A DNA stretch of 64,000 nt from Kaistella pullorum (GTDB lineage Bacteria; Bacteroidota; Bacteroidia; Flavobacteriales; Weeksellaceae), in NCBI RefSeq assembly GCF_014837035.1, contig NZ_JACSPS010000002.1, positions 62,001 through 126,000 of the forward strand, given 5' to 3'. The notes beneath the pieces are model-generated. The model saw only the letters and a list, made by a program, of their open reading frames with translations, did not search any database and was not told where the DNA came from. Positions 1-64,000 of the stretch are shown here, piece by piece (the first letter of the stretch is position 1; every line of letters begins with the position of its first letter). Both the position numbers and the translations under genes were made by a program.

Positions 1-187
1 CTTTGTAGCTTGAGAATGCTGCCAAAAGTAGGTTTACCGAATTCAGCATTAGTTCCACACAACCCAAAATAATGATTGCATTTTTTCGTATCAACACGCC
101 CAGCACACCAAGACAGAACAGCACGGAACTCAGAATAATGAAATATTCGAGCGGTACGGCCTGTATAAATGAATTTACTTCTCCCAT
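1..187 (-). CDS. nuoK: NADH-quinone oxidoreductase subunit K (3' part outside window)
   Basis: Small membrane subunit of respiratory complex I, part of the proton-translocating arm and related to MrpC antiporter subunits. The visible N-terminal 62 residues begin [20 protein letters not shown] and contain the NuoK signature around '[20 protein letters not shown]', including the conserved membrane glutamate. The ATG lies 4 bp after the nuoJ stop, so the two are probably translationally linked. The gene runs off the left edge of the window; nuoL, M and N would be expected beyond it. Confidence 0.93.
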
Positions 188-191
188 AATT

Positions 192-686
192 CTATAAGTC
201 TTTTTTACCGATCAATACTGCACCTACGATTCCCGCAAGAATCAGGATAGAGGCAAGCTCGAATGGCAATACATATTCGTTGAACAATAATCTGCCGAGA
301 TTTTTTGTGAGGCCGATAGATGAATCTGCACCAGTGCCGTATGTTGCCGTACTTAAACCTTTGTACGCGCCAAGGAGACCGGTGAGTAATATTCCGGCTG
401 CGAAAACGCCGATGAATTTGCTTAAATTCTGCTTTTTGCTCTCATCAGCTTTATTCAGGTTCAGCATCATCAGGATGTAAAGGAATAGAACCATGATCGC
501 TCCGGCATATACGATGATCTGTACAATACCCAAAAACTGCGCATTCAGCAAAATATACATCGCGGCGATAGAAAAGAAAGTCACGATCAGCGACAAAATA
601 GAGTAGAGCGGGTTACGCGCGAATACAAAATAGAAAGCACTGGCAAGTGCGATAGCTGATACCGCGAAAAAAATAATCTGTTCCAT
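192..686 (-). CDS. nuoJ: NADH-quinone oxidoreductase subunit J
   Basis: Membrane subunit of complex I (164 residues, about five hydrophobic helices). The third helix has the NuoJ/ND6 pattern '[20 protein letters not shown]', which carries the pi-bulge region that links quinone reduction to proton pumping in this family. The start codon is the base after the nuoI stop, so the genes abut. It sits in the order nuoI-nuoJ-nuoK typical of bacterial operons. Length is normal for Bacteroidota. Confidence 0.95.
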
Positions 687-1235
687 CTATTTTACTGCTT
701 TTTTTTGTCTTTCACTCTGGCGGTCCGTGATATCAATTCTTTCATTGATCTTTTCTACCAGTTTGTCTTTACCGTAAATAAAACTGCCGCGGTTCAGTTC
801 AGTATCTACCAAACGGTCTGTAAGGTATATTGCTGATTTCGGGCAGGCTTCTTCGCACAAACCGCAGAAAATACATCGCAACATATTGATTTCGTAAACT
901 GACGCATATTTTTCTTCACGGTAAAGGTCTTTTTCCTCGCGTGTACGTTCAGCCGCTGTCATTGTGATGGCTTCTGCAGGACAAACCACGGCGCACAGTC
1001 CGCACGCGGTGCAGCGTTCGCGACCTTCTTCATCACGTTTCAGCACGTGAAGTCCGCGCCACACTTTTGCACGGGGCTTTTCAACTTCAGGATAAGCGTA
1101 CACTTTACCTTTAGCGCCCTGAAACGCATGTTTCATGGTGATTGCCATTCCCTTCAGGATTTCCGGGAGGTATATTTTTTCCATAAAAGTCATCTCTTTG
1201 TTCGAGACTACTTTTGATCGGTTTGTTAACTTCAT
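687..1235 (-). CDS. nuoI: NADH-quinone oxidoreductase subunit I
   Basis: Ferredoxin-like subunit in the connecting arm of complex I that passes electrons through two 4Fe-4S clusters (N6a, N6b) to NuoB. Two CxxCxxCxxxCP motifs are visible: Cys75/78/81/85 and Cys121/124/127/131. The protein has 182 residues, with a hydrophilic C-terminal tail. It lies 54 bp after nuoH and abuts nuoJ. An internal Met18 could also serve as start, but Met1 keeps the spacing to nuoH usual for the operon. Confidence 0.95.
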   Translation of the reverse strand: MKLTNRSKVVSNKEMTFMEKIYLPEILKGMAITMKHAFQGAKGKVYAYPEVEKPRAKVWRGLHVLKRDEEGRERCTACGLCAVVCPAEAITMTAAERTREEKDLYREEKYASVYEINMLRCIFCGLCEEACPKSAIYLTDRLVDTELNRGSFIYGKDKLVEKINERIDITDRQSERQKKAVK

Positions 1236-1289
1236 ATTTAATGGTTTTAGCGGTCGGCATCGGCCTACGCATTAAAACTTATTTTTATT

Positions 1290-2348
1290 TTAAGTGAAGA
1301 AAATAATTACAGCTGCCGTAATAACCAGGTTAGCCAAAGCTAAAGGTATTAAAGCTTTCCAGCCCAAATGCATCAGTTGGTCATAGCGGAATCTCGGGAT
1401 CGTCCATCGGATCCACATAAAGATGATGATCCCTAAAATTACTTTCGAAAGCATCGCTGCGATACTTAGGATTCCGGCAATATTTTCGCCCCAGTTATCT
1501 GTCACCCAGTTAATGCCCGGATAGTTGAATCCGCCAAAGAATAGAGTTGCGATCAGCGCATTTGAAATGAACATGTTCACATATTCACCAAACATGTACT
1601 GACCGAAGTTCATCGAAGAATATTCGGTCATGTAACCGTTTACGAGTTCTGATTCACATTCGGGTAAGTCAAAGGGATGACGGTTTGTCTCGGCAAGTGC
1701 CGCAACGAAGAAAATGATGAATGCCAAAGGCTGATAGAAGATATTCCAGTTCATGCCGTCGAGCGGGATGAAGCCCCAAATATTACCTTCACCCTGCGAT
1801 GACGTGATCGCATACAGGTCAAGACTTCCAGCCATCAAAATAATGGAAAGTAATGAAAGACCCATAGCGAGTTCATAAGAAATCATCTGGGAAGATGCGC
1901 GGATGGCACCGATGAGTGAATACTTGTTGTTGGAAGCCCAACCCCCGATCATCATTCCGTAAACACCAATGGAAACCATTCCGATCAGGTAAAGAACACC
2001 TACATCGATGTTTGCCACCTGCACCGCGAAAGAAGTTCCGCCAATGTTCAGGCTTTTACCCCACGGAATCACCGCGCCCGTAATGAGCGACACAAACATT
2101 GTGATTGCGGGACCTAAATAGAACAGGAATCGATCGGCATTTTGAGGCACGAAACCTTCTTTGAAGAAGAGTTTACCACCATCAGCCAGAGGTTGCAGTA
2201 TCCCGAAAGGACCTGCGCGGTTCGGCCCGATTCTGTCTTGAAGAGCTGCGGCCACTTTTCTTTCGCCCCACGTAGAGTAGGCTGCGATACCCATGGAAAG
2301 GGCAAAAAGCGACACAACTAAAATGATTTTAAATGTAATTACATCCAT
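1290..2348 (-). CDS. nuoH: NADH-quinone oxidoreductase subunit H
   Basis: Membrane subunit of complex I that forms much of the quinone-binding chamber with NuoB and NuoD. The 352 residues contain about eight or nine hydrophobic segments. Family signatures are visible: 'WGERKVAAALQDRIGPNRAG' near the N-terminus and 'AETNRHPFDLPECESELV' in the loop around residues 219-236, which is rich in conserved acids. It follows nuoG after 74 bp in the operon. Length and motif order are ordinary. Confidence 0.96.
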   Translation of the reverse strand: MDVITFKIILVVSLFALSMGIAAYSTWGERKVAAALQDRIGPNRAGPFGILQPLADGGKLFFKEGFVPQNADRFLFYLGPAITMFVSLITGAVIPWGKSLNIGGTSFAVQVANIDVGVLYLIGMVSIGVYGMMIGGWASNNKYSLIGAIRASSQMISYELAMGLSLLSIILMAGSLDLYAITSSQGEGNIWGFIPLDGMNWNIFYQPLAFIIFFVAALAETNRHPFDLPECESELVNGYMTEYSSMNFGQYMFGEYVNMFISNALIATLFFGGFNYPGINWVTDNWGENIAGILSIAAMLSKVILGIIIFMWIRWTIPRFRYDQLMHLGWKALIPLALANLVITAAVIIFFT

Positions 2349-2422
2349 AATTTATCAAATGCGGCGGTTTTTAGTTTTATTTAAATATTTTAAACTTATT
2401 CAAAACCACCTTTTAACTTTAA

Positions 2423-3421
2423 TTATTCCTCGTCTTTTACACTGATTTCTTTAGCGTCCGGATTATTCAAAAGATTGATCATGTTTTTCGGCTTCTCATA
2501 ATGGTTCAGCGAGATTACCGAATGGCGGTCTATATGTCGCGGTCCCTCGATCGACCAGTATTTCAGGTCTTTTCGCTCGAAGCGGCATTCGTTACAGATC
2601 CACTCTTCAATCTCATCATACTGATCTTTTCTAGCTGTAACACGGATCACTTCTTCGCCTTTCATCCAAAGCACCACTTTACCGGAACATTTCGAACATG
2701 AACATGAAGCATTTACCGGTTTTGTAAACCAAACACGCTGTGCAAATCTCGCCGTTTTATCTGTGAGGGCTCCCACAGGACAAACATCAATCACGTTTCC
2801 GATGAAATCGTTGTCTAAAGCTTTATTTAAATACGTCGAAATTTCAGCCTGCTCACCGCGGAATAGAATTCCGTGTTCACGTTCTTCGGTTAACTGATTT
2901 GCCGCCAAAACACATCTTGCACACAGGATGCAGCGGTTCATATGAAGTTTAATATAAGGACCGATATCTTCAGGCTCGAAAGTCCGTCTTTCAAATTCAG
3001 TTCTGGTACGTTCCAAACCATGCTCGTAACCCAAATCCTGAAGATGACATTCACCGGCCTGGTCGCATACCGGGCAATCGAGTGGGTGGTTGATCAGAAG
3101 GAACTCAGTCACTGCTTTTCGGGCTTCCTGCGTCTTGTCTGAAGTAAGGTTTTTCACTTCCATTCCGTCCATCACGCCGGTTCGGCAGCTAGCTACCAGT
3201 TTCGGCATTGGGCGGGGATCTGCTTCAGATCCTTTAGATACTTCTACGAGACAGGTTCGGCAACGGCCGCCACTATTCTCGAGTGGTTTATAGTAACACA
3301 TCGCGGGAGGAACTGAACGTCCGCCAATCTGTCGGGCAGCTTCCAGGATAGAAGTACCCGGAGCAACCTCTGTGGTTTGCCCGTCGATGGTAATCTTAAA
3401 TTTTTTTATTTCTTCGCTCAT
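2423..3421 (-). CDS. nuoG: NADH-quinone oxidoreductase subunit G, short form without molybdopterin-type domain
   Basis: Electron-carrying subunit of the peripheral arm of complex I. Visible cluster ligands are Cys42/54/57/79 (2Fe-2S N1b), His112 with Cys116/119/125 (N5) and Cys164/167/170 with Cys214 (N4). A further cysteine set follows at 240/242/245 and 276/279. The protein then ends at 332 residues, whereas the E. coli NuoG has about 900 and carries a large molybdopterin-oxidoreductase-like domain. The frame shows no disruption and the operon continues normally, so this looks like a genuine short form, which I believe is usual in flavobacteria. What the extra cysteines bind is not settled. 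Confidence 0.93.
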   Translation of the reverse strand: MSEEIKKFKITIDGQTTEVAPGTSILEAARQIGGRSVPPAMCYYKPLENSGGRCRTCLVEVSKGSEADPRPMPKLVASCRTGVMDGMEVKNLTSDKTQEARKAVTEFLLINHPLDCPVCDQAGECHLQDLGYEHGLERTRTEFERRTFEPEDIGPYIKLHMNRCILCARCVLAANQLTEEREHGILFRGEQAEISTYLNKALDNDFIGNVIDVCPVGALTDKTARFAQRVWFTKPVNASCSCSKCSGKVVLWMKGEEVIRVTARKDQYDEIEEWICNECRFERKDLKYWSIEGPRHIDRHSVISLNHYEKPKNMINLLNNPDAKEISVKDEE

Positions 3422-3522
3422 ATCTTAATGCTTTAAGCGTCAGGCCTTAAGCAATCTGCTTTGTTTTAAATAATTGGTTCTGGACTTTCTGATTAAATTT
3501 TAAAAATTTAAAATCCTAACGG

Positions 3523-4878
3523 TTACTGTGCAGCCGATGCTACCGGAATTGGATCTGCATAGCCTGCAAGACCGTAGTTTCGGGTAAGCGCCTCCGGATT
3601 ATCTATGTGCCATTCAAACTCATCGCGGAAATGACGGATAGCTGCCGCTACCGGCCATGCTGCTGCATCACCCAGAGGACAAATCGTATTTCCTTCGATT
3701 TTGCGCTGAATGTCCCAAAGTAAATCGATATCTGCCATTGTACCTTTACCGGTTTCAATATTTTTAAGGATTTTGTACATCCACGGTGTACCTTCACGGC
3801 ATGGTGTGCATTGTCCGCAGCTCTCATGAGCGTAGAAGTGCGCAAGGCTCATCGTATGTTTTACGATGCACTGATCTTCGTCGAGGACGATGAATCCACC
3901 TGAACCCATCATGGTGCCGGTCGCAAAGCCACCGTCAGCCAATGATTCGTAATTCATATAACGGGGTTCGCCGTTGATTGTCTTTAATAATAAATTAGCC
4001 GGAACAATCGGAACTGAACTTCCGCCCGGAATACATGCTTTTAGTTTCTTACCGTTCGGAATTCCGCCGCAATACTCTTCGGAGTAAATGAATTCTTCCA
4101 CGGTAATCGTCATGTCGATTTCATAAACGCCGGGTTTGTTGATGTTTCCACAGGCCGAAATCAATTTAGTACCGGTTGAACGTCCGACACCGATCTTAGC
4201 GTATTCAGCACCCGTAATATTGATGATTGGAACTACCGCAGCGATGGTTTCTACGTTATTTACTACCGTTGGAGATTCCCAAAGACCTTTCACAGCCGGG
4301 AATGGCGGTTTTAGTCTTGGATTACCGCGTTTGCCTTCAAGTGATTCAAGAAGTGCAGTTTCTTCACCACAAATGTAAGCTCCGGCACCACGCTGAACGT
4401 AGATTTCCAGATCATAACCTTTGCCGAGTATATTCTTACCTAAAAAGCCGGCTGCTTTCGCTTCGTCAATTGCCTGTTCCAGGATTTCCGGAATCCAGGC
4501 ATATTCGCCCCGAATATAGATATACGCAGTATTCGCCCCTAGTGCGAAGGACGAAATAATCATCCCTTCGATCAGTAAATGTGGAATGAACTCCATCAGA
4601 TAACGGTCTTTGAAAGTACCGGGTTCTGATTCATCTGCGTTCACTACCAAATATCTTGGGATGCCTTCGGGTTTAGCCAAAAAACTCCATTTCATACCGG
4701 TCGGGAAGCCTGCGCCACCACGTCCGCGAAGTCCGGAAGTTTTCACTTCCTCCACTATCGCATCAGGAGTCATCGCAAGTGCCTTTTCTACCGCATCGTA
4801 CCCGCCCTGCTTTCGGTAAACGTCGTAGTGACGGATCCCTTCAATATGTGCGTCTTTAAGTAAAAGTTTTTTACTCAT
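3523..4878 (-). CDS. nuoF: NADH-quinone oxidoreductase subunit F
   Basis: NADH-oxidising subunit of complex I, holding FMN and the 4Fe-4S cluster N3. The FMN/NADH glycine-rich loop 'GLRGRGGAGFPTGMKW' lies at residues 49-64 and a second NADH-site segment 'RGAGAYICGEETALLESLEG' at 163-182. Cluster ligands are Cys354/357/360 and Cys400. The 451 residues are a normal length. It follows nuoE after 13 bp. No targeting signal, as expected for a cytoplasmic subunit. Confidence 0.97.
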   Translation of the reverse strand: MSKKLLLKDAHIEGIRHYDVYRKQGGYDAVEKALAMTPDAIVEEVKTSGLRGRGGAGFPTGMKWSFLAKPEGIPRYLVVNADESEPGTFKDRYLMEFIPHLLIEGMIISSFALGANTAYIYIRGEYAWIPEILEQAIDEAKAAGFLGKNILGKGYDLEIYVQRGAGAYICGEETALLESLEGKRGNPRLKPPFPAVKGLWESPTVVNNVETIAAVVPIINITGAEYAKIGVGRSTGTKLISACGNINKPGVYEIDMTITVEEFIYSEEYCGGIPNGKKLKACIPGGSSVPIVPANLLLKTINGEPRYMNYESLADGGFATGTMMGSGGFIVLDEDQCIVKHTMSLAHFYAHESCGQCTPCREGTPWMYKILKNIETGKGTMADIDLLWDIQRKIEGNTICPLGDAAAWPVAAAIRHFRDEFEWHIDNPEALTRNYGLAGYADPIPVASAAQ

Positions 4879-4891
4879 TTCGTTCTCAATA

Positions 4892-5401
4892 TTAATCTAA
4901 AGCGATGGCTCCCTGGCGGCAAAGCTGCAGGATCTCATCTACCTTTTCATTAGTTAAGTGTTCGTGATAGAATTTCCCAAGCTGCATCATCGGTGCGTAA
5001 CCGCATGCGCCCAGGCACTCCACTGTTTTCAGTGTGAAAAGTCCGTCTGCTGTGGTTTCACCGTTCTTGATGTTCAACGTCTCGCGGATGTGCTGAATGA
5101 TTCCGTCGCTGCCGTTTACCATGCACGGGCCGGTTTGGCAAACTTCAAGAACATATTTTCCCACAGGCTTCATGTTGAACATTGTATAAAATGTCGCTAC
5201 TTCATACACTTCTATTGGTTTGATGCTCAGTATTTCAGCAACGTAATCCATCACCGGCACAGCCAGCCAGCCGCCAAACTCCTTTTGCGCAATATGAAGC
5301 ACCGGAATGAGTGCAGATTTTTGTTTTCCCTCGGGATATCTCGCGATAATTTTCTGTACCTGTTTTAATGTTTCAGGCTGAAAAGCTATTGTTTCGCTCA
5401 T
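4892..5401 (-). CDS. nuoE: NADH-quinone oxidoreductase subunit E
   Basis: Thioredoxin-like 2Fe-2S subunit (cluster N1a) of the NADH dehydrogenase module, paired with NuoF. Ligands are Cys88 and Cys93 in 'CQTGPC' and Cys129 and Cys133 in 'CLGAC'. The N-terminal helical part has the family pattern 'FYTMFNMKPVGKY'. The 169-residue length is usual. It is separated from nuoD by 135 bp of AT-rich repeated sequence, the longest gap in this operon. Confidence 0.96.
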   Translation of the reverse strand: MSETIAFQPETLKQVQKIIARYPEGKQKSALIPVLHIAQKEFGGWLAVPVMDYVAEILSIKPIEVYEVATFYTMFNMKPVGKYVLEVCQTGPCMVNGSDGIIQHIRETLNIKNGETTADGLFTLKTVECLGACGYAPMMQLGKFYHEHLTNEKVDEILQLCRQGAIALD

Positions 5402-5536
5402 TTTTAAAGATTTTAGATTTTTAGATTTTAGATTTAGATGAAATCACATTTCTAAAAATCTTATCAGTTGTATAACTTTTTATATGTAAAGACTTTGGAT
5501 TAATTTAAAATTTATAATCCAAAATTTATAATTTCA
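5402..5536. repeat. AT-rich low-complexity spacer between nuoD and nuoE
   Basis: The spacer contains short tandem copies of TTTTAGATT (about 5408-5440) and two copies of a motif like AAATTTATAATcc near 5508-5532. It has no plausible gene. Similar AT-rich strings occur at 3440-3515, 9895-9920 and 34535-34650. Function unknown; it may simply be drift or a leader for nuoE translation. Confidence 0.5.
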
Positions 5537-6760
5537 TTATGCGTCAAGTTCGCCTGCGATAACGTTCATGCTGCACATGGTAACTACCGCGTCGGAAATC
5601 ATTCCTCCTTTGATCATCTCCGGATATGCCTGATAATAAATAAAGCACGGACGGCGGAAATGCAGGCGGTAAGGCGTCCGCCCACCATCGCTCACCAGGT
5701 AGAAACCGAGTTCGCCGTTGCCACCTTCTACGCAGTTGTAGATTTCTCCTTTTGGTACGTCAGTTTCGCCCATCACAATCTTGAAGTGATAGATGAGTGC
5801 TTCCATGTTATTGTAAACATCTGCTTTTTCGGGAAGATAGAATTCCGGTACATCGGCATGGAAAGCTCCCTCCGGAAGATTTTTATAGGCTTGGTTGATG
5901 ATTTTCAAACTTTCCCAAACTTCCTGCTGACGCACCATGAAACGGTCATAAGTGTCGCCGGAACTGCCTATCGGAATGATGAAATCGAAATCACTATAAG
6001 AAGAATAAGGATCTGCAACACGTACGTCGTAATCTACACCCGTCGCGCGAAGATTCGGCCCAGTAAATCCGTAACTCAAGGCTCTTTCTGCCGAGATCGC
6101 ACCTACTTTGATGGTACGGTCCATGAAAATCCGGTTTCTTTCGTTCAGGGCGCAGAACTCACCCCAGATTTTAGGGAATTTCTTAAGCCATGTTTGAAGA
6201 AGTTCGTGGAATCTCGGGCTGAAATCTCTTTCAAAACCTCCGATTCTACCCATGTTAGTGGTCATACGTGCACCGCAGACCTCTTCGTACATTTCATAGA
6301 TTTTCTCTCTTTCCTGAAACAGGTAGGTAAGACCGGTGATCGCACCTGCATCCATCGCGATTACACCGTTACAAACCATGTGGTCGGCAATACGCGCCAG
6401 CTCCATCATGATCACACGCATATAATCGACGCGTTTTGGAACTTCGCAGCCAATCAGTTTTTCAACCGTTAGGTGCCAGCCAATATTGTTGATGGGCGCT
6501 GAACAGTAGTTCATACGGTCGGTAAGCGTCGTAATTTGAGTGAAATTCCGTCTTTCGCTTATTTTCTCATAAGCGCGGTGAATATATCCGATGGTCTGCT
6601 CTGAGTGCAGGATGCGTTCGCCGTCCATCGTGAGTACATTCTGGAAAATTCCGTGTGTCGCAGGGTGCGTAGGACCTAGATTGAGGGTATAAAGTTGCCC
6701 GTCAATCTGCTCTTTCGAATCGTGCTGGTTAAGTATATTGGATAGTGCGTTGTCTTTCAT
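5537..6760 (-). CDS. nuoD: NADH-quinone oxidoreductase subunit D
   Basis: The 49 kDa-type subunit of complex I, related to NiFe hydrogenase large subunits, which forms the quinone site with NuoB and NuoH. The 407 residues begin near the motif 'LNLGPTHPATHGIF', whose histidines face the quinone head group, and include 'GYIHRAYEK' and 'GGNGELGFYLVSDGG'. NuoC is a separate gene here rather than fused. The operon context (nuoC upstream by 64 bp, nuoE downstream) is standard. Confidence 0.96.
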   Translation of the reverse strand: MKDNALSNILNQHDSKEQIDGQLYTLNLGPTHPATHGIFQNVLTMDGERILHSEQTIGYIHRAYEKISERRNFTQITTLTDRMNYCSAPINNIGWHLTVEKLIGCEVPKRVDYMRVIMMELARIADHMVCNGVIAMDAGAITGLTYLFQEREKIYEMYEEVCGARMTTNMGRIGGFERDFSPRFHELLQTWLKKFPKIWGEFCALNERNRIFMDRTIKVGAISAERALSYGFTGPNLRATGVDYDVRVADPYSSYSDFDFIIPIGSSGDTYDRFMVRQQEVWESLKIINQAYKNLPEGAFHADVPEFYLPEKADVYNNMEALIYHFKIVMGETDVPKGEIYNCVEGGNGELGFYLVSDGGRTPYRLHFRRPCFIYYQAYPEMIKGGMISDAVVTMCSMNVIAGELDA

Positions 6761-6824
6761 AATTTTTGATCTGAGTTTTGAAATTTGAAACCGTCGATCT
6801 CAAATTCCGTATTTCAAATAATCC

Positions 6825-7319
6825 CTATCGACCGAACATTTTATCATCCTTGTCTGTACGGGTCCCATCTTCCAGTCGGTATTCTTTAAGCAACGGATGA
6901 TAACCGATGTCTTCCATATTCAGGATTACGCGGAGATCCGGATGGCCTTTGAATTTGATTCCATAAAACTCAAAAGTCTCACGCTCCATCCAGTTGGCGC
7001 CGGCATAAAGATCGGTAAGGGTATCAATTTCAGCATTTTCCCTCGGCATGAAGGTTTTGATTCTCATGCGGAAGTTGGTCATCATGTTGTGAAGATGATA
7101 GATCACGCCAAGTTCTTTCTCTGGTTCACCCGGATAATGGATGCCACAGATATCGGTAAGAAACTTGATCTCCAGGCTGGAATCGCGCAGATAGTGAATT
7201 ACTTTTTTTACGTCTTCTTTCTTTATCTCTAAAGTCAAAAAGTCATAGGGTTCGGAATGTGAAATCACGGAGTCCGGAAACTCGCGTGTGATGGCTTCTA
7301 AAACAAATTCGTTGGTCAT
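6825..7319 (-). CDS. nuoC: NADH-quinone oxidoreductase subunit C
   Basis: The 30 kDa-type subunit of the complex I peripheral arm. It carries no cofactor and supports the NuoD-NuoB-NuoI core. The C-terminal family signature is present in 'NWMERETFEFYGIKFKGHPD' (about residues 109-128) followed by 'LLKEY'. The 164 residues match stand-alone NuoC. It lies 81 bp after nuoB and 64 bp before nuoD. Confidence 0.95.
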   Translation of the reverse strand: MTNEFVLEAITREFPDSVISHSEPYDFLTLEIKKEDVKKVIHYLRDSSLEIKFLTDICGIHYPGEPEKELGVIYHLHNMMTNFRMRIKTFMPRENAEIDTLTDLYAGANWMERETFEFYGIKFKGHPDLRVILNMEDIGYHPLLKEYRLEDGTRTDKDDKMFGR

Positions 7320-7400
7320 AGAGTTAAATTGATAGTGCGCAAAAATTCAAAATATACTTTACGCACGGTAATCATTCAGGCTTTTGAGCCATTTTATCTT

Positions 7401-7958
7401 TTAGCTGATTCCGTAAGATTCAAGCAGGTGCTGATATTCCGGCGTGTCACGTCTGCGGATGCTCTCACTTTCGCAAAGCGCCTGAACCTGCATCACACCC
7501 TCGATGATCTGCTCCGGTCTTGGCGGGCAACCCGGTACGTAAACGTCAACAGGAATGATTCTGTCGATTCCCTGCAAAACAGAGTAGGTATCGAAAATAC
7601 CACCACTGCTGGCACACGCGCCCACAGCAACAACCCATCTTGGCTCTGCCATTTGCGTATAAACCTGCTTCAGGACGGGACCTAATTTTTTTGAGATCGT
7701 ACCGCATACCATCAGCATATCTGCCTGGCGTGGGGAAAATGAGTTTCTCTCCATACCAAAACGCGATGCGTCATAGGTTGGGTTAAGAACCGCCATGAAT
7801 TCAATACCGCAACAGGACGTTGCAAAAGGAAGCGGCCAAAGTGAATATTTACGTGCCATGCCAATAACGCTGCTGAGTTTGGTGGCAAAGAAACCTTCGC
7901 CTTCGAAACCTTCAGGAGGTTCGGCATCCATTCTTACTACTGGTTTTGTATCTGACAT
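7401..7958 (-). CDS. nuoB: NADH-quinone oxidoreductase subunit B
   Basis: Subunit holding the terminal 4Fe-4S cluster N2, which reduces quinone. The cluster ligands are visible as the tandem Cys49-Cys50 in '[10 protein letters not shown]', Cys114 in 'VGACASSGG' and Cys144 in 'VPGCPPRPE'. The 185 residues agree with the family. It is second in the operon, 45 bp after nuoA. Confidence 0.97.
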
Positions 7959-8003
7959 TTTTAAAATGCTTTATAATTAATAAATAGGTTCTGCAGCTTT
8001 TCT

Positions 8004-8375
8004 TTACTTATCCCAATCGAGGGCGCCACGTTTCCACACGTACACAAAAGCAATAAAAAACACGGAAATGAAAGTAAGAACTGCAAGAAAACCTTCAATC
8101 CCGAACTCACGCAGATTCACTGCATAAGGATAGAAAAACACAATTTCCACATCGAAGAGCACGAAAAGAATTGCGGTAAGGAAATACTTTACCGAGAAAG
8201 GCGTACGTGCGTTTCCTTCGACATCAATCCCACACTCAAAGTTTTCGTTCTTTTTAAATGAAGAATCTTTCTGTTTTGGCCCAAGGAAATGGGTGCCTGC
8301 GATGCAAAGCAACACAAAACCGAAACCTACGGCAACCTGAATGAGAATTGGAATATAATCTGCTGGAATATTCAT
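8004..8375 (-). CDS. nuoA: NADH-quinone oxidoreductase subunit A
   Basis: Small membrane subunit at the junction of the peripheral and membrane arms of complex I. The 123 residues have three hydrophobic segments and the family pattern 'ENFECGIDVEGNARTPFSVKYF' in the loop between helices 1 and 2, including the conserved cysteine of the loop that changes conformation in the resting enzyme. It is the first gene of the nuo operon, with a promoter-like -7 box 25 bp upstream. Confidence 0.96.
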   Translation of the reverse strand: MNIPADYIPILIQVAVGFGFVLLCIAGTHFLGPKQKDSSFKKNENFECGIDVEGNARTPFSVKYFLTAILFVLFDVEIVFFYPYAVNLREFGIEGFLAVLTFISVFFIAFVYVWKRGALDWDK

Positions 8376-8399
8376 AGGATACTATATTTTTTCAATCTA

Positions 8400-8407
8400 C
8401 AAATTTA
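8400..8407 (-). promoter_or_regulatory. -7 box for the nuo operon
   Basis: On the minus strand this reads TAAATTTG, matching the Bacteroidota -7 consensus TAnnTTTG, 25 bp before the nuoA start. No well-spaced TTG -33 element is evident (one lies only 12 bp upstream). Confidence 0.55.
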
Positions 8408-8485
8408 CGAAATTAACTGCAACCATTAAAAATTTAAGCATTCAAATCTCCGCAAAAAGTGTGTATGTACTGATTTTAAATGCAA

Positions 8486-8677
8486 TTATCGGTCCTGCTG
8501 TTTCTTTTTGAGCTTTTGGATCAGCACATAGGCCATATAGCCGATGTACAAAAACAGGAAACTGGCAAAAAGTATGTTGATAAGGTCGTTGGTCCGCTCA
8601 TCCTCCACTTGGAAAAATTGGTTATAGGCAATGAATGCCAGTACCAGAACGGAGTAGATATACAATTGCTTTTTCAT
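8486..8677 (-). CDS. Small two-helix membrane protein of unknown function
   Basis: A 63-residue protein with two hydrophobic stretches (about residues 5-21 and 34-52) separated by a short acidic loop 'QVEDERTND', and a lysine-rich C-terminus, which suggests an integral membrane protein with cytoplasmic tail. I do not recognise the family. It starts 6 bp after the stop of the GNAT-like gene and is therefore probably its co-transcribed partner. The open frame, start context and tight spacing support a real gene; function cannot be given. Confidence 0.6.
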   Translation of the reverse strand: MKKQLYIYSVLVLAFIAYNQFFQVEDERTNDLINILFASFLFLYIGYMAYVLIQKLKKKQQDR

Positions 8678-8683
8678 CCTTTT

Positions 8684-9811
8684 CTAATCTAAAGTAAGCG
8701 AATACGTCCTTCTGCGTTTATGATTCACCGGATTGTAGTCTTGCCACAGCAGCTGCACGCTTTTGTTTTCCTCAAGTTCCGGATTTGTTTCGGCGAATTT
8801 GATGCCCATCTTGCTGAAACGGATAAAGATTTCCTTGAAAATGATCGCCGTCACCCCGCGCCGCTGGTATTCCGGATGAATGCCGATCAGGTAAAAATTT
8901 GCTCTGTCGTTCTTCTTCCCGGCCTGCAGGAAGTGCCACCAGCCAAAAGGCCAAAGTTTACCTTTCGATTTTTGTAAAGCCTTCGAGTAGGAGGGCATGG
9001 TAACCGCAAACGAAATCAGTTCGTCATTTTCGTCCGTCACACAGATGACGTAATTCGCATCAATGTACGGGAAATACTTTTCGCGGTAGGTCTGTTTCTG
9101 CTCCTCGGTGATCGGGGTATAGGTTGAAAGCGTGTTATATGTCTGGTCGAGAAGCCTGAACATCGGGTCGATGTACGGCAGGATTTCTTTTTTATTCTTA
9201 AAGTCGACCACTTTCAGATTGTATTTTTTGGCAATCAGCGTGCTGAAGCGGTCTATTTTTTCCGAAAGTACGGTAGGGAAATTCATTTCAAACTCTACCC
9301 ATTCCTTTTCCTTCACCAGTCCCAACTTTTCGAGGTGCTGCGGATAGTATTCGAAATTGTAAAGACCGATCATTGTGGCCAATTTGTCAAAACCCATCGT
9401 CAGCATACCCGATTTGTCAAGGTTTGTAAAACCCATCGGACCTTCTATTTTTTTAATCTGATGTTCGCGTGCGAAATCTTTCGCCGCATTGATCAGTGCT
9501 TCAGAAACTTCCGTGTCATCCACAAAATCGAGCCATCCAAATCTCACCTTGCTGATGCCAAGCTCTTTCTCTTCTTTTCGGTTGATGATCAAAGCAATCC
9601 GTCCGACTACTTTGCCGGATTTCATTGCTAAATATTTCTTTGTATCGGAATAGGCGAGGGCGGGATTTTGGGAAGGATCCCAAACGTTTTTTTCTTCGTT
9701 GATTAAAGGCGGTACGTAATTTTTGTTATTTTTGTAAAGTTCCATAGGAAAACGTACGAATCGATCTAAATCACGGGCATTTTTTACTTCAAGTAAAGAT
9801 ACTTCGGGCAT
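8684..9811 (-). CDS. GNAT-like N-acetyltransferase family protein
   Basis: A soluble protein of 375 residues if it starts at the ATG read here (MPEVSLLEV). The same frame is open upstream to 9886, but those 25 residues look like intergenic translation. The C-terminal part has a GNAT-type acetyl-CoA segment 'YLIGIHPEYQRRGVTAIIFKEIF', and an N-terminal part starting 'FPMELYKNNKNYVPPLI' is typical of a large conserved family of GNAT-like proteins in Bacteroidota and Deltaproteobacteria. The substrate is unknown. It is followed after 6 bp by a small membrane protein. Confidence 0.8.
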   Translation of the reverse strand: MPEVSLLEVKNARDLDRFVRFPMELYKNNKNYVPPLINEEKNVWDPSQNPALAYSDTKKYLAMKSGKVVGRIALIINRKEEKELGISKVRFGWLDFVDDTEVSEALINAAKDFAREHQIKKIEGPMGFTNLDKSGMLTMGFDKLATMIGLYNFEYYPQHLEKLGLVKEKEWVEFEMNFPTVLSEKIDRFSTLIAKKYNLKVVDFKNKKEILPYIDPMFRLLDQTYNTLSTYTPITEEQKQTYREKYFPYIDANYVICVTDENDELISFAVTMPSYSKALQKSKGKLWPFGWWHFLQAGKKNDRANFYLIGIHPEYQRRGVTAIIFKEIFIRFSKMGIKFAETNPELEENKSVQLLWQDYNPVNHKRRRTYSLTLD

Positions 9812-9921
9812 TGCGGTAGGTTTGTAAAAACAAAGATAATTGATTAAAACAGATATAAAAACTTTGGCATGTTTTTTACAATTCAAAGCGGAGTATTAAA
9901 TTTAAAATATAAAATATAAAA

Positions 9922-10629
9922 ATGACAGGTTATTATGTAATTATTGGGATTTCGATGCTGGTGAGTTGGCTTGTTTCTGCCCGTTTAAAATCAAAATTCG
10001 AACACTATTCTAATGTGCATCTCCGAAACGGCATGTCGGGTAAAGAAGTGGCCGAAAAAATGCTTCGCGACAACAATATCCACGATGTGAAAGTAATTTC
10101 GGTTCCCGGTCAGCTGACCGACCATTATAACCCAATGGACAAAACCGTAAATCTTTCCGAAGCCGTTTACATGCAGCGAAATGCTGCCGCAGCCGCAGTT
10201 GCTGCGCACGAATGTGGCCACGCTGTTCAGCACGCTGTCGGATATTCGATGCTGCAGCTACGGTCAAAGTTGGTTCCGTTGGTGAGCATCAGTTCGAACT
10301 TAATGCAGTTTGTACTGATCGCCGGTATCGTTTTGATGACCGCGACGCAAACCATTGATAATCCGAACGGTAACACGACTGTTCTTGCAATTGGTGTCGC
10401 AATGTTCGCGGTGACGACGCTTTTCGCATTCATCACCTTGCCGGTAGAGTATGATGCCAGTAACCGCGCGATGAAGTGGCTTAAAGACACGGGAACAGTG
10501 ACAGCGGAAGAATTTGTCGGGGTGAAGGACTCCCTTACATGGGCAGCCAGAACATATCTTGTGGCAGCGCTGGGTTCACTTGCACAACTTCTCTACTGGG
10601 CCTCAATGCTGATGGGCAGACGCGATTAA
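9922..10629 (+). CDS. Membrane zinc metallopeptidase (YugP family)
   Basis: Membrane-bound neutral zinc metallopeptidase of the YugP/DUF-type family. The zinc motif HEXXH is His96-Glu97-Cys-Gly-His100 in 'AAHECGHAVQHA'. Hydrophobic segments lie at the N-terminus (3-19), about 120-141, 152-173 and near the C-terminus. The 235 residues are a normal length. Its physiological substrate is not known; relatives have been linked to membrane protein quality control only by inference. The last codons overlap the convergent IMPACT-family gene by 4 bp. Confidence 0.9.
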   Translation: MTGYYVIIGISMLVSWLVSARLKSKFEHYSNVHLRNGMSGKEVAEKMLRDNNIHDVKVISVPGQLTDHYNPMDKTVNLSEAVYMQRNAAAAAVAAHECGHAVQHAVGYSMLQLRSKLVPLVSISSNLMQFVLIAGIVLMTATQTIDNPNGNTTVLAIGVAMFAVTTLFAFITLPVEYDASNRAMKWLKDTGTVTAEEFVGVKDSLTWAARTYLVAALGSLAQLLYWASMLMGRRD

Positions 10630-11231
10630 GCCAAAAACTGAAAAGAAATATTCTGCATCTCGGACAGTTGTTCCGAGATGTTTTGTTTTAAAGCCATTTT
10701 AAGGCTGGCTTCAATCGTGCAAATTTGTTCGGAGCTGAAATCCAGGATTTTTGCGTCAAACTTATTAAGCAAAGTGAATATCTGATTTTGTTTCTCGAAA
10801 CTGAATTTTATCTGAACTGTGCACTCCAGCTCTTTTGTAATGATTTCACTTGCTTTCAGCGTAAGTTTGGCTGAATCTTTATACGCTTTCACCAATCCTG
10901 CGACGCCCAGTTTGGTTCCACCATAATATCTTACCACTACCACAAGTATGTTTGTGACTTCGTGCGCAAGCAGTTGGTTGTAAATGGGAAGTCCAGCGCT
11001 TCCGGAGGGTTCACCGTCATCGTTCGCGCGGTAATTTTCACCATTGAGGCCAATACGGAAAGCATAGCAATGATGCGTGGCTTTCGGATGTAAGGTTTTG
11101 ATGTGTTCTAATACTTTTTTCTGGTCCGCTTCATTATCGACCGGAAATGCAAAACTGATGAACTTGCTTCCCTTTTCTTTCAGCAGGATATCGGTAACGG
11201 GCGCGGCAATGGTTTTATATTCAAATTTCAA
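10626..11231 (-). CDS. IMPACT/YigZ family protein
   Basis: Member of the IMPACT (YigZ) family, whose eukaryotic relatives bind the translational regulator GCN1. The bacterial role is unclear. The N-terminal UPF0029 domain is recognised by 'SKFISFAFPVDNE', 'HHCYAFRIGLNGENYRANDDGEPSGSAG' and 'VVVVRYYGGTKLGVAGLVKAY'. A C-terminal domain of about 70 residues follows. The ATG overlaps the ribD stop (ATGA), so it is translated with ribD in one unit. Confidence 0.92.
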   Translation of the reverse strand: MKFEYKTIAAPVTDILLKEKGSKFISFAFPVDNEADQKKVLEHIKTLHPKATHHCYAFRIGLNGENYRANDDGEPSGSAGLPIYNQLLAHEVTNILVVVVRYYGGTKLGVAGLVKAYKDSAKLTLKASEIITKELECTVQIKFSFEKQNQIFTLLNKFDAKILDFSSEQICTIEASLKMALKQNISEQLSEMQNISFQFLA

Positions 11232-12259
11232 GACGCAGAATTTTTATATAATTCAACTTCATTGTCATCTAAAATCTCTGTCCTTACGATTTCCGCCGCG
11301 ATTGTGGGTGCTTTCGTGCCGTTTTCAAGTTTAAGGTTTTCGTTTTTAATGATGTTTGCTTCATCCCACAAATTGGCATCGATGAATTGCTGGAGCGTAA
11401 ATCGGCCACCTTCGATGATCACCGACTGGATCTGCATTTCGTATAATTTTTCGAGCATCATCCGCGGCATTTCATCTTTCGGGATTTTGATAAAACGCAA
11501 ATTACCTTCGTCCGCATCTTTTATTCCGTTAAAAACAATGGTTTGCGAATCATTATCAAATATTTTACAGCTGCCCGGAACTTTTAACTCAAAATCAATC
11601 AGAATCCGTATCGGATTTCGGCCCACAATTTCGCGTGTGGTGAGCGACGGGTTATCTGTAAGCGCTGTGTTCGTTCCAACTAAAATCGCGTGCTCGCGGC
11701 TTCTCAGCGTATGCACAAACTGTTTTGTGAGCGGATTTCCGATTTGGGTGGCTTTAAAATCTTTATCCAGAAAACCGTCGCCGGATTGGGCCCATTTCAG
11801 TATAATATAAGGTCTTTCCTTTTGATGAAAAGTGAAAAAGCGTTTGTTGAGTTCCTGACATTCTTTCCCCAAAATTCCTGAGACGACTTCTATACCGGCA
11901 TCTTCAATGATTTTCCGGCCTTTGCCATTCACTTTTTCATGAGGATCCAGTGTACCGATCACTACTTTCCGGAAACCAACGGAAGCCAGTTTTTCCGCGC
12001 ACGGCGGCGTCTTACCGTAGTGAGAGCAGGGTTCGAGCGAGACGTAGATCGTGGATTCACGCAGCAGCTCAGGATTTTTTACCGAGTTGATTGCATTGAT
12101 CTCCGCGTGCGGCCCGCCGGCTCTTTTGTGATAACCTTCGCCAATAATTTCATCATCATATACAATCACACTGCCCACCATAGGGTTTGGATAGGTCTGT
12201 CCAAAGGCATTTTCCGCCAACTGTATGCAGCGCTGCATATACATTTCGTCTTTCGTCAT
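11228..12259 (-). CDS. ribD: Bifunctional riboflavin biosynthesis protein RibD
   Basis: Catalyses two steps of riboflavin synthesis: deamination of the diaminopyrimidine and reduction of the ribosyl side chain. The N-terminal cytidine-deaminase fold shows the zinc site His51-Ala-Glu53 in 'GPHAEINAI' and Cys78/Cys87 in 'PCSHYGKTPPC'. The C-terminal reductase (about 145-343) includes 'ILKWAQSGDGFLD' and 'ESVIIEGGRFTLQQFI'-like sequence. The 343 residues are normal. Translation is coupled to the IMPACT gene by ATGA. A terminator separates it from the upstream gene. No FMN riboswitch is visible in the short leader. Confidence 0.95.
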   Translation of the reverse strand: MTKDEMYMQRCIQLAENAFGQTYPNPMVGSVIVYDDEIIGEGYHKRAGGPHAEINAINSVKNPELLRESTIYVSLEPCSHYGKTPPCAEKLASVGFRKVVIGTLDPHEKVNGKGRKIIEDAGIEVVSGILGKECQELNKRFFTFHQKERPYIILKWAQSGDGFLDKDFKATQIGNPLTKQFVHTLRSREHAILVGTNTALTDNPSLTTREIVGRNPIRILIDFELKVPGSCKIFDNDSQTIVFNGIKDADEGNLRFIKIPKDEMPRMMLEKLYEMQIQSVIIEGGRFTLQQFIDANLWDEANIIKNENLKLENGTKAPTIAAEIVRTEILDDNEVELYKNSAS

Positions 12260-12271
12260 CTGATTCTAACT

Positions 12272-12296
12272 AAAAAAGCCCGACTGATGCCGGGCC
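12272..12296 (-). terminator. Rho-independent terminator after the 12314-12907 gene
   Basis: On the minus strand a GCCCG/CGGGC stem with an 8-base loop is followed by TTTTTT. It ends the DUF349 transcription unit just before ribD. Confidence 0.75.
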
Positions 12297-12313
12297 GTAA
12301 ATTATTGCATACT

Positions 12314-12907
12314 CTAATTATTTTCCGTGCGGAGCACCACTATTTCCGGGATTTTATACTCGATCAGGCTCAGCATAAGTTGGTCGCGCTGTTTTGCGAG
12401 CGCTTTGGCCGCAGATTTCGGGTCGCCGTAAATTCTTTTGGCGTACGCTAAAATAAGGAAGTTTTTCGCGGTTCCGTTGTTGTAAGGCTTGAAACGGTAG
12501 ATGTTGTATTCTACGAAGGCGTCGCCTTTATCGGGCATTTCAGATATAAAATAATCAACTACAAACTCGCTGCCGTCCGGACTTTCAGTTACGTTCACTT
12601 TCGCCAACCTGTCTGTTTCTGCCCGTTTTTGAATGGATTCCACTTTTTGTCTTACGGCCAGTTCAAGATCGATTTCTTTCGTAAAATAAGAAAAATCGAG
12701 GATTTGGTTGAAGTCTTCAATTCGCTCGTCGCGCGGCATATATTGCTGGCGAAGCAGTGTCTTTGATGCTTCTTTGCTCCAGGAAAGGAAAAATTCAGTG
12801 CCATCCAGCTCGATTGGACCTGGAATTGAGAGCAAATCCCGCGGTTCCTGTGCATTTATGCTGACGAATGTGCTTATAAATATCGCAAACAGCAGTCTTT
12901 TAAACAT
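12314..12907 (-). CDS. Exported protein of unknown function
   Basis: A 197-residue protein with a clear Sec signal peptide (MFKRLLFAIFISTFVSINAQ, cleavage probably after 'NAQ' or before 'QEPRD'). The mature part has mixed alpha/beta character, with no motif I recognise. It starts 8 bp after the stop of the DUF349 gene and is followed by a terminator, so the two form one transcription unit. Location is probably periplasm or outer membrane. Confidence 0.75.
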   Translation of the reverse strand: MFKRLLFAIFISTFVSINAQEPRDLLSIPGPIELDGTEFFLSWSKEASKTLLRQQYMPRDERIEDFNQILDFSYFTKEIDLELAVRQKVESIQKRAETDRLAKVNVTESPDGSEFVVDYFISEMPDKGDAFVEYNIYRFKPYNNGTAKNFLILAYAKRIYGDPKSAAKALAKQRDQLMLSLIEYKIPEIVVLRTENN

Positions 12908-12915
12908 ATCAGATT

Positions 12916-14970
12916 TTATTGATTTTCGCCGGCCAGAATGTTGTGAAGGCTTTGTTTCATGCTTTCGAGCTGCACTTTTTTATCATCGATTTTTTCAAAA
13001 GTCTCTTTAAGTAACGGATTTTCGCGTGTTGGGTTGCTGAAGAAACCGAGGTTGTTTTCCATTTTCACGATTTCCGCTTCGAGGTCAGCGATCTGATTTT
13101 TAATCTTACGCGCTTTGTCTGTCAGCTGGTTTTCCGAAAGTCCTTCTTCTTTCAGGTCGTATTCGTGGATTTTGTTGAGTTTCATTTTCTCGCGAAGCAC
13201 TTTGTTGAACTCGGTATTAATGCTAAGCTTTTCGCGTGGGACTTTTCCTATGTTGTTCCAGGTGGTCTTGATCTGCTCAATCTTTTCTACGCTGCCTTCT
13301 TCGTCTGTGATTTCTTTTAGCTCATCCAGCAGTTGCTTTTTCCTCTTATAATTTTCCTTCCAGTTATCGTTCGTGGCGTTGTTTTTCTCGCGGTAGTTGT
13401 TAAAGAATGTGTTGCACGCATTGCGGAAATCGTCCCAAACCTTATTGGTCATGCTGCGCGGTACGTGTCCGATCTGTTTCCAGTCTTCCTGCAGTTTTTT
13501 AAATAACGGAACTGCGGTCTCCCAATCTTCGGAAAGGCTGTTGTCTTTGGCGGTTTGAATCAGTTGCAGTTTTTTCTCCAGATTCGTGTGCTGCGAAGTT
13601 TTCAGGCTCTTGTAAAAATCATTCTTGGCCGAATTGAAGTTTTTAAGCTGAACCTTGAACTCATTCCAGTTTTGGTTTGAAATTTTTCGCGGAACGCTGC
13701 CAATCTTCAGAAACTCACTGCGAAGCTCTTCAATTTTCTTGATGGCGTTCTGCCAGTAGCTGTGGTTCGGTTCCTTTTCAGGCTTCGCCAGCTTTTTCAG
13801 CTCCTCGATGATCTTATTCTTCTTCTCGAGGTTTTCGTTTTGCTCCGTTTCTATCTGTGCGGAAAGTTCCGACTTGCGGTCGTGGATCTTATTTGAGATC
13901 TCTTTGAACATCTCCCACGTTTTTTCGCGGAATTCCTCGGCCACCGGCTCGGCTTCCTCTTTCCAGAGTTTATGCAGATACTGCAGTTCATTAAGCGCTT
14001 TTTGCACGGCCGGTTCTTCCTGCAGCTGCTTTGCACGTTCGATGATGTGCTGCCTTTTCTCTAAATTATGTGCGAATTCCTGCTCCAGATATTCCTTGTT
14101 CATATCCAGCATCTGGTAAAACTGGTTCAGGTGATGGAAATAGTTGTTATTCAGGATTTTAAATTCAGATTTTGCTACCTGACCCGCGTTTTTCCAGGCC
14201 TCCTTTATTTCGCGGATGGCTTTGAAAAGATTGGTGCCGGCTTCTGTGTTGGTGTAGAGCGCCTTTAATTTTTCAATGATATCTTGTCTTTCCACAAGGT
14301 TTGCGGCGTGCTGCTCGTCCTGTTTCCGTGTGAAAGCATTATTTTTCTCGCGAAACTGATTCGTTAAAGCTGAAAATCTGCCCTGCTCCGGATGAGTGAA
14401 GCTGAATTCTGCCGACTCGTCTTCTTTTTCCTTAAAAATTTTCTTCTCGTCTTCACTTTCGTCATGAATCAGCTTATGCGCCTGGTCTTTAAGTTGGTTG
14501 AATTTTTTGAATTCTGCGCCTGCATCGTCTTTAGATACGATATTCTGCATTTCATCCAAAATCTCATTCAGGTTCAGATGGGAGATTTCTTCCGGTTCTT
14601 GATCGGAATGGTCTTCTTCAGTTTGGTTCGTACTGTCAGTGGTATTTTCGGGTTCCGGATTTGAAAGCTGACGATCAGGAGCGAGCTGTTCACCAGATTG
14701 TGGTGCTGAGCTTTCGGTCTCATCAGCACTGTCGGCTGAGCGTGAACTTTCTGTATTGAGTGAAGATTCTGTTTTATCGCGTTCCTGTTCTACAAGTCTT
14801 GCCGAAACCGCAACTTCCGCCGGATTCGTCCCTGTTTCCGGAGAATCTTCGGCCTGTCCGGACGCGGCGTCAACGCCATAGGCGGATTTATTATCGATGT
14901 GACCGTCAGCGTTCCCAGCGTCCTGAGGCTTTTTATTTGGTTGGTCAGAGATTGAATCTTCTGTTATCAT
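12916..14970 (-). CDS. DUF349 repeat protein
   Basis: A 684-residue, strongly charged protein. Residues 1-135 are acidic and low in complexity (many E, S, D, N), probably disordered. The rest consists of helical repeats of the DUF349 type of about 65-75 residues, each with patterns like 'W..A..I.EL...W...G.VPR': examples are 'AIREIKEAWKNAGQVAKSE', 'LRSEFLKIGSVPRKISNQNW', 'LQEDWKQIGHVPRSMTNKVW' and 'IKTTWNNIGKVPREKLS'. The C-terminal 90 residues form a coiled coil. The family function is not established. It is first in a two-gene unit with the exported protein at 12314-12907. Confidence 0.85.
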   Translation of the reverse strand: MITEDSISDQPNKKPQDAGNADGHIDNKSAYGVDAASGQAEDSPETGTNPAEVAVSARLVEQERDKTESSLNTESSRSADSADETESSAPQSGEQLAPDRQLSNPEPENTTDSTNQTEEDHSDQEPEEISHLNLNEILDEMQNIVSKDDAGAEFKKFNQLKDQAHKLIHDESEDEKKIFKEKEDESAEFSFTHPEQGRFSALTNQFREKNNAFTRKQDEQHAANLVERQDIIEKLKALYTNTEAGTNLFKAIREIKEAWKNAGQVAKSEFKILNNNYFHHLNQFYQMLDMNKEYLEQEFAHNLEKRQHIIERAKQLQEEPAVQKALNELQYLHKLWKEEAEPVAEEFREKTWEMFKEISNKIHDRKSELSAQIETEQNENLEKKNKIIEELKKLAKPEKEPNHSYWQNAIKKIEELRSEFLKIGSVPRKISNQNWNEFKVQLKNFNSAKNDFYKSLKTSQHTNLEKKLQLIQTAKDNSLSEDWETAVPLFKKLQEDWKQIGHVPRSMTNKVWDDFRNACNTFFNNYREKNNATNDNWKENYKRKKQLLDELKEITDEEGSVEKIEQIKTTWNNIGKVPREKLSINTEFNKVLREKMKLNKIHEYDLKEEGLSENQLTDKARKIKNQIADLEAEIVKMENNLGFFSNPTRENPLLKETFEKIDDKKVQLESMKQSLHNILAGENQ

Positions 14971-15052
14971 GGCAGTGTCATTAGGGTTTATTGAAGCTGA
15001 AGCCTCATATCATTTGTGTATCAGTGCACTAAATTAATTAAATTTTTTTTAT

Positions 15053-15781
15053 TTAACGGTTCCAAATTTCCCATGCTTTTTCGGCCTGTTGCTCGAGCAT
15101 GTACAGACCATTGACCGTTTTCGCACCTTGGCGTGCCGCATTTCTGATGAATGCGGTTTCTGATGGGTTATAAATCAGGTCGATTACCAGATGCTGCTTG
15201 GTAAGTGACTCGAAAGGGAACTGTACGCAATCTTCAACACTGGGGAAGGTGCCGACCGGCGTGCACTGTACGATCAGAAGATGTTCTGTCACGGTTTCCG
15301 GACTTAGATTTTCAAAATTCTGTTCTGATTTCCTGCTGACGGTTATAAAATCAATTCCATTTTGGCTTAAGACGTACTGTACAGCTTTTGCGGCGCCGCC
15401 GTTGCCCAGGATGATCGCCGACCGGTGATTTTCATTTCGGTGGAGCAGAATAGTTTTCTCAAAACCGAATACATCGGTATTGTAACCGGTTTTTATATTA
15501 TTTTTAATTGAGATACAATTCACGGCGCCTGTTTGGCGCGCTTCATCACTCAATTCGTCGAGGAAAGGAATTATTTTTTCTTTGAATGGAATCGTGACAT
15601 TCAGGCCCCGGAGATTCGGTTTCTCAAAAAGCCTTTGTACCTCTGCGATATCCTGTAAATCATAAAGGTCATAGGCATGATCCTTCAGCATCAGCCGCTG
15701 AAATTTGTTTTCGAAGTATCTTTTTGAGAATGAATAGGAGATGTTTTTGCCAATAAGGCCGAATGCGGTCTTTTCCATCAT
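15053..15781 (-). CDS. aroE: Shikimate dehydrogenase
   Basis: NADPH-dependent reduction of 3-dehydroshikimate to shikimate in aromatic amino acid synthesis. The substrate-binding region 'FGLIGKNISYSFSKRYF' and catalytic 'NVTIPFKEKIIPFLDEL' (Lys followed by the family Asp of 'NTDVFGF') are present, as is the nucleotide loop 'ILGNGGAAKAVQYVL'. At 242 residues it is slightly shorter than many homologues. Two adjacent ATG codons could start it. A minus-strand -7 box (TATTTTTG, 15783-15790) lies directly before the first, so the second Met at 15778, or a leaderless mRNA, is possible. Confidence 0.93.
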   Translation of the reverse strand: MMEKTAFGLIGKNISYSFSKRYFENKFQRLMLKDHAYDLYDLQDIAEVQRLFEKPNLRGLNVTIPFKEKIIPFLDELSDEARQTGAVNCISIKNNIKTGYNTDVFGFEKTILLHRNENHRSAIILGNGGAAKAVQYVLSQNGIDFITVSRKSEQNFENLSPETVTEHLLIVQCTPVGTFPSVEDCVQFPFESLTKQHLVIDLIYNPSETAFIRNAARQGAKTVNGLYMLEQQAEKAWEIWNR

Positions 15782-15925
15782 TCAAAAATAGAAAATGGTT
15801 TACTCGGACACAACAATTTTTCGTATTATGATGAGCAACAGCTGATGTTTTTTGATAATCCTCCTATATCTGCAGTCTGAAAAAATAGCCCTAAAGTGGT
15901 ATTGATTCGCCTAAGGTCACTGGTG

Positions 15926-15933
15926 TACATTTG
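15926..15933 (+). promoter_or_regulatory. -7 box for the delta-60 repeat protein gene
   Basis: TACATTTG matches TAnnTTTG. A TTG lies 21 bp upstream at 15902-15904 and could be the -33 element. The box is 17 bp before the ATG at 15951. Confidence 0.5.
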
Positions 15934-15950
15934 CTTAAAACCTTAAAACA

Positions 15951-17366
15951 ATGAAGAAAACTTTATCAGCTTTTGTTGTGCTGGCCTTTGCCGGCTTCAA
16001 TGCACAGTCACTTGACCCGTCGTTCGGGACGAACGGAACGTACACGCATCCGGATCTTCTGAGTCTCTTTGAAGCAACAGAACTTCCCGACGGCAACGTG
16101 CTCCTCAGTGGCGACCGGTATATTGAAGATTTAAATATCTCGCAGGCCAAAATGGTGAAAATGAAACCTGACGGAAGTATTGATACCTCATTTGGAACGG
16201 GCGGAAGTTTTGTGATTGATCAGTATGCCGGCATGGACTATTACGAAGCATTTTCACAGGCTTATCCATTGCCGGACGGAAAAATTCTGACCCTGTACGG
16301 TTCTGAATACGACAACGGAATTGACCAGAGCGTCATTTCATTCCGAATGCTGCGCCTGAATGCCAACGGAACGGTGGATAACACTTTCACAGGCTATCAG
16401 CAGAGCAATATGGCGGAAGAGGATGCGCCATATGGTCTGATTCCATTACCTTCTTCAAAATTTTTGGTCTATGGTGGCGATTATATTATGAGATTTAATC
16501 AGAATGGAACATTGGACACAACATACGGAAATAACGGTGTGAGATCATTCAGTGTTGATGTGGAAGAAATTAATCGGATAGGCAATGCCCTATATCTTCA
16601 CGATTACTTAAGTAACAGGCTGATAAAACTTGATAACGAAAGTTCCACCAATACCACCATTTTCAATTTAGCTCAGGGTTCCTATGTGCATTTCAGCGGA
16701 AACAATATTTTCATTGAAGATCCGAACAACAAAATCATAAAGCTGAATGCAGATTTGCTGCCTGTAAGCAACTTTGGAGTTAACGGAACGGCAACTTATC
16801 AGGATTTTGTGGGCAGCAACTTCGTATTTCAGCCCGGCGGCAGCATCATTGCCGAAAATATTGATTATATCTACGACGGAAACAACAATACCATTGGTTA
16901 TAACAAAAACTTCCGCCGCATCAATCCAAATGGTTCGCTGGATACCAGTTTTGGCACTGCGGGTGTTTATACCCTGTATGTTCCGGAAAGCGCGCCGTAC
17001 TCACCGTGGAGTGACCAGTTCCTGCACAGCAACGGCAAACTTTACCACGTTTTTTATGACAAAGAAGTGGATGTAGCCAATGCAACACTGTATCTGAAAC
17101 GCAGTAATTTACCTGCGGAATTGCTTGCTGTAAGTGACCAGACTGCAGGTTCTACATTGCGGATCGTACAGAATCCGGTAAAAGACCGGCTGCTTCTAAG
17201 CGAACCGGTAAGCCAGGCGAAGATTTACGATTTGAGCGGCAGAGCCACTGAAATTGTTTTTGAAGGGAGTGAAAGTGCGGTGAACAGCCTTAAAGCGGGT
17301 GTTTATATTCTGAACGCTACATCCAGAACGGGCAAAACAGTAACGCTTAAGTTCATTAAAAAATAG
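15951..17366 (+). CDS. Secreted delta-60 repeat protein with T9SS sorting domain
   Basis: A 471-residue exported protein. A Sec signal peptide (to about 'FNAQ') is followed by repeats of the delta-60 type, recognised by 'DPSFGTNGTYT', 'DTSFGTGGSFV', 'DNTFTGYQQ', 'DTTYGNNGVRS' and 'DTSFGTAGVYT'. These form a beta-propeller-like fold in related proteins. The last 75 residues form a type A type IX secretion sorting domain ('QNPVKDRLLLSEP', 'IYDLSGR', 'LKAGVYILNA', ending 'FIKK'). It is therefore predicted to cross the outer membrane by the Por system. Substrate and role unknown. A terminator follows. Confidence 0.88.
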   Translation: MKKTLSAFVVLAFAGFNAQSLDPSFGTNGTYTHPDLLSLFEATELPDGNVLLSGDRYIEDLNISQAKMVKMKPDGSIDTSFGTGGSFVIDQYAGMDYYEAFSQAYPLPDGKILTLYGSEYDNGIDQSVISFRMLRLNANGTVDNTFTGYQQSNMAEEDAPYGLIPLPSSKFLVYGGDYIMRFNQNGTLDTTYGNNGVRSFSVDVEEINRIGNALYLHDYLSNRLIKLDNESSTNTTIFNLAQGSYVHFSGNNIFIEDPNNKIIKLNADLLPVSNFGVNGTATYQDFVGSNFVFQPGGSIIAENIDYIYDGNNNTIGYNKNFRRINPNGSLDTSFGTAGVYTLYVPESAPYSPWSDQFLHSNGKLYHVFYDKEVDVANATLYLKRSNLPAELLAVSDQTAGSTLRIVQNPVKDRLLLSEPVSQAKIYDLSGRATEIVFEGSESAVNSLKAGVYILNATSRTGKTVTLKFIKK

Positions 17367-17407
17367 GAACATATTAATTAAATGATCCGAAATTAAATGA
17401 TCCGAAG

Positions 17408-17438
17408 ATCCGCTTCTTTAGAGAGGCGGATTTTTTTT
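17408..17438 (+). terminator. Terminator after the delta-60 repeat gene
   Basis: Stem ATCCGC/GCGGAT with a 12-base loop followed by eight T. Confidence 0.75.
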
Positions 17439-17475
17439 GATTATTTCAGCCAAGACGCTGGTTAAATATTAAAAC

Positions 17476-17502
17476 AAAAAAAGACCAGCTAGCGCCGGTC
17501 TT
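17476..17502 (-). terminator. Terminator after the endonuclease I gene
   Basis: On the minus strand AAGACC/GGTCTT, extended by a partly paired inner loop, is followed by a T run. It lies just past the stop at 17524. Confidence 0.75.
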
Positions 17503-17523
17503 ATTATTTAACATCTAAATGAT

Positions 17524-18603
17524 TTACTGCACGATGAATTTGGTGCTGCTGCTTCCGGCTTTCAGGATATACACACCTTTTGGTAAGTTCTGAAGTGAAA
17601 TCTTCGATGTGTTTTTGAACGGTTGGCTGACAGACTGAACCAGTTTTCCGGTAAGATCAAAGATCTGTACCTGCGCAACCTCATTAAGATTCTCGCCTTT
17701 AACGCTGATTTCGCCGTTTTTCACCGGATTCGGGAAAACCTGCAGTCCACCTGTTTTTACTTCTGTTTCGCCTGTTGCGAGTGTTGAAGTCCATATCATC
17801 GTTACGTATTCCGGGTGATCAATATAAGGGTTTCGGTTGCCCTGGTACGTGTATGCATAGTTGTTTCGGTCAATTTCCTTTGGCGAAACAGGATCATTCT
17901 GGTGCCACTGGAGCAAAAGATTGATATACCACTGATCGAAACCGCGGTCTGATGAACCATCCTGCGGGTTATTCGCGTCGGTGTGTTTGAAGCTTGCAAG
18001 TCTGTCCTGGTAGCGGGTGATAAAATAAAGCAGACTTCGTGCGATGTCACCTTTGAATTCATTGATAGGCTCAAATACAGTTCCGTTGTAACCCGGGAAG
18101 TTGCTTGTGCCGAGTTTCGAACCGTTAGTTGATGTCCAGCTTACATTTCCTACGGTACCGAAAGGGTAGTTGCTTCGTTTACCGTTCACATAGCCATCGG
18201 TAGGGAAGATGTGAAGGTAGTCACTTTTCATCGGCGCGTTCTCATTGAAAAATCCCTGTGGAAAAACGTGCTCGCGGTTGTAGCATACGCCTTCACCATT
18301 GTAGTTTCCGCACTCCTTCTGTCCGGGAATCCAGTTGTAAGCATCCGGCCCGTTGGGTTTTTCCGAGTAAATGTCGAGGATTGTGTTGTCATTTTCATAA
18401 TATTTATCCAGGTCACCTACTTTGTAAGCGTCAAGCAAAGCATTGTAGCCATTGTCACGGTGACCGTTCTTTACGATCTGGTGCAGCTGTGTTTTCAGGG
18501 CGTATCCGGTACCGGTTGCCGTATTATAATATCCGTTTGGGATTTGCGCTGTTGCGAAGCCCGCAATGAAGAGCGCAATTTGAAAATATAGTAACTTTTT
18601 CAT
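17524..18603 (-). CDS. Secreted endonuclease I family protein with T9SS sorting domain
   Basis: A 359-residue exported nuclease of the EndA/NucM type (His-Me finger, non-specific DNA/RNA cleavage). The signal peptide ends near 'GFATAQ'. The active-site region is 'CYNREHVFPQGFF' with the catalytic histidine, followed by 'SDYLHIFPTDGYVNGKRSNYPFG' and 'GDIARSLLYF', typical of the family. The C-terminal 70 residues are a T9SS sorting domain ('VFPNPVKNGEISVKG', 'IFDLTGKLVQSV', 'LPKGVYILKAG'). It probably acts outside the cell in nutrient or phosphate scavenging. It is a single-gene unit with its own terminator. Confidence 0.92.
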   Translation of the reverse strand: MKKLLYFQIALFIAGFATAQIPNGYYNTATGTGYALKTQLHQIVKNGHRDNGYNALLDAYKVGDLDKYYENDNTILDIYSEKPNGPDAYNWIPGQKECGNYNGEGVCYNREHVFPQGFFNENAPMKSDYLHIFPTDGYVNGKRSNYPFGTVGNVSWTSTNGSKLGTSNFPGYNGTVFEPINEFKGDIARSLLYFITRYQDRLASFKHTDANNPQDGSSDRGFDQWYINLLLQWHQNDPVSPKEIDRNNYAYTYQGNRNPYIDHPEYVTMIWTSTLATGETEVKTGGLQVFPNPVKNGEISVKGENLNEVAQVQIFDLTGKLVQSVSQPFKNTSKISLQNLPKGVYILKAGSSSTKFIVQ

Positions 18604-18664
18604 ATCAGTTATTGATTAAAAATTAGGGGTGTAAAGGTAAAGAAAAATTAGGAACGGTAAACTT

Positions 18665-19876
18665 TTACTTTTGAGTGGAATAGGTAGTGTTTACCTTGGA
18701 AAAAAACCAGGATACCGCTACACCGAAAACCGCTGCCGTACCGGCGACAATAAAGTAATTCACGGGAAGAATGCGCACCGGAAATGCCAGGTCTGTGCCT
18801 GCACCGGCCTTGAAAAATCCGGTTTCGATCTGCACATAGCTCAGTACAGTCCCCAGCAGCAAACCACTCAGGATACCAAAGGCTACAATGAGAATTCCGG
18901 TATAGAAGTAAATATTTCTAAGTGATCTCTGATTCAAACCTAACGAAATCAATGATTTCGCCTGCTCCTTTTTGTCGAGCTGAAGGATGATGATCGCGCC
19001 GGCCAGATTGAAGGTGGTGATAAAAATCACCAGTGCGAAGATCAGGTAGATGAACAGTTTTTCGGTATTGATCATCTTCCAGAAGGCCGCATTTTCTTCA
19101 GATTTGGTGGTAAGGACGTACTTACTTCCCAATTTTTGCTGCAGAGCGCTTTTCACGGCTTGCGCTTCGTCGGCATTTTTAAGTTTAATGACGATTTGGT
19201 AAGCCGAATTCTTAGGGAGTTCCAGCAGTTCGCGTGTTAGTTCGATGGGTGATATCACCGTGTTGTCGAGCTGATCGTTGCCCGGAAAAACGCCGGACAC
19301 AAAGATGTCGCGCTTGTTGAAAATATCCTCCTCCTTACTGATGATTCCGGTGCCGGGTTTGGGCATCATCAGGTTGGCCACGTCCGAACTTTCGCCTACG
19401 GGAATACTCAGCCGGTTGTCGAGCTTGTTTTCAAGCAGTACTTCGTTCGAATATTTAAAACTCGGGTAAGAGCCGTAGAAAATATTTTTGTCAATCGGAT
19501 TCACCAGTACATAAGCCGAATCTACGCCGCGCAGATTGGCTATATCGCCGTTCTCGCGGAAATTGATGTACACTTTTTCTTCAATGACCTTTGAGAAATG
19601 CGCGATCTTCGGTTCAGACGCCAGCACTTTTGCAGCCTTCTGAATTTCCGGTAAAGTTTTCCCCGACTTGCTTTTGAGCGTAAGATCAGCGTGCAGGTTC
19701 GCAATCAGGTCCTGGTTCAGGTCCTCCAGGCCTGAAAACACCGAGATGATGATGAACATCGCGGTGGCAGCCACCGTCATCGCCAGTGCCGCGAGCCACG
19801 TGATGAACGTCACAGCGGTGCTGCCTTTCTTGGCCAAAAGGTAGCGCGTCGCGATATAGAACGGCGTGTTTTTCAA
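18665..19876 (-). CDS. LolC/LolE-like ABC transporter permease (FtsX family)
   Basis: Inner membrane permease of 403 residues with the MacB/FtsX layout: one N-terminal helix (about 20-46), a periplasmic domain of about 220 residues, and three C-terminal helices (about 275-300, 325-350, 370-395). It begins 'FYIATRYLLAKKGSTAVTFITWLA', as in lipoprotein-releasing LolC/LolE proteins. The likely role is release of outer membrane lipoproteins together with a LolD-type ATPase not found here. It starts 13 bp after the rbfA stop and is probably co-transcribed. Confidence 0.85.
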   Translation of the reverse strand: MKNTPFYIATRYLLAKKGSTAVTFITWLAALAMTVAATAMFIIISVFSGLEDLNQDLIANLHADLTLKSKSGKTLPEIQKAAKVLASEPKIAHFSKVIEEKVYINFRENGDIANLRGVDSAYVLVNPIDKNIFYGSYPSFKYSNEVLLENKLDNRLSIPVGESSDVANLMMPKPGTGIISKEEDIFNKRDIFVSGVFPGNDQLDNTVISPIELTRELLELPKNSAYQIVIKLKNADEAQAVKSALQQKLGSKYVLTTKSEENAAFWKMINTEKLFIYLIFALVIFITTFNLAGAIIILQLDKKEQAKSLISLGLNQRSLRNIYFYTGILIVAFGILSGLLLGTVLSYVQIETGFFKAGAGTDLAFPVRILPVNYFIVAGTAAVFGVAVSWFFSKVNTTYSTQK

Positions 19877-19889
19877 GAGTTGTGGAGGT

Positions 19890-20252
19890 TTATAGAATCG
19901 GGTTGTCGCCTTCGCCTTTCAGTTCTTTCTCTATTTTTTCCACATCGTCCAGCGTGGTGTCGAGGTAGAAATTCAGGTCCGGAATGATGCGCACCTGCTT
20001 GCCCATTTTCTGGCCCAGGAAGTTGCGGTAGGTAGATTTGTTCACCTCAATCTCCTTCATGATCGCGCTTCGCAGAGCCGGCGGAAAAATGCTGAGATAT
20101 ACCTTGGCAATACTCAGGTCGGCCGTGATCTTCACATCAGAGACGGTGACCAGAAAGTTCTGCTTGCTGTCAGACGCCTGTTTGCGGAAGAGTTCAGCCA
20201 TGTCCTGCTGTATAATCTGGGCTACTTTTCTTTGTCTGTTGCTTTCGTTCAT
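19890..20252 (-). CDS. rbfA: 30S ribosome-binding factor A
   Basis: Ribosome maturation factor that binds the 30S subunit near the 5' end of 16S rRNA. The 120 residues show the KH-like fold pattern: 'RQRKVAQIIQQDMAELF', 'VTVSDVKITADLSIAKVYLSIF' and 'RIIPDLNFYLDTTLDDVEKIEKEL'. It has a -7 box immediately upstream and a LolC-like gene immediately downstream. Confidence 0.95.
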   Translation of the reverse strand: MNESNRQRKVAQIIQQDMAELFRKQASDSKQNFLVTVSDVKITADLSIAKVYLSIFPPALRSAIMKEIEVNKSTYRNFLGQKMGKQVRIIPDLNFYLDTTLDDVEKIEKELKGEGDNPIL

Positions 20253-20256
20253 GGTG

Positions 20257-20264
20257 CAAATTTA
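20257..20264 (-). promoter_or_regulatory. -7 box for rbfA
   Basis: TAAATTTG on the minus strand, 4 bp before the rbfA ATG, so the mRNA leader would be very short or absent. Confidence 0.5.
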
Positions 20265-20280
20265 GTATTTTTGTTTTGAA

Positions 20281-20440
20281 ATATTTGGGCGTGTCCTTTT
20301 TTCGCCAGCACCCTTGCCAGCCGCTGAAAAAGGCCGGTCTGCGTGCAGTCGCTTTTTTGCGGGCGCTGGCGCGCCCACAAAAAGAGCTCCGACAATGCAC
20401 TCCGCCCTCACGCGGGTGACTGTATAAAAACAAAAAGCAT
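20281..20440. repeat. GC-rich intergenic element
   Basis: This stretch is far richer in G and C than neighbouring spacers. It contains partly self-complementary blocks such as GGGCGTGTCC near 20287 against CGCGCCCAC near 20370 and CGCCCTCACGCG near 20402. Open frames cross it but look artefactual. It resembles the interspersed extragenic elements seen in many flavobacterial genomes; copy number cannot be judged from one window. Confidence 0.4.
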
Positions 20441-20442
20441 TT

Positions 20443-20841
20443 ATGAAAATAGAACATATCGGCATCGCCGTCAATTCCCTCGGCACTTCCGATGATTTGT
20501 TTGAGCGATTGCTCGGAAAGAAAAACTACAAACAGGAATCGGTTGCGCGGGAAGGCGTCACCACCTCGTTTTATGAGGTCGGCGAAAGCAAGGTTGAACT
20601 GCTGGAAGCCAGCAGCGAAGATAGCCCAATCGCAAAGTTCCTTTCAAAAAAAGGGGAGGGCATCCATCATATTGCATTCGGTGTAGATGACATTTATGCT
20701 GAGATTGAAAGACTTAAAAAAGAGGGATTCATCTTCATCTCCGAAGAACCTAAAGACGGCGCCGACAACAAGCTCGTGGTTTTCCTGCATCCGAAGTCCA
20801 CCAATGGCGTCCTGATCGAATTATGCCAGGAAAAAGCCTGA
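20443..20841 (+). CDS. mce: Methylmalonyl-CoA epimerase
   Basis: Interconverts the R and S forms of methylmalonyl-CoA between propionyl-CoA metabolism and succinyl-CoA. The 132 residues form two VOC-fold modules: it starts 'MKIEHIGIAVNSL' (metal-binding His) and contains 'VELLEASSEDSPIAKFL', 'GIHHIAFGVDDI' and the C-terminal 'LVVFLHPKSTNGVLIELCQ' with the metal-binding Glu. Length and motifs are standard for mce. No other gene of the pathway lies in the window. Confidence 0.93.
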   Translation: MKIEHIGIAVNSLGTSDDLFERLLGKKNYKQESVAREGVTTSFYEVGESKVELLEASSEDSPIAKFLSKKGEGIHHIAFGVDDIYAEIERLKKEGFIFISEEPKDGADNKLVVFLHPKSTNGVLIELCQEKA

Positions 20842-20849
20842 AAAATATT

Positions 20850-20878
20850 TTGGTAATCTATAAAAAAGCTTATTTTTG
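20850..20878 (+). promoter_or_regulatory. Promoter for the CAU tRNA
   Basis: A -33 TTG (20850-20852) and a -7 box TATTTTTG (20871-20878) separated by 18 bp, which fits the Bacteroidota primary sigma factor consensus. The tRNA begins 39 bp further on. Confidence 0.65.
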
Positions 20879-20917
20879 CACCTCATAAAAACAGCCGGGA
20901 TACATCCTGATGTTTTT

Positions 20918-20991
20918 GGCCTTGTAACTCAGTTGGTTAGAGTAGCTGACTCATAATCAGCAAGTCCTTGGTTCGAGCCCAAGCTGGGCCA
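20918..20991 (+). tRNA. tRNA with CAU anticodon (elongator Met or Ile2)
   Basis: A cloverleaf can be drawn: acceptor GGCCTTG/CTGGGCC (one U-U mismatch), D stem ACTC/GAGT, anticodon stem GCTGA/TCAGC with loop CTCATAA, variable AAGTC, T stem CTTGG/CCAAG with loop TTCGAGC, discriminator A. CCA is not encoded. Both elongator tRNA-Met and lysidine-modified tRNA-Ile2 use this anticodon and loop, so the amino acid is left open. Confidence 0.9.
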
Positions 20992-20993
20992 CA

Positions 20994-21027
20994 ACCGTTC
21001 CGCAATTTGCGGAGCGGTTTTTTTTTG
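20994..21027 (+). terminator. Terminator after the CAU tRNA
   Basis: Hairpin ACCGTTCCGCA/TGCGGAGCGGT with a short loop, followed by a run of T. It ends the tRNA transcript just before the accessory island. Confidence 0.85.
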
Positions 21028-21030
21028 CTT

Positions 21031-21174
21031 TCAGGGCTGGCTAGTTGCTGTCGTTCCATTCAATAATCTCGCGAAATCGGGATGAATGCGCTTCCATGAA
21101 GCAATGCAGTGTTCGGCCAGTTCATGCTTAGGCTGTCCGCCGAACCAGCAGTAATGGATTTTCTTTGGAATCAT
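21031..21174 (-). pseudogene. 5' remnant of a Gly_transf_sug-type glycosyltransferase
   Basis: From the ATG at 21174 the frame reads MIPKKIHYCWFGGQPKHELA and continues 'EHCIASWKRIHPDF', a close match to the start of sugar transferases of the Gly_transf_sug (GT32-like) family used in polysaccharide synthesis. It then leaves the family frame; the neighbouring frame continues 'IIEWNDSN', the expected next motif, and ends at a TAG (21041-21043). So the gene carries a frameshift and lacks its C-terminal three quarters or more. The whole remnant encodes 47 residues in frame. It lies between the tRNA terminator and the vsr gene and is probably a leftover of DNA replaced or deleted when the island arrived. 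Confidence 0.75.
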
Positions 21175-21231
21175 GGGGTAGATTTTGGAATATGGATGGG
21201 TGGCTGCAAAGATTGAACCTAAATTAACTAC

Positions 21232-21669
21232 TTAACTTGCTGCATCCCCGACGTTACTTTTTATTTTCTGTTGAATAAGTTCGATGGTTTCATCAATTCG
21301 ATTTTTTTTAAGCTCACACTCCCACACAGTTAAAACCTGCCAACCAGCAGCTAAAAGCTTCCGTTCATTATCTAGATCGCGCCTGATATTCCCGTTGATC
21401 TTTGCTGTCCAGAATTCAGTCCGGGTTTTGGGAGTTACAAAATACCTGCAGTGTTCATGTCCATGCCAGAAACAACCATGTATAAAGACTGCAGTTTTAT
21501 ATTTTTTGAAAACCAAATCCGGTTTCCCGGGAAGATTTTTGACGTTCAGTCTGTATCTGAATCCTGCAGCAAACAGTTTTCCACGTAACAACATTTCAGG
21601 TTTGGTATTCTTACTCTTGATTCTGCTCATATTAAAGCTGCGCTGTGCAGGGGTATGTCTGTCTGCCAT
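21232..21669 (-). CDS. vsr: Very short patch repair (Vsr) endonuclease
   Basis: Nicks DNA beside T:G mismatches that arise when 5-methylcytosine is deaminated, starting repair back to C:G. The 145 residues contain the family start 'RSFNMSRIKSKNTKPEMLLR', the catalytic Asp51 in 'GKPDLVF', and 'VFIHGCFWHGHEHC' (61-74) with His64 and His69 and the zinc-binding cysteines, matching E. coli Vsr numbering. It is transcribed away from the C5 methyltransferase gene, as expected for a partner that limits the mutagenic cost of cytosine methylation. It belongs to the accessory island. Confidence 0.95.
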   Translation of the reverse strand: MADRHTPAQRSFNMSRIKSKNTKPEMLLRGKLFAAGFRYRLNVKNLPGKPDLVFKKYKTAVFIHGCFWHGHEHCRYFVTPKTRTEFWTAKINGNIRRDLDNERKLLAAGWQVLTVWECELKKNRIDETIELIQQKIKSNVGDAAS

Positions 21670-21712
21670 GTTACATTTATAATCTTTAACAGCAAAAACA
21701 GTGCGCGGTTTT

Positions 21713-21720
21713 CAAATATA
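21713..21720 (-). promoter_or_regulatory. -7 box for vsr
   Basis: TATATTTG on the minus strand, 44 bp before the vsr start, in the divergent spacer. No TTG at suitable spacing was seen. Confidence 0.45.
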
Positions 21721-21753
21721 CTGGCACTTTTGTACTATATAGTTTTAGTGTAA

Positions 21754-21783
21754 TTGCTTCGCACCTATCTTTTAATATCTTTG
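21754..21783 (+). promoter_or_regulatory. Promoter for the methyltransferase-helicase-ATPase run
   Basis: TTG at 21754-21756 and TATCTTTG at 21776-21783 with 19 bp between them fit the Bacteroidota -33/-7 consensus. This leaves a leader of about 90 bases before the methyltransferase ATG at 21878. Confidence 0.6.
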
Positions 21784-21877
21784 CCACAGTCTCAAATAAA
21801 GTAGCTACAAGGTCAAAATAATTGATAAATATTTTTTTTGATTTTGTGAGTTTCTTTTTACTAATTTTAAAAGCAGC

Positions 21878-22972
21878 ATGCACAAATTTAAATTTATAGA
21901 TCTCTTCGCAGGTATAGGAGGATTTCATATCGCGATGCACGAAAATGGTGGCGAATGCGTATTCGCCTCAGAAATAGATAAGTTTGCACGGCAGACCTAC
22001 GAGCATAATTTTAGCAAAATATCGCCTGAGTTATTTACTGGGGGACATTTTAACCAGGATATTACGGATTCGGCACTCGTTTACTCCAATATTCCGGATT
22101 TTGATGTACTGTGCGCAGGGTTTCCTTGTCAGCCGTTTTCTCATGCAGGTTTAAAGAAAGGTTTTGATGATACGCGTGGAACATTATTTTTTAATATTAA
22201 AGAAATCATTCGGGCGAAAATTGAAGCTAACAAACTTGATAAAAAAGTTGCAATTCCAAGAGTTCTTCTTTTGGAAAACGTAAAAGGCTTTAGAAATCAT
22301 GATAAAGGAAATACATACAAGGTTATTAAGCATACACTAAATGATCTTGGTTATGAGGTGGCGGCCGAAGTATTAAACAGTAAGCATTTTGGCGTTCCCC
22401 AGAACAGGGAAAGGATATTCATTGTAGCTTGGCATAGGGATTCAGTTAAAAAAAATGATTTTAAATTCCCTTTTGGTCTCACGCAGAAAGATGAAGTGAT
22501 TTATGAAAAAGAGAAACGCGATGAACTGGCAAAAAAAATAAAGGTTGGCGATATCCTGTTAACAAACAAGGAGTTGCAGCAATTTGAAAACAGGGATAAT
22601 AAAACTTACACCATTTCTGAAAAATTATGGGAAGGGCATCAGAGAAGAAAGATTATGCATGCAGAAAAGGGAAATGGTTTCGGCTATTCAATATTTAATT
22701 CTCAATCATCTTATACAAGTACCATCTCTGCAAGATATTATAAGGATGGAAGTGAAATCCTCATCGAACAAAAAGGCGTAAAAGGAAAACCTGACCGTCC
22801 CCGAAAACTTCACCCAGTTGAAGCTGCAAAACTGCAGGGATACCCTATTGACAGCTGGTATGAAATTCCTGTATCCGATAACCAAGCGTACAAGCAGTTT
22901 GGAAACAGTGTTTCTGTACCGGTAGTTAGCACTCTGGCTTTTGAAATAAAAAATCAGCTATTGGATTTGTGA
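21878..22972 (+). CDS. DNA (cytosine-5) methyltransferase
   Basis: Methylates carbon 5 of cytosine in a specific DNA site, using S-adenosylmethionine. The 364 residues contain the ordered C5 motifs: I 'DLFAGIGGFHIAMHENG' (8-24), IV 'GFPCQPFSHAG' with catalytic Cys84, VI 'LENVKGF' (132-138), VIII 'PQNRERIFIVAW' (174-185), then a target recognition region of about 120 residues, and IX/X 'HPVEAAKLQGYP' and 'GNSVSVPVV' near the end. The recognition site cannot be read from sequence. It leads the run of island genes, 35 bp before the helicase gene, and presumably marks self DNA for the system. Confidence 0.96.
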   Translation: MHKFKFIDLFAGIGGFHIAMHENGGECVFASEIDKFARQTYEHNFSKISPELFTGGHFNQDITDSALVYSNIPDFDVLCAGFPCQPFSHAGLKKGFDDTRGTLFFNIKEIIRAKIEANKLDKKVAIPRVLLLENVKGFRNHDKGNTYKVIKHTLNDLGYEVAAEVLNSKHFGVPQNRERIFIVAWHRDSVKKNDFKFPFGLTQKDEVIYEKEKRDELAKKIKVGDILLTNKELQQFENRDNKTYTISEKLWEGHQRRKIMHAEKGNGFGYSIFNSQSSYTSTISARYYKDGSEILIEQKGVKGKPDRPRKLHPVEAAKLQGYPIDSWYEIPVSDNQAYKQFGNSVSVPVVSTLAFEIKNQLLDL

Positions 22973-23007
22973 ATCACCGGTAACTTATAAATGGAAATCA
23001 TTAATAT

Positions 23008-24960
23008 ATGAATCAGGTTATAGTCTTAAACAAGGAAATAAAAAAGATTGAGTTTGCAAACAAAACTTCTTCTTTAGTGCCTTTAACCCCTATGGACCTC
23101 TACAACCTGTTGCATATTAAGAAGGATATTTTTGGGATTTCTTACAGAGAAATTATAATTGATCAGGAAGTATCAGCATTAAAGGTAGTGAAATCACAAA
23201 ATGAATTGGTAGTAAACGTGGACATAGGTTCAGAGTTCGCATCTTTATCATTTGAATTAACTTCGGTTTTTAAAACAAGGCAGCTTAATGTGGAGGAGGT
23301 TATTTTTATAACCGAAAACAATTACCTGATTAAAAATGGAGAAGTATTGTCGGTGGATAAAGAATCTGTTTTGTTTACCGCTGGTTTATTGGAGAAGCTT
23401 GATGCTTCCGGCAATTTACCCCTGCTTCTTGCGCTTGAACTTTATTCACAACGTGACAAATACTCTTGCTTAAAATTTTCAAGCGAGCAGCTTGATTTTA
23501 AGCAGATTTTAGAAAGTAATTTATATACCGGTAATTCATCTCTATTTATTAGGGACCTGTATGACTATCAGAAAGATGGCTTAAAGTGGTTGCAGTACTG
23601 TTGTATAAACAAAATCGGCGGTATTCTTGGCGATGATATGGGTTTGGGTAAAACGGCACAGATTATAGCATTAACTGCCTGGCTTCTGGAAAGGAAGATT
23701 TTTGAAAATATATTAATTGTTGTGCCCAGTACGCTTCTTGAAAACTGGAAAAGAGAATTTTTATTTTTTTCCCCTGCTTTGGAGCCATATGTACACCATG
23801 GCTCTGTCAGAACCGGCTCAGTAGAATTACTTAAAAGCAAAGATATTGTTATCACGTCGTACTCAATGATCATTAATGACCAGTATTTATTTAACAAATT
23901 AAAATGGGGTGCGATAATAATTGATGAAGCCAGCTTAATTAAAAATCCAGATTCGGAAAGAAAGATCTCTTTAAGTAATATAGAAGCTGAAGTAAAAATA
24001 GCAATGACAGGAACTCCGGTCGAAAATTCATTACTCGATCTGTGGTCATTAACAGACTTTGTATTGCCTGGTTATTTCGGCACACGGGAATCTTTTACTA
24101 ATAAATTTATAAAAAAAGATATCGAGCAGACTTTAATAGAGTCGGACCTGTCCTCGCTCCGCAATGAAACATCTTTTATTATGCTTCGGCGAAAAAAAGA
24201 AGATGTATTGGATTCGTTGCCGGATAAAATTGATATACACCAGGCTCTCGAAATGTACGGCAATGAAGCCTCATTGTATAATAATGAGCGTGAGTCTATA
24301 TTAGCCCGGATAAAAACGGAAAGTCCGGCTAATGTTTTTACACTGATTCAAAATCTTAGACAATATACAACCCACCCTTTACTGCTCGATTCACCTTCAT
24401 TTGAAAATGCTGATGTAAAACAGCTGTCGAACGCCAGTTCAAAGTTTACCAGAACGATTGAAATACTTGATGAAATCAGGATCCGTAATGAAAAGGTTAT
24501 AATCTTCACTGAATATCTGAAAATGATAGATACTTTCAAAAGAGTATTGGAGGAACATTATGCAACCACTATTTTCACTATAGACGGCAGAGTCGAAGTT
24601 TCGGAAAGACATAAAAGAATCGATGATTTTTCTGCATTCGAAGGCTTCAGTATAATGGTTTTAAATCCTAAAACCGCCGGTATGGGGCTGAATATCACCG
24701 CTGCAAACCATGTTATTCATTACACTCGTCAGTGGAATCCGGCACTGGAGGAACAAGCTACTGCCAGATCATACCGCAATAAACAGGAAAAAAATGTTAA
24801 TGTTTACTATTTATATTACGTCAATACAATAGAGGAAATGATAGATAACCGCCTGCGAAATAAACGACAGCTTTCGGGTGAGGTTGTAACTTCAACGTCC
24901 GATGATTTATCTTTTGACGACTACCTCTCTTCACTAAGCAAAACACCAATTATAAAATAA
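23008..24960 (+). CDS. SNF2-type superfamily II helicase/translocase
   Basis: A 650-residue ATPase of the SNF2 group expected to move along double-stranded DNA. Residues 1-180 match nothing I recognise. The motor follows: Walker A 'GDDMGLGKT' (208-216), motif II 'IIDEASLIKN' (DEAS at 306-309 instead of DEAH), 'TGTPVEN' (334-340), 'LRRKKEDVLDSLP' (393-405), motif V 'PKTAGMGLNIT' and motif VI 'QATARSYRNKQ' (583-593). It ends 5 bp before the GHKL ATPase gene. In restriction systems such motors couple target recognition to cleavage or loading. That role here is inference from the neighbours. Confidence 0.93.
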   Translation: MNQVIVLNKEIKKIEFANKTSSLVPLTPMDLYNLLHIKKDIFGISYREIIIDQEVSALKVVKSQNELVVNVDIGSEFASLSFELTSVFKTRQLNVEEVIFITENNYLIKNGEVLSVDKESVLFTAGLLEKLDASGNLPLLLALELYSQRDKYSCLKFSSEQLDFKQILESNLYTGNSSLFIRDLYDYQKDGLKWLQYCCINKIGGILGDDMGLGKTAQIIALTAWLLERKIFENILIVVPSTLLENWKREFLFFSPALEPYVHHGSVRTGSVELLKSKDIVITSYSMIINDQYLFNKLKWGAIIIDEASLIKNPDSERKISLSNIEAEVKIAMTGTPVENSLLDLWSLTDFVLPGYFGTRESFTNKFIKKDIEQTLIESDLSSLRNETSFIMLRRKKEDVLDSLPDKIDIHQALEMYGNEASLYNNERESILARIKTESPANVFTLIQNLRQYTTHPLLLDSPSFENADVKQLSNASSKFTRTIEILDEIRIRNEKVIIFTEYLKMIDTFKRVLEEHYATTIFTIDGRVEVSERHKRIDDFSAFEGFSIMVLNPKTAGMGLNITAANHVIHYTRQWNPALEEQATARSYRNKQEKNVNVYYLYYVNTIEEMIDNRLRNKRQLSGEVVTSTSDDLSFDDYLSSLSKTPIIK

Positions 24961-24965
24961 ATTTT

Positions 24966-26621
24966 ATGACAGATTCTTTAGACACACTGGATGAAATGAA
25001 ACCATCGGCCGCCCGCCTTGTAGAAAGCTTAAGAGATACCGGCTATATCTTTACAACCTCGGTCGCTGATATTGTGGATAATTCAGTATCAGCGGACGCA
25101 GATCAAATTGAGATCATATTGCAAACAGATTTCGGTAATAATCCCTCATTGTGGATTGCTGATAATGGTAACGGTATGGACGAAGCAGCTCTGGAAGCAG
25201 CTATGATTTATGGGTCTCCGCTAAGACCGAGTCCCAAATCACTTGGAAAGTTTGGTATGGGTTTGAAGACAGCTTCAACTTCTTTTTGTCGCAAATTAAC
25301 TGTGATTTCTAAAAAGGACAATCAGTTATCAATAAGGCAGTGGGATCTGGATACAATTAAAAAATTAGACAAGTGGATATTGTTGAGACCCGAAATGGAA
25401 GATTATGAGGAAGAAGTAGCTTTTTTAAATAAGGTGACAGTAGGTAAAAATGGAACCATTGTCATCTGGGAATCAATCGACCGCCTTGTAAGATCGACAG
25501 GTGACGGTTCTCTAAAGAAGCAGCTTGATAAAATTGAACAGGAATTACGCGAACATTTATCGGGGGTCTTTTTTAATTTTTTAAGTGGAAGCAGTGGTAA
25601 TCCTAAGATAGAGATCTTTGTAAATAAAACTCCGCTAGAGCCTTGGGATCCCTTCTGTCGTTGGCTTAATGATGACGGTGCGAAAAGGGTGGAAATTCAC
25701 GAAAACAAGCCTTTTCAAATAACGGAAATGAAAGATGGCGAAGAAGAAGTGATCGGTGAATTCTATGTTAATATTTATATTCTCCCTACTAAAAGTGAAC
25801 TTAATACCGAGGAGGAAAAAAAAGCAAGATATGGTTTGGATAATCAAGGCTTTCACGTTTTCCGCGAAGGTCGGATGATTTATTCAGGGGGATGGCCCCA
25901 TAGGTTATTTGTCAAGGACCCTCACTTAAATTTGATTAGGGTGGAGTTATTGTTCGATCACAAACTGGACCACTACTTTCAAATAGATATTAAAAAATCA
26001 CGGATAGATCTACCGAAGGATTTACGCGAACACTTGAAAAAAGTGATTGCACCGGCAAGAAATGAAGCGAACCGCAGGTATCGTGTGGGTACTGCAGGTA
26101 AGGTGAAAAATAATAATGAGCTCTTAAATGAACAGCATGCAAAGTCCAGTACTGCGATCGAAAAACATCATGCATCAGCAACCAGCGGATCTGTCGTGAA
26201 CAATATTGATACGAGCAGTGGTGAAGCTGAAATCAAAAATAAGTTCGGTACGACGAGGGTTAAACTACAGTTCGATTTCGAAGACTCCCGCGTAATTGAA
26301 ACAAAAGAAAATCTGACGGATGGTGTCCTGTGGAGTCCCGGTCTGGTGGACGGAAACAGACATGCCGTTTTTATCAATCAGTCGCATGAATTCTACAAAA
26401 AGTTCTATCTGGCTAACAAGGATAATTCAGCCTTGATTATTGCGATGGATTCATTATTGTGGAGCCTTGCTGAAGCCGAGCTGAGTGTAATGAGTGATAC
26501 CGTAAAAAGAAATCTTGAAGATATGCGCGTCAGTGTATCACGATCATTAAGAACATTGGCAGAAGAGCTTCCTGAAATAAAGGAAGAGCTTAATTATGAA
26601 TCCACTGAATCTATTGAATGA
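24966..26621 (+). CDS. GHKL (MORC/MutL-like) ATPase with extended C-terminus
   Basis: A 551-residue ATP-binding protein. GHKL motifs are clear: N-box 'ADIVDNSVSADAD' (Asp35 and Asn39; most MutL/MORC proteins have Glu at the first position), G1 'IADNGNGM' (64-71) and G2 'LGKFGMGLKTAS' (93-104). A transducer-like region follows, with the basic segment 'KKSRIDLP' (343-350). Residues 375-430 look like a linker. The C-terminal part from about 452 ('DGVLWSPG...FINQSHEFYKKF...VSRSLRTLAEELPE') resembles the C-terminus of the 321-residue protein two genes on. Members of this group dimerise on ATP binding and clamp DNA. The stop overlaps the HNH gene start (ATGA). Confidence 0.92.
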   Translation: MTDSLDTLDEMKPSAARLVESLRDTGYIFTTSVADIVDNSVSADADQIEIILQTDFGNNPSLWIADNGNGMDEAALEAAMIYGSPLRPSPKSLGKFGMGLKTASTSFCRKLTVISKKDNQLSIRQWDLDTIKKLDKWILLRPEMEDYEEEVAFLNKVTVGKNGTIVIWESIDRLVRSTGDGSLKKQLDKIEQELREHLSGVFFNFLSGSSGNPKIEIFVNKTPLEPWDPFCRWLNDDGAKRVEIHENKPFQITEMKDGEEEVIGEFYVNIYILPTKSELNTEEEKKARYGLDNQGFHVFREGRMIYSGGWPHRLFVKDPHLNLIRVELLFDHKLDHYFQIDIKKSRIDLPKDLREHLKKVIAPARNEANRRYRVGTAGKVKNNNELLNEQHAKSSTAIEKHHASATSGSVVNNIDTSSGEAEIKNKFGTTRVKLQFDFEDSRVIETKENLTDGVLWSPGLVDGNRHAVFINQSHEFYKKFYLANKDNSALIIAMDSLLWSLAEAELSVMSDTVKRNLEDMRVSVSRSLRTLAEELPEIKEELNYESTESIE

Positions 26622-27388
26622 GTTCTTTTAAATCCTACTGTGAAAAAAAATTTCCCGAAAACTGGGAAATCCTCGATAAAGATGGAGGATTGTTTCAGTT
26701 CCGTGATAATTCCATAGCTAAAGGAACAGGTTTCCTTGTGATGGTACTGGAAGAAAGTTCAAAATATGAAGTACAGCTAAAATTTGAAAATTTTGCGAGA
26801 ACTCTGTCATCTCATGCAGCACAAAGCCTCGCTGACCCTGCAAGTCCGCTAAAAAATTTGCTGGAAATATATGAAAACATTTCTGTTATAGTTCACAAAC
26901 ACTACATTGAAAAAAATCTAGATCCTTCAACACGCAAATTTGAAAATTGGGATTTTAATTTAATATATAAAAAGAGAGGCGGCGGCGATCATGCAGATAG
27001 TTTTTCGGATATTTTAATATCCTTTATTTTAAACATCTTTCCATACAACGTCGAAGCAGAGGAAGAGGGATCAGCTAAATCAGACTTGCTAACACGATAC
27101 GAGCGTAGCCACAGAAACAGGTCACTATGTATTGCTTACCATGGTTACAATTGCAAGGTTTGCGGATTAAGAATGAAGGACTTATACGGTGATATTGCCA
27201 GGGATTACATACATGTTCACCATTTGAATCCGATTTCAGAAAACGGCGTAATTAAACCCGACCCGATTAAAGATTTCGTTCCCCTTTGTCCTAACTGTCA
27301 CGCAATAGCGCATTTAAAAAACCCGCCACTGACAGTACAAGAAATTCAACTCAAAATTAAAGAGAATGGAAATACACACGCTAAATAA
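26618..27388 (+). CDS. HNH endonuclease with uncharacterised N-terminal domain
   Basis: A 256-residue protein, the likely nuclease of the island. The C-terminal HNH domain shows zinc-finger pairs Cys179/Cys182 and Cys224/Cys227 and the catalytic segment 'YIHVHHLNPIS' (His199, His201, His202) with 'CPNCHAIAH' (His228, His232), as in McrA-like HNH enzymes. Residues 1-160 form a separate mixed alpha/beta domain I do not recognise, possibly for target or modification sensing. Its ATG overlaps the stop of the GHKL ATPase gene and its end overlaps the next gene by 23 bp, so the three are probably made together. Confidence 0.92.
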   Translation: MSSFKSYCEKKFPENWEILDKDGGLFQFRDNSIAKGTGFLVMVLEESSKYEVQLKFENFARTLSSHAAQSLADPASPLKNLLEIYENISVIVHKHYIEKNLDPSTRKFENWDFNLIYKKRGGGDHADSFSDILISFILNIFPYNVEAEEEGSAKSDLLTRYERSHRNRSLCIAYHGYNCKVCGLRMKDLYGDIARDYIHVHHLNPISENGVIKPDPIKDFVPLCPNCHAIAHLKNPPLTVQEIQLKIKENGNTHAK

Positions 27389-28331
27389 ACACGACTTCAA
27401 AAAATATCTGCTTGCGCAATTACCTGACAGCAGGCAGGAAGAATTAATATTCTGGAAAAAAGCTATCCCTCTTCCTGTAGATCTTGTTTACAAAATATTT
27501 GATTCCAGAGGCGAGCTCTTTAAAATATATCTGGATCACATTTCAGCAGTTACGTTATACTTTTTTGCAGCTGAGTCTGAAAAAACAGATTACATTCAGC
27601 AAATAAATAATCTCCCCAATTCCGGTACCGAACTTTTAAGTGACAGATTGAATGATCAGTTCGAAAAATATTATTTTGACTCTGATATTTCCGCTTTAAC
27701 TGCAACACTCGCGGAAAAATTATTTGTTGTGGAGTATAAATTCTCCGTTGAAGATTATATTCATGCCCTTTCCCACGAAGGTCGGAAGTACCGCCGGCTT
27801 TACGTCCCCCAAAAAATAAAAGAAAGCCTACGAGAGTACCATCCGGCAATGCTTAATTATATAGGAGTTTCGAACGGAGATATGTTCGGAAACATAGTTG
27901 CAGATCATCTGGGAGTATACAGGAGTGGTTTTTCAGATGCTTTTGCTGCTATATTTAATAAATTACTTGATTTTGTTGTTGCTAAGACTTATGAGCACAA
28001 GGTAGATATTTCTGCAGCCTCCGGAATAAGAATCACTCAGGTCACAGAACCGCCGCAGCAATACTTAAAACCTGAAACAGGAACCGTTGCAGACGGAAGT
28101 TTATGGGAACCACGTTACCGCGATGCGAAATCTACTTTTATACTCAACGAAAGACATCCGTATTTGGAGTTAATTGATAAAAAATCCGGCATTGAAGTTT
28201 TAGCTGATCTGGCAGGGCAGTCTGCATTGATAGAAAATGAAACGCTCCAGGATTCCAAAGCTAAAATTCTGGAAAACTTTAGACAGGAAATTTCCCGTAA
28301 GCTCAGATTAATCGCTGAGAATCCTACTTAA
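27366..28331 (+). CDS. Island protein of unknown function sharing a C-terminal module with the GHKL ATPase
   Basis: A 321-residue soluble protein without a family I recognise. Residues 1-220 are helical and acidic, with no nuclease or ATPase motif that I can see. Residues about 241-320 ('VADGSLWEPRYRD', 'FILNERHPYLELID', 'ILENFRQEISRKLRLIAENP') parallel residues 450-536 of the GHKL ATPase ('TDGVLWSPGLVDG', 'VFINQSHEFYKKF', 'LEDMRVSVSRSLRTLAEELP'). I infer a shared domain, perhaps for hetero-oligomerisation. The gene overlaps the HNH gene by 23 bp and is the last of the run. It could be a specificity or scaffold subunit. Confidence 0.85.
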   Translation: MEIHTLNKHDFKKYLLAQLPDSRQEELIFWKKAIPLPVDLVYKIFDSRGELFKIYLDHISAVTLYFFAAESEKTDYIQQINNLPNSGTELLSDRLNDQFEKYYFDSDISALTATLAEKLFVVEYKFSVEDYIHALSHEGRKYRRLYVPQKIKESLREYHPAMLNYIGVSNGDMFGNIVADHLGVYRSGFSDAFAAIFNKLLDFVVAKTYEHKVDISAASGIRITQVTEPPQQYLKPETGTVADGSLWEPRYRDAKSTFILNERHPYLELIDKKSGIEVLADLAGQSALIENETLQDSKAKILENFRQEISRKLRLIAENPT

Positions 28332-28332
28332 T

Positions 28333-28760
28333 TATGTTGACGTTGCCCACTTCTTTCGACAAAGCAACAAAGAGTTCCAAGATATTAGTTTAAAATTTAT
28401 AATGAGAAATCACTTGAACTCAGCAGCGAGGTGGTGAACGCAAAATATCTGCTGCTTCGGCGGAGCGGACATACTTACGCTTCGGATCTCTTCGAAATAA
28501 TAAGTAAAGGCCCAAAAGTATTCTCGCGCCAGCATCTGAAGGAACTGAATTATCCAGCTTCCAAAAGTCCGAAAGACCATTATCTGGCCATCAAAATCCG
28601 CAAGGTCCCCGATCCCGAGTTTGAAAATGTACGCTGGGATTTCATACGACTGGAAGCTTACCAAAAGATTCAACGTGAAGAGCCAAACCCCTACTCTAAG
28701 GCAGGCCTTCCGTTTACGGTGTCGCTTACTGAACTGATGAGGACCAAAACCAAATTGTAA
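28333..28760 (+). pseudogene. Probable 3' remnant of an unidentified gene
   Basis: From 28431 an ATG-type frame gives 109 residues ('VVNAKYLLLRRSGHTYASDLFEIISKG' region is at its start). Sense-like sequence continues upstream of that start: the same frame reads 'KIYNEKSLELSSE' back to a TAG at 28386-28388, and the adjacent frame before it reads 'NYVDVAHFFRQSNKEFQDIS' back to the end of the 321-residue gene. One lost base near 28390 would join them. I therefore read it as the C-terminal part of a longer gene, cut at its 5' end and frameshifted, marking the right edge of the island. Alternatively the 109-residue protein is intact and small. Family not recognised. Confidence 0.5.
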
Positions 28761-28830
28761 AACGCATTTCCATCAGCACTTCAATGGTCCGGAAATTGAC
28801 CTTTGCCAATGATCCCAGCTTCTGACCTTC

Positions 28831-29400
28831 ATGTATGAATTATTAAAACACTTTATCCTCACGCGAAAGCCTGCCGATGAGGCGGCGCTGCAGCGCATTT
28901 TTGCATGTTTCAGCCCGGTGAAGACGGCGCGGCGGGAGATTTTGCTGGACCGGAACCAGTTGTGCCGGCATTATTACTTTATTAATTCGGGCGCCCTGCG
29001 CATCTTTACCACAGATCAGGACGGGAATGAAAGTTCGCGATACTTTGCTTTCGAGGGAAACTTCATCACCGCGCTGCCCAGCTTTATAGACCAGCTGCCT
29101 GCAGATGAATACCTGCAGAGTATTGAGCCCTCGGATCTGCTGCGCATTGGCCGCGCCGATTTCTACGAACTGGTGGCCACCGAGCCCGCTTTTGCGGCCA
29201 TCTACACTGAAATCCTGGAAGTGGGATTCATTAACGCACAGAAAAGAATCTACGGTTTCCAAAGTTTTGATGCCGAAGAAAAGGTAAAATGGGTGATCCG
29301 TCACCAGCCTTTGCTGCTGCAGCGCCTGTCCAACAAAATGGCGGCTACCTATCTGGGACTTTCACCCTCTACCCTGAGCCGGATTAAATCCAGAATTTAA
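28831..29400 (+). CDS. Crp/Fnr family transcriptional regulator
   Basis: A 189-residue regulator with an N-terminal cyclic-nucleotide-binding-like beta-barrel (about 20-110, with 'YFINSGALRIFTTDQDGNESSRYFAFEGNFI') and a C-terminal helix-turn-helix 'LSNKMAATYLGLSPSTLSRIKSRI' (about 165-189). This domain order is typical of the many Bacteroidota Crp-like proteins of unknown effector. No cysteine cluster for Fe-S binding is evident. A near-perfect inverted repeat lies immediately downstream of its stop, before the glcG-uraH pair, and is a candidate binding site. Confidence 0.9.
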   Translation: MYELLKHFILTRKPADEAALQRIFACFSPVKTARREILLDRNQLCRHYYFINSGALRIFTTDQDGNESSRYFAFEGNFITALPSFIDQLPADEYLQSIEPSDLLRIGRADFYELVATEPAFAAIYTEILEVGFINAQKRIYGFQSFDAEEKVKWVIRHQPLLLQRLSNKMAATYLGLSPSTLSRIKSRI

Positions 29401-29402
29401 GG

Positions 29403-29428
29403 AAAACGTTGACCTGGAGCAACATTTT
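29403..29428. promoter_or_regulatory. Candidate Crp/Fnr-type operator
   Basis: AAAACGTTG, eight bases, CAACATTTT: 9-base inverted arms with one mismatch. Its centre is about 40 bases upstream of the start point inferred from the -7 box at 29445-29452, close to the position used by class II Crp/Fnr activators. It directly follows the Crp/Fnr gene. Confidence 0.5.
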
Positions 29429-29444
29429 CTACGTAACGGCAAAT

Positions 29445-29452
29445 TACCTTTG
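29445..29452 (+). promoter_or_regulatory. -7 box for the glcG-like and uraH genes
   Basis: TACCTTTG, 13 bp before the ATG at 29466. No TTG at the usual -33 spacing, which fits a promoter needing an activator. Confidence 0.5.
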
Positions 29453-29465
29453 CTGAAATTTAAGT

Positions 29466-29987
29466 ATGAAAATGTACCTTCCCTTTCTGATTCTGCTGTC
29501 CACACTGACTTTGGCACAACGCCGCCCGGAGCATACGCCGAAACCGCTTGCCACTTTGGTAAAGCCGGCGGATCATCTCACTTTGGAGGCTGCGCTGGAG
29601 CTTGCAAAGAGAAGTACTGCTCAGGCTGCGCAGTTGGATAAGCAAGTCTCCATAGCCGTGCTGGACGCCTCCGGAACCGTTATCCTGCTTATGCGCGGCG
29701 ACGGTGTGGGTCCGCACAATACCGAGGCGGCCAGGCGTAAGGCCTACACGGCGGTATCCACCAAAACAGCGACGCTGGCGCTGCTGAGGAACGCCGCAGC
29801 CAACGCCTATACCCATAACCTGAACACCCTGCCCGATCTCCTGCTCCTGAGTGGCGGTGTACCCATTTGGTACCGCGGCAATGTGATAGGCAGCCTAGGT
29901 GTGGCAGGTGGCGGCAGCCCCGAAAATGACGATGCGATCGCGCGTGCGGCCGCTATTCCGGAGAAAGGAATCTTAACATCCAAATAA
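29466..29987 (+). CDS. Exported GlcG/HbpS family (DUF336) protein
   Basis: A 173-residue protein of the GlcG/HbpS family. Some members bind haem; others accompany glycolate or propanediol genes. A signal peptide (MKMYLPFLILLSTLTLAQ) is followed by the domain with 'LTLEAALELAKRSTAQAAQLDKQVSIAVLDASG', 'AARRKAYTAVSTKTATLAL' and 'VPIWYRGNVIGSLGVAGGGSPENDDAIARAAA'. It lies 7 bp before the exported HIU hydrolase gene, so both form a unit that probably acts in the periplasm. The ligand is unknown. Confidence 0.88.
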   Translation: MKMYLPFLILLSTLTLAQRRPEHTPKPLATLVKPADHLTLEAALELAKRSTAQAAQLDKQVSIAVLDASGTVILLMRGDGVGPHNTEAARRKAYTAVSTKTATLALLRNAAANAYTHNLNTLPDLLLLSGGVPIWYRGNVIGSLGVAGGGSPENDDAIARAAAIPEKGILTSK

Positions 29988-29994
29988 TCCAAAA

Positions 29995-30402
29995 ATGATC
30001 AATATGAAAAAAATGTTTTTTACTGCTGTCTTTGCAGTCCTGTCGGTTTTCGCTTTCGGCCAGACCTACAGCCATCAGCTTTCCAGTCACATTCTGGATG
30101 TCTCGCGCGGCACTCCTGCCAGCGGTGTAAAGATCCGCCTTGAAAAGCAGGTGGCCGGAACCTGGACTTTTGTGGATGAAAAAACCACCGATGCCAACGG
30201 CCGGATTACCGATTTTCTGCCGGGTAATACATCCAACGGCATCTTTAAACTGACCTATCTGGTGAGCGATTACTTCAAAAAGAACAATACAGAAAGCTTT
30301 TACCCTTTTATTGAGGTGGTTTTCCAGATCCGCGATGAGCAGCACTATCATGTTCCCATTACGCTCTCGGCTTACGGTTATTCCACTTACAGAGGAAACT
30401 AA
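29995..30402 (+). CDS. uraH: Hydroxyisourate hydrolase, exported
   Basis: Transthyretin-like enzyme that hydrolyses 5-hydroxyisourate in urate breakdown. After a signal peptide (cleavage near 'AFGQ') come the family motifs 'SSHILDVSRGTPASGVKI' with the first catalytic His, the central 'YPFIEVVFQI', and the C-terminal 'HYHVPITLSAYGYSTYRGN', close to the YRGS signature. A second start (MKKMFF) lies three codons in. No uricase or OHCU decarboxylase gene is nearby. The export signal suggests a periplasmic role. Confidence 0.9.
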   Translation: MINMKKMFFTAVFAVLSVFAFGQTYSHQLSSHILDVSRGTPASGVKIRLEKQVAGTWTFVDEKTTDANGRITDFLPGNTSNGIFKLTYLVSDYFKKNNTESFYPFIEVVFQIRDEQHYHVPITLSAYGYSTYRGN

Positions 30403-30542
30403 GGAGAGGTGCAGAGGTTGGCTGCCGCTTTCTGACCGTTGAGTTTACAAACCGTTTTCAAACTTTAATATCATTCTAATTGGGGCCTCAGCCACGTTCG
30501 GCACGGTATTCTGATGAATGCAATTATTTAAAATTATACCAT

Positions 30543-31310
30543 ATGAAATTACTAATGACAGCGGTGCTGGCAGCTATTGTAACAAGCTGTACGCCTATGC
30601 AGAATGCAAAAACCGAAGCTTCAAATACGGTAAATAAAACGTGGGAACTTATCTCCCTGGACGGTCAGCAGGTGAATGCGACGTTACCGGTTTATATTAG
30701 CCTGGACGGAACTAATAAAGTGAGCGGTAAAACAGGCTGCAACACCCTGATGGGGAATTATTCCATCACCAACGGAACGCAGATACGATTCTCACAACTG
30801 GCAAGTTCGCGCATGATGTGTGCACCTGCTGACATGAATATTGAAAAAGATGTGCTTGAAGTACTGAACACAGCAGACAACTTTACGCTGAGTGACGGGA
30901 AACTGATGCTGAATGTGGGTAGAAGGGCCCAATTGGCCGTGTTTGCGGAAATGAGCACCAATCCCGTTCTTAATAAATACTGGAAACTGACCGTCCTGGA
31001 CGGTAAGCCTGTGACCATGGAGGCGGCCCAGGAACGTGAGGCGCATTTTATCCTGAGAAGCGACGGCAGCATCAGCGGTTTTGGTGGGTGCAATGGCTTC
31101 AGCGGTTCTTATGAACTTAAGGACAGTAGCAAAATCTCATTTAATGAAAATATGGCCGTCACCATGAGGGCCTGCACGGAACTCAAAATGGATGAGCGCG
31201 CCTATCTGAATGTATTTCATAACGCGGACAGTTACACCCTGAACGGAGATACCTTACACCTTAAGAAAGGCAACAGCGCGCTGGCTGTCTTTGAGGCCAT
31301 CTATTTCTGA
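30543..31310 (+). CDS. Lipoprotein with two META domains
   Basis: A 255-residue lipoprotein (HslJ-like). I place the start at the ATG of 'MKLLMTAVLAAIVTSC', since the 21 residues possible upstream are not signal-like; Cys of 'VTSC' would be lipidated. Two META domains follow, about residues 32-130 ('KTWELISLDGQQV', 'GKTGCNTLMGNY', 'SSRMMC') and 140-255 ('KYWKLTVLDGKPV', 'GFGGCNGFSGSY', 'TMRACTELKMDE'). Relatives are linked to stress or novobiocin resistance, but the mechanism is unknown. Probably at the outer membrane. Confidence 0.88.
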   Translation: MKLLMTAVLAAIVTSCTPMQNAKTEASNTVNKTWELISLDGQQVNATLPVYISLDGTNKVSGKTGCNTLMGNYSITNGTQIRFSQLASSRMMCAPADMNIEKDVLEVLNTADNFTLSDGKLMLNVGRRAQLAVFAEMSTNPVLNKYWKLTVLDGKPVTMEAAQEREAHFILRSDGSISGFGGCNGFSGSYELKDSSKISFNENMAVTMRACTELKMDERAYLNVFHNADSYTLNGDTLHLKKGNSALAVFEAIYF

Positions 31311-31360
31311 CTAACCAGCGGCGCAATAGGCGTTATCATTAAATAATCATAAATCAGGCA

Positions 31361-31403
31361 AGCACTGTTCTCCGCATAATTTGCAGAGAATGGTGCTTTT
31401 TTT
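31361..31403 (+). terminator. Terminator after the META lipoprotein gene
   Basis: AGCACTGTTCTC/GAGAATGGTGCT stem (two non-Watson-Crick positions) with a 13-base loop, then seven T. Confidence 0.7.
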
Positions 31404-31445
31404 CGCCGCATCATCCTATATCTGAATCGCCCGGCCGTAATTAAA

Positions 31446-31453
31446 TAACTTTG
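31446..31453 (+). promoter_or_regulatory. -7 box before the 31470 gene
   Basis: TAACTTTG, 16 bp before the TTG start codon chosen for the small gene. Confidence 0.45.
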
Positions 31454-31469
31454 CTTTAAATGTTAACTT

Positions 31470-31706
31470 TTGGTACAGCCCATTCAAATTTTTGATGCGA
31501 AGAATATTTTTGATTATATAGAAATCAAACATCCGTATCATCCGAAGAATCCGGCATTTTTAATTCTGAGAAATGGGCTGGTGGTTTATCATGAAAATGT
31601 AGACAAAATAGAACTTAGCGGAAATCACGTGGCGCTTATTGATTCGCGGCGGGTGTACGAAATCCTGGAGATCAGTGAGGATCTGGAACTTCAGCGCATC
31701 CCGTAA
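31470..31706 (+). CDS. Small protein of unknown function
   Basis: A 78-residue soluble protein with alternating hydrophobic pattern ('AFLILRNGLVVYHENVDKIELSGNHVALID'), probably a small beta-rich fold. No ATG precedes it in frame, so the start is taken as TTG at 31470, just after a -7 box. Family not recognised. A perfect-stem terminator follows, which supports a real transcription unit. Confidence 0.55.
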   Translation: MVQPIQIFDAKNIFDYIEIKHPYHPKNPAFLILRNGLVVYHENVDKIELSGNHVALIDSRRVYEILEISEDLELQRIP

Positions 31707-31726
31707 TTTCCTTCGGGCTATCTGCA

Positions 31727-31777
31727 ATATAAGTCCAATATAAGTCCAATAAAACTCCAATAGTCTATTGGAGTTTT
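31727..31777. terminator. Bidirectional terminator with preceding direct repeats
   Basis: A perfect 12-base stem AAAACTCCAATA/TATTGGAGTTTT with loop GTC (31751-31777) between the convergent 31470 gene and prmA. The bases before it carry two copies of ATATAAGTCCA that resemble the left arm, a small tandem series. Confidence 0.75.
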
Positions 31778-31856
31778 AATACAGTTACATTAAAGTTTCA
31801 TTGAATTTAAACCTAATCAGGCCGCAAGAATCCATTCGTTAAAATCCTACGCGAGT

Positions 31857-32684
31857 TTACTTCTCGAGCCACAGCGACACCCATTCTTCCCTCTGAAGCT
31901 GTCTTTTCAGATTAAGATTCTGTTGCGTGCAAACTTCCATGATGTCCGCTACATCAAAAAAGCAAAGCCCTGAAAGCAGAATGCTTCCGCCGTCGTTCAG
32001 GACGGAAACATAAGTCGGGATATCTGAAATAAGGATATTGCGGTTGATGTTGGCCAGAATGATGTCAAAGTTTTCGCCACCCAGATTTTCGCCGGTTCCC
32101 TGCGAGATTTCGAGTTCGACGTTGTTGCGCACCGCATTTTCTTTTGAATTTTCTACAGACCATTCGTCAATATCGATCGCCACCGTTTTTCCTGCGCCTT
32201 TCTGTTTCGCGAAAATGGCAAGTACAGAAGTTCCGCAGCCCATATCCAGCACCGTTTTACCCTCAAAATCCATGTCCAGCATCTGCTGGATCATCAGATA
32301 AGTGGTGGCGTGATGTCCGGTGCCGAAAGACATTTTCGGCTGTATGATGATTTCGTGCGGCAGATTTTGGTTTTCGTGAAATTCTGCGCGGATGGAAACC
32401 TGATTTTCGACGTTGATCGGATCAAAGTTTTTTTCCCATTCCTCATTCCAGTTGATATTCGGCATTTCGCTGTACGTGTAGCTGATCTCAACTTCCGGGT
32501 GGGTGAGCAGACTCACGTTTTGCAGACTGCTTTCGGTGAACAGATCCTTCTGAATATAACCCAGGATGCCATCGTGTTCCTCCGTAAAACTGTCGAATCC
32601 CACTTCGATGAGCTCAGCCATCAGGATTTCATTCCAGGGTTGTAGAGGTTCTATTTTAAATGTAAATTCAAGATAAGTCTGCAT
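31857..32684 (-). CDS. prmA: Ribosomal protein L11 methyltransferase
   Basis: S-adenosylmethionine-dependent trimethylation of ribosomal protein L11. The 275 residues contain a variable N-terminal substrate domain and a Rossmann methyltransferase domain with 'MSFGTGHHATTYLMIQQM' (about 138-155), motif I 'VLDMGCGTSVLAIFAKQKGA', and 'DIILANINRNIL' as the catalytic/product-site motif. Length and motif order match PrmA. Confidence 0.94.
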   Translation of the reverse strand: MQTYLEFTFKIEPLQPWNEILMAELIEVGFDSFTEEHDGILGYIQKDLFTESSLQNVSLLTHPEVEISYTYSEMPNINWNEEWEKNFDPINVENQVSIRAEFHENQNLPHEIIIQPKMSFGTGHHATTYLMIQQMLDMDFEGKTVLDMGCGTSVLAIFAKQKGAGKTVAIDIDEWSVENSKENAVRNNVELEISQGTGENLGGENFDIILANINRNILISDIPTYVSVLNDGGSILLSGLCFFDVADIMEVCTQQNLNLKRQLQREEWVSLWLEK

Positions 32685-32704
32685 ACGTTATGTTTTTTAA
32701 AATT

Positions 32705-32900
32705 AATTTATCTGGCCGCCATTTCCGGCTTTCGCTACTCGCTTCCCACGCCCTGCCGGTCGCGGGAGAGCTCAGACAGGCCGCTCAATCCGGGGCGCGG
32801 TGAATCGCGGTTTTCCAAGTGTTTGCTGTCAGTCTCCTGCGAAACGCAATCGGGATTTTTCGTACCGAACTTTGTTTCCCGGGTTTCGCACTTCACTTTC
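32705..32900. repeat. GC-rich intergenic element between prmA and the VOC gene
   Basis: The spacer of 271 bp contains a stretch much richer in G and C than other spacers, with blocks such as GGCCGCCATTTCCGGC, CGGTCGCGGGAGAGCTC and CAATCCGGGGCGCGG. No convincing gene lies in it. It looks like an interspersed flavobacterial extragenic element; a genome-wide copy count would decide. Confidence 0.4.
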
Positions 32901-32955
32901 ATTAATGCACTGAACCTCATGTGTGTTTCTGTCGTTCAGCTTCATTCAGGCTTTG

Positions 32956-33498
32956 CTATTTTGTCGTCTCACCGCCCATTTCCGTGAACCCCTTGTCAAT
33001 AGGTTCCCAAAGTTCGATCTTGTTTCTTTCTGCGTCCATGATGTGCACGAACTTTCCATAATCAAAGGTCTCAATCTCGTCAAGAACAGTCACACCGTTA
33101 TTTTTGAGTTTTTCGACAAGTCCTTCGATATTCTGGACGCGATAATTTATCATAAACTCCTTTTTTGACGGCGAAAAGTATTCACTTCCCTGTTTGAAAG
33201 GACTCCACTGTAAATAATTGATTTCCTCCGGTCTCTTTGCATTTCGAAATTCAAAACTTGAACCCCACTGGTTCACCTCGAGTCCTAAATTTTCTGAGTA
33301 CCATTCTCTCGTCTTTTCGGGATTTTCGGAGAAAAAGAAAATTCCCCCAATTCCTGTCACTTTCGGTGTTGTGTCTTCCTGCGAAAGTGGGTTTTCAGCC
33401 TGATCTTTTTGTTCTGCCATGTTTTTTGATTTGTAGGGTGTCACTGCGCAGTTTATCAGCATTGCAAAAATGGATACCGAAATTATTAATTTTTTCAT
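32956..33498 (-). CDS. VOC (glyoxalase-like) protein with lipoprotein signal
   Basis: A 180-residue protein. Residues 1-17 look like a lipoprotein signal with Cys17 in 'MLINCAVTP'. The VOC domain follows from about 47: 'VTGIGGIFFFSENPEKTREWYSENLGLEV', 'YFSPSKKEFMINYRVQNIEGLVEKLKNNGV' and 'DAERNKIELWEPIDKGF', as in small lyase/dioxygenase-like VOC proteins. An internal Met27 ('MAEQKDQ') could start a cytoplasmic form without signal. Substrate unknown. It starts 30 bp after the glycosyltransferase stop. Confidence 0.82.
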   Translation of the reverse strand: MKKLIISVSIFAMLINCAVTPYKSKNMAEQKDQAENPLSQEDTTPKVTGIGGIFFFSENPEKTREWYSENLGLEVNQWGSSFEFRNAKRPEEINYLQWSPFKQGSEYFSPSKKEFMINYRVQNIEGLVEKLKNNGVTVLDEIETFDYGKFVHIMDAERNKIELWEPIDKGFTEMGGETTK

Positions 33499-33528
33499 CG
33501 CTTATCACTATTTAGTTATCGGATAACC

Positions 33529-34578
33529 TTAAGATTTGTGAAAATGTGTGGGGAAAGCTTCCTCCGGTCTCTGCCGGAATATATTGAGCAGTATCCATGA
33601 TTTCAGAAAACCGTAGCCATATGAAAACATCTGGATATACGTGGAAAGTATGGCGAATGCCGCGATGCTGATATTGCGCGTTTTGTACAGTGCATGGAAA
33701 AATACCAGCAGCGTATATAGGCCGTAAAAACCGAGTATGAGGCCTTTTTGAAAGATAAAATATTCAGTGAAACCCATCACGTAACCAAGCAGGAAGAAGG
33801 TGGGAAACGCGAAAGAAAGTTTTACGTACTCGGGATGGCGCTGGTTCAAAATCGGGCGCGCACAGCCAAACTGATAGACCTGTTTTGAGAATTTGCCGAA
33901 ATCTACGCGACGCTTGTGATAGACGCCGATATCATCGAAGAAAGCGGTTTTGAAGCCATTTTCCCACAATGTCATCGACAGATCGGGATCTTCGCCGACG
34001 CGCATCTCCGAGAAACCACCCACTTTTTCAAATGCAGCTTTCCGTACGCCCATGTTGAAACTCCGCGGCTGAAATTTACTCACGGATTTTTTGTTGCCGC
34101 GGATGCCGCCTGTCGTGAAAACCGAAGTCATCGAGTAGGAGATGGCTTTCTGCATCAGGTTAAAACCTTTGTGGGCTTTATCCGCGCCGCCGAAGGCATC
34201 GCAATCTGATATTTCAATGTTTTTTTTAATGTTTTGGATGTAATCTGTCTCCACGATCACATCTGAATCCACGAACACAAGCCATTCATTTTTTGCACGT
34301 CTGGCACCATAATTCCGCGAGAGTCCGGGGCCGGTATTTTCTTTCCGGAAAAACTGTATCTGCAGCGTTTCATCGAAGATCGCGACCGTGGGCCTGAGGT
34401 CGATCATCGATCCATCGTCCACAATGATGATTTCGAAATCTTTGTCCGTTTGCTTCGTCAGTGACGTCAGCAGCTCGAACAGTTCGTCTTTGCGGTTGTA
34501 GATGGCGATGATGAGGGAGAGAGAAGGCAATTCGTTAATTTGAAAATTTGAAAATGGGTTAATTTGAAAATGTAACAA
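33529..34578 (-). CDS. Family 2 glycosyltransferase, membrane-associated
   Basis: Inverting GT2 glycosyltransferase with the GT-A fold. Motifs include 'LSLIIAIYNRKDELFELLTS', 'DFEIIIVDDGS', 'GPGLSRNYGARRAKNEWLVFVDSDV' (DxD-type site) and 'GEDPDLSMTLWENGF'. Two or three hydrophobic segments near the C-terminus (about 255-320) anchor it in the inner membrane. The first 16 residues of the frame come from an AT-rich repeated stretch and look spurious; a TTG at 34530 may be the true start. Acceptor and sugar unknown. Confidence 0.88.
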   Translation of the reverse strand: MLHFQINPFSNFQINELPSLSLIIAIYNRKDELFELLTSLTKQTDKDFEIIIVDDGSMIDLRPTVAIFDETLQIQFFRKENTGPGLSRNYGARRAKNEWLVFVDSDVIVETDYIQNIKKNIEISDCDAFGGADKAHKGFNLMQKAISYSMTSVFTTGGIRGNKKSVSKFQPRSFNMGVRKAAFEKVGGFSEMRVGEDPDLSMTLWENGFKTAFFDDIGVYHKRRVDFGKFSKQVYQFGCARPILNQRHPEYVKLSFAFPTFFLLGYVMGFTEYFIFQKGLILGFYGLYTLLVFFHALYKTRNISIAAFAILSTYIQMFSYGYGFLKSWILLNIFRQRPEEAFPTHFHKS

Positions 34579-34653
34579 TTTACCATTTTAACCATGGAAG
34601 TTTACTGGTGAAAATTGCTACATTGTTAAATTGATATATTGCTGGATTATTAA

Positions 34654-35820
34654 TTACTGATTGTTTTCCAGTTTATGCACTTTCTTCGTGCCTTCATACA
34701 TTTCAAACTGCAGGAAACGGCATTCGAGTTTTCCGTTGTAAAGTTTGATTCTGCGTGATGGTCTTAAACCTACTTTTTTAGCCGCATCCAAATCTGAAGA
34801 GATGAACCAGGCCAGCGTATTCGGATAGCTTTTCTTGAAAGTGTCTCCTATTTTCTTATAAAATTCATCGTCGGTGATTTCGATACGTTCATCGTAGGGC
34901 GGATTGAAAACCATCAGCAGCGGGAAAAGCTCTTTTTTAGACTCGAAGAAATCCTGTCTTTTAATCTCGATCACATCTTCCATTTCGGCTGCTTCCACAT
35001 TGAGATGCGCGGCATTGAGCATTTGAGAATCCAAATCATAACCGACAATCTTTCCGGTGAATTCTTTAATACGGTTGATCCGTACTTCCTTGATTTTCTG
35101 GAAAAGTTCTGCATCGTAATTTTTCCAGTTTTGGAATGCGAATTTCTTACGGAAAATCTGCGCTGGCAGATCCATCGCGATCATCGCGGCTTCGATCAGC
35201 AAAGTTCCCGAACCGCACATGGGATCCAGGAAGTTTCCTTTCCCGTCCCAACCTGCGAGTTGCAGCATGCCGCTGGCTAACACTTCATTGATCGGTGCTT
35301 CGCCCTGTTCGCGGCGGTAACCTCTTTTAAAAAGCGCGTCGCCGGAAGCGTCGAACGATACCGTTACCAATTCCCGGTCGATATGCAGGTGGAATTTGAT
35401 GTCCGGATCCGTCGTATCAACATTTGGTCTTTTACGGTGATGGAATTTAAAATAATCGACGACTGCATCTTTCATTTTCTGCGACATGAACTGCGAATGT
35501 CTGAATCTTTCGGAATAAACCGTTGCATCAATTGCGAAACTCTGGTCCACACTCATGTAATCGTCCCACGGGAAGGCAAAAAGTTTGTCATAAAATCGGC
35601 TTTCGTCCCAGGCTTTGAATGTCAGCACCGGTACCAAAATCTTGAGTGCGGTTCGTGCAGAATAATTGATCTTATAAAGGAAACCCAGGTCACCCTCACA
35701 GTTTACCGCGCGATTTTTGATCTCGACATTGGTGCCGCCTAATTTTTTTATCTCTTCAGCCAATACCGGCTCAAGGCCGAAAAAAGTTTTGATCTGTATT
35801 TTTAAATTTTGTGTGTCCAT
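34654..35820 (-). CDS. THUMP-domain RNA methyltransferase (RlmL/RlmK-N-type)
   Basis: Class I methyltransferase of 388 residues with an N-terminal THUMP RNA-binding domain (about 50-155) and a Rossmann domain. Visible motifs are 'FLDPMCGSGTLLIEAAMIA' (motif I) and 'LMVFNPPYDERI' (N2-guanine type NPPY). The family modifies guanine N2 in 23S rRNA or tRNA; the bacterial YpsC/RlmL group is the nearest match. The target nucleotide cannot be read from sequence. Confidence 0.9.
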   Translation of the reverse strand: MDTQNLKIQIKTFFGLEPVLAEEIKKLGGTNVEIKNRAVNCEGDLGFLYKINYSARTALKILVPVLTFKAWDESRFYDKLFAFPWDDYMSVDQSFAIDATVYSERFRHSQFMSQKMKDAVVDYFKFHHRKRPNVDTTDPDIKFHLHIDRELVTVSFDASGDALFKRGYRREQGEAPINEVLASGMLQLAGWDGKGNFLDPMCGSGTLLIEAAMIAMDLPAQIFRKKFAFQNWKNYDAELFQKIKEVRINRIKEFTGKIVGYDLDSQMLNAAHLNVEAAEMEDVIEIKRQDFFESKKELFPLLMVFNPPYDERIEITDDEFYKKIGDTFKKSYPNTLAWFISSDLDAAKKVGLRPSRRIKLYNGKLECRFLQFEMYEGTKKVHKLENNQ

Positions 35821-35968
35821 TATTTGTTTGCGGGGTTTATACTGAACCGGCTGTGTGTTAAATATTTAGCCGGAATAGCTTCCTTTCGGTTCTCTAGAAA
35901 TTATTGTTGGGCGGATTTGCAGAAGTCTCAAACACGCGTATTCGTAGTTCAGGATTTGCAAAAATAGT

Positions 35969-35976
35969 TATTTTTG
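35969..35976 (+). promoter_or_regulatory. -7 box for the 35981 methyltransferase gene
   Basis: TATTTTTG, 4 bp before the ATG; a very short or absent leader is implied. Confidence 0.45.
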
Positions 35977-35980
35977 CAGA

Positions 35981-36724
35981 ATGGCATGGTTTCAAACATG
36001 GTTTAATACCCCTTATTATCACATTCTTTACAGCGACCGGAATTACGAAGAGGCTGAACATTTTATTACCTTGCTTCTGCAGGATTTAAAGATTCCCGAA
36101 GGTTCCAAAATTATAGATTTAGCGTGCGGCAAAGGCCGTCACTCGGTTTTTCTCAATAAAAAAGGCTACGATGTTCTCGGTCTCGATCTTTCCGAAGAAA
36201 GCATTAAACACAACCAAACATTTGCGAATCCTTCTTTAAAATTTGAAGTTCACGACATGCGAAACGAGATTTTCCCGGATGTGAGCGCGCAAAAAGTGGA
36301 TGCCGTTTTCAACCTTTTCACCAGTTTCGGATATTTTGACAGCCCGGAGGAGGACCGGAAGATCTTTAAGTCGATAAATAATGTGCTGTTGCCCGGCGGT
36401 TTTTTTGTGCTTGATTTCCTGAATGAGAAATGGGTGAAAAATACACTGGTGCCGGAAGAAAAGCTCGTAAAGCAGGGTATTGAGTTTAAGATTAAGAAAA
36501 AAATTGAAAACCAATTTGTTATTAAAGACATTCACTTTACAGCAGAAGATAAGGAGCATCATTACTATGAGCGCGTCAAGCTGCATTCACCCGAAACAAT
36601 CAAGGAATATGCTGCCGAATTGGGTCTGGAAACCGTGAAAACGTACGGTGATTATTCGCTCGGCGAATATGATGCGGAGACTTCGACGCGCTGCATAAGT
36701 GTATTCCGAAAAGTCACTAACTAA
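35981..36724 (+). CDS. Class I SAM-dependent methyltransferase
   Basis: A 247-residue methyltransferase with motif I 'KIIDLACGKGRHSVFLNKKG', 'VLGLDLSEESI' and 'VDAVFNLFTSFGYF'. It lacks membrane segments. The start 'WFQTWFNTPYYHILYSDRNY' is a pattern I associate with a conserved Bacteroidota methyltransferase group of unknown substrate. The ZIP transporter gene starts 13 bp downstream, so the two are probably co-transcribed. Confidence 0.85.
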   Translation: MAWFQTWFNTPYYHILYSDRNYEEAEHFITLLLQDLKIPEGSKIIDLACGKGRHSVFLNKKGYDVLGLDLSEESIKHNQTFANPSLKFEVHDMRNEIFPDVSAQKVDAVFNLFTSFGYFDSPEEDRKIFKSINNVLLPGGFFVLDFLNEKWVKNTLVPEEKLVKQGIEFKIKKKIENQFVIKDIHFTAEDKEHHYYERVKLHSPETIKEYAAELGLETVKTYGDYSLGEYDAETSTRCISVFRKVTN

Positions 36725-36737
36725 ACAGAAAAATTTT

Positions 36738-37439
36738 ATGTTGCCGATAATAATCCTGCTGGTTCTTAGTGTCGTCATTGGCGTTTTTTTGGGAAAGTTC
36801 TTTGGGTCTCAGCAGAAGTTCGCTAAGAACCTGCTCATCCTGAGTGCCGGTTTCCTGATAACAGTATGTCTCAATGAAGTTTTCCCGGAGATCTACACAA
36901 GCGACATCAAAAATATCGGCCTGTTTGTGATCGCGGGTGTACTGCTCCAGATGCTGCTAGAAAATCTCACCAAAGGTTTTGAGCATGGGCATTTTCATCA
37001 CCACCACGAGCAAAAGAACATCCTGCCGCTGGCACTGATGCTGGGAATGTTTGTGCACGCGTTCCTCGAGGGAATTCCACTCGCAAATGAAACGGATGTT
37101 TTCAGTCCTTATCTGATGGGTATTCTTTTCCACAATTTACCGATCTCATTTGTCCTGGGCGCATTTTTATCACAGAAAAAAATGCAGTTTTCGACTTCTT
37201 CACTGCTGATCATTGGCATTTTCGCTATTGCTTCGCCACTCGGTCTGATGCTTGGGAACTTCTTTAATCCGGCCTATAAAGTGTACTTTCTGGCGCTTGT
37301 TGGCGGCATTTTTCTGCATATTTCATCGGTGATCATCTTTGAGAGCAACAAGAACCACAATATTGATTATGTAAAAATACTGATGGTGATCTGCGGTGTG
37401 GCTCTGGGGATGTTCGGTCATCTCTTTCACGCACATTAA
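36738..37439 (+). CDS. ZIP family metal transporter
   Basis: Inner membrane divalent metal transporter, 233 residues from the ATG at 'MLPIIILLVL'; the frame is open 39 bp further upstream, inside the preceding gene. About eight helices are visible. A histidine-rich loop 'HGHFHHHHEQK' lies at about residue 89, and the metal-site helices contain 'MLGMFVHAFLEGIPLAN' and 'LFHNLPISFVLGAFL', typical of ZIP proteins. The metal is probably zinc or iron/manganese. A bidirectional terminator follows. Confidence 0.9.
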   Translation: MLPIIILLVLSVVIGVFLGKFFGSQQKFAKNLLILSAGFLITVCLNEVFPEIYTSDIKNIGLFVIAGVLLQMLLENLTKGFEHGHFHHHHEQKNILPLALMLGMFVHAFLEGIPLANETDVFSPYLMGILFHNLPISFVLGAFLSQKKMQFSTSSLLIIGIFAIASPLGLMLGNFFNPAYKVYFLALVGGIFLHISSVIIFESNKNHNIDYVKILMVICGVALGMFGHLFHAH

Positions 37440-37440
37440 A

Positions 37441-37468
37441 AAAAGCTCCGGATAATTCCGAAGCTTTT
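37441..37468. terminator. Bidirectional terminator between ZIP and FadL-type genes
   Basis: AAAAGCTCCGGA/TCCGAAGCTTTT stem with loop TAAT, flanked by A and T runs, between convergent genes. Confidence 0.75.
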
Positions 37469-37492
37469 ATTCATATGTGAAGTCTATTGTTC

Positions 37493-38887
37493 TTAAAATT
37501 TCCAGCCCAAAGTTACGAAGAAGTTATTCTGCGTACTTTCAACATCTGAAACGAGATAGTTAGAAGAATTAAGGGCTGTATTACCTGAATAATATCCAGT
37601 TCCTGCAGTTTGTGAACCGTACAGGAATGGATTTGAATAGTCTGAATTAACATATTGATATGCAGCATCGATATAAAACGATCTGAAATCATAACCGATA
37701 CCTGCGCCAACTGTATTTCTGCTGCTGACAAACATATTATCAAATGATCTGTTCGCACCGCTTCCGGCATTATCAAAAGCACTTATGGAAACCGAATCGA
37801 AAGGACTTGCAGCATAACCATAACCTGCGCGCAATCTGAAGGCATCAAGTCTGTATTCGGCACCGATTTTTACTTCTGAGTTGCTGGTGTAGCTGTCTGA
37901 AAAGAAATCATTAAGAACCGTTTCCGCCTCGCCATACACTTTATACTTAGGTTTTGTGAGCCCCAGTGAATAATCTACGTTAACCGAAAAGTTTTTATTG
38001 GCTACATATGCGGCACTCAGCGTTGCTTTCAGCGGTGAGGAAAGTTTGCGGTCTTCGTAGTAAGATCCGTATGTGGAAATAGGGTAGGAGTTATAGATAC
38101 GCTCAATATTCCACCAGGTAGGCGTTTCCACTGCTGCACCCACTCGGAAATTCGGATTGATCTTTCCAATCACACCCACAGACGCAGAAAAACCGCTGGC
38201 AGACTCAGAAAAAGGCGTGAACTGCTTGTCAAAATACTCTACTGATCCTGTTGCATTTGTGAACGCTGCTGAATCAAACTGGTCAAGGATCGAGTTGTGA
38301 AAGTTTACGCCAACTCCGACGTAAATTCTGTTAGCATAGTTTCCACCTACCGCGATGCCGGTCTTGTTCAGATTTCCATAGCGGTTGTACGCATGACCTG
38401 CAAATCCAAAATTTTGCACATTCTGGTTATCATCCACATATTCCAATGACACGTTACTGTTTCCCGGAGTTTCGGTATAATCGTCAAGTGAGCGGTTTGA
38501 GTACGATACACCAACGTTTACAAATTTCCAGTTGGAAGATGAAACCGGAAATACCGCGATTCCGCCGGAATTGGTAATGTCTGTATTGTTTGTTTTATAC
38601 TCCACAGACTGGTTATTCAGCCGTGAAACATTATTCTGTGACTGTATGCCCAACGTAGCCGAGAAATCATTAGCGATGCTGACACCGATGCCGGCAGGGT
38701 TTGAATTGATCACCGAATATTCACCACCTAAGGCGCCCATTGAGCCTGCCATAGCGTTGTATTTAGCAGAACCCTGAAAAGTGGAGCTCGAATATACGTC
38801 CGCTGTATTCTTTATCGTCGAAACATCCTGTGCGTTCATCAGATAAGCCGCAGCAAGGGATGTGATCATCAATGTTTTTCTGATCAT
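37493..38887 (-). CDS. OmpP1/FadL family outer membrane protein
   Basis: A 464-residue outer membrane beta-barrel. The signal peptide ends near 'AAYLMNAQ'. The N-terminal hatch has the family pattern 'GSAKYNAMAGSMGALGGEYSVINSNPAGIG', followed by alternating strands, and the chain ends in an aromatic residue ('FFVTLGWKF'). FadL proteins pass hydrophobic molecules across the outer membrane; the substrate is unknown. It starts 27 bp after the stop of the Gly/Tyr-rich lipoprotein gene. Confidence 0.9.
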   Translation of the reverse strand: MIRKTLMITSLAAAYLMNAQDVSTIKNTADVYSSSTFQGSAKYNAMAGSMGALGGEYSVINSNPAGIGVSIANDFSATLGIQSQNNVSRLNNQSVEYKTNNTDITNSGGIAVFPVSSSNWKFVNVGVSYSNRSLDDYTETPGNSNVSLEYVDDNQNVQNFGFAGHAYNRYGNLNKTGIAVGGNYANRIYVGVGVNFHNSILDQFDSAAFTNATGSVEYFDKQFTPFSESASGFSASVGVIGKINPNFRVGAAVETPTWWNIERIYNSYPISTYGSYYEDRKLSSPLKATLSAAYVANKNFSVNVDYSLGLTKPKYKVYGEAETVLNDFFSDSYTSNSEVKIGAEYRLDAFRLRAGYGYAASPFDSVSISAFDNAGSGANRSFDNMFVSSRNTVGAGIGYDFRSFYIDAAYQYVNSDYSNPFLYGSQTAGTGYYSGNTALNSSNYLVSDVESTQNNFFVTLGWKF

Positions 38888-38914
38888 TATTTGATTTAAA
38901 TATTTAAATTAAAA

Positions 38915-39868
38915 TTATCTTCTGAAACCACCCGATGAGCGTGTACTGCCGGAGGTAGCGCCACCACTGAAGCCGCCTCTGCTGCCACCGGAACGGAAGC
39001 CGCCATCGCTGCCACTGTTGCTTCTGAACCTGGGTTCGTTGTAGGTAGGAGTCGTCTGGCGTGGCGTACTCTGTCTCGGAGACATCTCACGCGTGTTGTT
39101 CTGGAAATCGCGCTGTCTCGGCTGTGTAGTCTGATTCCGGAAGCCACTGTTTTCTGAACTTCTTGGCGCTGTTCCGTTGCGGAACCCGGCGCTGTTATTC
39201 GTGTTTCTCAGACTGTTGCTAGAGCTACGGATGTTTCTGAATCCGTTGTCAGTACCGCTTCTTCTGTTCGTGAAGCCGCCTTGATAAGTATTATACCCAT
39301 TTGCATATCCATATCCGTAAGGATTGTACATGTAGTAAGGACTGTAGCCGTAATACGGGTGATAGTAGTCGTAGAAACCGCCGTAGTAGCTGTACCATGG
39401 ATTATATCCGAAGCCCCACGGATTATAATATCCGCCGTAGCCCCATGGGCTGTAATATCCGCCGAATCCCCAGGGTGAGCCCCAACCAAAAGTCATTCCC
39501 CAGCCGAAGCCACTGTAATAACCGTATGGGTAGCCCCAGTTATCGCTGTAATACGTGTTTGTTCCTGCGTAGGTTCCCCAGTCTGAGCCCTGCGCTTCGC
39601 GCCAGCTTTCATTTCGGTTCTCCGTGTTGAGGTAAACGTTTTGGTCCTCATTAGCCTGATAGTTATAATAATCGCCAACTCTATTGCTGTTGTGGGTCAT
39701 AGACCCTTCCGGAAGTGTGTCACGGTTTGGGTCATAGTAGACCCCGTCTGTTTCTGTATAGCCACCTGTCTGGATGACACAGGAGGTTAACACAAAACTT
39801 CCCGCAAGCATCAAAACAACTTTAGATTTTAATGCCTGCAGGATATTTTTATAAGTAATTTTTTCCAT
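38915..39868 (-). CDS. Gly/Tyr/Trp-rich lipoprotein, low complexity
   Basis: A 317-residue lipoprotein (signal ending 'SFVLTSC', lipidated Cys30). Residues about 95-200 are dominated by G, Y, W, P and N in short repeats such as 'WGFGGYYSPWGYGGYYNPWG' and 'YYGYSPYY'. The rest is rich in R, S, N and G ('GFRN' recurring; C-terminal 'GGFRSGGSRGGFSGG'). No catalytic motif is visible. It is probably surface exposed and disordered or adhesive. It heads a probable unit with the FadL-type gene. Confidence 0.8.
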   Translation of the reverse strand: MEKITYKNILQALKSKVVLMLAGSFVLTSCVIQTGGYTETDGVYYDPNRDTLPEGSMTHNSNRVGDYYNYQANEDQNVYLNTENRNESWREAQGSDWGTYAGTNTYYSDNWGYPYGYYSGFGWGMTFGWGSPWGFGGYYSPWGYGGYYNPWGFGYNPWYSYYGGFYDYYHPYYGYSPYYMYNPYGYGYANGYNTYQGGFTNRRSGTDNGFRNIRSSSNSLRNTNNSAGFRNGTAPRSSENSGFRNQTTQPRQRDFQNNTREMSPRQSTPRQTTPTYNEPRFRSNSGSDGGFRSGGSRGGFSGGATSGSTRSSGGFRR

Positions 39869-39894
39869 GATAGGTGAAAAGTTTTAAATTGAAT

Positions 39895-39902
39895 TATATT
39901 TG
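39895..39902 (+). promoter_or_regulatory. -7 box upstream of proS
   Basis: TATATTTG, 107 bp before the proS ATG; a leader of about 100 bases is implied, with no recognised T-box or riboswitch. Confidence 0.4.
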
Positions 39903-40009
39903 CAATTCATACCAAAATAATACTGCCGAAAAGTTTTATTATGGCTTGAAACCACTGTGAATATTAGATATAGCAAATCTGCAAAAGTTAAATCAAAGAT
40001 AGATAAAAA

Positions 40010-41485
40010 ATGGCAAAACTTACTTCGCGCGCCGAAGATTACAGCAAATGGTACAATGAACTCGTAGTAAAAGCTGACCTGGCTGAAAATTCGGGTGTTC
40101 GCGGCTGCATGGTTATCAAACCTTATGGCTATGCAATTTGGGAAAAAATGAGAGATGAGATGGACCGAAGGTTTAAAGAAACCGGCCACGAAAATGCTTA
40201 CTTCCCGATATTCATACCCAAGAGTCTGTTCGAAGCTGAAGAGAAGAATGCCGAAGGTTTTGCCAAAGAATGCGCCGTAGTGACGCATTACCGTCTGAAA
40301 ACCGATCCGGACGATCCGAAAAAACTCGTTGTAGATCCGGAAGCGAAACTTGAAGAGGAGCTCATCGTAAGACCAACTTCTGAAGCTATCATCTGGAATA
40401 CTTATAAAAACTGGATACAATCTTACCGTGATTTACCGATTCTGATTAATCAATGGGCAAATGTAGTTCGTTGGGAAATGCGTACGCGTTTATTCCTCCG
40501 TACTGCTGAATTCCTTTGGCAGGAAGGTCACACAGCACACGCCACGAAAGAAGAAGCCATCGGGGAATCTGAAAAAATGCTTGAAGTATATGCAGATTTT
40601 GCTGAAAAGTTCATGGCCATTCCGGTGATCCGCGGACTCAAAACTGAAAGCGAAAGGTTTGCCGGTGCAGATGAGACTTATTGCATCGAGGCTTTGATGC
40701 AGGACGGAAAAGCTTTGCAGGCGGGTACTTCGCACTTCCTGGGACAGAATTTTGGGAAAGCATTTGATGTGAAATTCACCAACCGCGAAGGAAAGATCGA
40801 GCACGCATGGGGAACTTCGTGGGGAACTTCAACACGTCTGATGGGTGCTTTGATCATGACGCATTCTGATGATTTTGGGCTTGTATTGCCACCGTCATTA
40901 GCACCGATTCAGGTGGTGATTGTACCGATCTTTAAAGGTGAAGAACAGCTAAAACAGATTGATGAGGTTGCTTTTGATATCCAGCAAAAACTCAAAGCAA
41001 AAGGAATTTCTGTTAAATACGATAACCGTACAGAAAACAAACCGGGCTGGAAATTTGCCGAGTATGAACTTAAAGGTGTACCGGTACGTATCGCGCTTGG
41101 TGCGCGCGACCTTGAAAACCGCACCGTAGAAATCGCTCGCCGCGACAATCTTACAAAGGAAACCATCGCGCTCGAAGGTCTTGATTCTTATATCGAAGAT
41201 TTGCTGAAAACCATTCAGCATGATATCTATAACAAAGCACTGGAATATCGCGATTCCCACATTACGAAAGTGGACAGCTACGAAGAATTCAAAAAAGTTC
41301 TTGAAGAAAAGGGTGGTTTCATTTCCGCACATTGGGACGGAACAGCAGAAGAGGAAGAACAGATTAAGAACGAAACAAAAGCCACGATACGCTGCATACC
41401 ATTGGATAATGAGCTTGAAGAGGGAGTTTCAATGATTACTGGAAAGCCTTCCGCGCAGCGCGTAATATTTGCAAAAGCATATTAG
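40010..41485 (+). CDS. proS: Prolyl-tRNA synthetase (eukaryote/archaea-like type)
   Basis: Charges tRNA-Pro. At 491 residues without the editing insertion of E. coli-type ProRS, it belongs to the short eukaryote/archaea-like class. Class II motifs are visible: motif 2 region '[26 protein letters not shown]' and motif 3 '[21 protein letters not shown]', plus the anticodon-binding domain 'VVIVPIF' and the C-terminal domain ending in Tyr ('FAKAY'). Start is the ATG with '[19 protein letters not shown]'. Confidence 0.96.
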
Positions 41486-41574
41486 AAGATATAGTTATAG
41501 CCGAAAGCAGTAGTTCGTTTGGATTAAAATTTGCATCAGGTTTTTCTGAATGTTAAATTTTAAAATAAACTACT

Positions 41575-42858
41575 ATGTCATTAAACATTATTGATCTTAT
41601 TCGTGGTCAACTGGGTCCTGCACTTATTTCGCAGAGTGCCACACAGTTGGGTGAAAGTGAATCTGCCGTATCGAAAGCGGTGAGCGTTTTATTGCCTTCA
41701 GTCTTTACGGCACTGGCTGATAACGCAGATAAACCCGGTGTACAAAGTACGATAAGCAATTCCTCTGCAAGTGGCCTTTTGGGCAATTTGCTGAGCGGAA
41801 CAGCGGGTAACTCAATGGTTGCTACGGTGTTGTCAGCAATTTTTGGTGACCGCGTACCTAATTTGGTAAATTCCGTTTCAGAATATGCGGGAATAAACAA
41901 TACGTCGGCAAATTCACTTCTATATACCGTGACCGGTGCTGCTGTGGGTTCTATTGGTAAATATGCCGAGGATCAAAACATGGATGCATCGGGCATTGCG
42001 TCTCTGCTGCGTGATGAGCGCCAAAATGTTGCATCACTTGTTCCGGCTGGATTCACATTTGCTGAGACCGCACAAGGCAGTTTGGCAAATGCTGATGAAT
42101 ATCCGGATGCCGCTAAGATCACTTCTGCCGAGCCTGATGAAACATCTACCGTAGATGTGAACAGAGGAGGAAATACGCATGTGCATGTAGACAGAAATGA
42201 TGTTCACAAAGAAGGTTCACTATGGAGATGGCTCCTGCCGCTTATCTTGCTGGCGCTGGCTGCGTGGTTCCTCTGGAGACAATGTGACAAATCTGCCGAG
42301 CAAACTACTGTGATGACGGATTCTACCGCAGTACAGTCTGAACCGGCTGCAGTGCTTACAGATTCTTTAGCCGACAGCTCGATGACTGCCGCAAACCGCG
42401 AATCCATGTCAGTGGCATTGCCATCGGGTAGCAATGTAAATGCGTACCGTGGTGGAATAGAAGACCAAATTGTAGCTTTTTTAAATTCCGAAGAATATAA
42501 AAATGCAGATGAGGATGCACTGAAGGACAGATGGTTCAATTTTGATAACCTGAATTTCGAGTTTAATTCAACTAAACTTACACCTGAATCTCAGGTTCAG
42601 CTTGATAATATAAAAGCAATTTTAGCGGCTTATCCTGATGCTAAAATTAAAATCGGTGCTTATAGCGATAAAAAAGGAGATGATGATATGAACAAGAAGC
42701 TATCACAGGACCGCGCGAACGCAGTGAAGGCTGCACTCGCTTCTCCGCAGGTGGTTTCAGCTGAAGGATATGGAGAAGAGTTTGCCACAGTAGAGGAGTC
42801 TGCCAGTGACATGGAGCGTGAAAAAGACAGAAAAACAGCAATCAGATTCACGAAATAG
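41575..42858 (+). CDS. OmpA family protein with N-terminal DUF937
   Basis: A 427-residue envelope protein. Residues 1-150 match DUF937 ('VSVLLPSVFTALADNA', 'LLGNLLSG', 'AGINNTSANSLL'), a single hydrophobic helix follows at about 220-240 ('WRWLLPLILLALAAWFLW'), and the C-terminal OmpA peptidoglycan-binding domain covers about 310-427 ('FNSTKLTPESQVQLDNIKAIL', 'IKIGAYSDKKGDDDMNKKLSQDRANAV', 'VSAEGYGEE'). No signal peptide precedes DUF937, so this part is probably cytoplasmic and the OmpA domain periplasmic. A terminator follows. Confidence 0.88.
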   Translation: MSLNIIDLIRGQLGPALISQSATQLGESESAVSKAVSVLLPSVFTALADNADKPGVQSTISNSSASGLLGNLLSGTAGNSMVATVLSAIFGDRVPNLVNSVSEYAGINNTSANSLLYTVTGAAVGSIGKYAEDQNMDASGIASLLRDERQNVASLVPAGFTFAETAQGSLANADEYPDAAKITSAEPDETSTVDVNRGGNTHVHVDRNDVHKEGSLWRWLLPLILLALAAWFLWRQCDKSAEQTTVMTDSTAVQSEPAAVLTDSLADSSMTAANRESMSVALPSGSNVNAYRGGIEDQIVAFLNSEEYKNADEDALKDRWFNFDNLNFEFNSTKLTPESQVQLDNIKAILAAYPDAKIKIGAYSDKKGDDDMNKKLSQDRANAVKAALASPQVVSAEGYGEEFATVEESASDMEREKDRKTAIRFTK

Positions 42859-42878
42859 TGATCAATATTTAATTTACT

Positions 42879-42903
42879 TCCCGGCTTGTCCGGGATTTTT
42901 TTT
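42879..42903 (+). terminator. Terminator after the OmpA/DUF937 gene
   Basis: TCCCGG/CCGGGA stem with loop CTTGT followed by eight T. Confidence 0.8.
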
Positions 42904-42933
42904 GCTTTTATTTGGAGGCTTCTATTAATTTAA

Positions 42934-42941
42934 TATATTTG
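42934..42941 (+). promoter_or_regulatory. -7 box for mntH
   Basis: TATATTTG, directly abutting the palindrome at 42941-42956 and 18 bp before the TTG start codon. Confidence 0.5.
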
Positions 42942-42956
42942 TTAGACTAATCTAAC
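42941..42956. promoter_or_regulatory. Candidate DtxR/MntR-type operator of mntH
   Basis: GTTAGA CTAA TCTAAC: perfect 6-base inverted arms around four bases. It covers the transcription start inferred from the -7 box, a repressing position, and resembles the TTAGG..CCTAA style of DtxR-family sites. Confidence 0.55.
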
Positions 42957-42959
42957 ATT

Positions 42960-44291
42960 TTGAAAAATATAAATAATGGTTGGCGTTACGCACGCCGCGC
43001 AGATTCGCTGCCTGAAGTCTTTTCGAGTGTAAACATTCCGAAAAATGCCGGTTTCTGGCGGAAACTTTTTGCATTTACAGGGCCCGGTCTTATGGTCGCG
43101 GTCGGCTATATGGATCCAGGCAACTGGGCGACCGATATTGCCGGCGGCGCACAGTTCGGCTATGCATTGCTGTCTGTGGTGCTCATTTCAAATCTGTTCG
43201 CGATCATTTTGCAGCATCTCTCGCTAAAACTAGGCATCGTTGCGGAGCGTGATTTAGCACAAGCTTGCCGCGACCATTTTGATCCGGTGACGAATTTTAT
43301 CCTTTGGGTCTTCTGCGAGATTGCGATTGCGGCCTGCGACCTGGCGGAAGTGATTGGTGCGGCCATTGCGCTGAATCTGCTTTTCGGCATTCCGCTTACA
43401 TGGGGCGTAGTGATCACCGTGATTGATGTTTTCATCATACTTTTTCTTCAGGCTAAAGGTTTCCGCTATATCGAAAGTATCGTTGCAGGTCTGATCATCG
43501 TCATCTTAGGATGTTTTGCGTATGAAATAATATTAAGTAAACCCGATATCTTCCCCATTTTAAGTGGTCTTGTTCCTCAGAAAGAGATCGTCACCAATCC
43601 GGCGATGCTCTATATTGCGATCGGGATTTTGGGCGCCACCGTGATGCCGCACAATTTGTATCTGCACAGCAGCATCGTACAAACCCGAAATTATGAGCGG
43701 ACGACGGAGGGAAAGAAAGAAGCCATCAAGTTTGCCACTATCGACAGTACGGTGTCGCTTTTTCTCGCCTTCTTTATTAATGCAGCGATTCTTATCGTTG
43801 CTGCAGCCACGTTTCACACGACGGGAAATCAGGATATTGCAGATATTCATGATGCTCACAAAATGCTGACACCGCTTTTGGGGACCACGCTTGCGAGCAT
43901 TGTATTCGCCGTGGCTCTTTTAGCTTCAGGCCAGAACTCTACACTCACCGGTACGCTTGCCGGCCAGATCGTGATGGAAGGTTTTCTGAACATCCGTCTC
44001 AAACCCTGGCTTCGCCGCCTGATCACCAGGTTGATTGCGGTTATTCCGGCCTTGATTGTTACTGTTTTATATGGCGAAAAAGGCACAACCGATTTATTGG
44101 TACTCAGCCAGGTCATCTTATCTATGCAGCTGAGCTTCGCGGTCGTTCCGTTAGTGATGTTCACCGGCTCAAAACTTAAAATGGGCGAATTCGTGAATAA
44201 ATCATGGCTTAAAATTTTGGTTTGGATAATTGCCGCGATCATTATTGCCCTTAATCTATATCTGCTGCTCGAAACATTCACCAACATATGA
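42960..44291 (+). CDS. mntH: Nramp family divalent metal transporter
   Basis: Proton-coupled importer of Mn2+ or Fe2+ in the inner membrane; 443 residues, about eleven helices. Metal-site motifs are '[16 protein letters not shown]' (helix 1, DPGN) and '[16 protein letters not shown]' (helix 6, MPH). The start is TTG, since no in-frame ATG precedes the first conserved residues. It has a palindromic operator over its promoter, implying metal-dependent repression. The last 4 bp overlap the next gene (ATGA). Confidence 0.93.
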
Positions 44292-45037
44292 AAGCGCTAA
44301 GTTTTGCAGTATTTTTACTTGCGGTTCCAATTCTGAATTTTGCGCAGGAACAGATTGAGACCGACAGGCCCGATCAAACCGAATCTCCCGCAACCGTTCC
44401 TCATCGGTATCTGCAGGCTGAAACCGGATTTATGTATGAGAAAGTGCACAATGATGCACAAACTATTTACCATCCCACGCTATTGTGGCGGTACGGAATC
44501 ACTCCAAATGTTGAATTTCGACTTCAAACCGATTTCACAACCGAAAGTAGGGCAGGCAGAAGAATTTCAGGTCTTTCTCCGGTAGCGGTTGGTTTTAAAA
44601 CATCGTTAATAAAAAGTAAAGGTTTTATTCCGGACATTTCCTTCGTTGGTCATCTCACCTTTGCGGAATTAGCGACTGCAGACCTGCAATCTACTTATGT
44701 CGCGCCGGATTTCAGGTTTCTTTTCCGCAATGCGTTTTCAGATCATTTCGAGCTCAGTTATAATCTGGGTGCAGAATGGAATGGAGAAACTCCTGACGCA
44801 AGTGCGCTCTATACCATTGCCGCAAGCTACAAAGCTGCAGATCACTTGTCTCTCTTTGCTGAATTTTACGGTTATCTGAATAAATATGAAAGTGCCGATC
44901 ACCGCTTTGATGCAGGCGCAATGCTGCTTTTAAATCAAAACTTTTCCTTAGATATATCAGCGGGCGCCGGACTTTCTGAACTTTCGCCATCCTATTTTGT
45001 TTCGGGTGGCTTCTCTTACCGGTTGCCGCTGCACTAA
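44288..45037 (+). CDS. Outer membrane transporter-like protein (MetA-pathway family)
   Basis: A 249-residue exported beta-barrel-like protein with signal peptide ending 'ILNFAQ'. The mature start '[26 protein letters not shown]' is characteristic of the transporter family named after phenol degradation (MetA pathway) in Bacteroidota. It ends in alternating strands. Its start overlaps the mntH stop, so it may help metal cross the outer membrane; that is inference from context. Confidence 0.82.
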
Positions 45038-45108
45038 AATCTGCCTAAATGTCCGTATCCCTGATTTGGCAAAATCTTTGAGAACGTTGCTGGATAAATT
45101 GTATAATT

Positions 45109-45648
45109 ATGTCAGAAAATAAAGAATTTCAGGAAGATGAACTGAATTTGCAGGAAGAATCCAATGAAAATGTAGAGAATAACCAGCCTGAAAATGTGGC
45201 AGAGACACCTTCTGCGGAGGAACTTTTGGCAGACGAGAAAGACCGCTATATCAGACTTTTCGCAGAGTTTGAAAACTATAAAAAACGCACCACGAAAGAA
45301 AAGATGGAATTCTTCCAATACGCGAATCAGGATATGATGATTTCGATGTTAGGAGTTTTGGATGACTTTGAGCGTGCCTTGAAAGAAATTGCGAAAAACG
45401 GCAATGAAGCAGATCTTCAGGGAGTGGAGCTCATCTATCAAAAACTTAAGACTAAACTCACAGAAAAAGGTCTGAAGCCCATCGAAGTGAAAGCCGGAGA
45501 CGATTTCAACGTAGATTTTCATGAAGCCATTACGCAGATTCCCGCACCTTCAGAAGAGCTGAAAGGAAAGATTGTCGACGTAGTGGAAACCGGTTATCAG
45601 TTGCATGACCGCGTGATCCGTTTCAGCAAAGTAGTTACCGGAAACTAA
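45109..45648 (+). CDS. grpE: Nucleotide exchange factor GrpE
   Basis: Exchanges ADP for ATP on DnaK. The 179 residues have an acidic N-terminal tail (about 1-40), a long coiled coil ('ADEKDRYIRLFAEFENYKKRTTKEK'-type signature near 40-65) and a C-terminal beta-wing 'HEAITQIPAPSEELKGKIVDVVETGYQLHDRVIRFSKV'. It lies 74 bp before dnaJ. dnaK is not in the window and no CIRCE element was seen. Confidence 0.95.
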   Translation: MSENKEFQEDELNLQEESNENVENNQPENVAETPSAEELLADEKDRYIRLFAEFENYKKRTTKEKMEFFQYANQDMMISMLGVLDDFERALKEIAKNGNEADLQGVELIYQKLKTKLTEKGLKPIEVKAGDDFNVDFHEAITQIPAPSEELKGKIVDVVETGYQLHDRVIRFSKVVTGN

Positions 45649-45722
45649 AATATCAGCAATGATTAGTGGGTTTTCAGGCAACTACCCATTACCCATTCTT
45701 CATTACTTATCCTATTTAAAAG

Positions 45723-46841
45723 ATGACAAAAAGAGATTATTACGAAATTCTGGAAGTTTCTAAAAGTGCGTCCGCAGACGAGATAAAGAAAGCTTACCGG
45801 AAAATGGCTTTAAAATATCACCCTGATAAAAATCCAGGTGACAAGACCGCAGAAGAAAAATTCAAAGAGGCGGCAGAAGCCTACGAAGTGCTCAGCGACG
45901 ATAATAAGAAAGCGCGTTATGACCAGTATGGACATGCGGGCGTGAATGGCGGCGGCTTCGGCGGTGGCGGTTTCGGTGGCGGGATGAATATGGAAGATAT
46001 TTTCTCGCAGTTTGGTGATATTTTCGGCGGTCATTTCGGTGGCGGCGGATTTGCCGGTGGCGGTCAGCGTCAGCAGGCACGCGGCTCAAATCTTCGGGTT
46101 CGCATCAGGCTGAACCTGGAGGAAATGGTAAACGGTACGCAGAAAACCATCAAAGTGAAAAAAATGAAGATGGCGCCGGGTGCCACTTCAAAAACGTGTA
46201 CTACCTGTAACGGTGCCGGTGTGCAGATGAAGGTGATGAACACGATGTTCGGACAGATGCAGACGCAAACTACGTGTGGTACGTGCCAGGGTATAGGTAA
46301 AATTGCCGATAAAATTCCTGCTGGTGCCAACGCTCAGGGTTTGATTAAAGAAGATGAAGAAGTAACCATCAACATCCCGGCAGGCGCGCGCGAGGGTATT
46401 CAGCTCAATGTCCGCGGCAAGGGTAATGATGCGCCGTTCGGTGGCAATCCGGGCGATTTACTCGTGGTGGTAGAAGAAGAGGCAGATGGTAGCATCAAAC
46501 GCGAAGGTGACAACCTTCATCAGGAATTATACATCTCTTTCGCGGAGGCCGCTTTGGGAACTCAAAAAGAGATTCCGACGGTTGGCGGAAAGGTGAAGAT
46601 AAAAGTGGATGCGGGAACGCAATCCGGCAAAATCCTGAGACTCTCAGGCAAAGGATTGCCTAGTATAGACAGCTACGGGAAAGGCGATATGTTTGTACAT
46701 ATTAATGTGTGGACGCCGCAGCATTTGTCTCCGGAGCAGCGTGCCTTCTTTGAGAAACAGATTGAAAACGGCGAAATGATGGCCGAACCTTCCGGAAAGG
46801 AAAAGACTTTCTTTGATAAGGTGCGTGATCTTTTCAATTGA
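45723..46841 (+). CDS. dnaJ: Chaperone DnaJ with reduced zinc-finger region
   Basis: Hsp40 co-chaperone of DnaK, 372 residues. J domain 1-70 with HPD at 33-35; G/F-rich linker 73-115; then the substrate-binding domains. The usual four CxxCxGxG repeats are reduced to two: Cys159/Cys162 ('CTTCNGAG') and Cys185/Cys188 ('CGTCQGIG'), flanking '[11 protein letters not shown]'. These correspond to the inner pair (zinc site II); the outer pair (site I) is missing, replaced by '[17 protein letters not shown]'. The frame is intact, so this is probably a lineage form rather than damage. Confidence 0.94.
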
Positions 46842-46880
46842 ATAGCGGCACGCTTTAAGCTGAGTTTTTAACAGAAAATA

Positions 46881-46911
46881 AAAAGCAATCTAAATTTTAG
46901 ATTGCTTTTTT
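46881..46911. terminator. Bidirectional terminator between dnaJ and the DedA gene
   Basis: AAAAGCAATCTAAA against TTTAGATTGCTTTT, a near-perfect palindrome flanked by A and T runs, between convergent genes. Confidence 0.85.
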
Positions 46912-46925
46912 AGTATTTAATAGCA

Positions 46926-47615
46926 TTAATGCTGGCTATAATCTTTCGTGTTTTTCTTTCCGAAGAAGAATTTTAATACAAGTGGGACCGTAGTGACCAG
47001 CACGATGATCAGGATGATGATTTCAAGATGGGTTTTAAGGTCAATACCGAATTCGTCAAGGAAGATCTTATCCAGATAATGACCCGCAAAAATTAATGAG
47101 AAAGACCATAAAAAGGCACCGATGATATTATCTATCAGAAACCGGCCTTTATCCATCTTCACGATGCCTGCAACGATAGGCGTAAAGGTTCGTACAACAG
47201 GAAGAAAGCGAGCCATGATCACAGCCAGCGCCCCATGCTGCTCGAAAAAGTCATGCGCCTGAAACAGGTATTTTTTCTTAAAGAGGAAAGTGTCTTCTTT
47301 TTTGTAAAGTGCCGGGCCGGCTTTTAAACCAAACCAGTATCCAACTTCATTTCCAATAATGGCTGCCACAGCCACAGCGGTTGCGAGAATGGTGGTATCG
47401 AGAAAGTCGCTTCCAGTGGAACCTATTGATTCATTGATGATCTCTACGGCATAGATTCCGGACACGAACAGAAGGCTGTCGCCAGGTAAAAAGAAGCCGA
47501 CGAACAGGCCGGTCTCAGCAAAAATGATAAACAAAATGAGCCAGAAACCGCCCATTTGTATATAAAATTCAGGATTCAGCAAATCCTTCCAACTCTCAAA
47601 ATTTCCCATATTCAC
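46926..47615 (-). CDS. DedA family membrane protein
   Basis: Inner membrane protein of 229 residues in the DedA/VTT family; characterised members act as undecaprenyl-phosphate or phospholipid flippases and in membrane homeostasis. Family patterns: 'FAETGLFVGFFLPGDSLLFVSGIYA' (re-entrant loop with E and PGD), 'GNEVGYWFGLKAGPAL' and 'ARFLPVVRTFTPIVAGIVKMDKGRF'. About four to five hydrophobic segments. A second Met at codon 3 could be the start. Confidence 0.9.
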   Translation of the reverse strand: MNMGNFESWKDLLNPEFYIQMGGFWLILFIIFAETGLFVGFFLPGDSLLFVSGIYAVEIINESIGSTGSDFLDTTILATAVAVAAIIGNEVGYWFGLKAGPALYKKEDTFLFKKKYLFQAHDFFEQHGALAVIMARFLPVVRTFTPIVAGIVKMDKGRFLIDNIIGAFLWSFSLIFAGHYLDKIFLDEFGIDLKTHLEIIILIIVLVTTVPLVLKFFFGKKNTKDYSQH

Positions 47616-47674
47616 AAAGGTAACAAAAGGGCAGTTTTTTCGGAAAATTTATATAGTTAAAGTTTCCCAAAACA

Positions 47675-48787
47675 TCAGAGCGAAAAGTCGTCTTCGGTTG
47701 CGGCGGTGCCGTCTGCCATAAGGAAGGCTTTAAGGAAAGGTGTAAGGTTACCGTTCATCACGCCGTCTACATCCGACGTTTCATAACCCGAACGCACATC
47801 TTTCACCAGTTTATAGGGATGCATGACGTAATTCCGGATTTGGCTGCCCCACTCAATCTTCATTTTGCCGGCTTCGATCTCGTTTCTGGCTTTCATCCTT
47901 TCCTCAAGTTCCATTTCGTAAAGTCTTGAACGCAGGAGCTGCATTGCCTTTTCTTTGTTCTGAAGCTGGGAACGGCTTTCAGAGTTTTCTATGATGATTC
48001 CGGTAGGAGCGTGGCGAAGTCTTACGGCAGTTTCTACTTTGTTTACGTTCTGGCCACCCGCACCACTGGATCGCATGGTTTCAAATGATATGTCGGCAGG
48101 ATTGATGTTGATTTCGATAGTGTCATCCACCAAAGGATACACGTAGACGGAAACGAAACTCGTGTGGCGTTTTGCATTTGAATCAAACGGTGAGATTCTC
48201 ACCAGCCTGTGCACGCCGTTTTCGCCGCGCAGATAGCCGAAAGCAAATTCTCCGTCTATCTCGAGTGTTACGGTCTTTATCCCCGCTACATCGCCTTCCT
48301 GAAAGTTGAGTTCGCGGAGTTTGTAACCCTGTTTTTCGGCCCACATCGTGTACATCCGCATCAGCATCGATGCCCAGTCGCAGGATTCGGTACCACCGGC
48401 ACCGGCGGTGATCTGAAGAACGGCCGAAAGCTCATCGCCTTCGTTTGAAAGCATATTTCGGAACTCAAGGTCTTCGATCTTTTCTACAAGCACAGGAAAG
48501 GCTTCATCAAGTTCTTTTTCTGAATCGGGATCTTCTTTCGCAAATTCTATCAAAACCTGGATGTCTTCGAAACGGCTAACGATCTCTTCATAATCAGTCA
48601 CCCATTTTTTCTTAGAGCGAAGTTGCTTCATGAACGCTTCAGCCTCCTTCGGATTGTCCCAAAACTCCGGCGACACGGTTTTTTCTTCATCGTTGGTGAT
48701 CTCTATTTTCTTTTTTTCGATCTGAAGGAACTTATATAAATCGGCTACACGCGCCTGTACATCTTTGAGCTGGTCACTGTTTGTCAT
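47675..48787 (-). CDS. prfB: Peptide chain release factor 2, without programmed frameshift
   Basis: Recognises UGA and UAA stop codons and releases the nascent peptide. The 370 residues show the stop-recognition loop '[11 protein letters not shown]' (SPF) and the catalytic '[19 protein letters not shown]' (GGQ). In many bacteria prfB contains an in-frame UGA with a +1 shift near codon 25; here the equivalent place reads CTT CAG and the gene is one continuous frame, so this autoregulation is absent. A -7 box lies 5 bp upstream. Confidence 0.95.
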
Positions 48788-48791
48788 ATCG

Positions 48792-48799
48792 CAAAAATA
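48792..48799 (-). promoter_or_regulatory. -7 box for prfB
   Basis: TATTTTTG on the minus strand, 4 bp before the ATG. Confidence 0.45.
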
Positions 48800-48883
48800 C
48801 GGATTTGACCTTAAATCCGGCTTTTAAATCTTGGTGAAAATTTTGAATGGAATTTTAAATACTTAATTAAGAACATTAGGTAC

Positions 48884-48913
48884 AAAAAAATCCGGAAACG
48901 AATTTTCCGGATT
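48884..48913 (-). terminator. Terminator after the GlgP-like gene
   Basis: On the minus strand AATCCGGAAA/TTTCCGGATT with a 5-base loop, then TTTTTTT. Located just past the stop at 48937. Confidence 0.8.
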
Positions 48914-48936
48914 GTGTTTAAATATTTAAAAACTTG

Positions 48937-50592
48937 CTAAGCGTAAATCTGCTTATAATACTCATCGGCCATACGGTCACTGTTGAACGCGGTTTTCACG
49001 TCATCCATCGCCTGTTGCTGTACTTTTCTCCACTTATCGGGCTGGTCATAATACATCGGCAGGATTTCGTTCTCCAGGACGTTGTAGAGGTTCTCGAGAT
49101 CAAAATTATCCTGATCATAAACGCTCATGTTCTCATAATCGGCTTGTGGCACCACGAAACCGTTCACTCCGTTTTTGGCAAATTCCGGAATCCAGCCATC
49201 GTCTGTGGAAAGGTTTACTGAGCCGTTCATCGCCGCGGTCATTCCCGAAGTTCCTGAGGCCTCGCGCGGAACTCTCGGGTTATTCAGCCAGAGATCAGAA
49301 CCTTGCTTTAAAGCTTTGCTCAAAGCCAACTCATAGCCTGTTAGCACGGCCATATTCTTATGATTCTTGCTTTCTTCAACAAGCGTATTAAAGGTAGAGA
49401 TCGCCGAATAATCCATCGGATACGGTTTTCCGGCCCAGATGATCTGTACAGGATATTTCGGGTTGTTCAGCAGTTTCTCAAATCGTTCTTTATCGTGCAA
49501 AAGAATGTCAGCACGCTTGTATCCTGCGAAACGGCGCGCCCAAACAATCGTGAAAACATTCGGATCAAAAAGGTTTCCGGTTTGGTCGGCCACGATCTTG
49601 AACGTTCTTTTTTTCAAATGCTTCTTGCGGAAATCAAATGTCATCGTGTCATTCTCATCTTTCGCGTCATAAAGCGGTTTATCGGCCCAGTATTTAAACT
49701 CCTGAGCGTTCGTGATCGCCTTTATTTCGCAAATCCCGGGATATTTGTTCCACATTTTTCGCGAAACCTTGCCGTGAAGCTGCGATACGCCATTGGCAAT
49801 ACGTGCCACCTTCAGCGCGCACAGTGAGTGATTGAATCTGTCGTCCTGTTCGCCTTCTATCGCACGCACTTCCTCAATCGAAAGTCCGGAAAAATAAGAC
49901 ATATTATGGCACAGGAAAAGGTCGTGTTTTTCGTTCCCGGCTTCTTCAGGGGTGTGCGTAGTGAAAACGAGTTTCTCTTTTACTTTCGCAAGATCACCGC
50001 CGAACTTTTTAAGTAAGTAAAACGCCGCAGGTAAACCGTGTGCTTCATTCAGGTGATAGACATCGCGTGTAAGTTTGATCTCATCAAGAAGTTTCGCGCC
50101 GCCTTTTCCGAGGAGGATGTATTGCGCAAGTTTCGTTGATTCATTCGCATCATAAAGACGGTGAGAGATGGTTTTTGAAACATGATCATTTTCCGGCACG
50201 TCCGTAGAAAGGAAGAACATGGGTGCGGTATGGAAAATTTCGGGATCAAGGTAATACGCTTTTACCCAAACCGGCGCCGAGTGAATTTCGATCTGAAACT
50301 TAATTCCGGTATCAACCAAAAATGAATACATCTTTTTGGTCCATGTCGGCTGCAGGGTCTGGTCATGATTGCGTGCCTGGTCATAATAACCGAATTTCCA
50401 CAAAATACCTATTCCTACGAGGTCCTGCTTCAGGTTATAAGCACTCCGCATGTGCGATCCGGCTAAAAAACCCAGGCCGCCGGAATAGATTTTCAGTGCC
50501 TGGTCGATGGCGAATTCCATCGAGAAGTACGCGACTTTTTTAGAATATTCAGGGTTGATATCAAACGGAATGGTAAAGTTTTCAAAATTCAT
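48937..50592 (-). CDS. Alpha-glucan phosphorylase family protein lacking the usual PLP lysine
   Basis: A 551-residue GT35-like protein of the short alpha-glucan phosphorylase group (glycogen or maltodextrin phosphorolysis to glucose 1-phosphate). Family segments: 'AYFSMEFAID' (21-30), 'YSGGLGFLAGSH' (36-47), 'HLNEAHGLPA' (180-189), 'WARRFAGYKRADI' (351-363) and 'WLNNPRVPREASGTSGM' (435-451). After 'SGTSGM' phosphorylases have the lysine that binds pyridoxal phosphate; here residue 452 is Thr (codon ACC, minus strand). The rest of the site looks conserved. The enzyme may therefore be inactive as a phosphorylase or work without PLP. glgC lies 11 kb away. Confidence 0.82.
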   Translation of the reverse strand: MNFENFTIPFDINPEYSKKVAYFSMEFAIDQALKIYSGGLGFLAGSHMRSAYNLKQDLVGIGILWKFGYYDQARNHDQTLQPTWTKKMYSFLVDTGIKFQIEIHSAPVWVKAYYLDPEIFHTAPMFFLSTDVPENDHVSKTISHRLYDANESTKLAQYILLGKGGAKLLDEIKLTRDVYHLNEAHGLPAAFYLLKKFGGDLAKVKEKLVFTTHTPEEAGNEKHDLFLCHNMSYFSGLSIEEVRAIEGEQDDRFNHSLCALKVARIANGVSQLHGKVSRKMWNKYPGICEIKAITNAQEFKYWADKPLYDAKDENDTMTFDFRKKHLKKRTFKIVADQTGNLFDPNVFTIVWARRFAGYKRADILLHDKERFEKLLNNPKYPVQIIWAGKPYPMDYSAISTFNTLVEESKNHKNMAVLTGYELALSKALKQGSDLWLNNPRVPREASGTSGMTAAMNGSVNLSTDDGWIPEFAKNGVNGFVVPQADYENMSVYDQDNFDLENLYNVLENEILPMYYDQPDKWRKVQQQAMDDVKTAFNSDRMADEYYKQIYA

Positions 50593-50618
50593 AATTGCTT
50601 TGCTAAAAATTTTAGGTG

Positions 50619-50626
50619 CAAAGGTA
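50619..50626 (-). promoter_or_regulatory. -7 box for the GlgP-like gene
   Basis: TACCTTTG on the minus strand, 26 bp before the ATG. Confidence 0.5.
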
Positions 50627-50685
50627 AATATTTAAATGATGGCAAAAATGACCTTTCCCTGTTTTTAGCTAATTCATAACACTTG

Positions 50686-51522
50686 TCATATTTTCTCGAT
50701 GATCTTGGTGAAAATACCCTCGTATCCGTAAAGTAAAATCCCAATTACCGTAAATATCAGCGCGGCAAGCACCAGGTAAATCACTGAGAAAAAGTACGTT
50801 AAAAACGTTGACCACAAAGAACGGAGAAAAATGTACCGGTGGCCCCTTTCGTCAAAGAACTGCATCAGAGAAAACGTGATAATTCCCCATGAAAGGAGAA
50901 AAAACCAGCCGTTCTGGTTACCAAGAAAATGGTTGAGAAATATAAAGGGAATATAGAGTACGAGCGATTGTCCGGCCAGGAAAAGCATTACGACAAGCCA
51001 TTCGGGATAATTCAGCCGGTATTTTCGGAAGCCTAAAAAGTAACCCAATGCCGCAACCGGGAGAACAAGCAAAACAGTGAACGCAAAATGCTCGGTGAAC
51101 CAGTCGATGATGTGACGGAAGTAATTCACAAGACCTTCAAAATCCACGTACCTTTCTAAAGATGCATCGCCCGTACCTTTTTTCGTCGTGAGCCCTTCGC
51201 CTTCTTTGGTTTCTTTTTTAAAAAAATATTGAACCAGTGCACAAACCGACCCCAAAATCACTACGAGCGTAAAAGGCGGGAAGTGTGGCTTACGTTTTCC
51301 ATCAATATATTCGCGGATCGAATGTCCGGGACGTGTGAAAAGTTCGCGGAGCGTAAATAGAATTCCGCTGTCAACATGAAAAACACCGTGCTGTAGCTCG
51401 TGAATCAAAAAATGGAGGTTGATGCGGTGCGTATCGGTTCTCTGTCCGCACTGGTGGCAAAAACGCTGATGCAGAAGCAGATGCTGACGGCAGTTTCGGC
51501 ACCTTTTTTCGTGGGTTTTCAT
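50686..51522 (-). CDS. DUF3667 membrane protein with N-terminal zinc ribbon
   Basis: A 278-residue membrane protein when started at 'MKTHEKRCRNC'; 29 more codons are open upstream but read poorly. The N-terminus has a zinc-ribbon pattern CxxC...CxxC ('CRNCRQHLLLHQRFCHQCGQ'), followed by 'HELQHGVFHVDSGILFTLRELFTRPGHSIREYIDGKRKPHFPPF', the DUF3667 signature, and about five helices. The function of the family is unknown. It appears to be a single-gene unit. Confidence 0.88.
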   Translation of the reverse strand: MKTHEKRCRNCRQHLLLHQRFCHQCGQRTDTHRINLHFLIHELQHGVFHVDSGILFTLRELFTRPGHSIREYIDGKRKPHFPPFTLVVILGSVCALVQYFFKKETKEGEGLTTKKGTGDASLERYVDFEGLVNYFRHIIDWFTEHFAFTVLLVLPVAALGYFLGFRKYRLNYPEWLVVMLFLAGQSLVLYIPFIFLNHFLGNQNGWFFLLSWGIITFSLMQFFDERGHRYIFLRSLWSTFLTYFFSVIYLVLAALIFTVIGILLYGYEGIFTKIIEKI

Positions 51523-51674
51523 TGGATTAGTTTTACCAAATTTAAAATTTTTGCGAGATTTATCATGCCGCGAATCAAAAAATTTAGATCGAATTACTTT
51601 GCAACGCATTCACTTTCAGACCTGATTTTTATTTTTTCTATCTTTAATTAAACATTCCATTTGCATTTCAGACG

Positions 51675-51899
51675 ATGAAAAAAACCGACAGTCAGAATAA
51701 ACACACCGAAGCAACCGACGATTTAAAAAAAAAGTCAAAGTCTGCGGCTACAGCCAATAATTCAAATAAAAAGACGGAAGACCGTAAATCTGGCGGAGTA
51801 GAATCAGATGAAAAACTTCGCCCGAACAGTTCGCCGGTTTGTTTCGCCGAAAGTGAGGAGATCCGTGATGAATTCAAAACAGATTCAGACGATCTGTGA
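51675..51899 (+). CDS. Small hydrophilic protein of unknown function
   Basis: A 74-residue, highly charged sequence rich in K, S, D, E and N, with no hydrophobic core, so disordered if made. It starts with ATG about 20 bp after a TTTGC-type promoter string and precedes mtaB by 74 bp. I do not recognise it; composition alone cannot exclude a chance frame. Confidence 0.45.
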   Translation: MKKTDSQNKHTEATDDLKKKSKSAATANNSNKKTEDRKSGGVESDEKLRPNSSPVCFAESEEIRDEFKTDSDDL

Positions 51900-51954
51900 T
51901 AACTGTTATAAATCTGTGAAGTTTTCGGTTTCAAATCTTCCGGAATAATTTCGC

Positions 51955-51962
51955 TAAATTTG
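51955..51962 (+). promoter_or_regulatory. -7 box for mtaB
   Basis: TAAATTTG, 11 bp before the ATG. Confidence 0.5.
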
Positions 51963-51973
51963 CAGCCTCTAAT

Positions 51974-53323
51974 ATGGAAACTTTACTCCCTAAAACCGCT
52001 GCATTTCACACGCTTGGATGCAAACTGAACTTCGCTGAAACCTCTACGATCGCGCGTCAACTTACCGCCGCAGGTTATGAAAAAGTGAGTTTTGACGACC
52101 GTGCGGCTATTTATGTGATTAATACCTGCTCTGTGACCGACAATGCTGACCGCGAATGTAAACTTCATGTGAAGCGTGCCATGAAGGCCAATCCGGAAGG
52201 ACTTGTGGTAATTATTGGCTGCTATGCTCAGCTGAAACCCGAAGAAATTTCGGCAATCGAAGGCGTAGATTTGGTGTTGGGCGCAAAGGAGAAATTCAAT
52301 ATTTTAAGCTATCTCGATGATTTGAGAAAGTCGTCGACCAGCGGCCAGATTCACTCCTGTGAGATTGCGGAAACAGATTTTTTCATCGGAAGTTATTCTA
52401 TAGGAGATCGAACGCGCGCTTTCCTGAAAGTTCAGGATGGTTGCGATTACAAATGTACCTATTGCACCATTCCGCTTGCCCGCGGTATTTCGCGAAGCGA
52501 CACCATTGAAAATGTAGTGAAAAACGCGAAAGAGATCGCTGCAAAAGGTATAAAGGAAATTGTGCTGACCGGCGTAAATATCGGCGATTACGGCAAAGGT
52601 GAATTCGGAAACAAAAAACATGAACACACATTTCTTGACCTGATCTCAGAACTTGATGAGGTAGCAGGAATTGAAAGGATCCGAATTTCGTCGATTGAGC
52701 CCAATCTGCTGAAGGATGAAAGCATAGAACTTGTGGCGCAGAGCAGCAGGTTTATGCCTCATTTTCATATTCCGCTGCAAAGCGGTTCAGATGAGATTCT
52801 GAAGAAAATGAAGCGGCGCTATCTGACGGGTTTATATTCAGACCGGATTGCGAAAATCCGTGAAGTATTGCCCGATGCGTGTATTGGCGTTGATGTAATC
52901 GTGGGTTTTCCGGGTGAGACTGAGGAGAAATTTCTGGAGACCTACAACTATCTGAACAGCCTGCCGATTTCCTATTTGCACGTGTTTACCTATTCTGAAC
53001 GCGAAAATACGGAAGCAGCTAACATGGAAGGCGTAGTAAGTATTGCGGAACGTAAAAAACGGAACAAAATGCTTCGCATTCTTTCAGAGAAAAAGAAGAT
53101 GGAGTTCTACCGCACCCAAATTGGCAAGACACTTCCGGTTCTTTGGGAACATGAAAACCGGAACGGAAAGATGTACGGTTTCACAGAGAATTACGTGCGC
53201 GTACAAAAACCATTTGACCAAAATTTGGTTAACCAAATCGAGTTGCTCACACTGGGCGAGATTTTAGAAGACGGAAGTGTTTCAGCAAAAGCCTCTTTCA
53301 ACGCTTTCCTGGCTAAGGTCTAG
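51974..53323 (+). CDS. mtaB: tRNA t6A37 methylthiotransferase MtaB
   Basis: Radical SAM enzyme that converts t6A to ms2t6A at position 37 of ANN-decoding tRNAs. The 449 residues contain the N-terminal UPF0004 domain with three cluster cysteines ('TLGCKLN', 'INTCSVTD', 'IGCYAQ'), the radical SAM motif 'CDYKCTYCTIP' and a C-terminal TRAM-like region. 'LGCKLNFAETSTI' distinguishes MtaB from MiaB. Its 3' end overlaps a convergent small gene by 11 bp. Confidence 0.94.
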   Translation: METLLPKTAAFHTLGCKLNFAETSTIARQLTAAGYEKVSFDDRAAIYVINTCSVTDNADRECKLHVKRAMKANPEGLVVIIGCYAQLKPEEISAIEGVDLVLGAKEKFNILSYLDDLRKSSTSGQIHSCEIAETDFFIGSYSIGDRTRAFLKVQDGCDYKCTYCTIPLARGISRSDTIENVVKNAKEIAAKGIKEIVLTGVNIGDYGKGEFGNKKHEHTFLDLISELDEVAGIERIRISSIEPNLLKDESIELVAQSSRFMPHFHIPLQSGSDEILKKMKRRYLTGLYSDRIAKIREVLPDACIGVDVIVGFPGETEEKFLETYNYLNSLPISYLHVFTYSERENTEAANMEGVVSIAERKKRNKMLRILSEKKKMEFYRTQIGKTLPVLWEHENRNGKMYGFTENYVRVQKPFDQNLVNQIELLTLGEILEDGSVSAKASFNAFLAKV

Positions 53324-53474
53324 CATCTACAGGCTGCGCATCGCCGGTGGGCAACGTCATGAAGAGGTTTGGAAAAAGTTGCATGATGATGAGGTATGAA
53401 ATGATAACGACAACCAGCAGCACGATAGCGGCGATCATGAATTTCCCGGGTTTATTTCTGTCTGGATTTTCCAT
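53313..53474 (-). CDS. Small single-helix membrane protein
   Basis: A 53-residue protein: basic N-terminus 'MENPDRNKPGKF', one strongly hydrophobic helix 'MIAAIVLLVVVIISYLIIM' (13-31) and a short tail 'PTGDAQPVDARP'. This looks like a genuine small inner membrane protein. It converges on mtaB with an 11 bp overlap. Family and function are unknown. Confidence 0.6.
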   Translation of the reverse strand: MENPDRNKPGKFMIAAIVLLVVVIISYLIIMQLFPNLFMTLPTGDAQPVDARP

Positions 53475-53603
53475 AGCATTTAATTTTTTTAATGTTAAAA
53501 TTCCATAAGCGATTTTTATGCCATCAGCGACGTATTGAAAGCGTCGCAGCCATTAAGAAATCCATCTTCAAACCATAAGATGCTTTGGTTCAGGCAAAAC
53601 AGT

Positions 53604-55121
53604 TTATTGCTTATCCCCGTAATTAAGATTTAAAATCTCTTTGGTGTACGCACGCGTTTTCCGCACGAGTTCGGGATTATCAGCCAGTTTTTGGCCATAG
53701 GTTGGGAATATTTGAAGGATTTTTTCGCGCCATTCATTATTAAATTTGTCCTTAAAGCATTTTTCCAGCACCTGTAGCATTGCAAAAGCCGCCGTAGAAG
53801 CGCCGGGCGACGCACCGAGCAAAGACGCGATGGTTCCCGCAGAATTTACCACAACTTCTGTCCCGAACTCCAGTTTTCCACCCAATTGGTCATCCTTCTT
53901 GATAATCTGTACGCGCTGACCAGCCACTTTTATTTCCCAGTCTTTTTCTTCGGCATCTTTTATAAATTCACGCAAATGTTGAATCCGCTGCGTCTTGGTC
54001 ATCGCAACCTGACGCAGCAAATATTGTGTTAATGGTAAATTGTGCCACCATGCGCCAAACAGCGAGCGTATATTCTTGAAATTAATACTTTCGGGCAAGT
54101 CGAGATAACTGCCTTCCTTTAAAAATTTAGTGGAAAAACTTGCAAACGGACCGAAAAGCAAAGCCTCTTTCCCGTCGATGATGCGCAAGTCAAGGTGCGG
54201 AACACTCATCGGTGGTGCGTCCAGCGGTGCCTGCGTGTACACTTTCGCACGGTGTTGCTTCACCAGATCCGGATTGTGTGTTACCAGCCATTCGCCCGAA
54301 ACCGGAAACCCGCCGTAGCCTGCTCCTTCGGGGATATCTGAACTTTCAAGCAACGGAAGCGCATATCCACCCGCACCGATAAATACAAAATCTGCTACCA
54401 CACGCTGGCTGTGCTGATGAAGCCTGTCTTTCACGCGCATCTGCCAGGCATTGTCTTCACGCGGATCCAGATCTTTTACTTCGTGATACAGGAATACTTC
54501 AACGCCGGAATCTTCGATGAGGTAATGTGCCATTTTCCGGGTCAATGTACCGAAATTGACATCTGTCCCTAGATCCATTTTTGTTGCTGCAAGTTTCTCA
54601 TGCGGATTTCTTTTGCTCATGATCAGTGGGATCCACTCGCGCAGTTTTTCATGATCGTCACTGTATTGCATCTCCTCAAACAGCGGTGATTGAGACATAC
54701 GTTCATGACGTTTTTTCAAAAACTGGCGGTCATTCTCACCAAACACAAGACTCATGTGCGGACACGAATTGATGAACTCTTGCGGATTGCGGATAAAATT
54801 CTGCTTAATCAGAAAAGCCCAGAACTGCTTTGAAATTTCGAACTGCTCTGCAATATTTTCGGCTTTGCTGATATCGATGGAGCCATCCGGAAGTTGCGGG
54901 GTATAATTCAGTTCACAAAATGCAGAATGCCCGGTCCCGGCATTGTTCCAGGCGGCCGAACTTTCCTGCGCAAAGCGTCCCAACCGTTCAAAAATTGCAA
55001 TTTTCAGTTCGGGCTGCAGTTCGTGCAGCAAGGTGGCCAGCGTGGCGCTCATTATTCCACCGCCAATCAGCACTACATCATACCGCGGTTTGGGTGTAAT
55101 TTGGTTTCGGAATTTTGGCAT
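53604..55121 (-). CDS. mqo: Malate:quinone oxidoreductase
   Basis: FAD-dependent, membrane-peripheral enzyme that oxidises malate to oxaloacetate and passes electrons to the quinone pool, a TCA-cycle and respiratory entry point. The 505 residues begin with the dinucleotide fold 'VVLIGGGIMSATLATLLHELQP', followed by 'IFERLGRFAQESSAAWNNAGTGHSAFCELNYTPQ', and end with 'GASPGASTAAFAMLQVLEKCF', all typical of Mqo. It follows gpsA by 44 bp and may be co-transcribed. Confidence 0.95.
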   Translation of the reverse strand: MPKFRNQITPKPRYDVVLIGGGIMSATLATLLHELQPELKIAIFERLGRFAQESSAAWNNAGTGHSAFCELNYTPQLPDGSIDISKAENIAEQFEISKQFWAFLIKQNFIRNPQEFINSCPHMSLVFGENDRQFLKKRHERMSQSPLFEEMQYSDDHEKLREWIPLIMSKRNPHEKLAATKMDLGTDVNFGTLTRKMAHYLIEDSGVEVFLYHEVKDLDPREDNAWQMRVKDRLHQHSQRVVADFVFIGAGGYALPLLESSDIPEGAGYGGFPVSGEWLVTHNPDLVKQHRAKVYTQAPLDAPPMSVPHLDLRIIDGKEALLFGPFASFSTKFLKEGSYLDLPESINFKNIRSLFGAWWHNLPLTQYLLRQVAMTKTQRIQHLREFIKDAEEKDWEIKVAGQRVQIIKKDDQLGGKLEFGTEVVVNSAGTIASLLGASPGASTAAFAMLQVLEKCFKDKFNNEWREKILQIFPTYGQKLADNPELVRKTRAYTKEILNLNYGDKQ

Positions 55122-55165
55122 TTTTCAAGTCGTTTTTAATGATGGAACGCCGATAAAGATGCTGA

Positions 55166-56173
55166 TCAATTGAGCAAAACGGTAAGTTTCTTAAACTCAA
55201 TTTCTGCGTTGGCCTCCTCATACAGAATGCGGTAAACCGCATCTATGATGGGCGTCTTCATGTTTTTTTCCTGTGAAGTTTTGTAGATGGAGTCAGCAGC
55301 ATAATAGCCTTCTGCGATCATGTTCATAGACTGCAATGCAGATTTCACCGTGTAGCCTTTACCAATAAGATTGCCAAGATTCCGGTTTCGCGAAAAAAGT
55401 GAATAAGCCGTCACTAAAAGGTCACCCAGATAAGCGCTTTCATTCACATCGCGGGGCATTTCATGTATGGCTTCAAGAAAAACTTCCATCTCGCGGATCG
55501 CATTTGTTACAAACACGGCGGTAAAGTTGTCTCCGTAACCCAAACCGCTCGCAATGCCGGCTCCTACGGCATAAATATTTTTCAGAATGGCACTGTATTC
55601 ATTGCCCAAAATGTCTGCAGAACAATTTACTTTAATAAAATGCGAGGCGAATTTTCGGCTCAGCATTTTCTGGTTTTCTTCGATGGTCGCAATCGTCACG
55701 TACGAAAGCCGCTCCATCGCCACCTCTTCAGCGTGACACGGACCGGCGATCACGGCCTGACTTCGGAATCCTATTTTAAATTCATCACGAAGATAATGTG
55801 CCACTACATCATTCACTTTCGGTACAATTCCTTTTATCGCGGATACGAAGATCTTACCCGAATAATCACAGGTCATTTTCTCAAGTGAATCCGACAGATA
55901 GATAGAAGGTGTTGCAAGAACGATGATGTCGCAGGCGGTGACAAGCTCATTGACGTCAGTAGTAAGATGAAGATGTTTTACATTGAAATTTACGGCTGTG
56001 AGGTAAGTGGGGTTGTGGTGCCGCAGTTCAATGGCTCCCTTTACAAACTCAGTCCGGACACACCAATGGACGATTTTGCTGTTTTCAGTTAGCATTTTTA
56101 CAATCGCAGTCGCGAAGCTTCCACTTCCCAATACGCCGATTGTCTTATCATTTTCTGAAGCCTTTCTTGCCAT
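55166..56173 (-). CDS. gpsA: Glycerol-3-phosphate dehydrogenase (NAD(P)+)
   Basis: Reduces dihydroxyacetone phosphate to sn-glycerol 3-phosphate for phospholipid synthesis. The 335 residues begin with the nucleotide fold 'TIGVLGSGSFATAIVKML', then 'VSAIKGIVPK', 'VIAGPCHAEEVA' and the C-terminal domain with 'AILKNIYAVGAGIASGLGYGDNFTAVFVTNAIREM' (catalytic Lys) and 'GDLLVTAYSLFSRNRNLG'. Normal length. It heads a probable unit with mqo. Confidence 0.95.
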   Translation of the reverse strand: MARKASENDKTIGVLGSGSFATAIVKMLTENSKIVHWCVRTEFVKGAIELRHHNPTYLTAVNFNVKHLHLTTDVNELVTACDIIVLATPSIYLSDSLEKMTCDYSGKIFVSAIKGIVPKVNDVVAHYLRDEFKIGFRSQAVIAGPCHAEEVAMERLSYVTIATIEENQKMLSRKFASHFIKVNCSADILGNEYSAILKNIYAVGAGIASGLGYGDNFTAVFVTNAIREMEVFLEAIHEMPRDVNESAYLGDLLVTAYSLFSRNRNLGNLIGKGYTVKSALQSMNMIAEGYYAADSIYKTSQEKNMKTPIIDAVYRILYEEANAEIEFKKLTVLLN

Positions 56174-56346
56174 TAAAATTTAGTTAATTAACAAATATAC
56201 AAAAGTGCGGTCATGATTGAGGAAATTTAGGGTAAAACCCGTTCCGAGGTGGGGAGTGTGGCAGTTTTCCGTGATGTACATTCGGCAACTTAAAGTTAAA
56301 TTATTTTAAAAAAAGACACTTACGTATAGGAATGACAGATTTTTAT

Positions 56347-56354
56347 TAATTTTG
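56347..56354 (+). promoter_or_regulatory. -7 box for the M23 peptidase gene
   Basis: TAATTTTG, 20 bp before the ATG at 56375. Confidence 0.5.
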
Positions 56355-56374
56355 CAGCCGCTAATTTAAACATA

Positions 56375-57298
56375 ATGACATTTTACAATAAGATAGTTCA
56401 AACAATCAAATCAAAAGCCATTCTTAAAATTATTGGCGCATTAATGTTTACCGTGATTGCTGCGCAGTCGGTAATCATCGGGAAAATGTATTCTGAACAG
56501 AATGACAAGACGTACGAGGTGAATCTCGTGAAAATAAACACACAGAAAGACAGTGTGGATTATTTGGAAATGAAAAATAAACTGTCGCTGGTTGACCAAA
56601 CGGTGAGAGAACTTAACTCTTTTCTTGCAGAAAAAAATCTTTCAGACGCAAGAATTGCCATGCTTGCGCAGGACAGCATTTCAAATGCTGTTTACCTTGC
56701 AAGACAAACCAACCGCTACAGCCAATATCTGATGGATTTGCAGAACAAATTGCAGCAGGTGCCGCTCGGCATCCCGACGGACGGTTATATTTCATCAAAT
56801 TTCGGAAAGCGAGTGAACCCGATTCCGCCAAGAAATATCCTGATGGCATCTGCGCAACCTCTGAAAAGCGTGGTTCCGGAAGCGCAAAATTCACCGGAGA
56901 AAGACTCTTTGGGTAATGTGATTGCCTCTAAAAAGCCTAATATCAACGCTACAGCACAAAAATCTGACGCAGCTGAAGCGAAACCGATCCAGTTTCACAA
57001 AGGAATGGATATTGCGGTGCCTTACGGAACTGATGTACGTGCTGCGGCGCGCGGGACCGTTATTTTTGCCGGCGCGAAAGGTGGCTATGGTAATTGCGTG
57101 ATAATCTCGCATGGCAATGGCTTGGCGACACTTTACGGGCACCTATCAACAATCAAAGTGAAGGCGAACGATGTGATCGAAGTGAATGAGGTGATCGCTA
57201 AATCCGGAAACTCAGGTCGTTCTACTGGTCCGCATCTGCATTATGAGGTGCACAAAAACAACACACCAGTAAATCCGAAACTGTTCGTAAACCTTTGA
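56375..57298 (+). CDS. M23 family metallopeptidase (LytM-like), membrane anchored
   Basis: A 307-residue cell wall peptidase with one N-terminal helix (about 18-36), a coiled region (55-125) and a C-terminal LytM domain. Zinc ligands are His208 and Asp212 in 'HKGMDIAVPYG' and His289 in 'GPHLHYEVHKN' (with His287). A stretch of about 55 residues (150-205, rich in S, K, P, A) is inserted between 'SNFGKRVNPI' and the HxxxD motif, where most relatives have a short loop. Expected action is cleavage of peptidoglycan cross-links in the periplasm, or regulation of other hydrolases. Confidence 0.9.
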   Translation: MTFYNKIVQTIKSKAILKIIGALMFTVIAAQSVIIGKMYSEQNDKTYEVNLVKINTQKDSVDYLEMKNKLSLVDQTVRELNSFLAEKNLSDARIAMLAQDSISNAVYLARQTNRYSQYLMDLQNKLQQVPLGIPTDGYISSNFGKRVNPIPPRNILMASAQPLKSVVPEAQNSPEKDSLGNVIASKKPNINATAQKSDAAEAKPIQFHKGMDIAVPYGTDVRAAARGTVIFAGAKGGYGNCVIISHGNGLATLYGHLSTIKVKANDVIEVNEVIAKSGNSGRSTGPHLHYEVHKNNTPVNPKLFVNL

Positions 57299-57324
57299 TT
57301 TTAACCTTTATATATAGATTTAAG

Positions 57325-57347
57325 CACGCTTTCCCAGCGTGTTTTTT
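57325..57347 (+). terminator. Terminator after the M23 peptidase gene
   Basis: CACGCT/AGCGTG stem with loop TTCCC followed by six T. Confidence 0.8.
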
Positions 57348-57400
57348 ATTTTATTAACCCCAGAAGCAATATAAAAACAATGAAATCATCACAAAAAAGT

Positions 57401-57434
57401 GCAAAAAAAATCCTGCAAACGAATTGCAGGATTT
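57401..57434 (-). terminator. Terminator of tRNA-Arg
   Basis: On the minus strand AAATCCTGCAA/TTGCAGGATTT with a 5-base loop, then a run of T (A run at 57403-57410 on the plus strand). Confidence 0.85.
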
Positions 57435-57443
57435 AATAAAAAG

Positions 57444-57517
57444 TGACCTCGACAGGATTCAAACCTGTAACCTTCTGAGCCGTAATCAGATGCGCTATTC
57501 AGTTGCGCCACGAGGCC
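57444..57517 (-). tRNA. tRNA-Arg (ACG anticodon)
   Basis: Cloverleaf on the minus strand: acceptor GGCCTCG/CGAGGTC (one G-U pair), D arm with GCGC pairing, anticodon stem TCTGA/TCAGA with loop TTACGGC (anticodon ACG, read as ICG after tadA editing), T stem ACAGG/CCTGT, discriminator A. CCA is not encoded. Own promoter and terminator are visible. Confidence 0.93.
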
Positions 57518-57530
57518 GTTTTTCGGTTTG

Positions 57531-57538
57531 CAAATATA
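57531..57538 (-). promoter_or_regulatory. -7 box for tRNA-Arg
   Basis: TATATTTG on the minus strand, 13 bp before the tRNA 5' end. Confidence 0.55.
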
Positions 57539-57562
57539 GCACTTTTTTGGTTTCTTTGAGAA

Positions 57563-58609
57563 ATGAAATGCAAAATTTTATTTTTTATTTTACTTTTTGT
57601 TCTTAACTCATGTAAAAAGGAAAGTAATGATACGTCCGAAGACTGGCATGATATCTCTGAAAATGTTCGTTTTAAGGATGATACAAACACATTCGAACTT
57701 CAGTCAGGAAAATTTAAATATACTATTCCGCAAAGTAAATTGCCCTTTCAAAAAGTTATTTTGCTCAATGCAAGCCTTGTTGGCTACGTCAGCGAGCTCG
57801 GTCTGGATAATAAAATCACAGGAATTTCAAGCCCAGAGTACGTTTTTTCGCCTGTACTGAATGCACGAATTTCGAATGGCTCCGTCCACAACATCGGCAA
57901 CGAGCAGAAATATGACGTTGAAAAAATTATCGCCGCAAAGCCGGATGCTGTCTTCACGAACTATATCTCGAGCTTTGACAACACCTATGGTCTTTTACGA
58001 AAAAACGGTATAGAAATCATTTTTCTTGATGAATACCTCGAGCAGGATCCGTTAAGAAAAGCCGAATATCTCTTGGTTTTCGGAAAATTACTCGGCGCCG
58101 AGAAGCAAGCGGCCGAAAGGTTGGGCAGCATTAGAGCAGCCTACGATTCCCTTAAGAATTTAGCTAAAAAAGCGCAATCTAGTCCAAAGGTTCTGGCGAA
58201 CGAGATGTACGGCAACCAGTGGTTTTTGCCCGGCGGTAAAACCAGCCTGGCGAAACTCATCAAAGATGCAAATGCGCAATATATAATTGCGCAAAACACC
58301 GACTCAAAAGCAATTCCGATGAGTTTTGAAGAAGTGATGTCGCGCGCCGAAAAAGCTGAATTTTGGGTGAATGTTGGCAATCACCGTACAAAGAAAGAAC
58401 TGCTGAGTATCAATCCGAATTATACGCAAATGCCCGTCTACCACTCGGGAAAGCTGTACACGGTTTCTGGCCGGGAGCGCGGCCGCGCCAATGATTTTTT
58501 TGAAAGTGGAGTAGTGCGTGCCGATATCGTCTTAAAAGACTACATCAAGATTTTTCATCCGGAACTATTGCCCGAATATGAACTGACTTACCTTAAAGAA
58601 CTTAAATAA
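57563..58609 (+). CDS. ABC transporter substrate-binding lipoprotein (metal-chelate type)
   Basis: A 348-residue lipoprotein (MKCKILFFILLFVLNSC, lipidated Cys17) of the helical-backbone FepB/BtuF class III family. The two lobes are seen in 'VILLNASLVGYVSELGLDNKITGISSPEYV', 'VEKIIAAKPDAVFTNYISSFDNTYGLLRKNGIEIIFLDEYLEQDPL' and 'VLANEMYGNQWFLPGGKTSLAKLIKDANAQYI'. Ligand is probably an iron chelate or cobalamin. No permease or ATPase genes, and no B12 riboswitch, are adjacent; the gene starts 45 bp from the tRNA. Confidence 0.88.
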   Translation: MKCKILFFILLFVLNSCKKESNDTSEDWHDISENVRFKDDTNTFELQSGKFKYTIPQSKLPFQKVILLNASLVGYVSELGLDNKITGISSPEYVFSPVLNARISNGSVHNIGNEQKYDVEKIIAAKPDAVFTNYISSFDNTYGLLRKNGIEIIFLDEYLEQDPLRKAEYLLVFGKLLGAEKQAAERLGSIRAAYDSLKNLAKKAQSSPKVLANEMYGNQWFLPGGKTSLAKLIKDANAQYIIAQNTDSKAIPMSFEEVMSRAEKAEFWVNVGNHRTKKELLSINPNYTQMPVYHSGKLYTVSGRERGRANDFFESGVVRADIVLKDYIKIFHPELLPEYELTYLKELK

Positions 58610-58615
58610 TATCGT

Positions 58616-58623
58616 TATTTTTG
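58616..58623 (+). promoter_or_regulatory. -7 box for mtgA
   Basis: TATTTTTG, 35 bp before the ATG and 6 bp after the preceding stop. Confidence 0.5.
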
Positions 58624-58658
58624 CACGCCCAAAATACCGGCAACATTTACTGAAAGAT

Positions 58659-59303
58659 ATGTGGAAAAAAATTAAACGCCTGATTTATATCCTGATCCTT
58701 GCCAATATCCTGTTCATCGTATGGGGCAAATTTTTTAATCCTCCCATCACCATTACGCAGATCGGTGGCATCCTTGATTACGGAAAACTGGAGCGCGACT
58801 ATATTTCCTATGACGAAATGGGAAACAACGTAAAGAAAGCGGTGATCGCCTCAGAAGACCAGGCATTTTTCACCCATAACGGTTTTGATTATAAAGCGAT
58901 CGAAAAAGCCATGGCGTACAACCAAAAAGGGAAGAAGATTCGAGGTGGCAGCACGATTTCCCAGCAGACAGCCAAAAACATTTTTCTGTGGCAAAGTAGA
59001 AGTTGGCTGCGCAAGGGGCTAGAGACAGTTTACACCTTTATCATTGAACTTATTTGGGGGAAAGATGTGATTCTGGAAAGGTACCTGAATTCCATCGAGA
59101 TGGGCCAGGGCGTTTTTGGGGTAGAGGCTGCCTCCAATTATTACTTTAATAAATCTTCGCAAAACCTGACCAAATCTGAAGCTGCCTGGATTGCCACAAT
59201 TCTGCCGAATCCGAAAAAATATGATCCCAAAAATCCTTCGGCTTATCTCCAGAAAAAGCACCGATGGATTATGCGTCAGATGAATAACGTAAGTCTGAAA
59301 TAA
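58659..59303 (+). CDS. mtgA: Monofunctional peptidoglycan glycosyltransferase
   Basis: Polymerises lipid II into glycan strands at the inner membrane (GT51). The 214 residues have one N-terminal helix (about 7-25) and the five GT51 motifs, including 'ASEDQAFFTHNGFDYKAI' with the catalytic Glu, 'RGGSTISQQTAKNIFL', 'ILERYLNSIEMGQGVFGVEAASNYYF' and 'AAWIATILPNPKKYDP'. No transpeptidase domain follows. Normal length for MtgA. Confidence 0.95.
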   Translation: MWKKIKRLIYILILANILFIVWGKFFNPPITITQIGGILDYGKLERDYISYDEMGNNVKKAVIASEDQAFFTHNGFDYKAIEKAMAYNQKGKKIRGGSTISQQTAKNIFLWQSRSWLRKGLETVYTFIIELIWGKDVILERYLNSIEMGQGVFGVEAASNYYFNKSSQNLTKSEAAWIATILPNPKKYDPKNPSAYLQKKHRWIMRQMNNVSLK

Positions 59304-59305
59304 TT

Positions 59306-59313
59306 TACCTTTG
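59306..59313 (+). promoter_or_regulatory. -7 box for the Gcr-family gene
   Basis: TACCTTTG, 5 bp before the ATG at 59319. Confidence 0.45.
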
Positions 59314-59318
59314 CACGG

Positions 59319-61355
59319 ATGACGCTCTACCACAACAGAAAGCGCGCTACCTTCACAGCGGTTCTTACCAAATATTTCAGTTTCCAAAATGAAACGAAAT
59401 CACTGGAGCCGTTATCTGACCTTATGCTTCATCTGCGGCGCACACCGTTTGCCGAAATACTTGATTTTCTTCGGCATAACCCGGATATCACCGCCAATTT
59501 TGGCTTCTACCTTAATCATTTGTTTGATGGTAAACCGTTCAACCTTTCGCTCACGGAAGCCAATATACTTTCTGAAAACGCATTTTATCCGGAATTCAAG
59601 AAGAGACTTTTAGATAAAGTATTGCCTGCCGTAGAAAACGAAAACTCTGTTTGGGTGCTGGTAGATACTGCGTCGGTGCGGCCCATAAAAGACCTTGAAT
59701 ATTTTCGGAATATAAGTGAAGAGCAGTTCGATGAACTTTTTTTGCTGCTCGGTATAGATGATATCGTGGCCCGCCCAAAAGCTAAGCGTGAGATTCTGTT
59801 CTCCCTGAACATCCTTGCCTGGCGCGTGATCGGAAATGCGATGGATGCCGAAGTGGTGCACATGGCCCCGGAATACCGGCAGTTTGACAATCCGTTTTTG
59901 GCGCTGCAGAACGAACTCGATGTCCTGAATGAAAATTTTCTGGTGGATCAGGATTTTTTCCTGCATTCGCGCGATGAACTTTATAAACAGATCAAAGTTT
60001 ATTTAACGCAATGTCTTGAATTTGTAACGATTGCGTTTAAAAATTCCGAGAAATACGGCATTTCCGGTAAAATCAATCAGTCACTGATCAAAATTCGGCA
60101 GCAGCTGAACCGAATGACAGATATTCTGGAAATTCTGGTTGTAGATTCTGAAAAAGATGTATTAAAAAATTCCAAACAGCTGTTTTTTAACATATTAGAA
60201 TACAAAACCCACAAAAACAATCTCCGCGACCTGATTTCAGACAGCACGACGCTGATGTCGCATCTCATTACCAATCACACCGCCGAAACCGGTGCGCATT
60301 ATATCACGTCTTCTAAAAGTGATTATTTCACGATGTTTATGAAAGCGAGTGGCGGCGGAATCATTGTGGCGTGTCTTGTCATTCTTAAACTTTTCTACGG
60401 CACATTGCCCGGCAGTGATTTTTCGCATGCGGTACTGTATGCTTTCAACTATGCGATGGGTTTCATCATGATTTATCTGATGAACTTCAGTCTCGCTACC
60501 AAACAGCCGGCAATGACGGCAGCTACGATGGCGCGGGTGCTTTCAGAAGGTGAAAACACACGTAAGAACTATGTGGAATTTGCCCATTTGGTATCAAAGG
60601 TTTTCCGTTCGCAGTTCATTGCCTTCATGGGTAACGTTTTACTGTCTTTTCCGGTTGCACTGGCAATTATTTATGGTTTGGATGTGTTGTTCCAGCAAAA
60701 TTTTGCTGCTGAAAAAGCCACGAAACTGCTTACAGACCAGGATCCGTTCAAATCAAAAGCGATCCTGCACGCGTGTATCGCCGGTTTTTTCCTGTTTGTA
60801 TCGGGAATCATTTCGGGAAATGTAGGAAACAGCTCTGTGTATTATAATATTCCGAAGAGACTGGCGAAAAATCCTTTGCTCAATTATTTTCTCGGAGCGC
60901 GTACGGCGAAGGGAATTTCGAATTATTATGCCCGAAACTGGGCCGGAATTGTCTCAAATTTTTGGTTCGGGATCTTCCTAGGCGTCACCGGACCTATCGG
61001 AATTTTCCTCGGACTGGATTTGGACATCCGCCACATTACTTTTGCGGCCGGAAACGTAGCGCTCGGCTTTTACGGCAAAGGCTTTAATGTAGATTTATAT
61101 ACCGTGATCATCACGGTTACCACGGTCTTTTTGATCGGATTTTTCAATTTTGCGGTGAGTTTTGGCCTCTCCATCCTGTTGGCTTTCCGTTCGCGTAAGG
61201 TGGATTTGGGAGAGATGAAGGAGATTTCGAGAGAGATCTGGCGCTATTTTATGAAGAACCCGTTCCGGTTTTTCCTACCAATCCGTTCAGAACTTGATGA
61301 AACTACCAAGGACATGCTGAATTACAGAAAGGTTACAAAACCTGAAGGTCGATAA
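59319..61355 (+). CDS. Gcr-family large membrane protein
   Basis: A 678-residue protein of the family annotated 'site-specific recombinase Gcr' (COG4389). What is seen is a soluble helical N-terminal half (1-350) and a C-terminal half with about six or seven hydrophobic segments (345-365, 380-400, 435-455, 480-500, 545-565, 600-640). No tyrosine- or serine-recombinase catalytic motif is visible, so the family name is doubtful; it is an integral membrane protein of unknown function. Its end overlaps the convergent DUF721 gene by 23 bp. Confidence 0.82.
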   Translation: MTLYHNRKRATFTAVLTKYFSFQNETKSLEPLSDLMLHLRRTPFAEILDFLRHNPDITANFGFYLNHLFDGKPFNLSLTEANILSENAFYPEFKKRLLDKVLPAVENENSVWVLVDTASVRPIKDLEYFRNISEEQFDELFLLLGIDDIVARPKAKREILFSLNILAWRVIGNAMDAEVVHMAPEYRQFDNPFLALQNELDVLNENFLVDQDFFLHSRDELYKQIKVYLTQCLEFVTIAFKNSEKYGISGKINQSLIKIRQQLNRMTDILEILVVDSEKDVLKNSKQLFFNILEYKTHKNNLRDLISDSTTLMSHLITNHTAETGAHYITSSKSDYFTMFMKASGGGIIVACLVILKLFYGTLPGSDFSHAVLYAFNYAMGFIMIYLMNFSLATKQPAMTAATMARVLSEGENTRKNYVEFAHLVSKVFRSQFIAFMGNVLLSFPVALAIIYGLDVLFQQNFAAEKATKLLTDQDPFKSKAILHACIAGFFLFVSGIISGNVGNSSVYYNIPKRLAKNPLLNYFLGARTAKGISNYYARNWAGIVSNFWFGIFLGVTGPIGIFLGLDLDIRHITFAAGNVALGFYGKGFNVDLYTVIITVTTVFLIGFFNFAVSFGLSILLAFRSRKVDLGEMKEISREIWRYFMKNPFRFFLPIRSELDETTKDMLNYRKVTKPEGR

Positions 61356-61626
61356 AGTTTTCTGCGCCGAATTTATCCTGGAATTTATTTAAATAAAAAC
61401 TTTTCCGCAACCGGAAATCATTTTTCAGCATTTGAGATTTTATCCTGATTTTCAATACCTTCTGTTCCAGATCTACGGATTCTATCTCTTCGAAAAGCAC
61501 GTTGCTCAGATATTCTTCCAGAAAATCCTTCACCTCAAAAGCCAGCAGTTTATCTTCAAAACCATGAATTCTTGCAAATGATTTTACAAGTTCGCTGGCC
61601 TGAAATTCTCTTTTTTTCTTTTTCAC
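61333..61626 (-). CDS. DUF721 (DciA-like) protein
   Basis: A 97-residue basic protein with the DUF721 fold: 'LVKSFARIHGFEDKLLAFEVKDFLEEYLSNVLFEEIESVDLEQKVLKIRIKS'. Members in other bacteria (DciA) load the replicative helicase, and short forms are common in Bacteroidota; whether this short one does so is not shown. Single gene, converging on the Gcr-family gene. Confidence 0.82.
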   Translation of the reverse strand: MKKKKREFQASELVKSFARIHGFEDKLLAFEVKDFLEEYLSNVLFEEIESVDLEQKVLKIRIKSQMLKNDFRLRKSFYLNKFQDKFGAENFIDLQVL

Positions 61627-61815
61627 CCTTCAAAGATATGCCTTTCTGTGTTTTTAAATTTACCTTAAGTTAACCGCAGAAATGCCGTTTCGGTGCTGAA
61701 TTTGCTGGGATAGTAACATCTTTCACGGGATGTAATTTATTTGGTTTCAAGCCAATTAATCCTTAATATTGTTAAGGCCTGGCGAAGGTTTTCAAAACAT
61801 TAAAAACTTATATTT

Positions 61816-63084
61816 ATGAAGCCCAGCGTAATTTCTATTGTTCTCGGTGGTGGTCGCGGCTCGCGTTTATTTCCACTTACCTATTCACGGTCTAAACCTG
61901 CGGTACCTATAGCCGGAAAATACAGGTTAGTTGATATCCCGATCTCCAATTGTCTCAATTCCGGTTTCAACCGTATTTTGGTGCTTACTCAATATAATTC
62001 GGCTTCACTGAATTCACATATCAAAAATTCTTATCACTTTGATATTTTCAGCCGTGGTTTTGTGGATATTCTGGCTGCCGAACAGAATGTTGAAAGCGAT
62101 AAATGGTACCAAGGGACCGCTGATGCGGTGCGCCAGTCTATGAAGCATCTGACCAAATATGAATATGATTATATTCTGATTTTATCCGGTGACCAGCTTT
62201 ACCAAATGGATTTTCGCGAAATGATCGAATTTCACTGCCAGAACGAAAGCGATATTACGATCGCCACCATTCCGGTAAATGCTCATGATGCAACCGGCTT
62301 CGGAATTTTAAAATCTGATGAGCAGGGAAATATTACCTCATTTATTGAAAAGCCTTCCGCAGATCTGCTTCAGGACTGGAAATCGGAGGTTTCGGATAAA
62401 AGTAAACGTGAGGGTAAGGAATATTTAGCGTCAATGGGGATTTATGTTTTCAGCCGGAATATGCTTAAAAAAATGTTTGATGAAGATCCAGGTGATGATT
62501 TCGGTGGTGAACTGATTCCAAATGCCATCGGCTCGTACAAGATGATGAGTTTTCAGTACGATGGTTACTGGACGGATATCGGAACGATCCAGTCTTTTTT
62601 TGATGCAAACCTCGAACTGACTCAGGATTTGCCTAAGTTCAACCTCTTCAGCCGCTCACCGATCTACACCCGCGCGCGTATGCTTCCACCTTCCAAAATC
62701 CTGGGATCATATGTGAGCAAAGCCATTTTTGGTGACGGATGTGTCGTGATGGCTGATAAGATCGAAAATTCCATCGTGGGCAACCGCAGCCGAATCGATA
62801 AAGGGAGCACACTAATAAGCACGTATATGATGGGCGCAGATTATTACCAAAATACGGAAGAGCTTATGAACAATGAGTCTCAGGGCATCCCAAACCTTGG
62901 TGTTGGTAAATATTGCTATATCGAGCGGGCGATTCTGGATAAAAACTGCAGCGTCGGCGATAACGTTCGGATTTTGGGTGGGCAACATCTTCCGGACGGT
63001 GATTTCGAAAAATATTCCATAAAAGATGGGATTGTAGTCGTAAAGAAAAACGCCGTAATCACCTCGGGAACTACAATTCCTTAA
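61816..63084 (+). CDS. glgC: Glucose-1-phosphate adenylyltransferase
   Basis: Forms ADP-glucose from glucose 1-phosphate and ATP, the committed step of bacterial glycogen synthesis. The 422 residues carry the N-terminal nucleotidyltransferase fold 'VLGGGRGSRLFPLTYSRSKPAVPI', the substrate motif 'FGILKSDEQGNITSFIEKP', 'GGELIPNAI' and 'YDGYWTDIGTIQSFFDANL', then a C-terminal left-handed beta-helix. No other glg gene adjoins it; the GlgP-like gene lies about 11 kb upstream on the other strand. Confidence 0.95.
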   Translation: MKPSVISIVLGGGRGSRLFPLTYSRSKPAVPIAGKYRLVDIPISNCLNSGFNRILVLTQYNSASLNSHIKNSYHFDIFSRGFVDILAAEQNVESDKWYQGTADAVRQSMKHLTKYEYDYILILSGDQLYQMDFREMIEFHCQNESDITIATIPVNAHDATGFGILKSDEQGNITSFIEKPSADLLQDWKSEVSDKSKREGKEYLASMGIYVFSRNMLKKMFDEDPGDDFGGELIPNAIGSYKMMSFQYDGYWTDIGTIQSFFDANLELTQDLPKFNLFSRSPIYTRARMLPPSKILGSYVSKAIFGDGCVVMADKIENSIVGNRSRIDKGSTLISTYMMGADYYQNTEELMNNESQGIPNLGVGKYCYIERAILDKNCSVGDNVRILGGQHLPDGDFEKYSIKDGIVVVKKNAVITSGTTIP

Positions 63085-63140
63085 AATCCAGGGTGAATTT
63101 ACTGACCTTCATTCCCGGTTGGGCATCAGCTACTTTTTTG

Positions 63141-63148
63141 TATTTTTG
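63141..63148 (+). promoter_or_regulatory. -7 box for the last gene
   Basis: TATTTTTG, 5 bp before the ATG at 63154. Confidence 0.45.
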
Positions 63149-63153
63149 CGGCT

Positions 63154-64000
63154 ATGCGTTGGATTAAGATAATAATGGTCGCCGTAGTGATGGGACTTAT
63201 TTTTTATGTGATTTCGAAGAATCTTAAGTCCGAAGGTGAAACCTTTTCCGTACGCACCAATGTGAACCAACCACTTGACCGCGTTTACAGCCAGTTTAGT
63301 AATCTGCAGAACTTTGCCGAGTGGAATACCTTTTTTACGCAAAATCCTGATTTCCAGTTTCGTTTTTTCAGTCCTTATGAAGGACAGGGCAGTGCCATGA
63401 CCTACAAAAATTTAGCTGATGACGATGAATTCGGGGAAGTTTTCATCCGTTTTGCGATGCCGAAAAAAGCAGTTAGATATCATATTTACAGTGCTGATAG
63501 TGAGAAACCCGTAGTGCTGGATGTGAAATTTACACCTCAAATGAACACTACTGATATCTTGTGGAGTATAAATATTCCGGGAAAAGGATGGTGGGAAAGG
63601 TCCGGTAATCTTACGGCTGAAAATATGCGCTTTAATATTGATTCAAGTACAAAAAACCTTGCCTCAACGCTTGGAAATAAAGTGCAGAAAGAGCAGGAGC
63701 GGGAAAATATAAAATTCGATTCGCTGATCATTGAACAAAGCCCCGGAAGATTGCTTTTAGGCGTGAATGTCAGCACCCGCAATACAAAAGATTTGCTCTT
63801 CAAAAATATCATACTGAATCATAACAAAACGCTTAACTACATTACCAGCGATTTGGCCAAGAAAAATGACGAATACGGTGAACCTGTGCTGATCACCGAT
63901 GCAGACAGCTATACGGACAAAGAAGTATCTTACTATTATGGCATTCCGCTTTCAAAACGTATCGGTATTTCTGATAATAATTTTACTTTCCGCACCCTGC
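63154..64000 (+). CDS. Membrane-anchored SRPBCC-like protein (3' part outside window)
   Basis: The visible 282 residues begin with a helix 'MRWIKIIMVAVVMGLIFYVI' and a START/SRPBCC-like stretch 'VNQPLDRVYSQFSNLQNFAEWNTFF', then 'GQGSAMTYKN'. A second region from about residue 195 may be another domain, possibly of the GyrI/effector-binding type, but I cannot confirm this. It resembles polyketide cyclase/SRPBCC proteins of Bacteroidota. The stop lies beyond the window edge. Confidence 0.7.
   Translation, partial: MRWIKIIMVAVVMGLIFYVISKNLKSEGETFSVRTNVNQPLDRVYSQFSNLQNFAEWNTFFTQNPDFQFRFFSPYEGQGSAMTYKNLADDDEFGEVFIRFAMPKKAVRYHIYSADSEKPVVLDVKFTPQMNTTDILWSINIPGKGWWERSGNLTAENMRFNIDSSTKNLASTLGNKVQKEQERENIKFDSLIIEQSPGRLLLGVNVSTRNTKDLLFKNIILNHNKTLNYITSDLAKKNDEYGEPVLITDADSYTDKEVSYYYGIPLSKRIGISDNNFTFRTL

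What the first reader, a model, noticed from the sequence alone, without database searches (positions are those of the whole stretch)
21232..28331. Candidate ATP-dependent restriction or anti-phage system: C5 methyltransferase, SNF2 helicase, GHKL ATPase, HNH nuclease, unknown protein, plus Vsr
Seen: five same-strand genes, the last four joined by a 5 bp gap, a 4 bp overlap and a 23 bp overlap, with vsr diverging. Known: GHKL (MutL/MORC-like) ATPases occur in restriction-modification loci together with a helicase, a nuclease and a C5 methylase (discussed by Iyer, Abhiman and Aravind in 2008 on the origin of MORC ATPases), mostly with Z1-type helicase modules and PD-(D/E)XK nucleases as I recall. 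This locus has an SNF2 motor, an HNH nuclease and an extra protein that I cannot assign. Inference: methylation marks self, and the ATPase, helicase and nuclease act on unmodified DNA.
Basis: partly seen in the sequence, partly recalled or inferred. Interest (0 to 1): 0.85.

Follow-up and report, generated by a model that had tools for sequence, protein, structure and literature searches.

The report
Methylation-linked SNF2–MORC DNA-restriction operon
A bacterial gene cluster that probably marks the cell's own DNA by methylation and uses two ATP-driven proteins plus a nuclease to attack unmarked DNA; the general type was predicted in 2008, but this version carries an extra protein that shares its tail with one of the ATP-driven proteins.

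Summary
In detail: vsr | dcm–SNF2–GHKL–HNH–321-aa protein, with the stated gaps and overlaps. The GHKL protein fits the MORC motif. What is new here is the 321-aa protein ("U321"): a helical N-domain without a fold match, plus a C-terminal domain homologous to the MORC's own. In 8 of 8 loci found it follows SNF2–MORC(–HNH). It was never found with the EcoRII-N/B3 protein that marks the sister lineage (17 of 17 loci, U321 in 0); the lineages separate in MORC and SNF2 trees. The nuclease varies: HNH in 5 of 8, AAA+LlaJI in 2, none recognised in 1. The window's genome shows no EcoRII domain, so HNH is the only operon nuclease recognised. Most likely an ATP-dependent restriction system with Dcm methylation as self mark; U321 is inferred to dock on MORC by the shared tail. 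No activity is shown. New variant of a known kind.

The parts
20918..20992 (+). tRNA-Met (CAT) just before the low-GC stretch
   Evidence: ARAGORN; a tRNA-Met follows the same epimerase gene in 19 of 20 congeners
21232..21669 (-). Vsr, very-short-patch repair endonuclease
   Evidence: Pfam Vsr 5.8e-35, NCBIfam TIGR00632 155.8 bits over cut-off 97.85; aligned with E. coli Vsr
21878..22972 (+). C5-cytosine methyltransferase (Dcm family)
   Evidence: Pfam DNA_methylase 2.3e-89; with L011, L075 and L012 it lacks the NSLGRxHGF-like insertion of E. coli Dcm and differs in the variable region
23008..24960 (+). SWI2/SNF2 superfamily-II ATPase
   Evidence: Pfam SNF2-rel_dom 4.8e-62 and Helicase_C 1.2e-17; conserved blocks in alignment A6
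24966..26621 (+). MORC GHKL ATPase
   Evidence: Pfam HATPase_c_3 1.7e-30; GFHVFREGRMI fits GhXhhpXXRhl of Iyer 2008; best solved-structure matches human MORC2, 3.4e-5
26286..26567 (+). C-terminal domain of the MORC protein (residues ~441-534), shared with U321
   Evidence: U321 family profile hits it: E 3.6e-11 in a whole-genome search
26618..27388 (+). HNH endonuclease with an unassigned N-terminal region
   Evidence: Pfam HNH 24.6 bits over cut-off 21.4; profile of 11 such proteins matches the HNH region of EcoKMcrA 6ghc, E 3.5e-8
27101..27328 (+). HNH motif region of the endonuclease (residues ~162-237)
   Evidence: His and Cys residues invariant in 11 of 11 aligned homologues
27366..28331 (+). 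U321, MORC-tail protein
   Evidence: no match over a curated cut-off in Pfam or NCBIfam, none in PADLOC or PHROGs; 8 loci
27387..27995 (+). U321 N-terminal mostly helical domain (residues ~8-210)
   Evidence: AlphaFold2 pLDDT 82.8, pTM 0.85 for residues 1-215; no Foldseek match with E <= 0.001 in PDB or BFVD
28059..28328 (+). U321 C-terminal domain homologous to the MORC C-terminal domain (residues ~232-321)
   Evidence: hhalign probability 97, E 7.9e-11 against the MORC alignment

Best explanation
It is an SNF2-type MORC restriction-modification operon of the 'U321' lineage. Inferred working: Dcm methylates the host's sites as self mark, and Vsr repairs the T:G mismatches that arise from deaminated 5-methylcytosine. 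The SNF2 motor and the MORC ATPase engage unmodified incoming DNA; MORC acts as a GHKL clamp that loops or holds DNA, as proposed for this family in 2008. U321 joins the complex through its MORC-like C-terminal domain, and its helical domain provides recognition or coupling. The HNH protein cuts. Shown here: the genes and domains, their conserved order, the shared tail domain, the lineage split, and no EcoRII match in the genome. Inferred: anti-phage function, methylation as self mark, complex formation, and the role of every step.
For: Same operon type predicted as R-M by Iyer 2008. A dcm lies within 3.4 kb of SNF2–MORC–U321 in 7 of 8 loci, within 0.12 kb in 5 of these; the eighth genome has EcoRII–dcm–vsr at another place. 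In the window and L011 dcm precedes SNF2 on the same strand by 35 and 26 bp. No EcoRII-C or EcoRII-N match in the window's genome, while other genomes in the same searches ring, so HNH is the only operon nuclease recognised. Motifs of SNF2, MORC and HNH look intact (motif roles recalled). The U321 family profile hits the MORC tail in 4 of 4 genomes with clear U321 (3.6e-11 to 2.2e-7); hhalign 97 %. A second protein with this domain is in 8 of 8 U321 loci and 0 of 17 B3 loci. Low GC, tRNA neighbour, patchy spread. MORC is related to MzaB of the MZA defence system (PADLOC, 172 bits).
Against: No phage, methylation or nuclease data. The Dcm site is unknown. HNH is missing from 3 of 8 U321 loci, so it is not obligatory. 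L010 has no nuclease or methylase gene recognised in its stretch. dcm is on the opposite strand to the core in 4 of the 7 loci that have it (L008, L009, L012, L075). The U321 N-domain has net charge -6, which does not favour DNA reading. NCBIfam places the MORC far below its MzaB cut-off (196 of 850 bits). HNH also matches Zorya ZorE2 and type IV enzyme profiles weakly (0.001 and 5.7e-5). The core could act without the methyl mark.
Confidence: 0.6

Rival explanations
1. Two neighbours, not one system: a Dcm–Vsr maintenance pair beside an independent SNF2–MORC–HNH–U321 defence module that senses invading DNA by structure or replication and does not read methylation.
For: Core without dcm in the stretch in L010; dcm on the opposite strand to the core in L008, L009, L012 and L075; dcm differs in type between U321 loci while U321 stays conserved.
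Against: dcm within 3.4 kb in 7 of 8 U321 loci and recognised or annotated in all 17 B3 loci; same strand run in the window and L011.
Confidence: 0.2
2. U321 is itself the effector enzyme or toxin, and HNH or the AAA–LlaJI pair are accessories.
For: U321 is in 8 of 8 loci while the nuclease varies (HNH 5, AAA+LlaJI 2, none recognised 1); 46 invariant residues in 6 intact members include H137, K141, R144, D172, N176, D180, R186, D191.
Against: No family match to any enzyme and no fold match (inconclusive). The tail domain speaks for a complex partner. Broken in 2 of 8 copies (L011, L012).
Confidence: 0.15
3. A methylation-guided DNA repair machine: MORC as a MutL stand-in, Vsr and HNH as nickers, SNF2 as remodeller.
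For: Vsr nearby; Iyer 2008 mention that some versions might have been recruited for mismatch repair.
Against: Very patchy spread (1 of 320 family genomes), island features; the related mzaABCDE is called a validated defence system in PMC9523054 section 11.
Confidence: 0.05

Closest known systems
MORC operons, second type (SWI2/SNF2 + HNH or EcoRII-like), Iyer, Abhiman and Aravind 2008 (PMC2292703, section 3 parts 1-3 of 4 read)
   Same: MORC ATPase with the family motif, SNF2 helicase, HNH nuclease, cytosine methylase, Vsr; laterally mobile
   Different: No VP1/RAV (B3) protein, which some of their loci have; instead U321. The parts read do not mention a MORC-tail partner protein; the figures and the additional file could not be seen
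SNF2–B3(EcoRII-N)–MORC–HNH modules beside dcm and vsr, with or without EcoRII (17 loci here, e.g. L007, L036, L040)
   Same: Homologous SNF2, MORC and HNH, same methylase and Vsr company
   Different: B3 protein in 17 of 17 and U321 in 0 of 17; separate branch in MORC and SNF2 trees
MZA (mzaABCDE) anti-phage system
   Same: MORC/MutL-like ATPase related to MzaB; a helicase, a nuclease, often dcm and vsr nearby; three U321 loci also have a sigma-like gene in front
   Different: Z1 helicase, PD-(D/E)XK and AIPR proteins not found in the window; MORC on another branch
EcoRII / Dcm–Vsr type II R-M
   Same: Dcm and Vsr; an EcoRII gene lies next to the U321 module in L008
   Different: No EcoRII-C or EcoRII-N match in the window's genome
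Zorya and other SNF2 defence systems
   Same: SNF2 region scores best against ZorD profiles (450 bits) and HNH weakly against ZorE2 (0.001)
   Different: Only the motor part of ZorD matches (residues 154-630); ZorA and ZorB are not among the rows shown (lists for SNF2 and Dcm capped at 25)
paraMORC loci with Response_reg_2/HEF_HK proteins near R-M genes (PMC8011034, passages seen)
   Same: HATPase_c_3 protein near C5 methylase, HNH or EcoRII-C and Vsr genes, also in Bacteroidetes
   Different: No hit to those Pfam domains was listed for the window's proteins

Membership tests
MORC family (prokaryotic) | GHKL ATPase domain with conserved motifs | tested here: met
   HATPase_c_3 1.7e-30; conserved blocks in a 7-row alignment
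MORC family (prokaryotic) | GhXhhpXXRhl motif in the S5 domain | tested here: met
   GFHVFREGRMI, residues 295-305; by eye against the published motif
MORC operon, SNF2 type (Iyer 2008) | SWI2/SNF2 helicase gene in the same operon | tested here: met
   5-bp gap, Pfam SNF2-rel_dom
MORC operon, SNF2 type (Iyer 2008) | HNH or EcoRII-like nuclease (often) | tested here: met
   HNH; EcoRII not found
MORC operon, SNF2 type (Iyer 2008) | DNA methylase and Vsr (frequent) | tested here: met
MORC operon, SNF2 type (Iyer 2008) | VP1/RAV (B3) DNA-binding protein (some members only, not obligatory) | tested here: not met
   no EcoRII-N in the genome, no B3 profile match in the window
MORC operon, SNF2 type (Iyer 2008) | works as a restriction-modification system | not testable with these tools
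   needs plating or transformation and methylome data
MZA system | Z1 helicase, PD-(D/E)XK protein and AIPR protein | tested here: not met
   profiles built here find none in the window; on six Z1 loci not used to build them they find Z1 and PD-(D/E)XK in 6 of 6 and AIPR in 4 of 6 (the L118 stretch ends at PD-(D/E)XK, the L116 stretch 1.9 kb after it)
MZA system | MzaB ATPase | tested here: not met
   related (PADLOC 172 bits) but NCBIfam MzaB 196 bits, cut-off 850
EcoRII type II R-M | EcoRII endonuclease | tested here: not met
   0 matches in G000; G203, G273 and G731 ring in the same search; the 14 standard control genomes do not ring
PADLOC-modelled systems | gene-for-gene match to a model | tested here: inconclusive
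   protein profiles scanned, system rules not run; no profile hits U321

The most novel reading that the evidence does not exclude
SNF2–MORC–U321 is a self-contained motor core that works with interchangeable nucleases (HNH, an AAA–LlaJI pair, perhaps EcoRII in trans). U321 is a new kind of subunit: a 'headless MORC' in which the ATPase is replaced by a helical domain of possibly new fold, built into the complex by pairing of MORC tails. MORC tails would then be an assembly code, giving a concrete model for how MORC ATPases recruit partners.
Probability: 0.35. Interest if true: 0.7.

Novelty: new variant of a known kind. Interest (0 to 1): 0.5.

Why it matters
The paper searches listed under Tried and rejected showed no bench study of a bacterial SNF2-type MORC operon, while eukaryotic MORCs matter in gene silencing and their DNA mechanism is debated (general knowledge). 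This operon offers a small set of genes in which the job of a MORC tail can be tested by deletion and phage plating. It also shows one motor pair kept while a DNA-binding partner in one lineage stands against a MORC-tail protein in the other, and while the nuclease varies between loci. U321 has no PADLOC, Pfam or NCBIfam model in the copies searched.

Tried and rejected
U321 as a known family: Pfam (NES_C_h 0.0067, 17.1 bits, cut-off 26.6, not believed), NCBIfam, PADLOC, PHROGs, PDB sequences, phage records and viral contigs with a 2-row profile gave nothing usable. Searching with the L108 copy added no new locus in plasmids (only L012's) or viral contigs (only itself).

Fold searches: whole U321 model pLDDT 70.7, best Foldseek E 0.77, best VIA Z 4.2, rmsd 3.8, 67 aligned. 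N-domain model pLDDT 82.8, best Foldseek E 0.57, viral library 0.48, VIA Z 3.1, rmsd 3.6, 88 aligned. Absence of a match does not show a new fold. The tail domain was not modelled alone.

Shared domain between U321 and the MZA proteins Z1, PD-(D/E)XK or AIPR: none. The Z1-type MORC tail profile reaches U321 only weakly (best 3.3e-6 in L008, 0.0024 in the window), so the Z1-type tail may be a distant relative of the same domain.

U321 as direct replacement of the sequence reader B3: considered and left open. The exclusivity is 8 against 17 loci, but the two sets are two branches of the trees (U321 branch 91/84 in the MORC tree), so it may be one event, and many B3 loci are close kin (Rhizobiaceae plasmids; L112/L113). 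The trees hold 13 of the 17 B3 loci: L037 was left out because its MORC is split, L133-L135 were fetched later. The SNF2 tree carries a long-branch warning and unlike letter make-up for six rows, the window's among them.

Profiles: those used were built from some of the loci they are counted on. Loci not used in building also gave clear matches (U321: L011, L012, L075, L108; B3: L037, L038, L109-L115, L133-L135). E-values are for sets of 10 and 4 sequences; those are per genome. The control L043 was circular (L043 helped to build the profiles) and was replaced.

Type IV (methylation-dependent) reading from the McrA-like HNH region: rejected as too weak, only the HNH region matches.

Right edge of the island: not found; the window's downstream genes were not found in the stretches of 20 congeners.

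Not followed: G412 (E 8.7e-4, six stops inside); the seven weakest MORC genomes (G111, G355, G309, G352, G042, G211, G069); 40 of the 53 plasmid records with a MORC match; three phage records with a partial MORC match; 563 plasmid records with an SNF2 match, examined only where a MORC search had also led. Of 22 viral contigs one is U321-type, seven B3-type, nine Z1-type and five showed no labelled helicase.

Literature: eight accepted searches; none of the listings shows an experimental study of an SNF2-type MORC operon or a MORC-tail partner. Searches returned almost only noise. The library holds open-licence papers, so this is not proof; listings beyond those shown and supplements were not read. 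Seen: PMC2292703 abstract and section 3 parts 1-3 of 4; PMC9523054 section 11 and passages; passages of PMC12137116, PMC8011034, PMC11090510 and PMC12458937; PMC12839542 and PMC9519451 were asked for MORC, GHKL and MutL (and two other terms each) and held none.
Full report
WHAT IS THERE. The six ORFs of the finding are present and open: vsr (21232-21669, -), dcm (21878-22972, +), SNF2 (23008-24960), GHKL ATPase (24966-26621), HNH (26618-27388) and a 321-aa protein, U321 (27366-28331). Spacing of the five + strand genes is +35, +5, -4 and -23 bp, consistent with one transcription unit; no promoter claim is made, since promoter-like sites are near chance level (27 found, 22.1 expected, sd 4.8). 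The block starts about 240 bp after a tRNA-Met gene and is poor in G+C and GC3 (0.32-0.39). None of its genes was found after the epimerase gene in the stretches fetched from 20 of 30 congeners, and U321 has no match in 319 of 320 genomes of the family. It looks like an acquired island; its right edge was not found.

WHAT THE PROTEINS ARE. Pfam assigns Vsr, DNA_methylase, SNF2-rel_dom plus Helicase_C, HATPase_c_3 and HNH above their cut-offs. The GHKL protein carries the published MORC motif (GFHVFREGRMI), and its best solved-structure matches are human MORC2 (3.4e-5). A profile of 11 HNH homologues matches the HNH region of EcoKMcrA (3.5e-8). The methylase is of the Dcm family. With those of L011, L075 and L012 it lacks an insertion found in E. 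coli Dcm and in the methylases of L008, L009, L007 and others, and differs in the variable region; its site cannot be told from sequence here.

U321. No family library names it. A profile of its family hits the C-terminus of the window's own MORC (E 3.6e-11) and of the MORC in the three other genomes with a clear U321 match (2.7e-10, 5.1e-9, 2.2e-7). A separate test gave hhalign probability 97, E 7.9e-11, over U321 235-320 and MORC 444-535; the U321 profile scored 10 of 10 MORCs tested (five of each lineage) at 7.4e-6 or better, and the MORC profile scored 4 of 4 U321 proteins at 3.3e-10 or better (E-values for these small sets). So U321 is a MORC tail on a different head. The head was predicted with good confidence although only seven rows were available (pLDDT 82.8, pTM 0.85, mostly helices), and no solved or viral structure matches it significantly. 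Across six intact members at 29-47 % identity, 46 residues are invariant.

NEIGHBOURHOODS. Searches with U321 or its family alignment brought 7 distinct clear loci, the window included: Litoribacter ruber L008 (the same place as G273/L006), Mucilaginibacter MAG L009, Chitinophaga YR627 L010, Bacteroidetes MAG L011 (same as G509/L076; U321 in two ORFs), Vibrio vulnificus plasmid pFORC54 L012 (MORC and U321 broken) and unnamed G578 L075. A MORC-seeded scan of viral contigs added L108. In 8 of 8 U321 follows SNF2–MORC or SNF2–MORC–HNH. HNH is present in 5 of 8. L108 has an AAA_5 gene (I would call it McrB-like; that label is mine) and a LlaJI endonuclease gene instead; L012 has genes annotated as AAA family ATPase and LlaJI endonuclease. 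L010 has neither in its stretch; its genome holds EcoRII–dcm–vsr elsewhere and no match to the HNH profile. A dcm lies within 3.4 kb of the core in 7 of 8, on the opposite strand in four of these; a vsr was labelled in 4 of 8 stretches (window, L008, L009, L011).

THE SISTER LINEAGE. MORC-seeded searches brought 17 loci of the form SNF2, EcoRII-N/B3 protein, MORC, HNH (gene order varies) with dcm and vsr in the stretch (L007, L036-L041, L109-L115, L133-L135). With one set of profiles and thresholds: U321 8 of 8 against 0 of 17; B3 0 of 8 against 17 of 17; HNH 5 of 8 against 17 of 17; EcoRII in the stretch, whole or split, 1 of 8 (plus a stump in L012) against 8 of 17 (plus a stump in L115); a second protein with the MORC tail 8 of 8 against 0 of 17. 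In L012 one extra tail hit is the MORC's own broken end. Maximum-likelihood trees separate the sets: MORC (36 rows) with U321 91/84, B3 99/96 and Z1-type 100/100; SNF2 (21 rows) with 100/100 (with warnings on long branches and letter make-up). The sets are two branches, so the exclusivity may reflect one event, not repeated swaps.

MORC TYPES IN THE PHYLUM. Of 395 phylum genomes 23 match the MORC profile at 1e-20. Three are SNF2-type (G000, G273, G203). Thirteen others were fetched: eleven have a Z1 helicase and two had no labelled partner. The seven weakest were not fetched. Three of the plasmid records fetched were Z1-type too.

HOW IT PROBABLY WORKS. Shown: the parts, their order, their co-occurrence, the shared tail domain, and no EcoRII match in the genome (other genomes ring in the same searches). 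From established knowledge: Dcm enzymes methylate cytosine; Vsr repairs T:G left by deaminated 5-methylcytosine; SNF2 proteins translocate on DNA; GHKL ATPases of the MORC and MutL kind act as ATP-driven clamps; HNH proteins cut. Iyer 2008 propose DNA looping between recognition and cleavage sites for MORCs in such operons. Inferred: unmodified DNA is recognised, SNF2 and MORC move or trap it, U321 sits in the complex by its tail, HNH cuts. The MORC tail is duplicated in its genetic partner, and at the same threshold the tail profile finds nothing in 13 of 14 fetched Z1-type loci of genomes and plasmids (L045 has a weak copy) or in six further Z1-type viral loci, although a Z1-tail profile reaches some U321 proteins weakly. 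This points to a tail contact typical of the SNF2 class; contact itself is not shown. Because HNH varies and U321 does not, the core looks like SNF2–MORC–U321 with an exchangeable nuclease.

NOVELTY. The operon class was predicted in 2008. The U321 lineage, its MORC-tail architecture and the nuclease exchange were not seen in the papers found by the searches (limits under Tried and rejected). PMC9523054 describes a related Z1-type set and says its type II is reminiscent of mzaABCDE. In three U321 loci a gene of about 185 aa precedes SNF2; the L006/L008 copy passes Pfam's sigma-70 region 2 cut-off, those of L010 and L009 do not. It recalls MzaA, a sigma factor; in the window dcm stands in that place. 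Verdict: a new variant of a known kind for which I saw no bench test.

Noticed in passing
window 20443-20992 and L087-L106: The epimerase–tRNA-Met junction is kept in 19 of 20 congeners; the window's downstream genes (cNMP-binding, HbpS, transthyretin-like, META) were not found in the stretches fetched there. Possible integration hotspot with unknown right edge.
   Followed up: partly
L012 (plasmid pFORC54) 8392-12988: The Vibrio copy appears broken in MORC, U321 and the AAA (McrB-like) gene; an unbroken relative exists in L108.
   Followed up: partly
L008 4857-5426, L009 4865-5425, L010 5664-6212: A gene of about 185 aa, sigma-70-region-2-like in part, sits just before SNF2; the MZA system likewise includes a sigma factor, MzaA.
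   Followed up: partly
L112, L113, L114 near 12680-12834, minus strand: An AIPR-like gene lies directly beside B3-type SNF2–MORC modules in three viral contigs.
   Followed up: no
L045 7809-9404: A Z1-type MORC with a weak copy of the SNF2-type tail domain (1.3e-15), a possible intermediate.
   Followed up: no
L048 7944-9494 and L057 8071-9876: MORC proteins with a tail-domain match but no labelled helicase or nuclease nearby.
   Followed up: no
L007 5264-5908: Unassigned 214-aa gene after HNH in a B3-type locus; no Pfam family over cut-off.
   Followed up: no
window 28431-28760: Small 109-aa ORF just after U321, no Pfam match over cut-off; may be part of the island.
   Followed up: no
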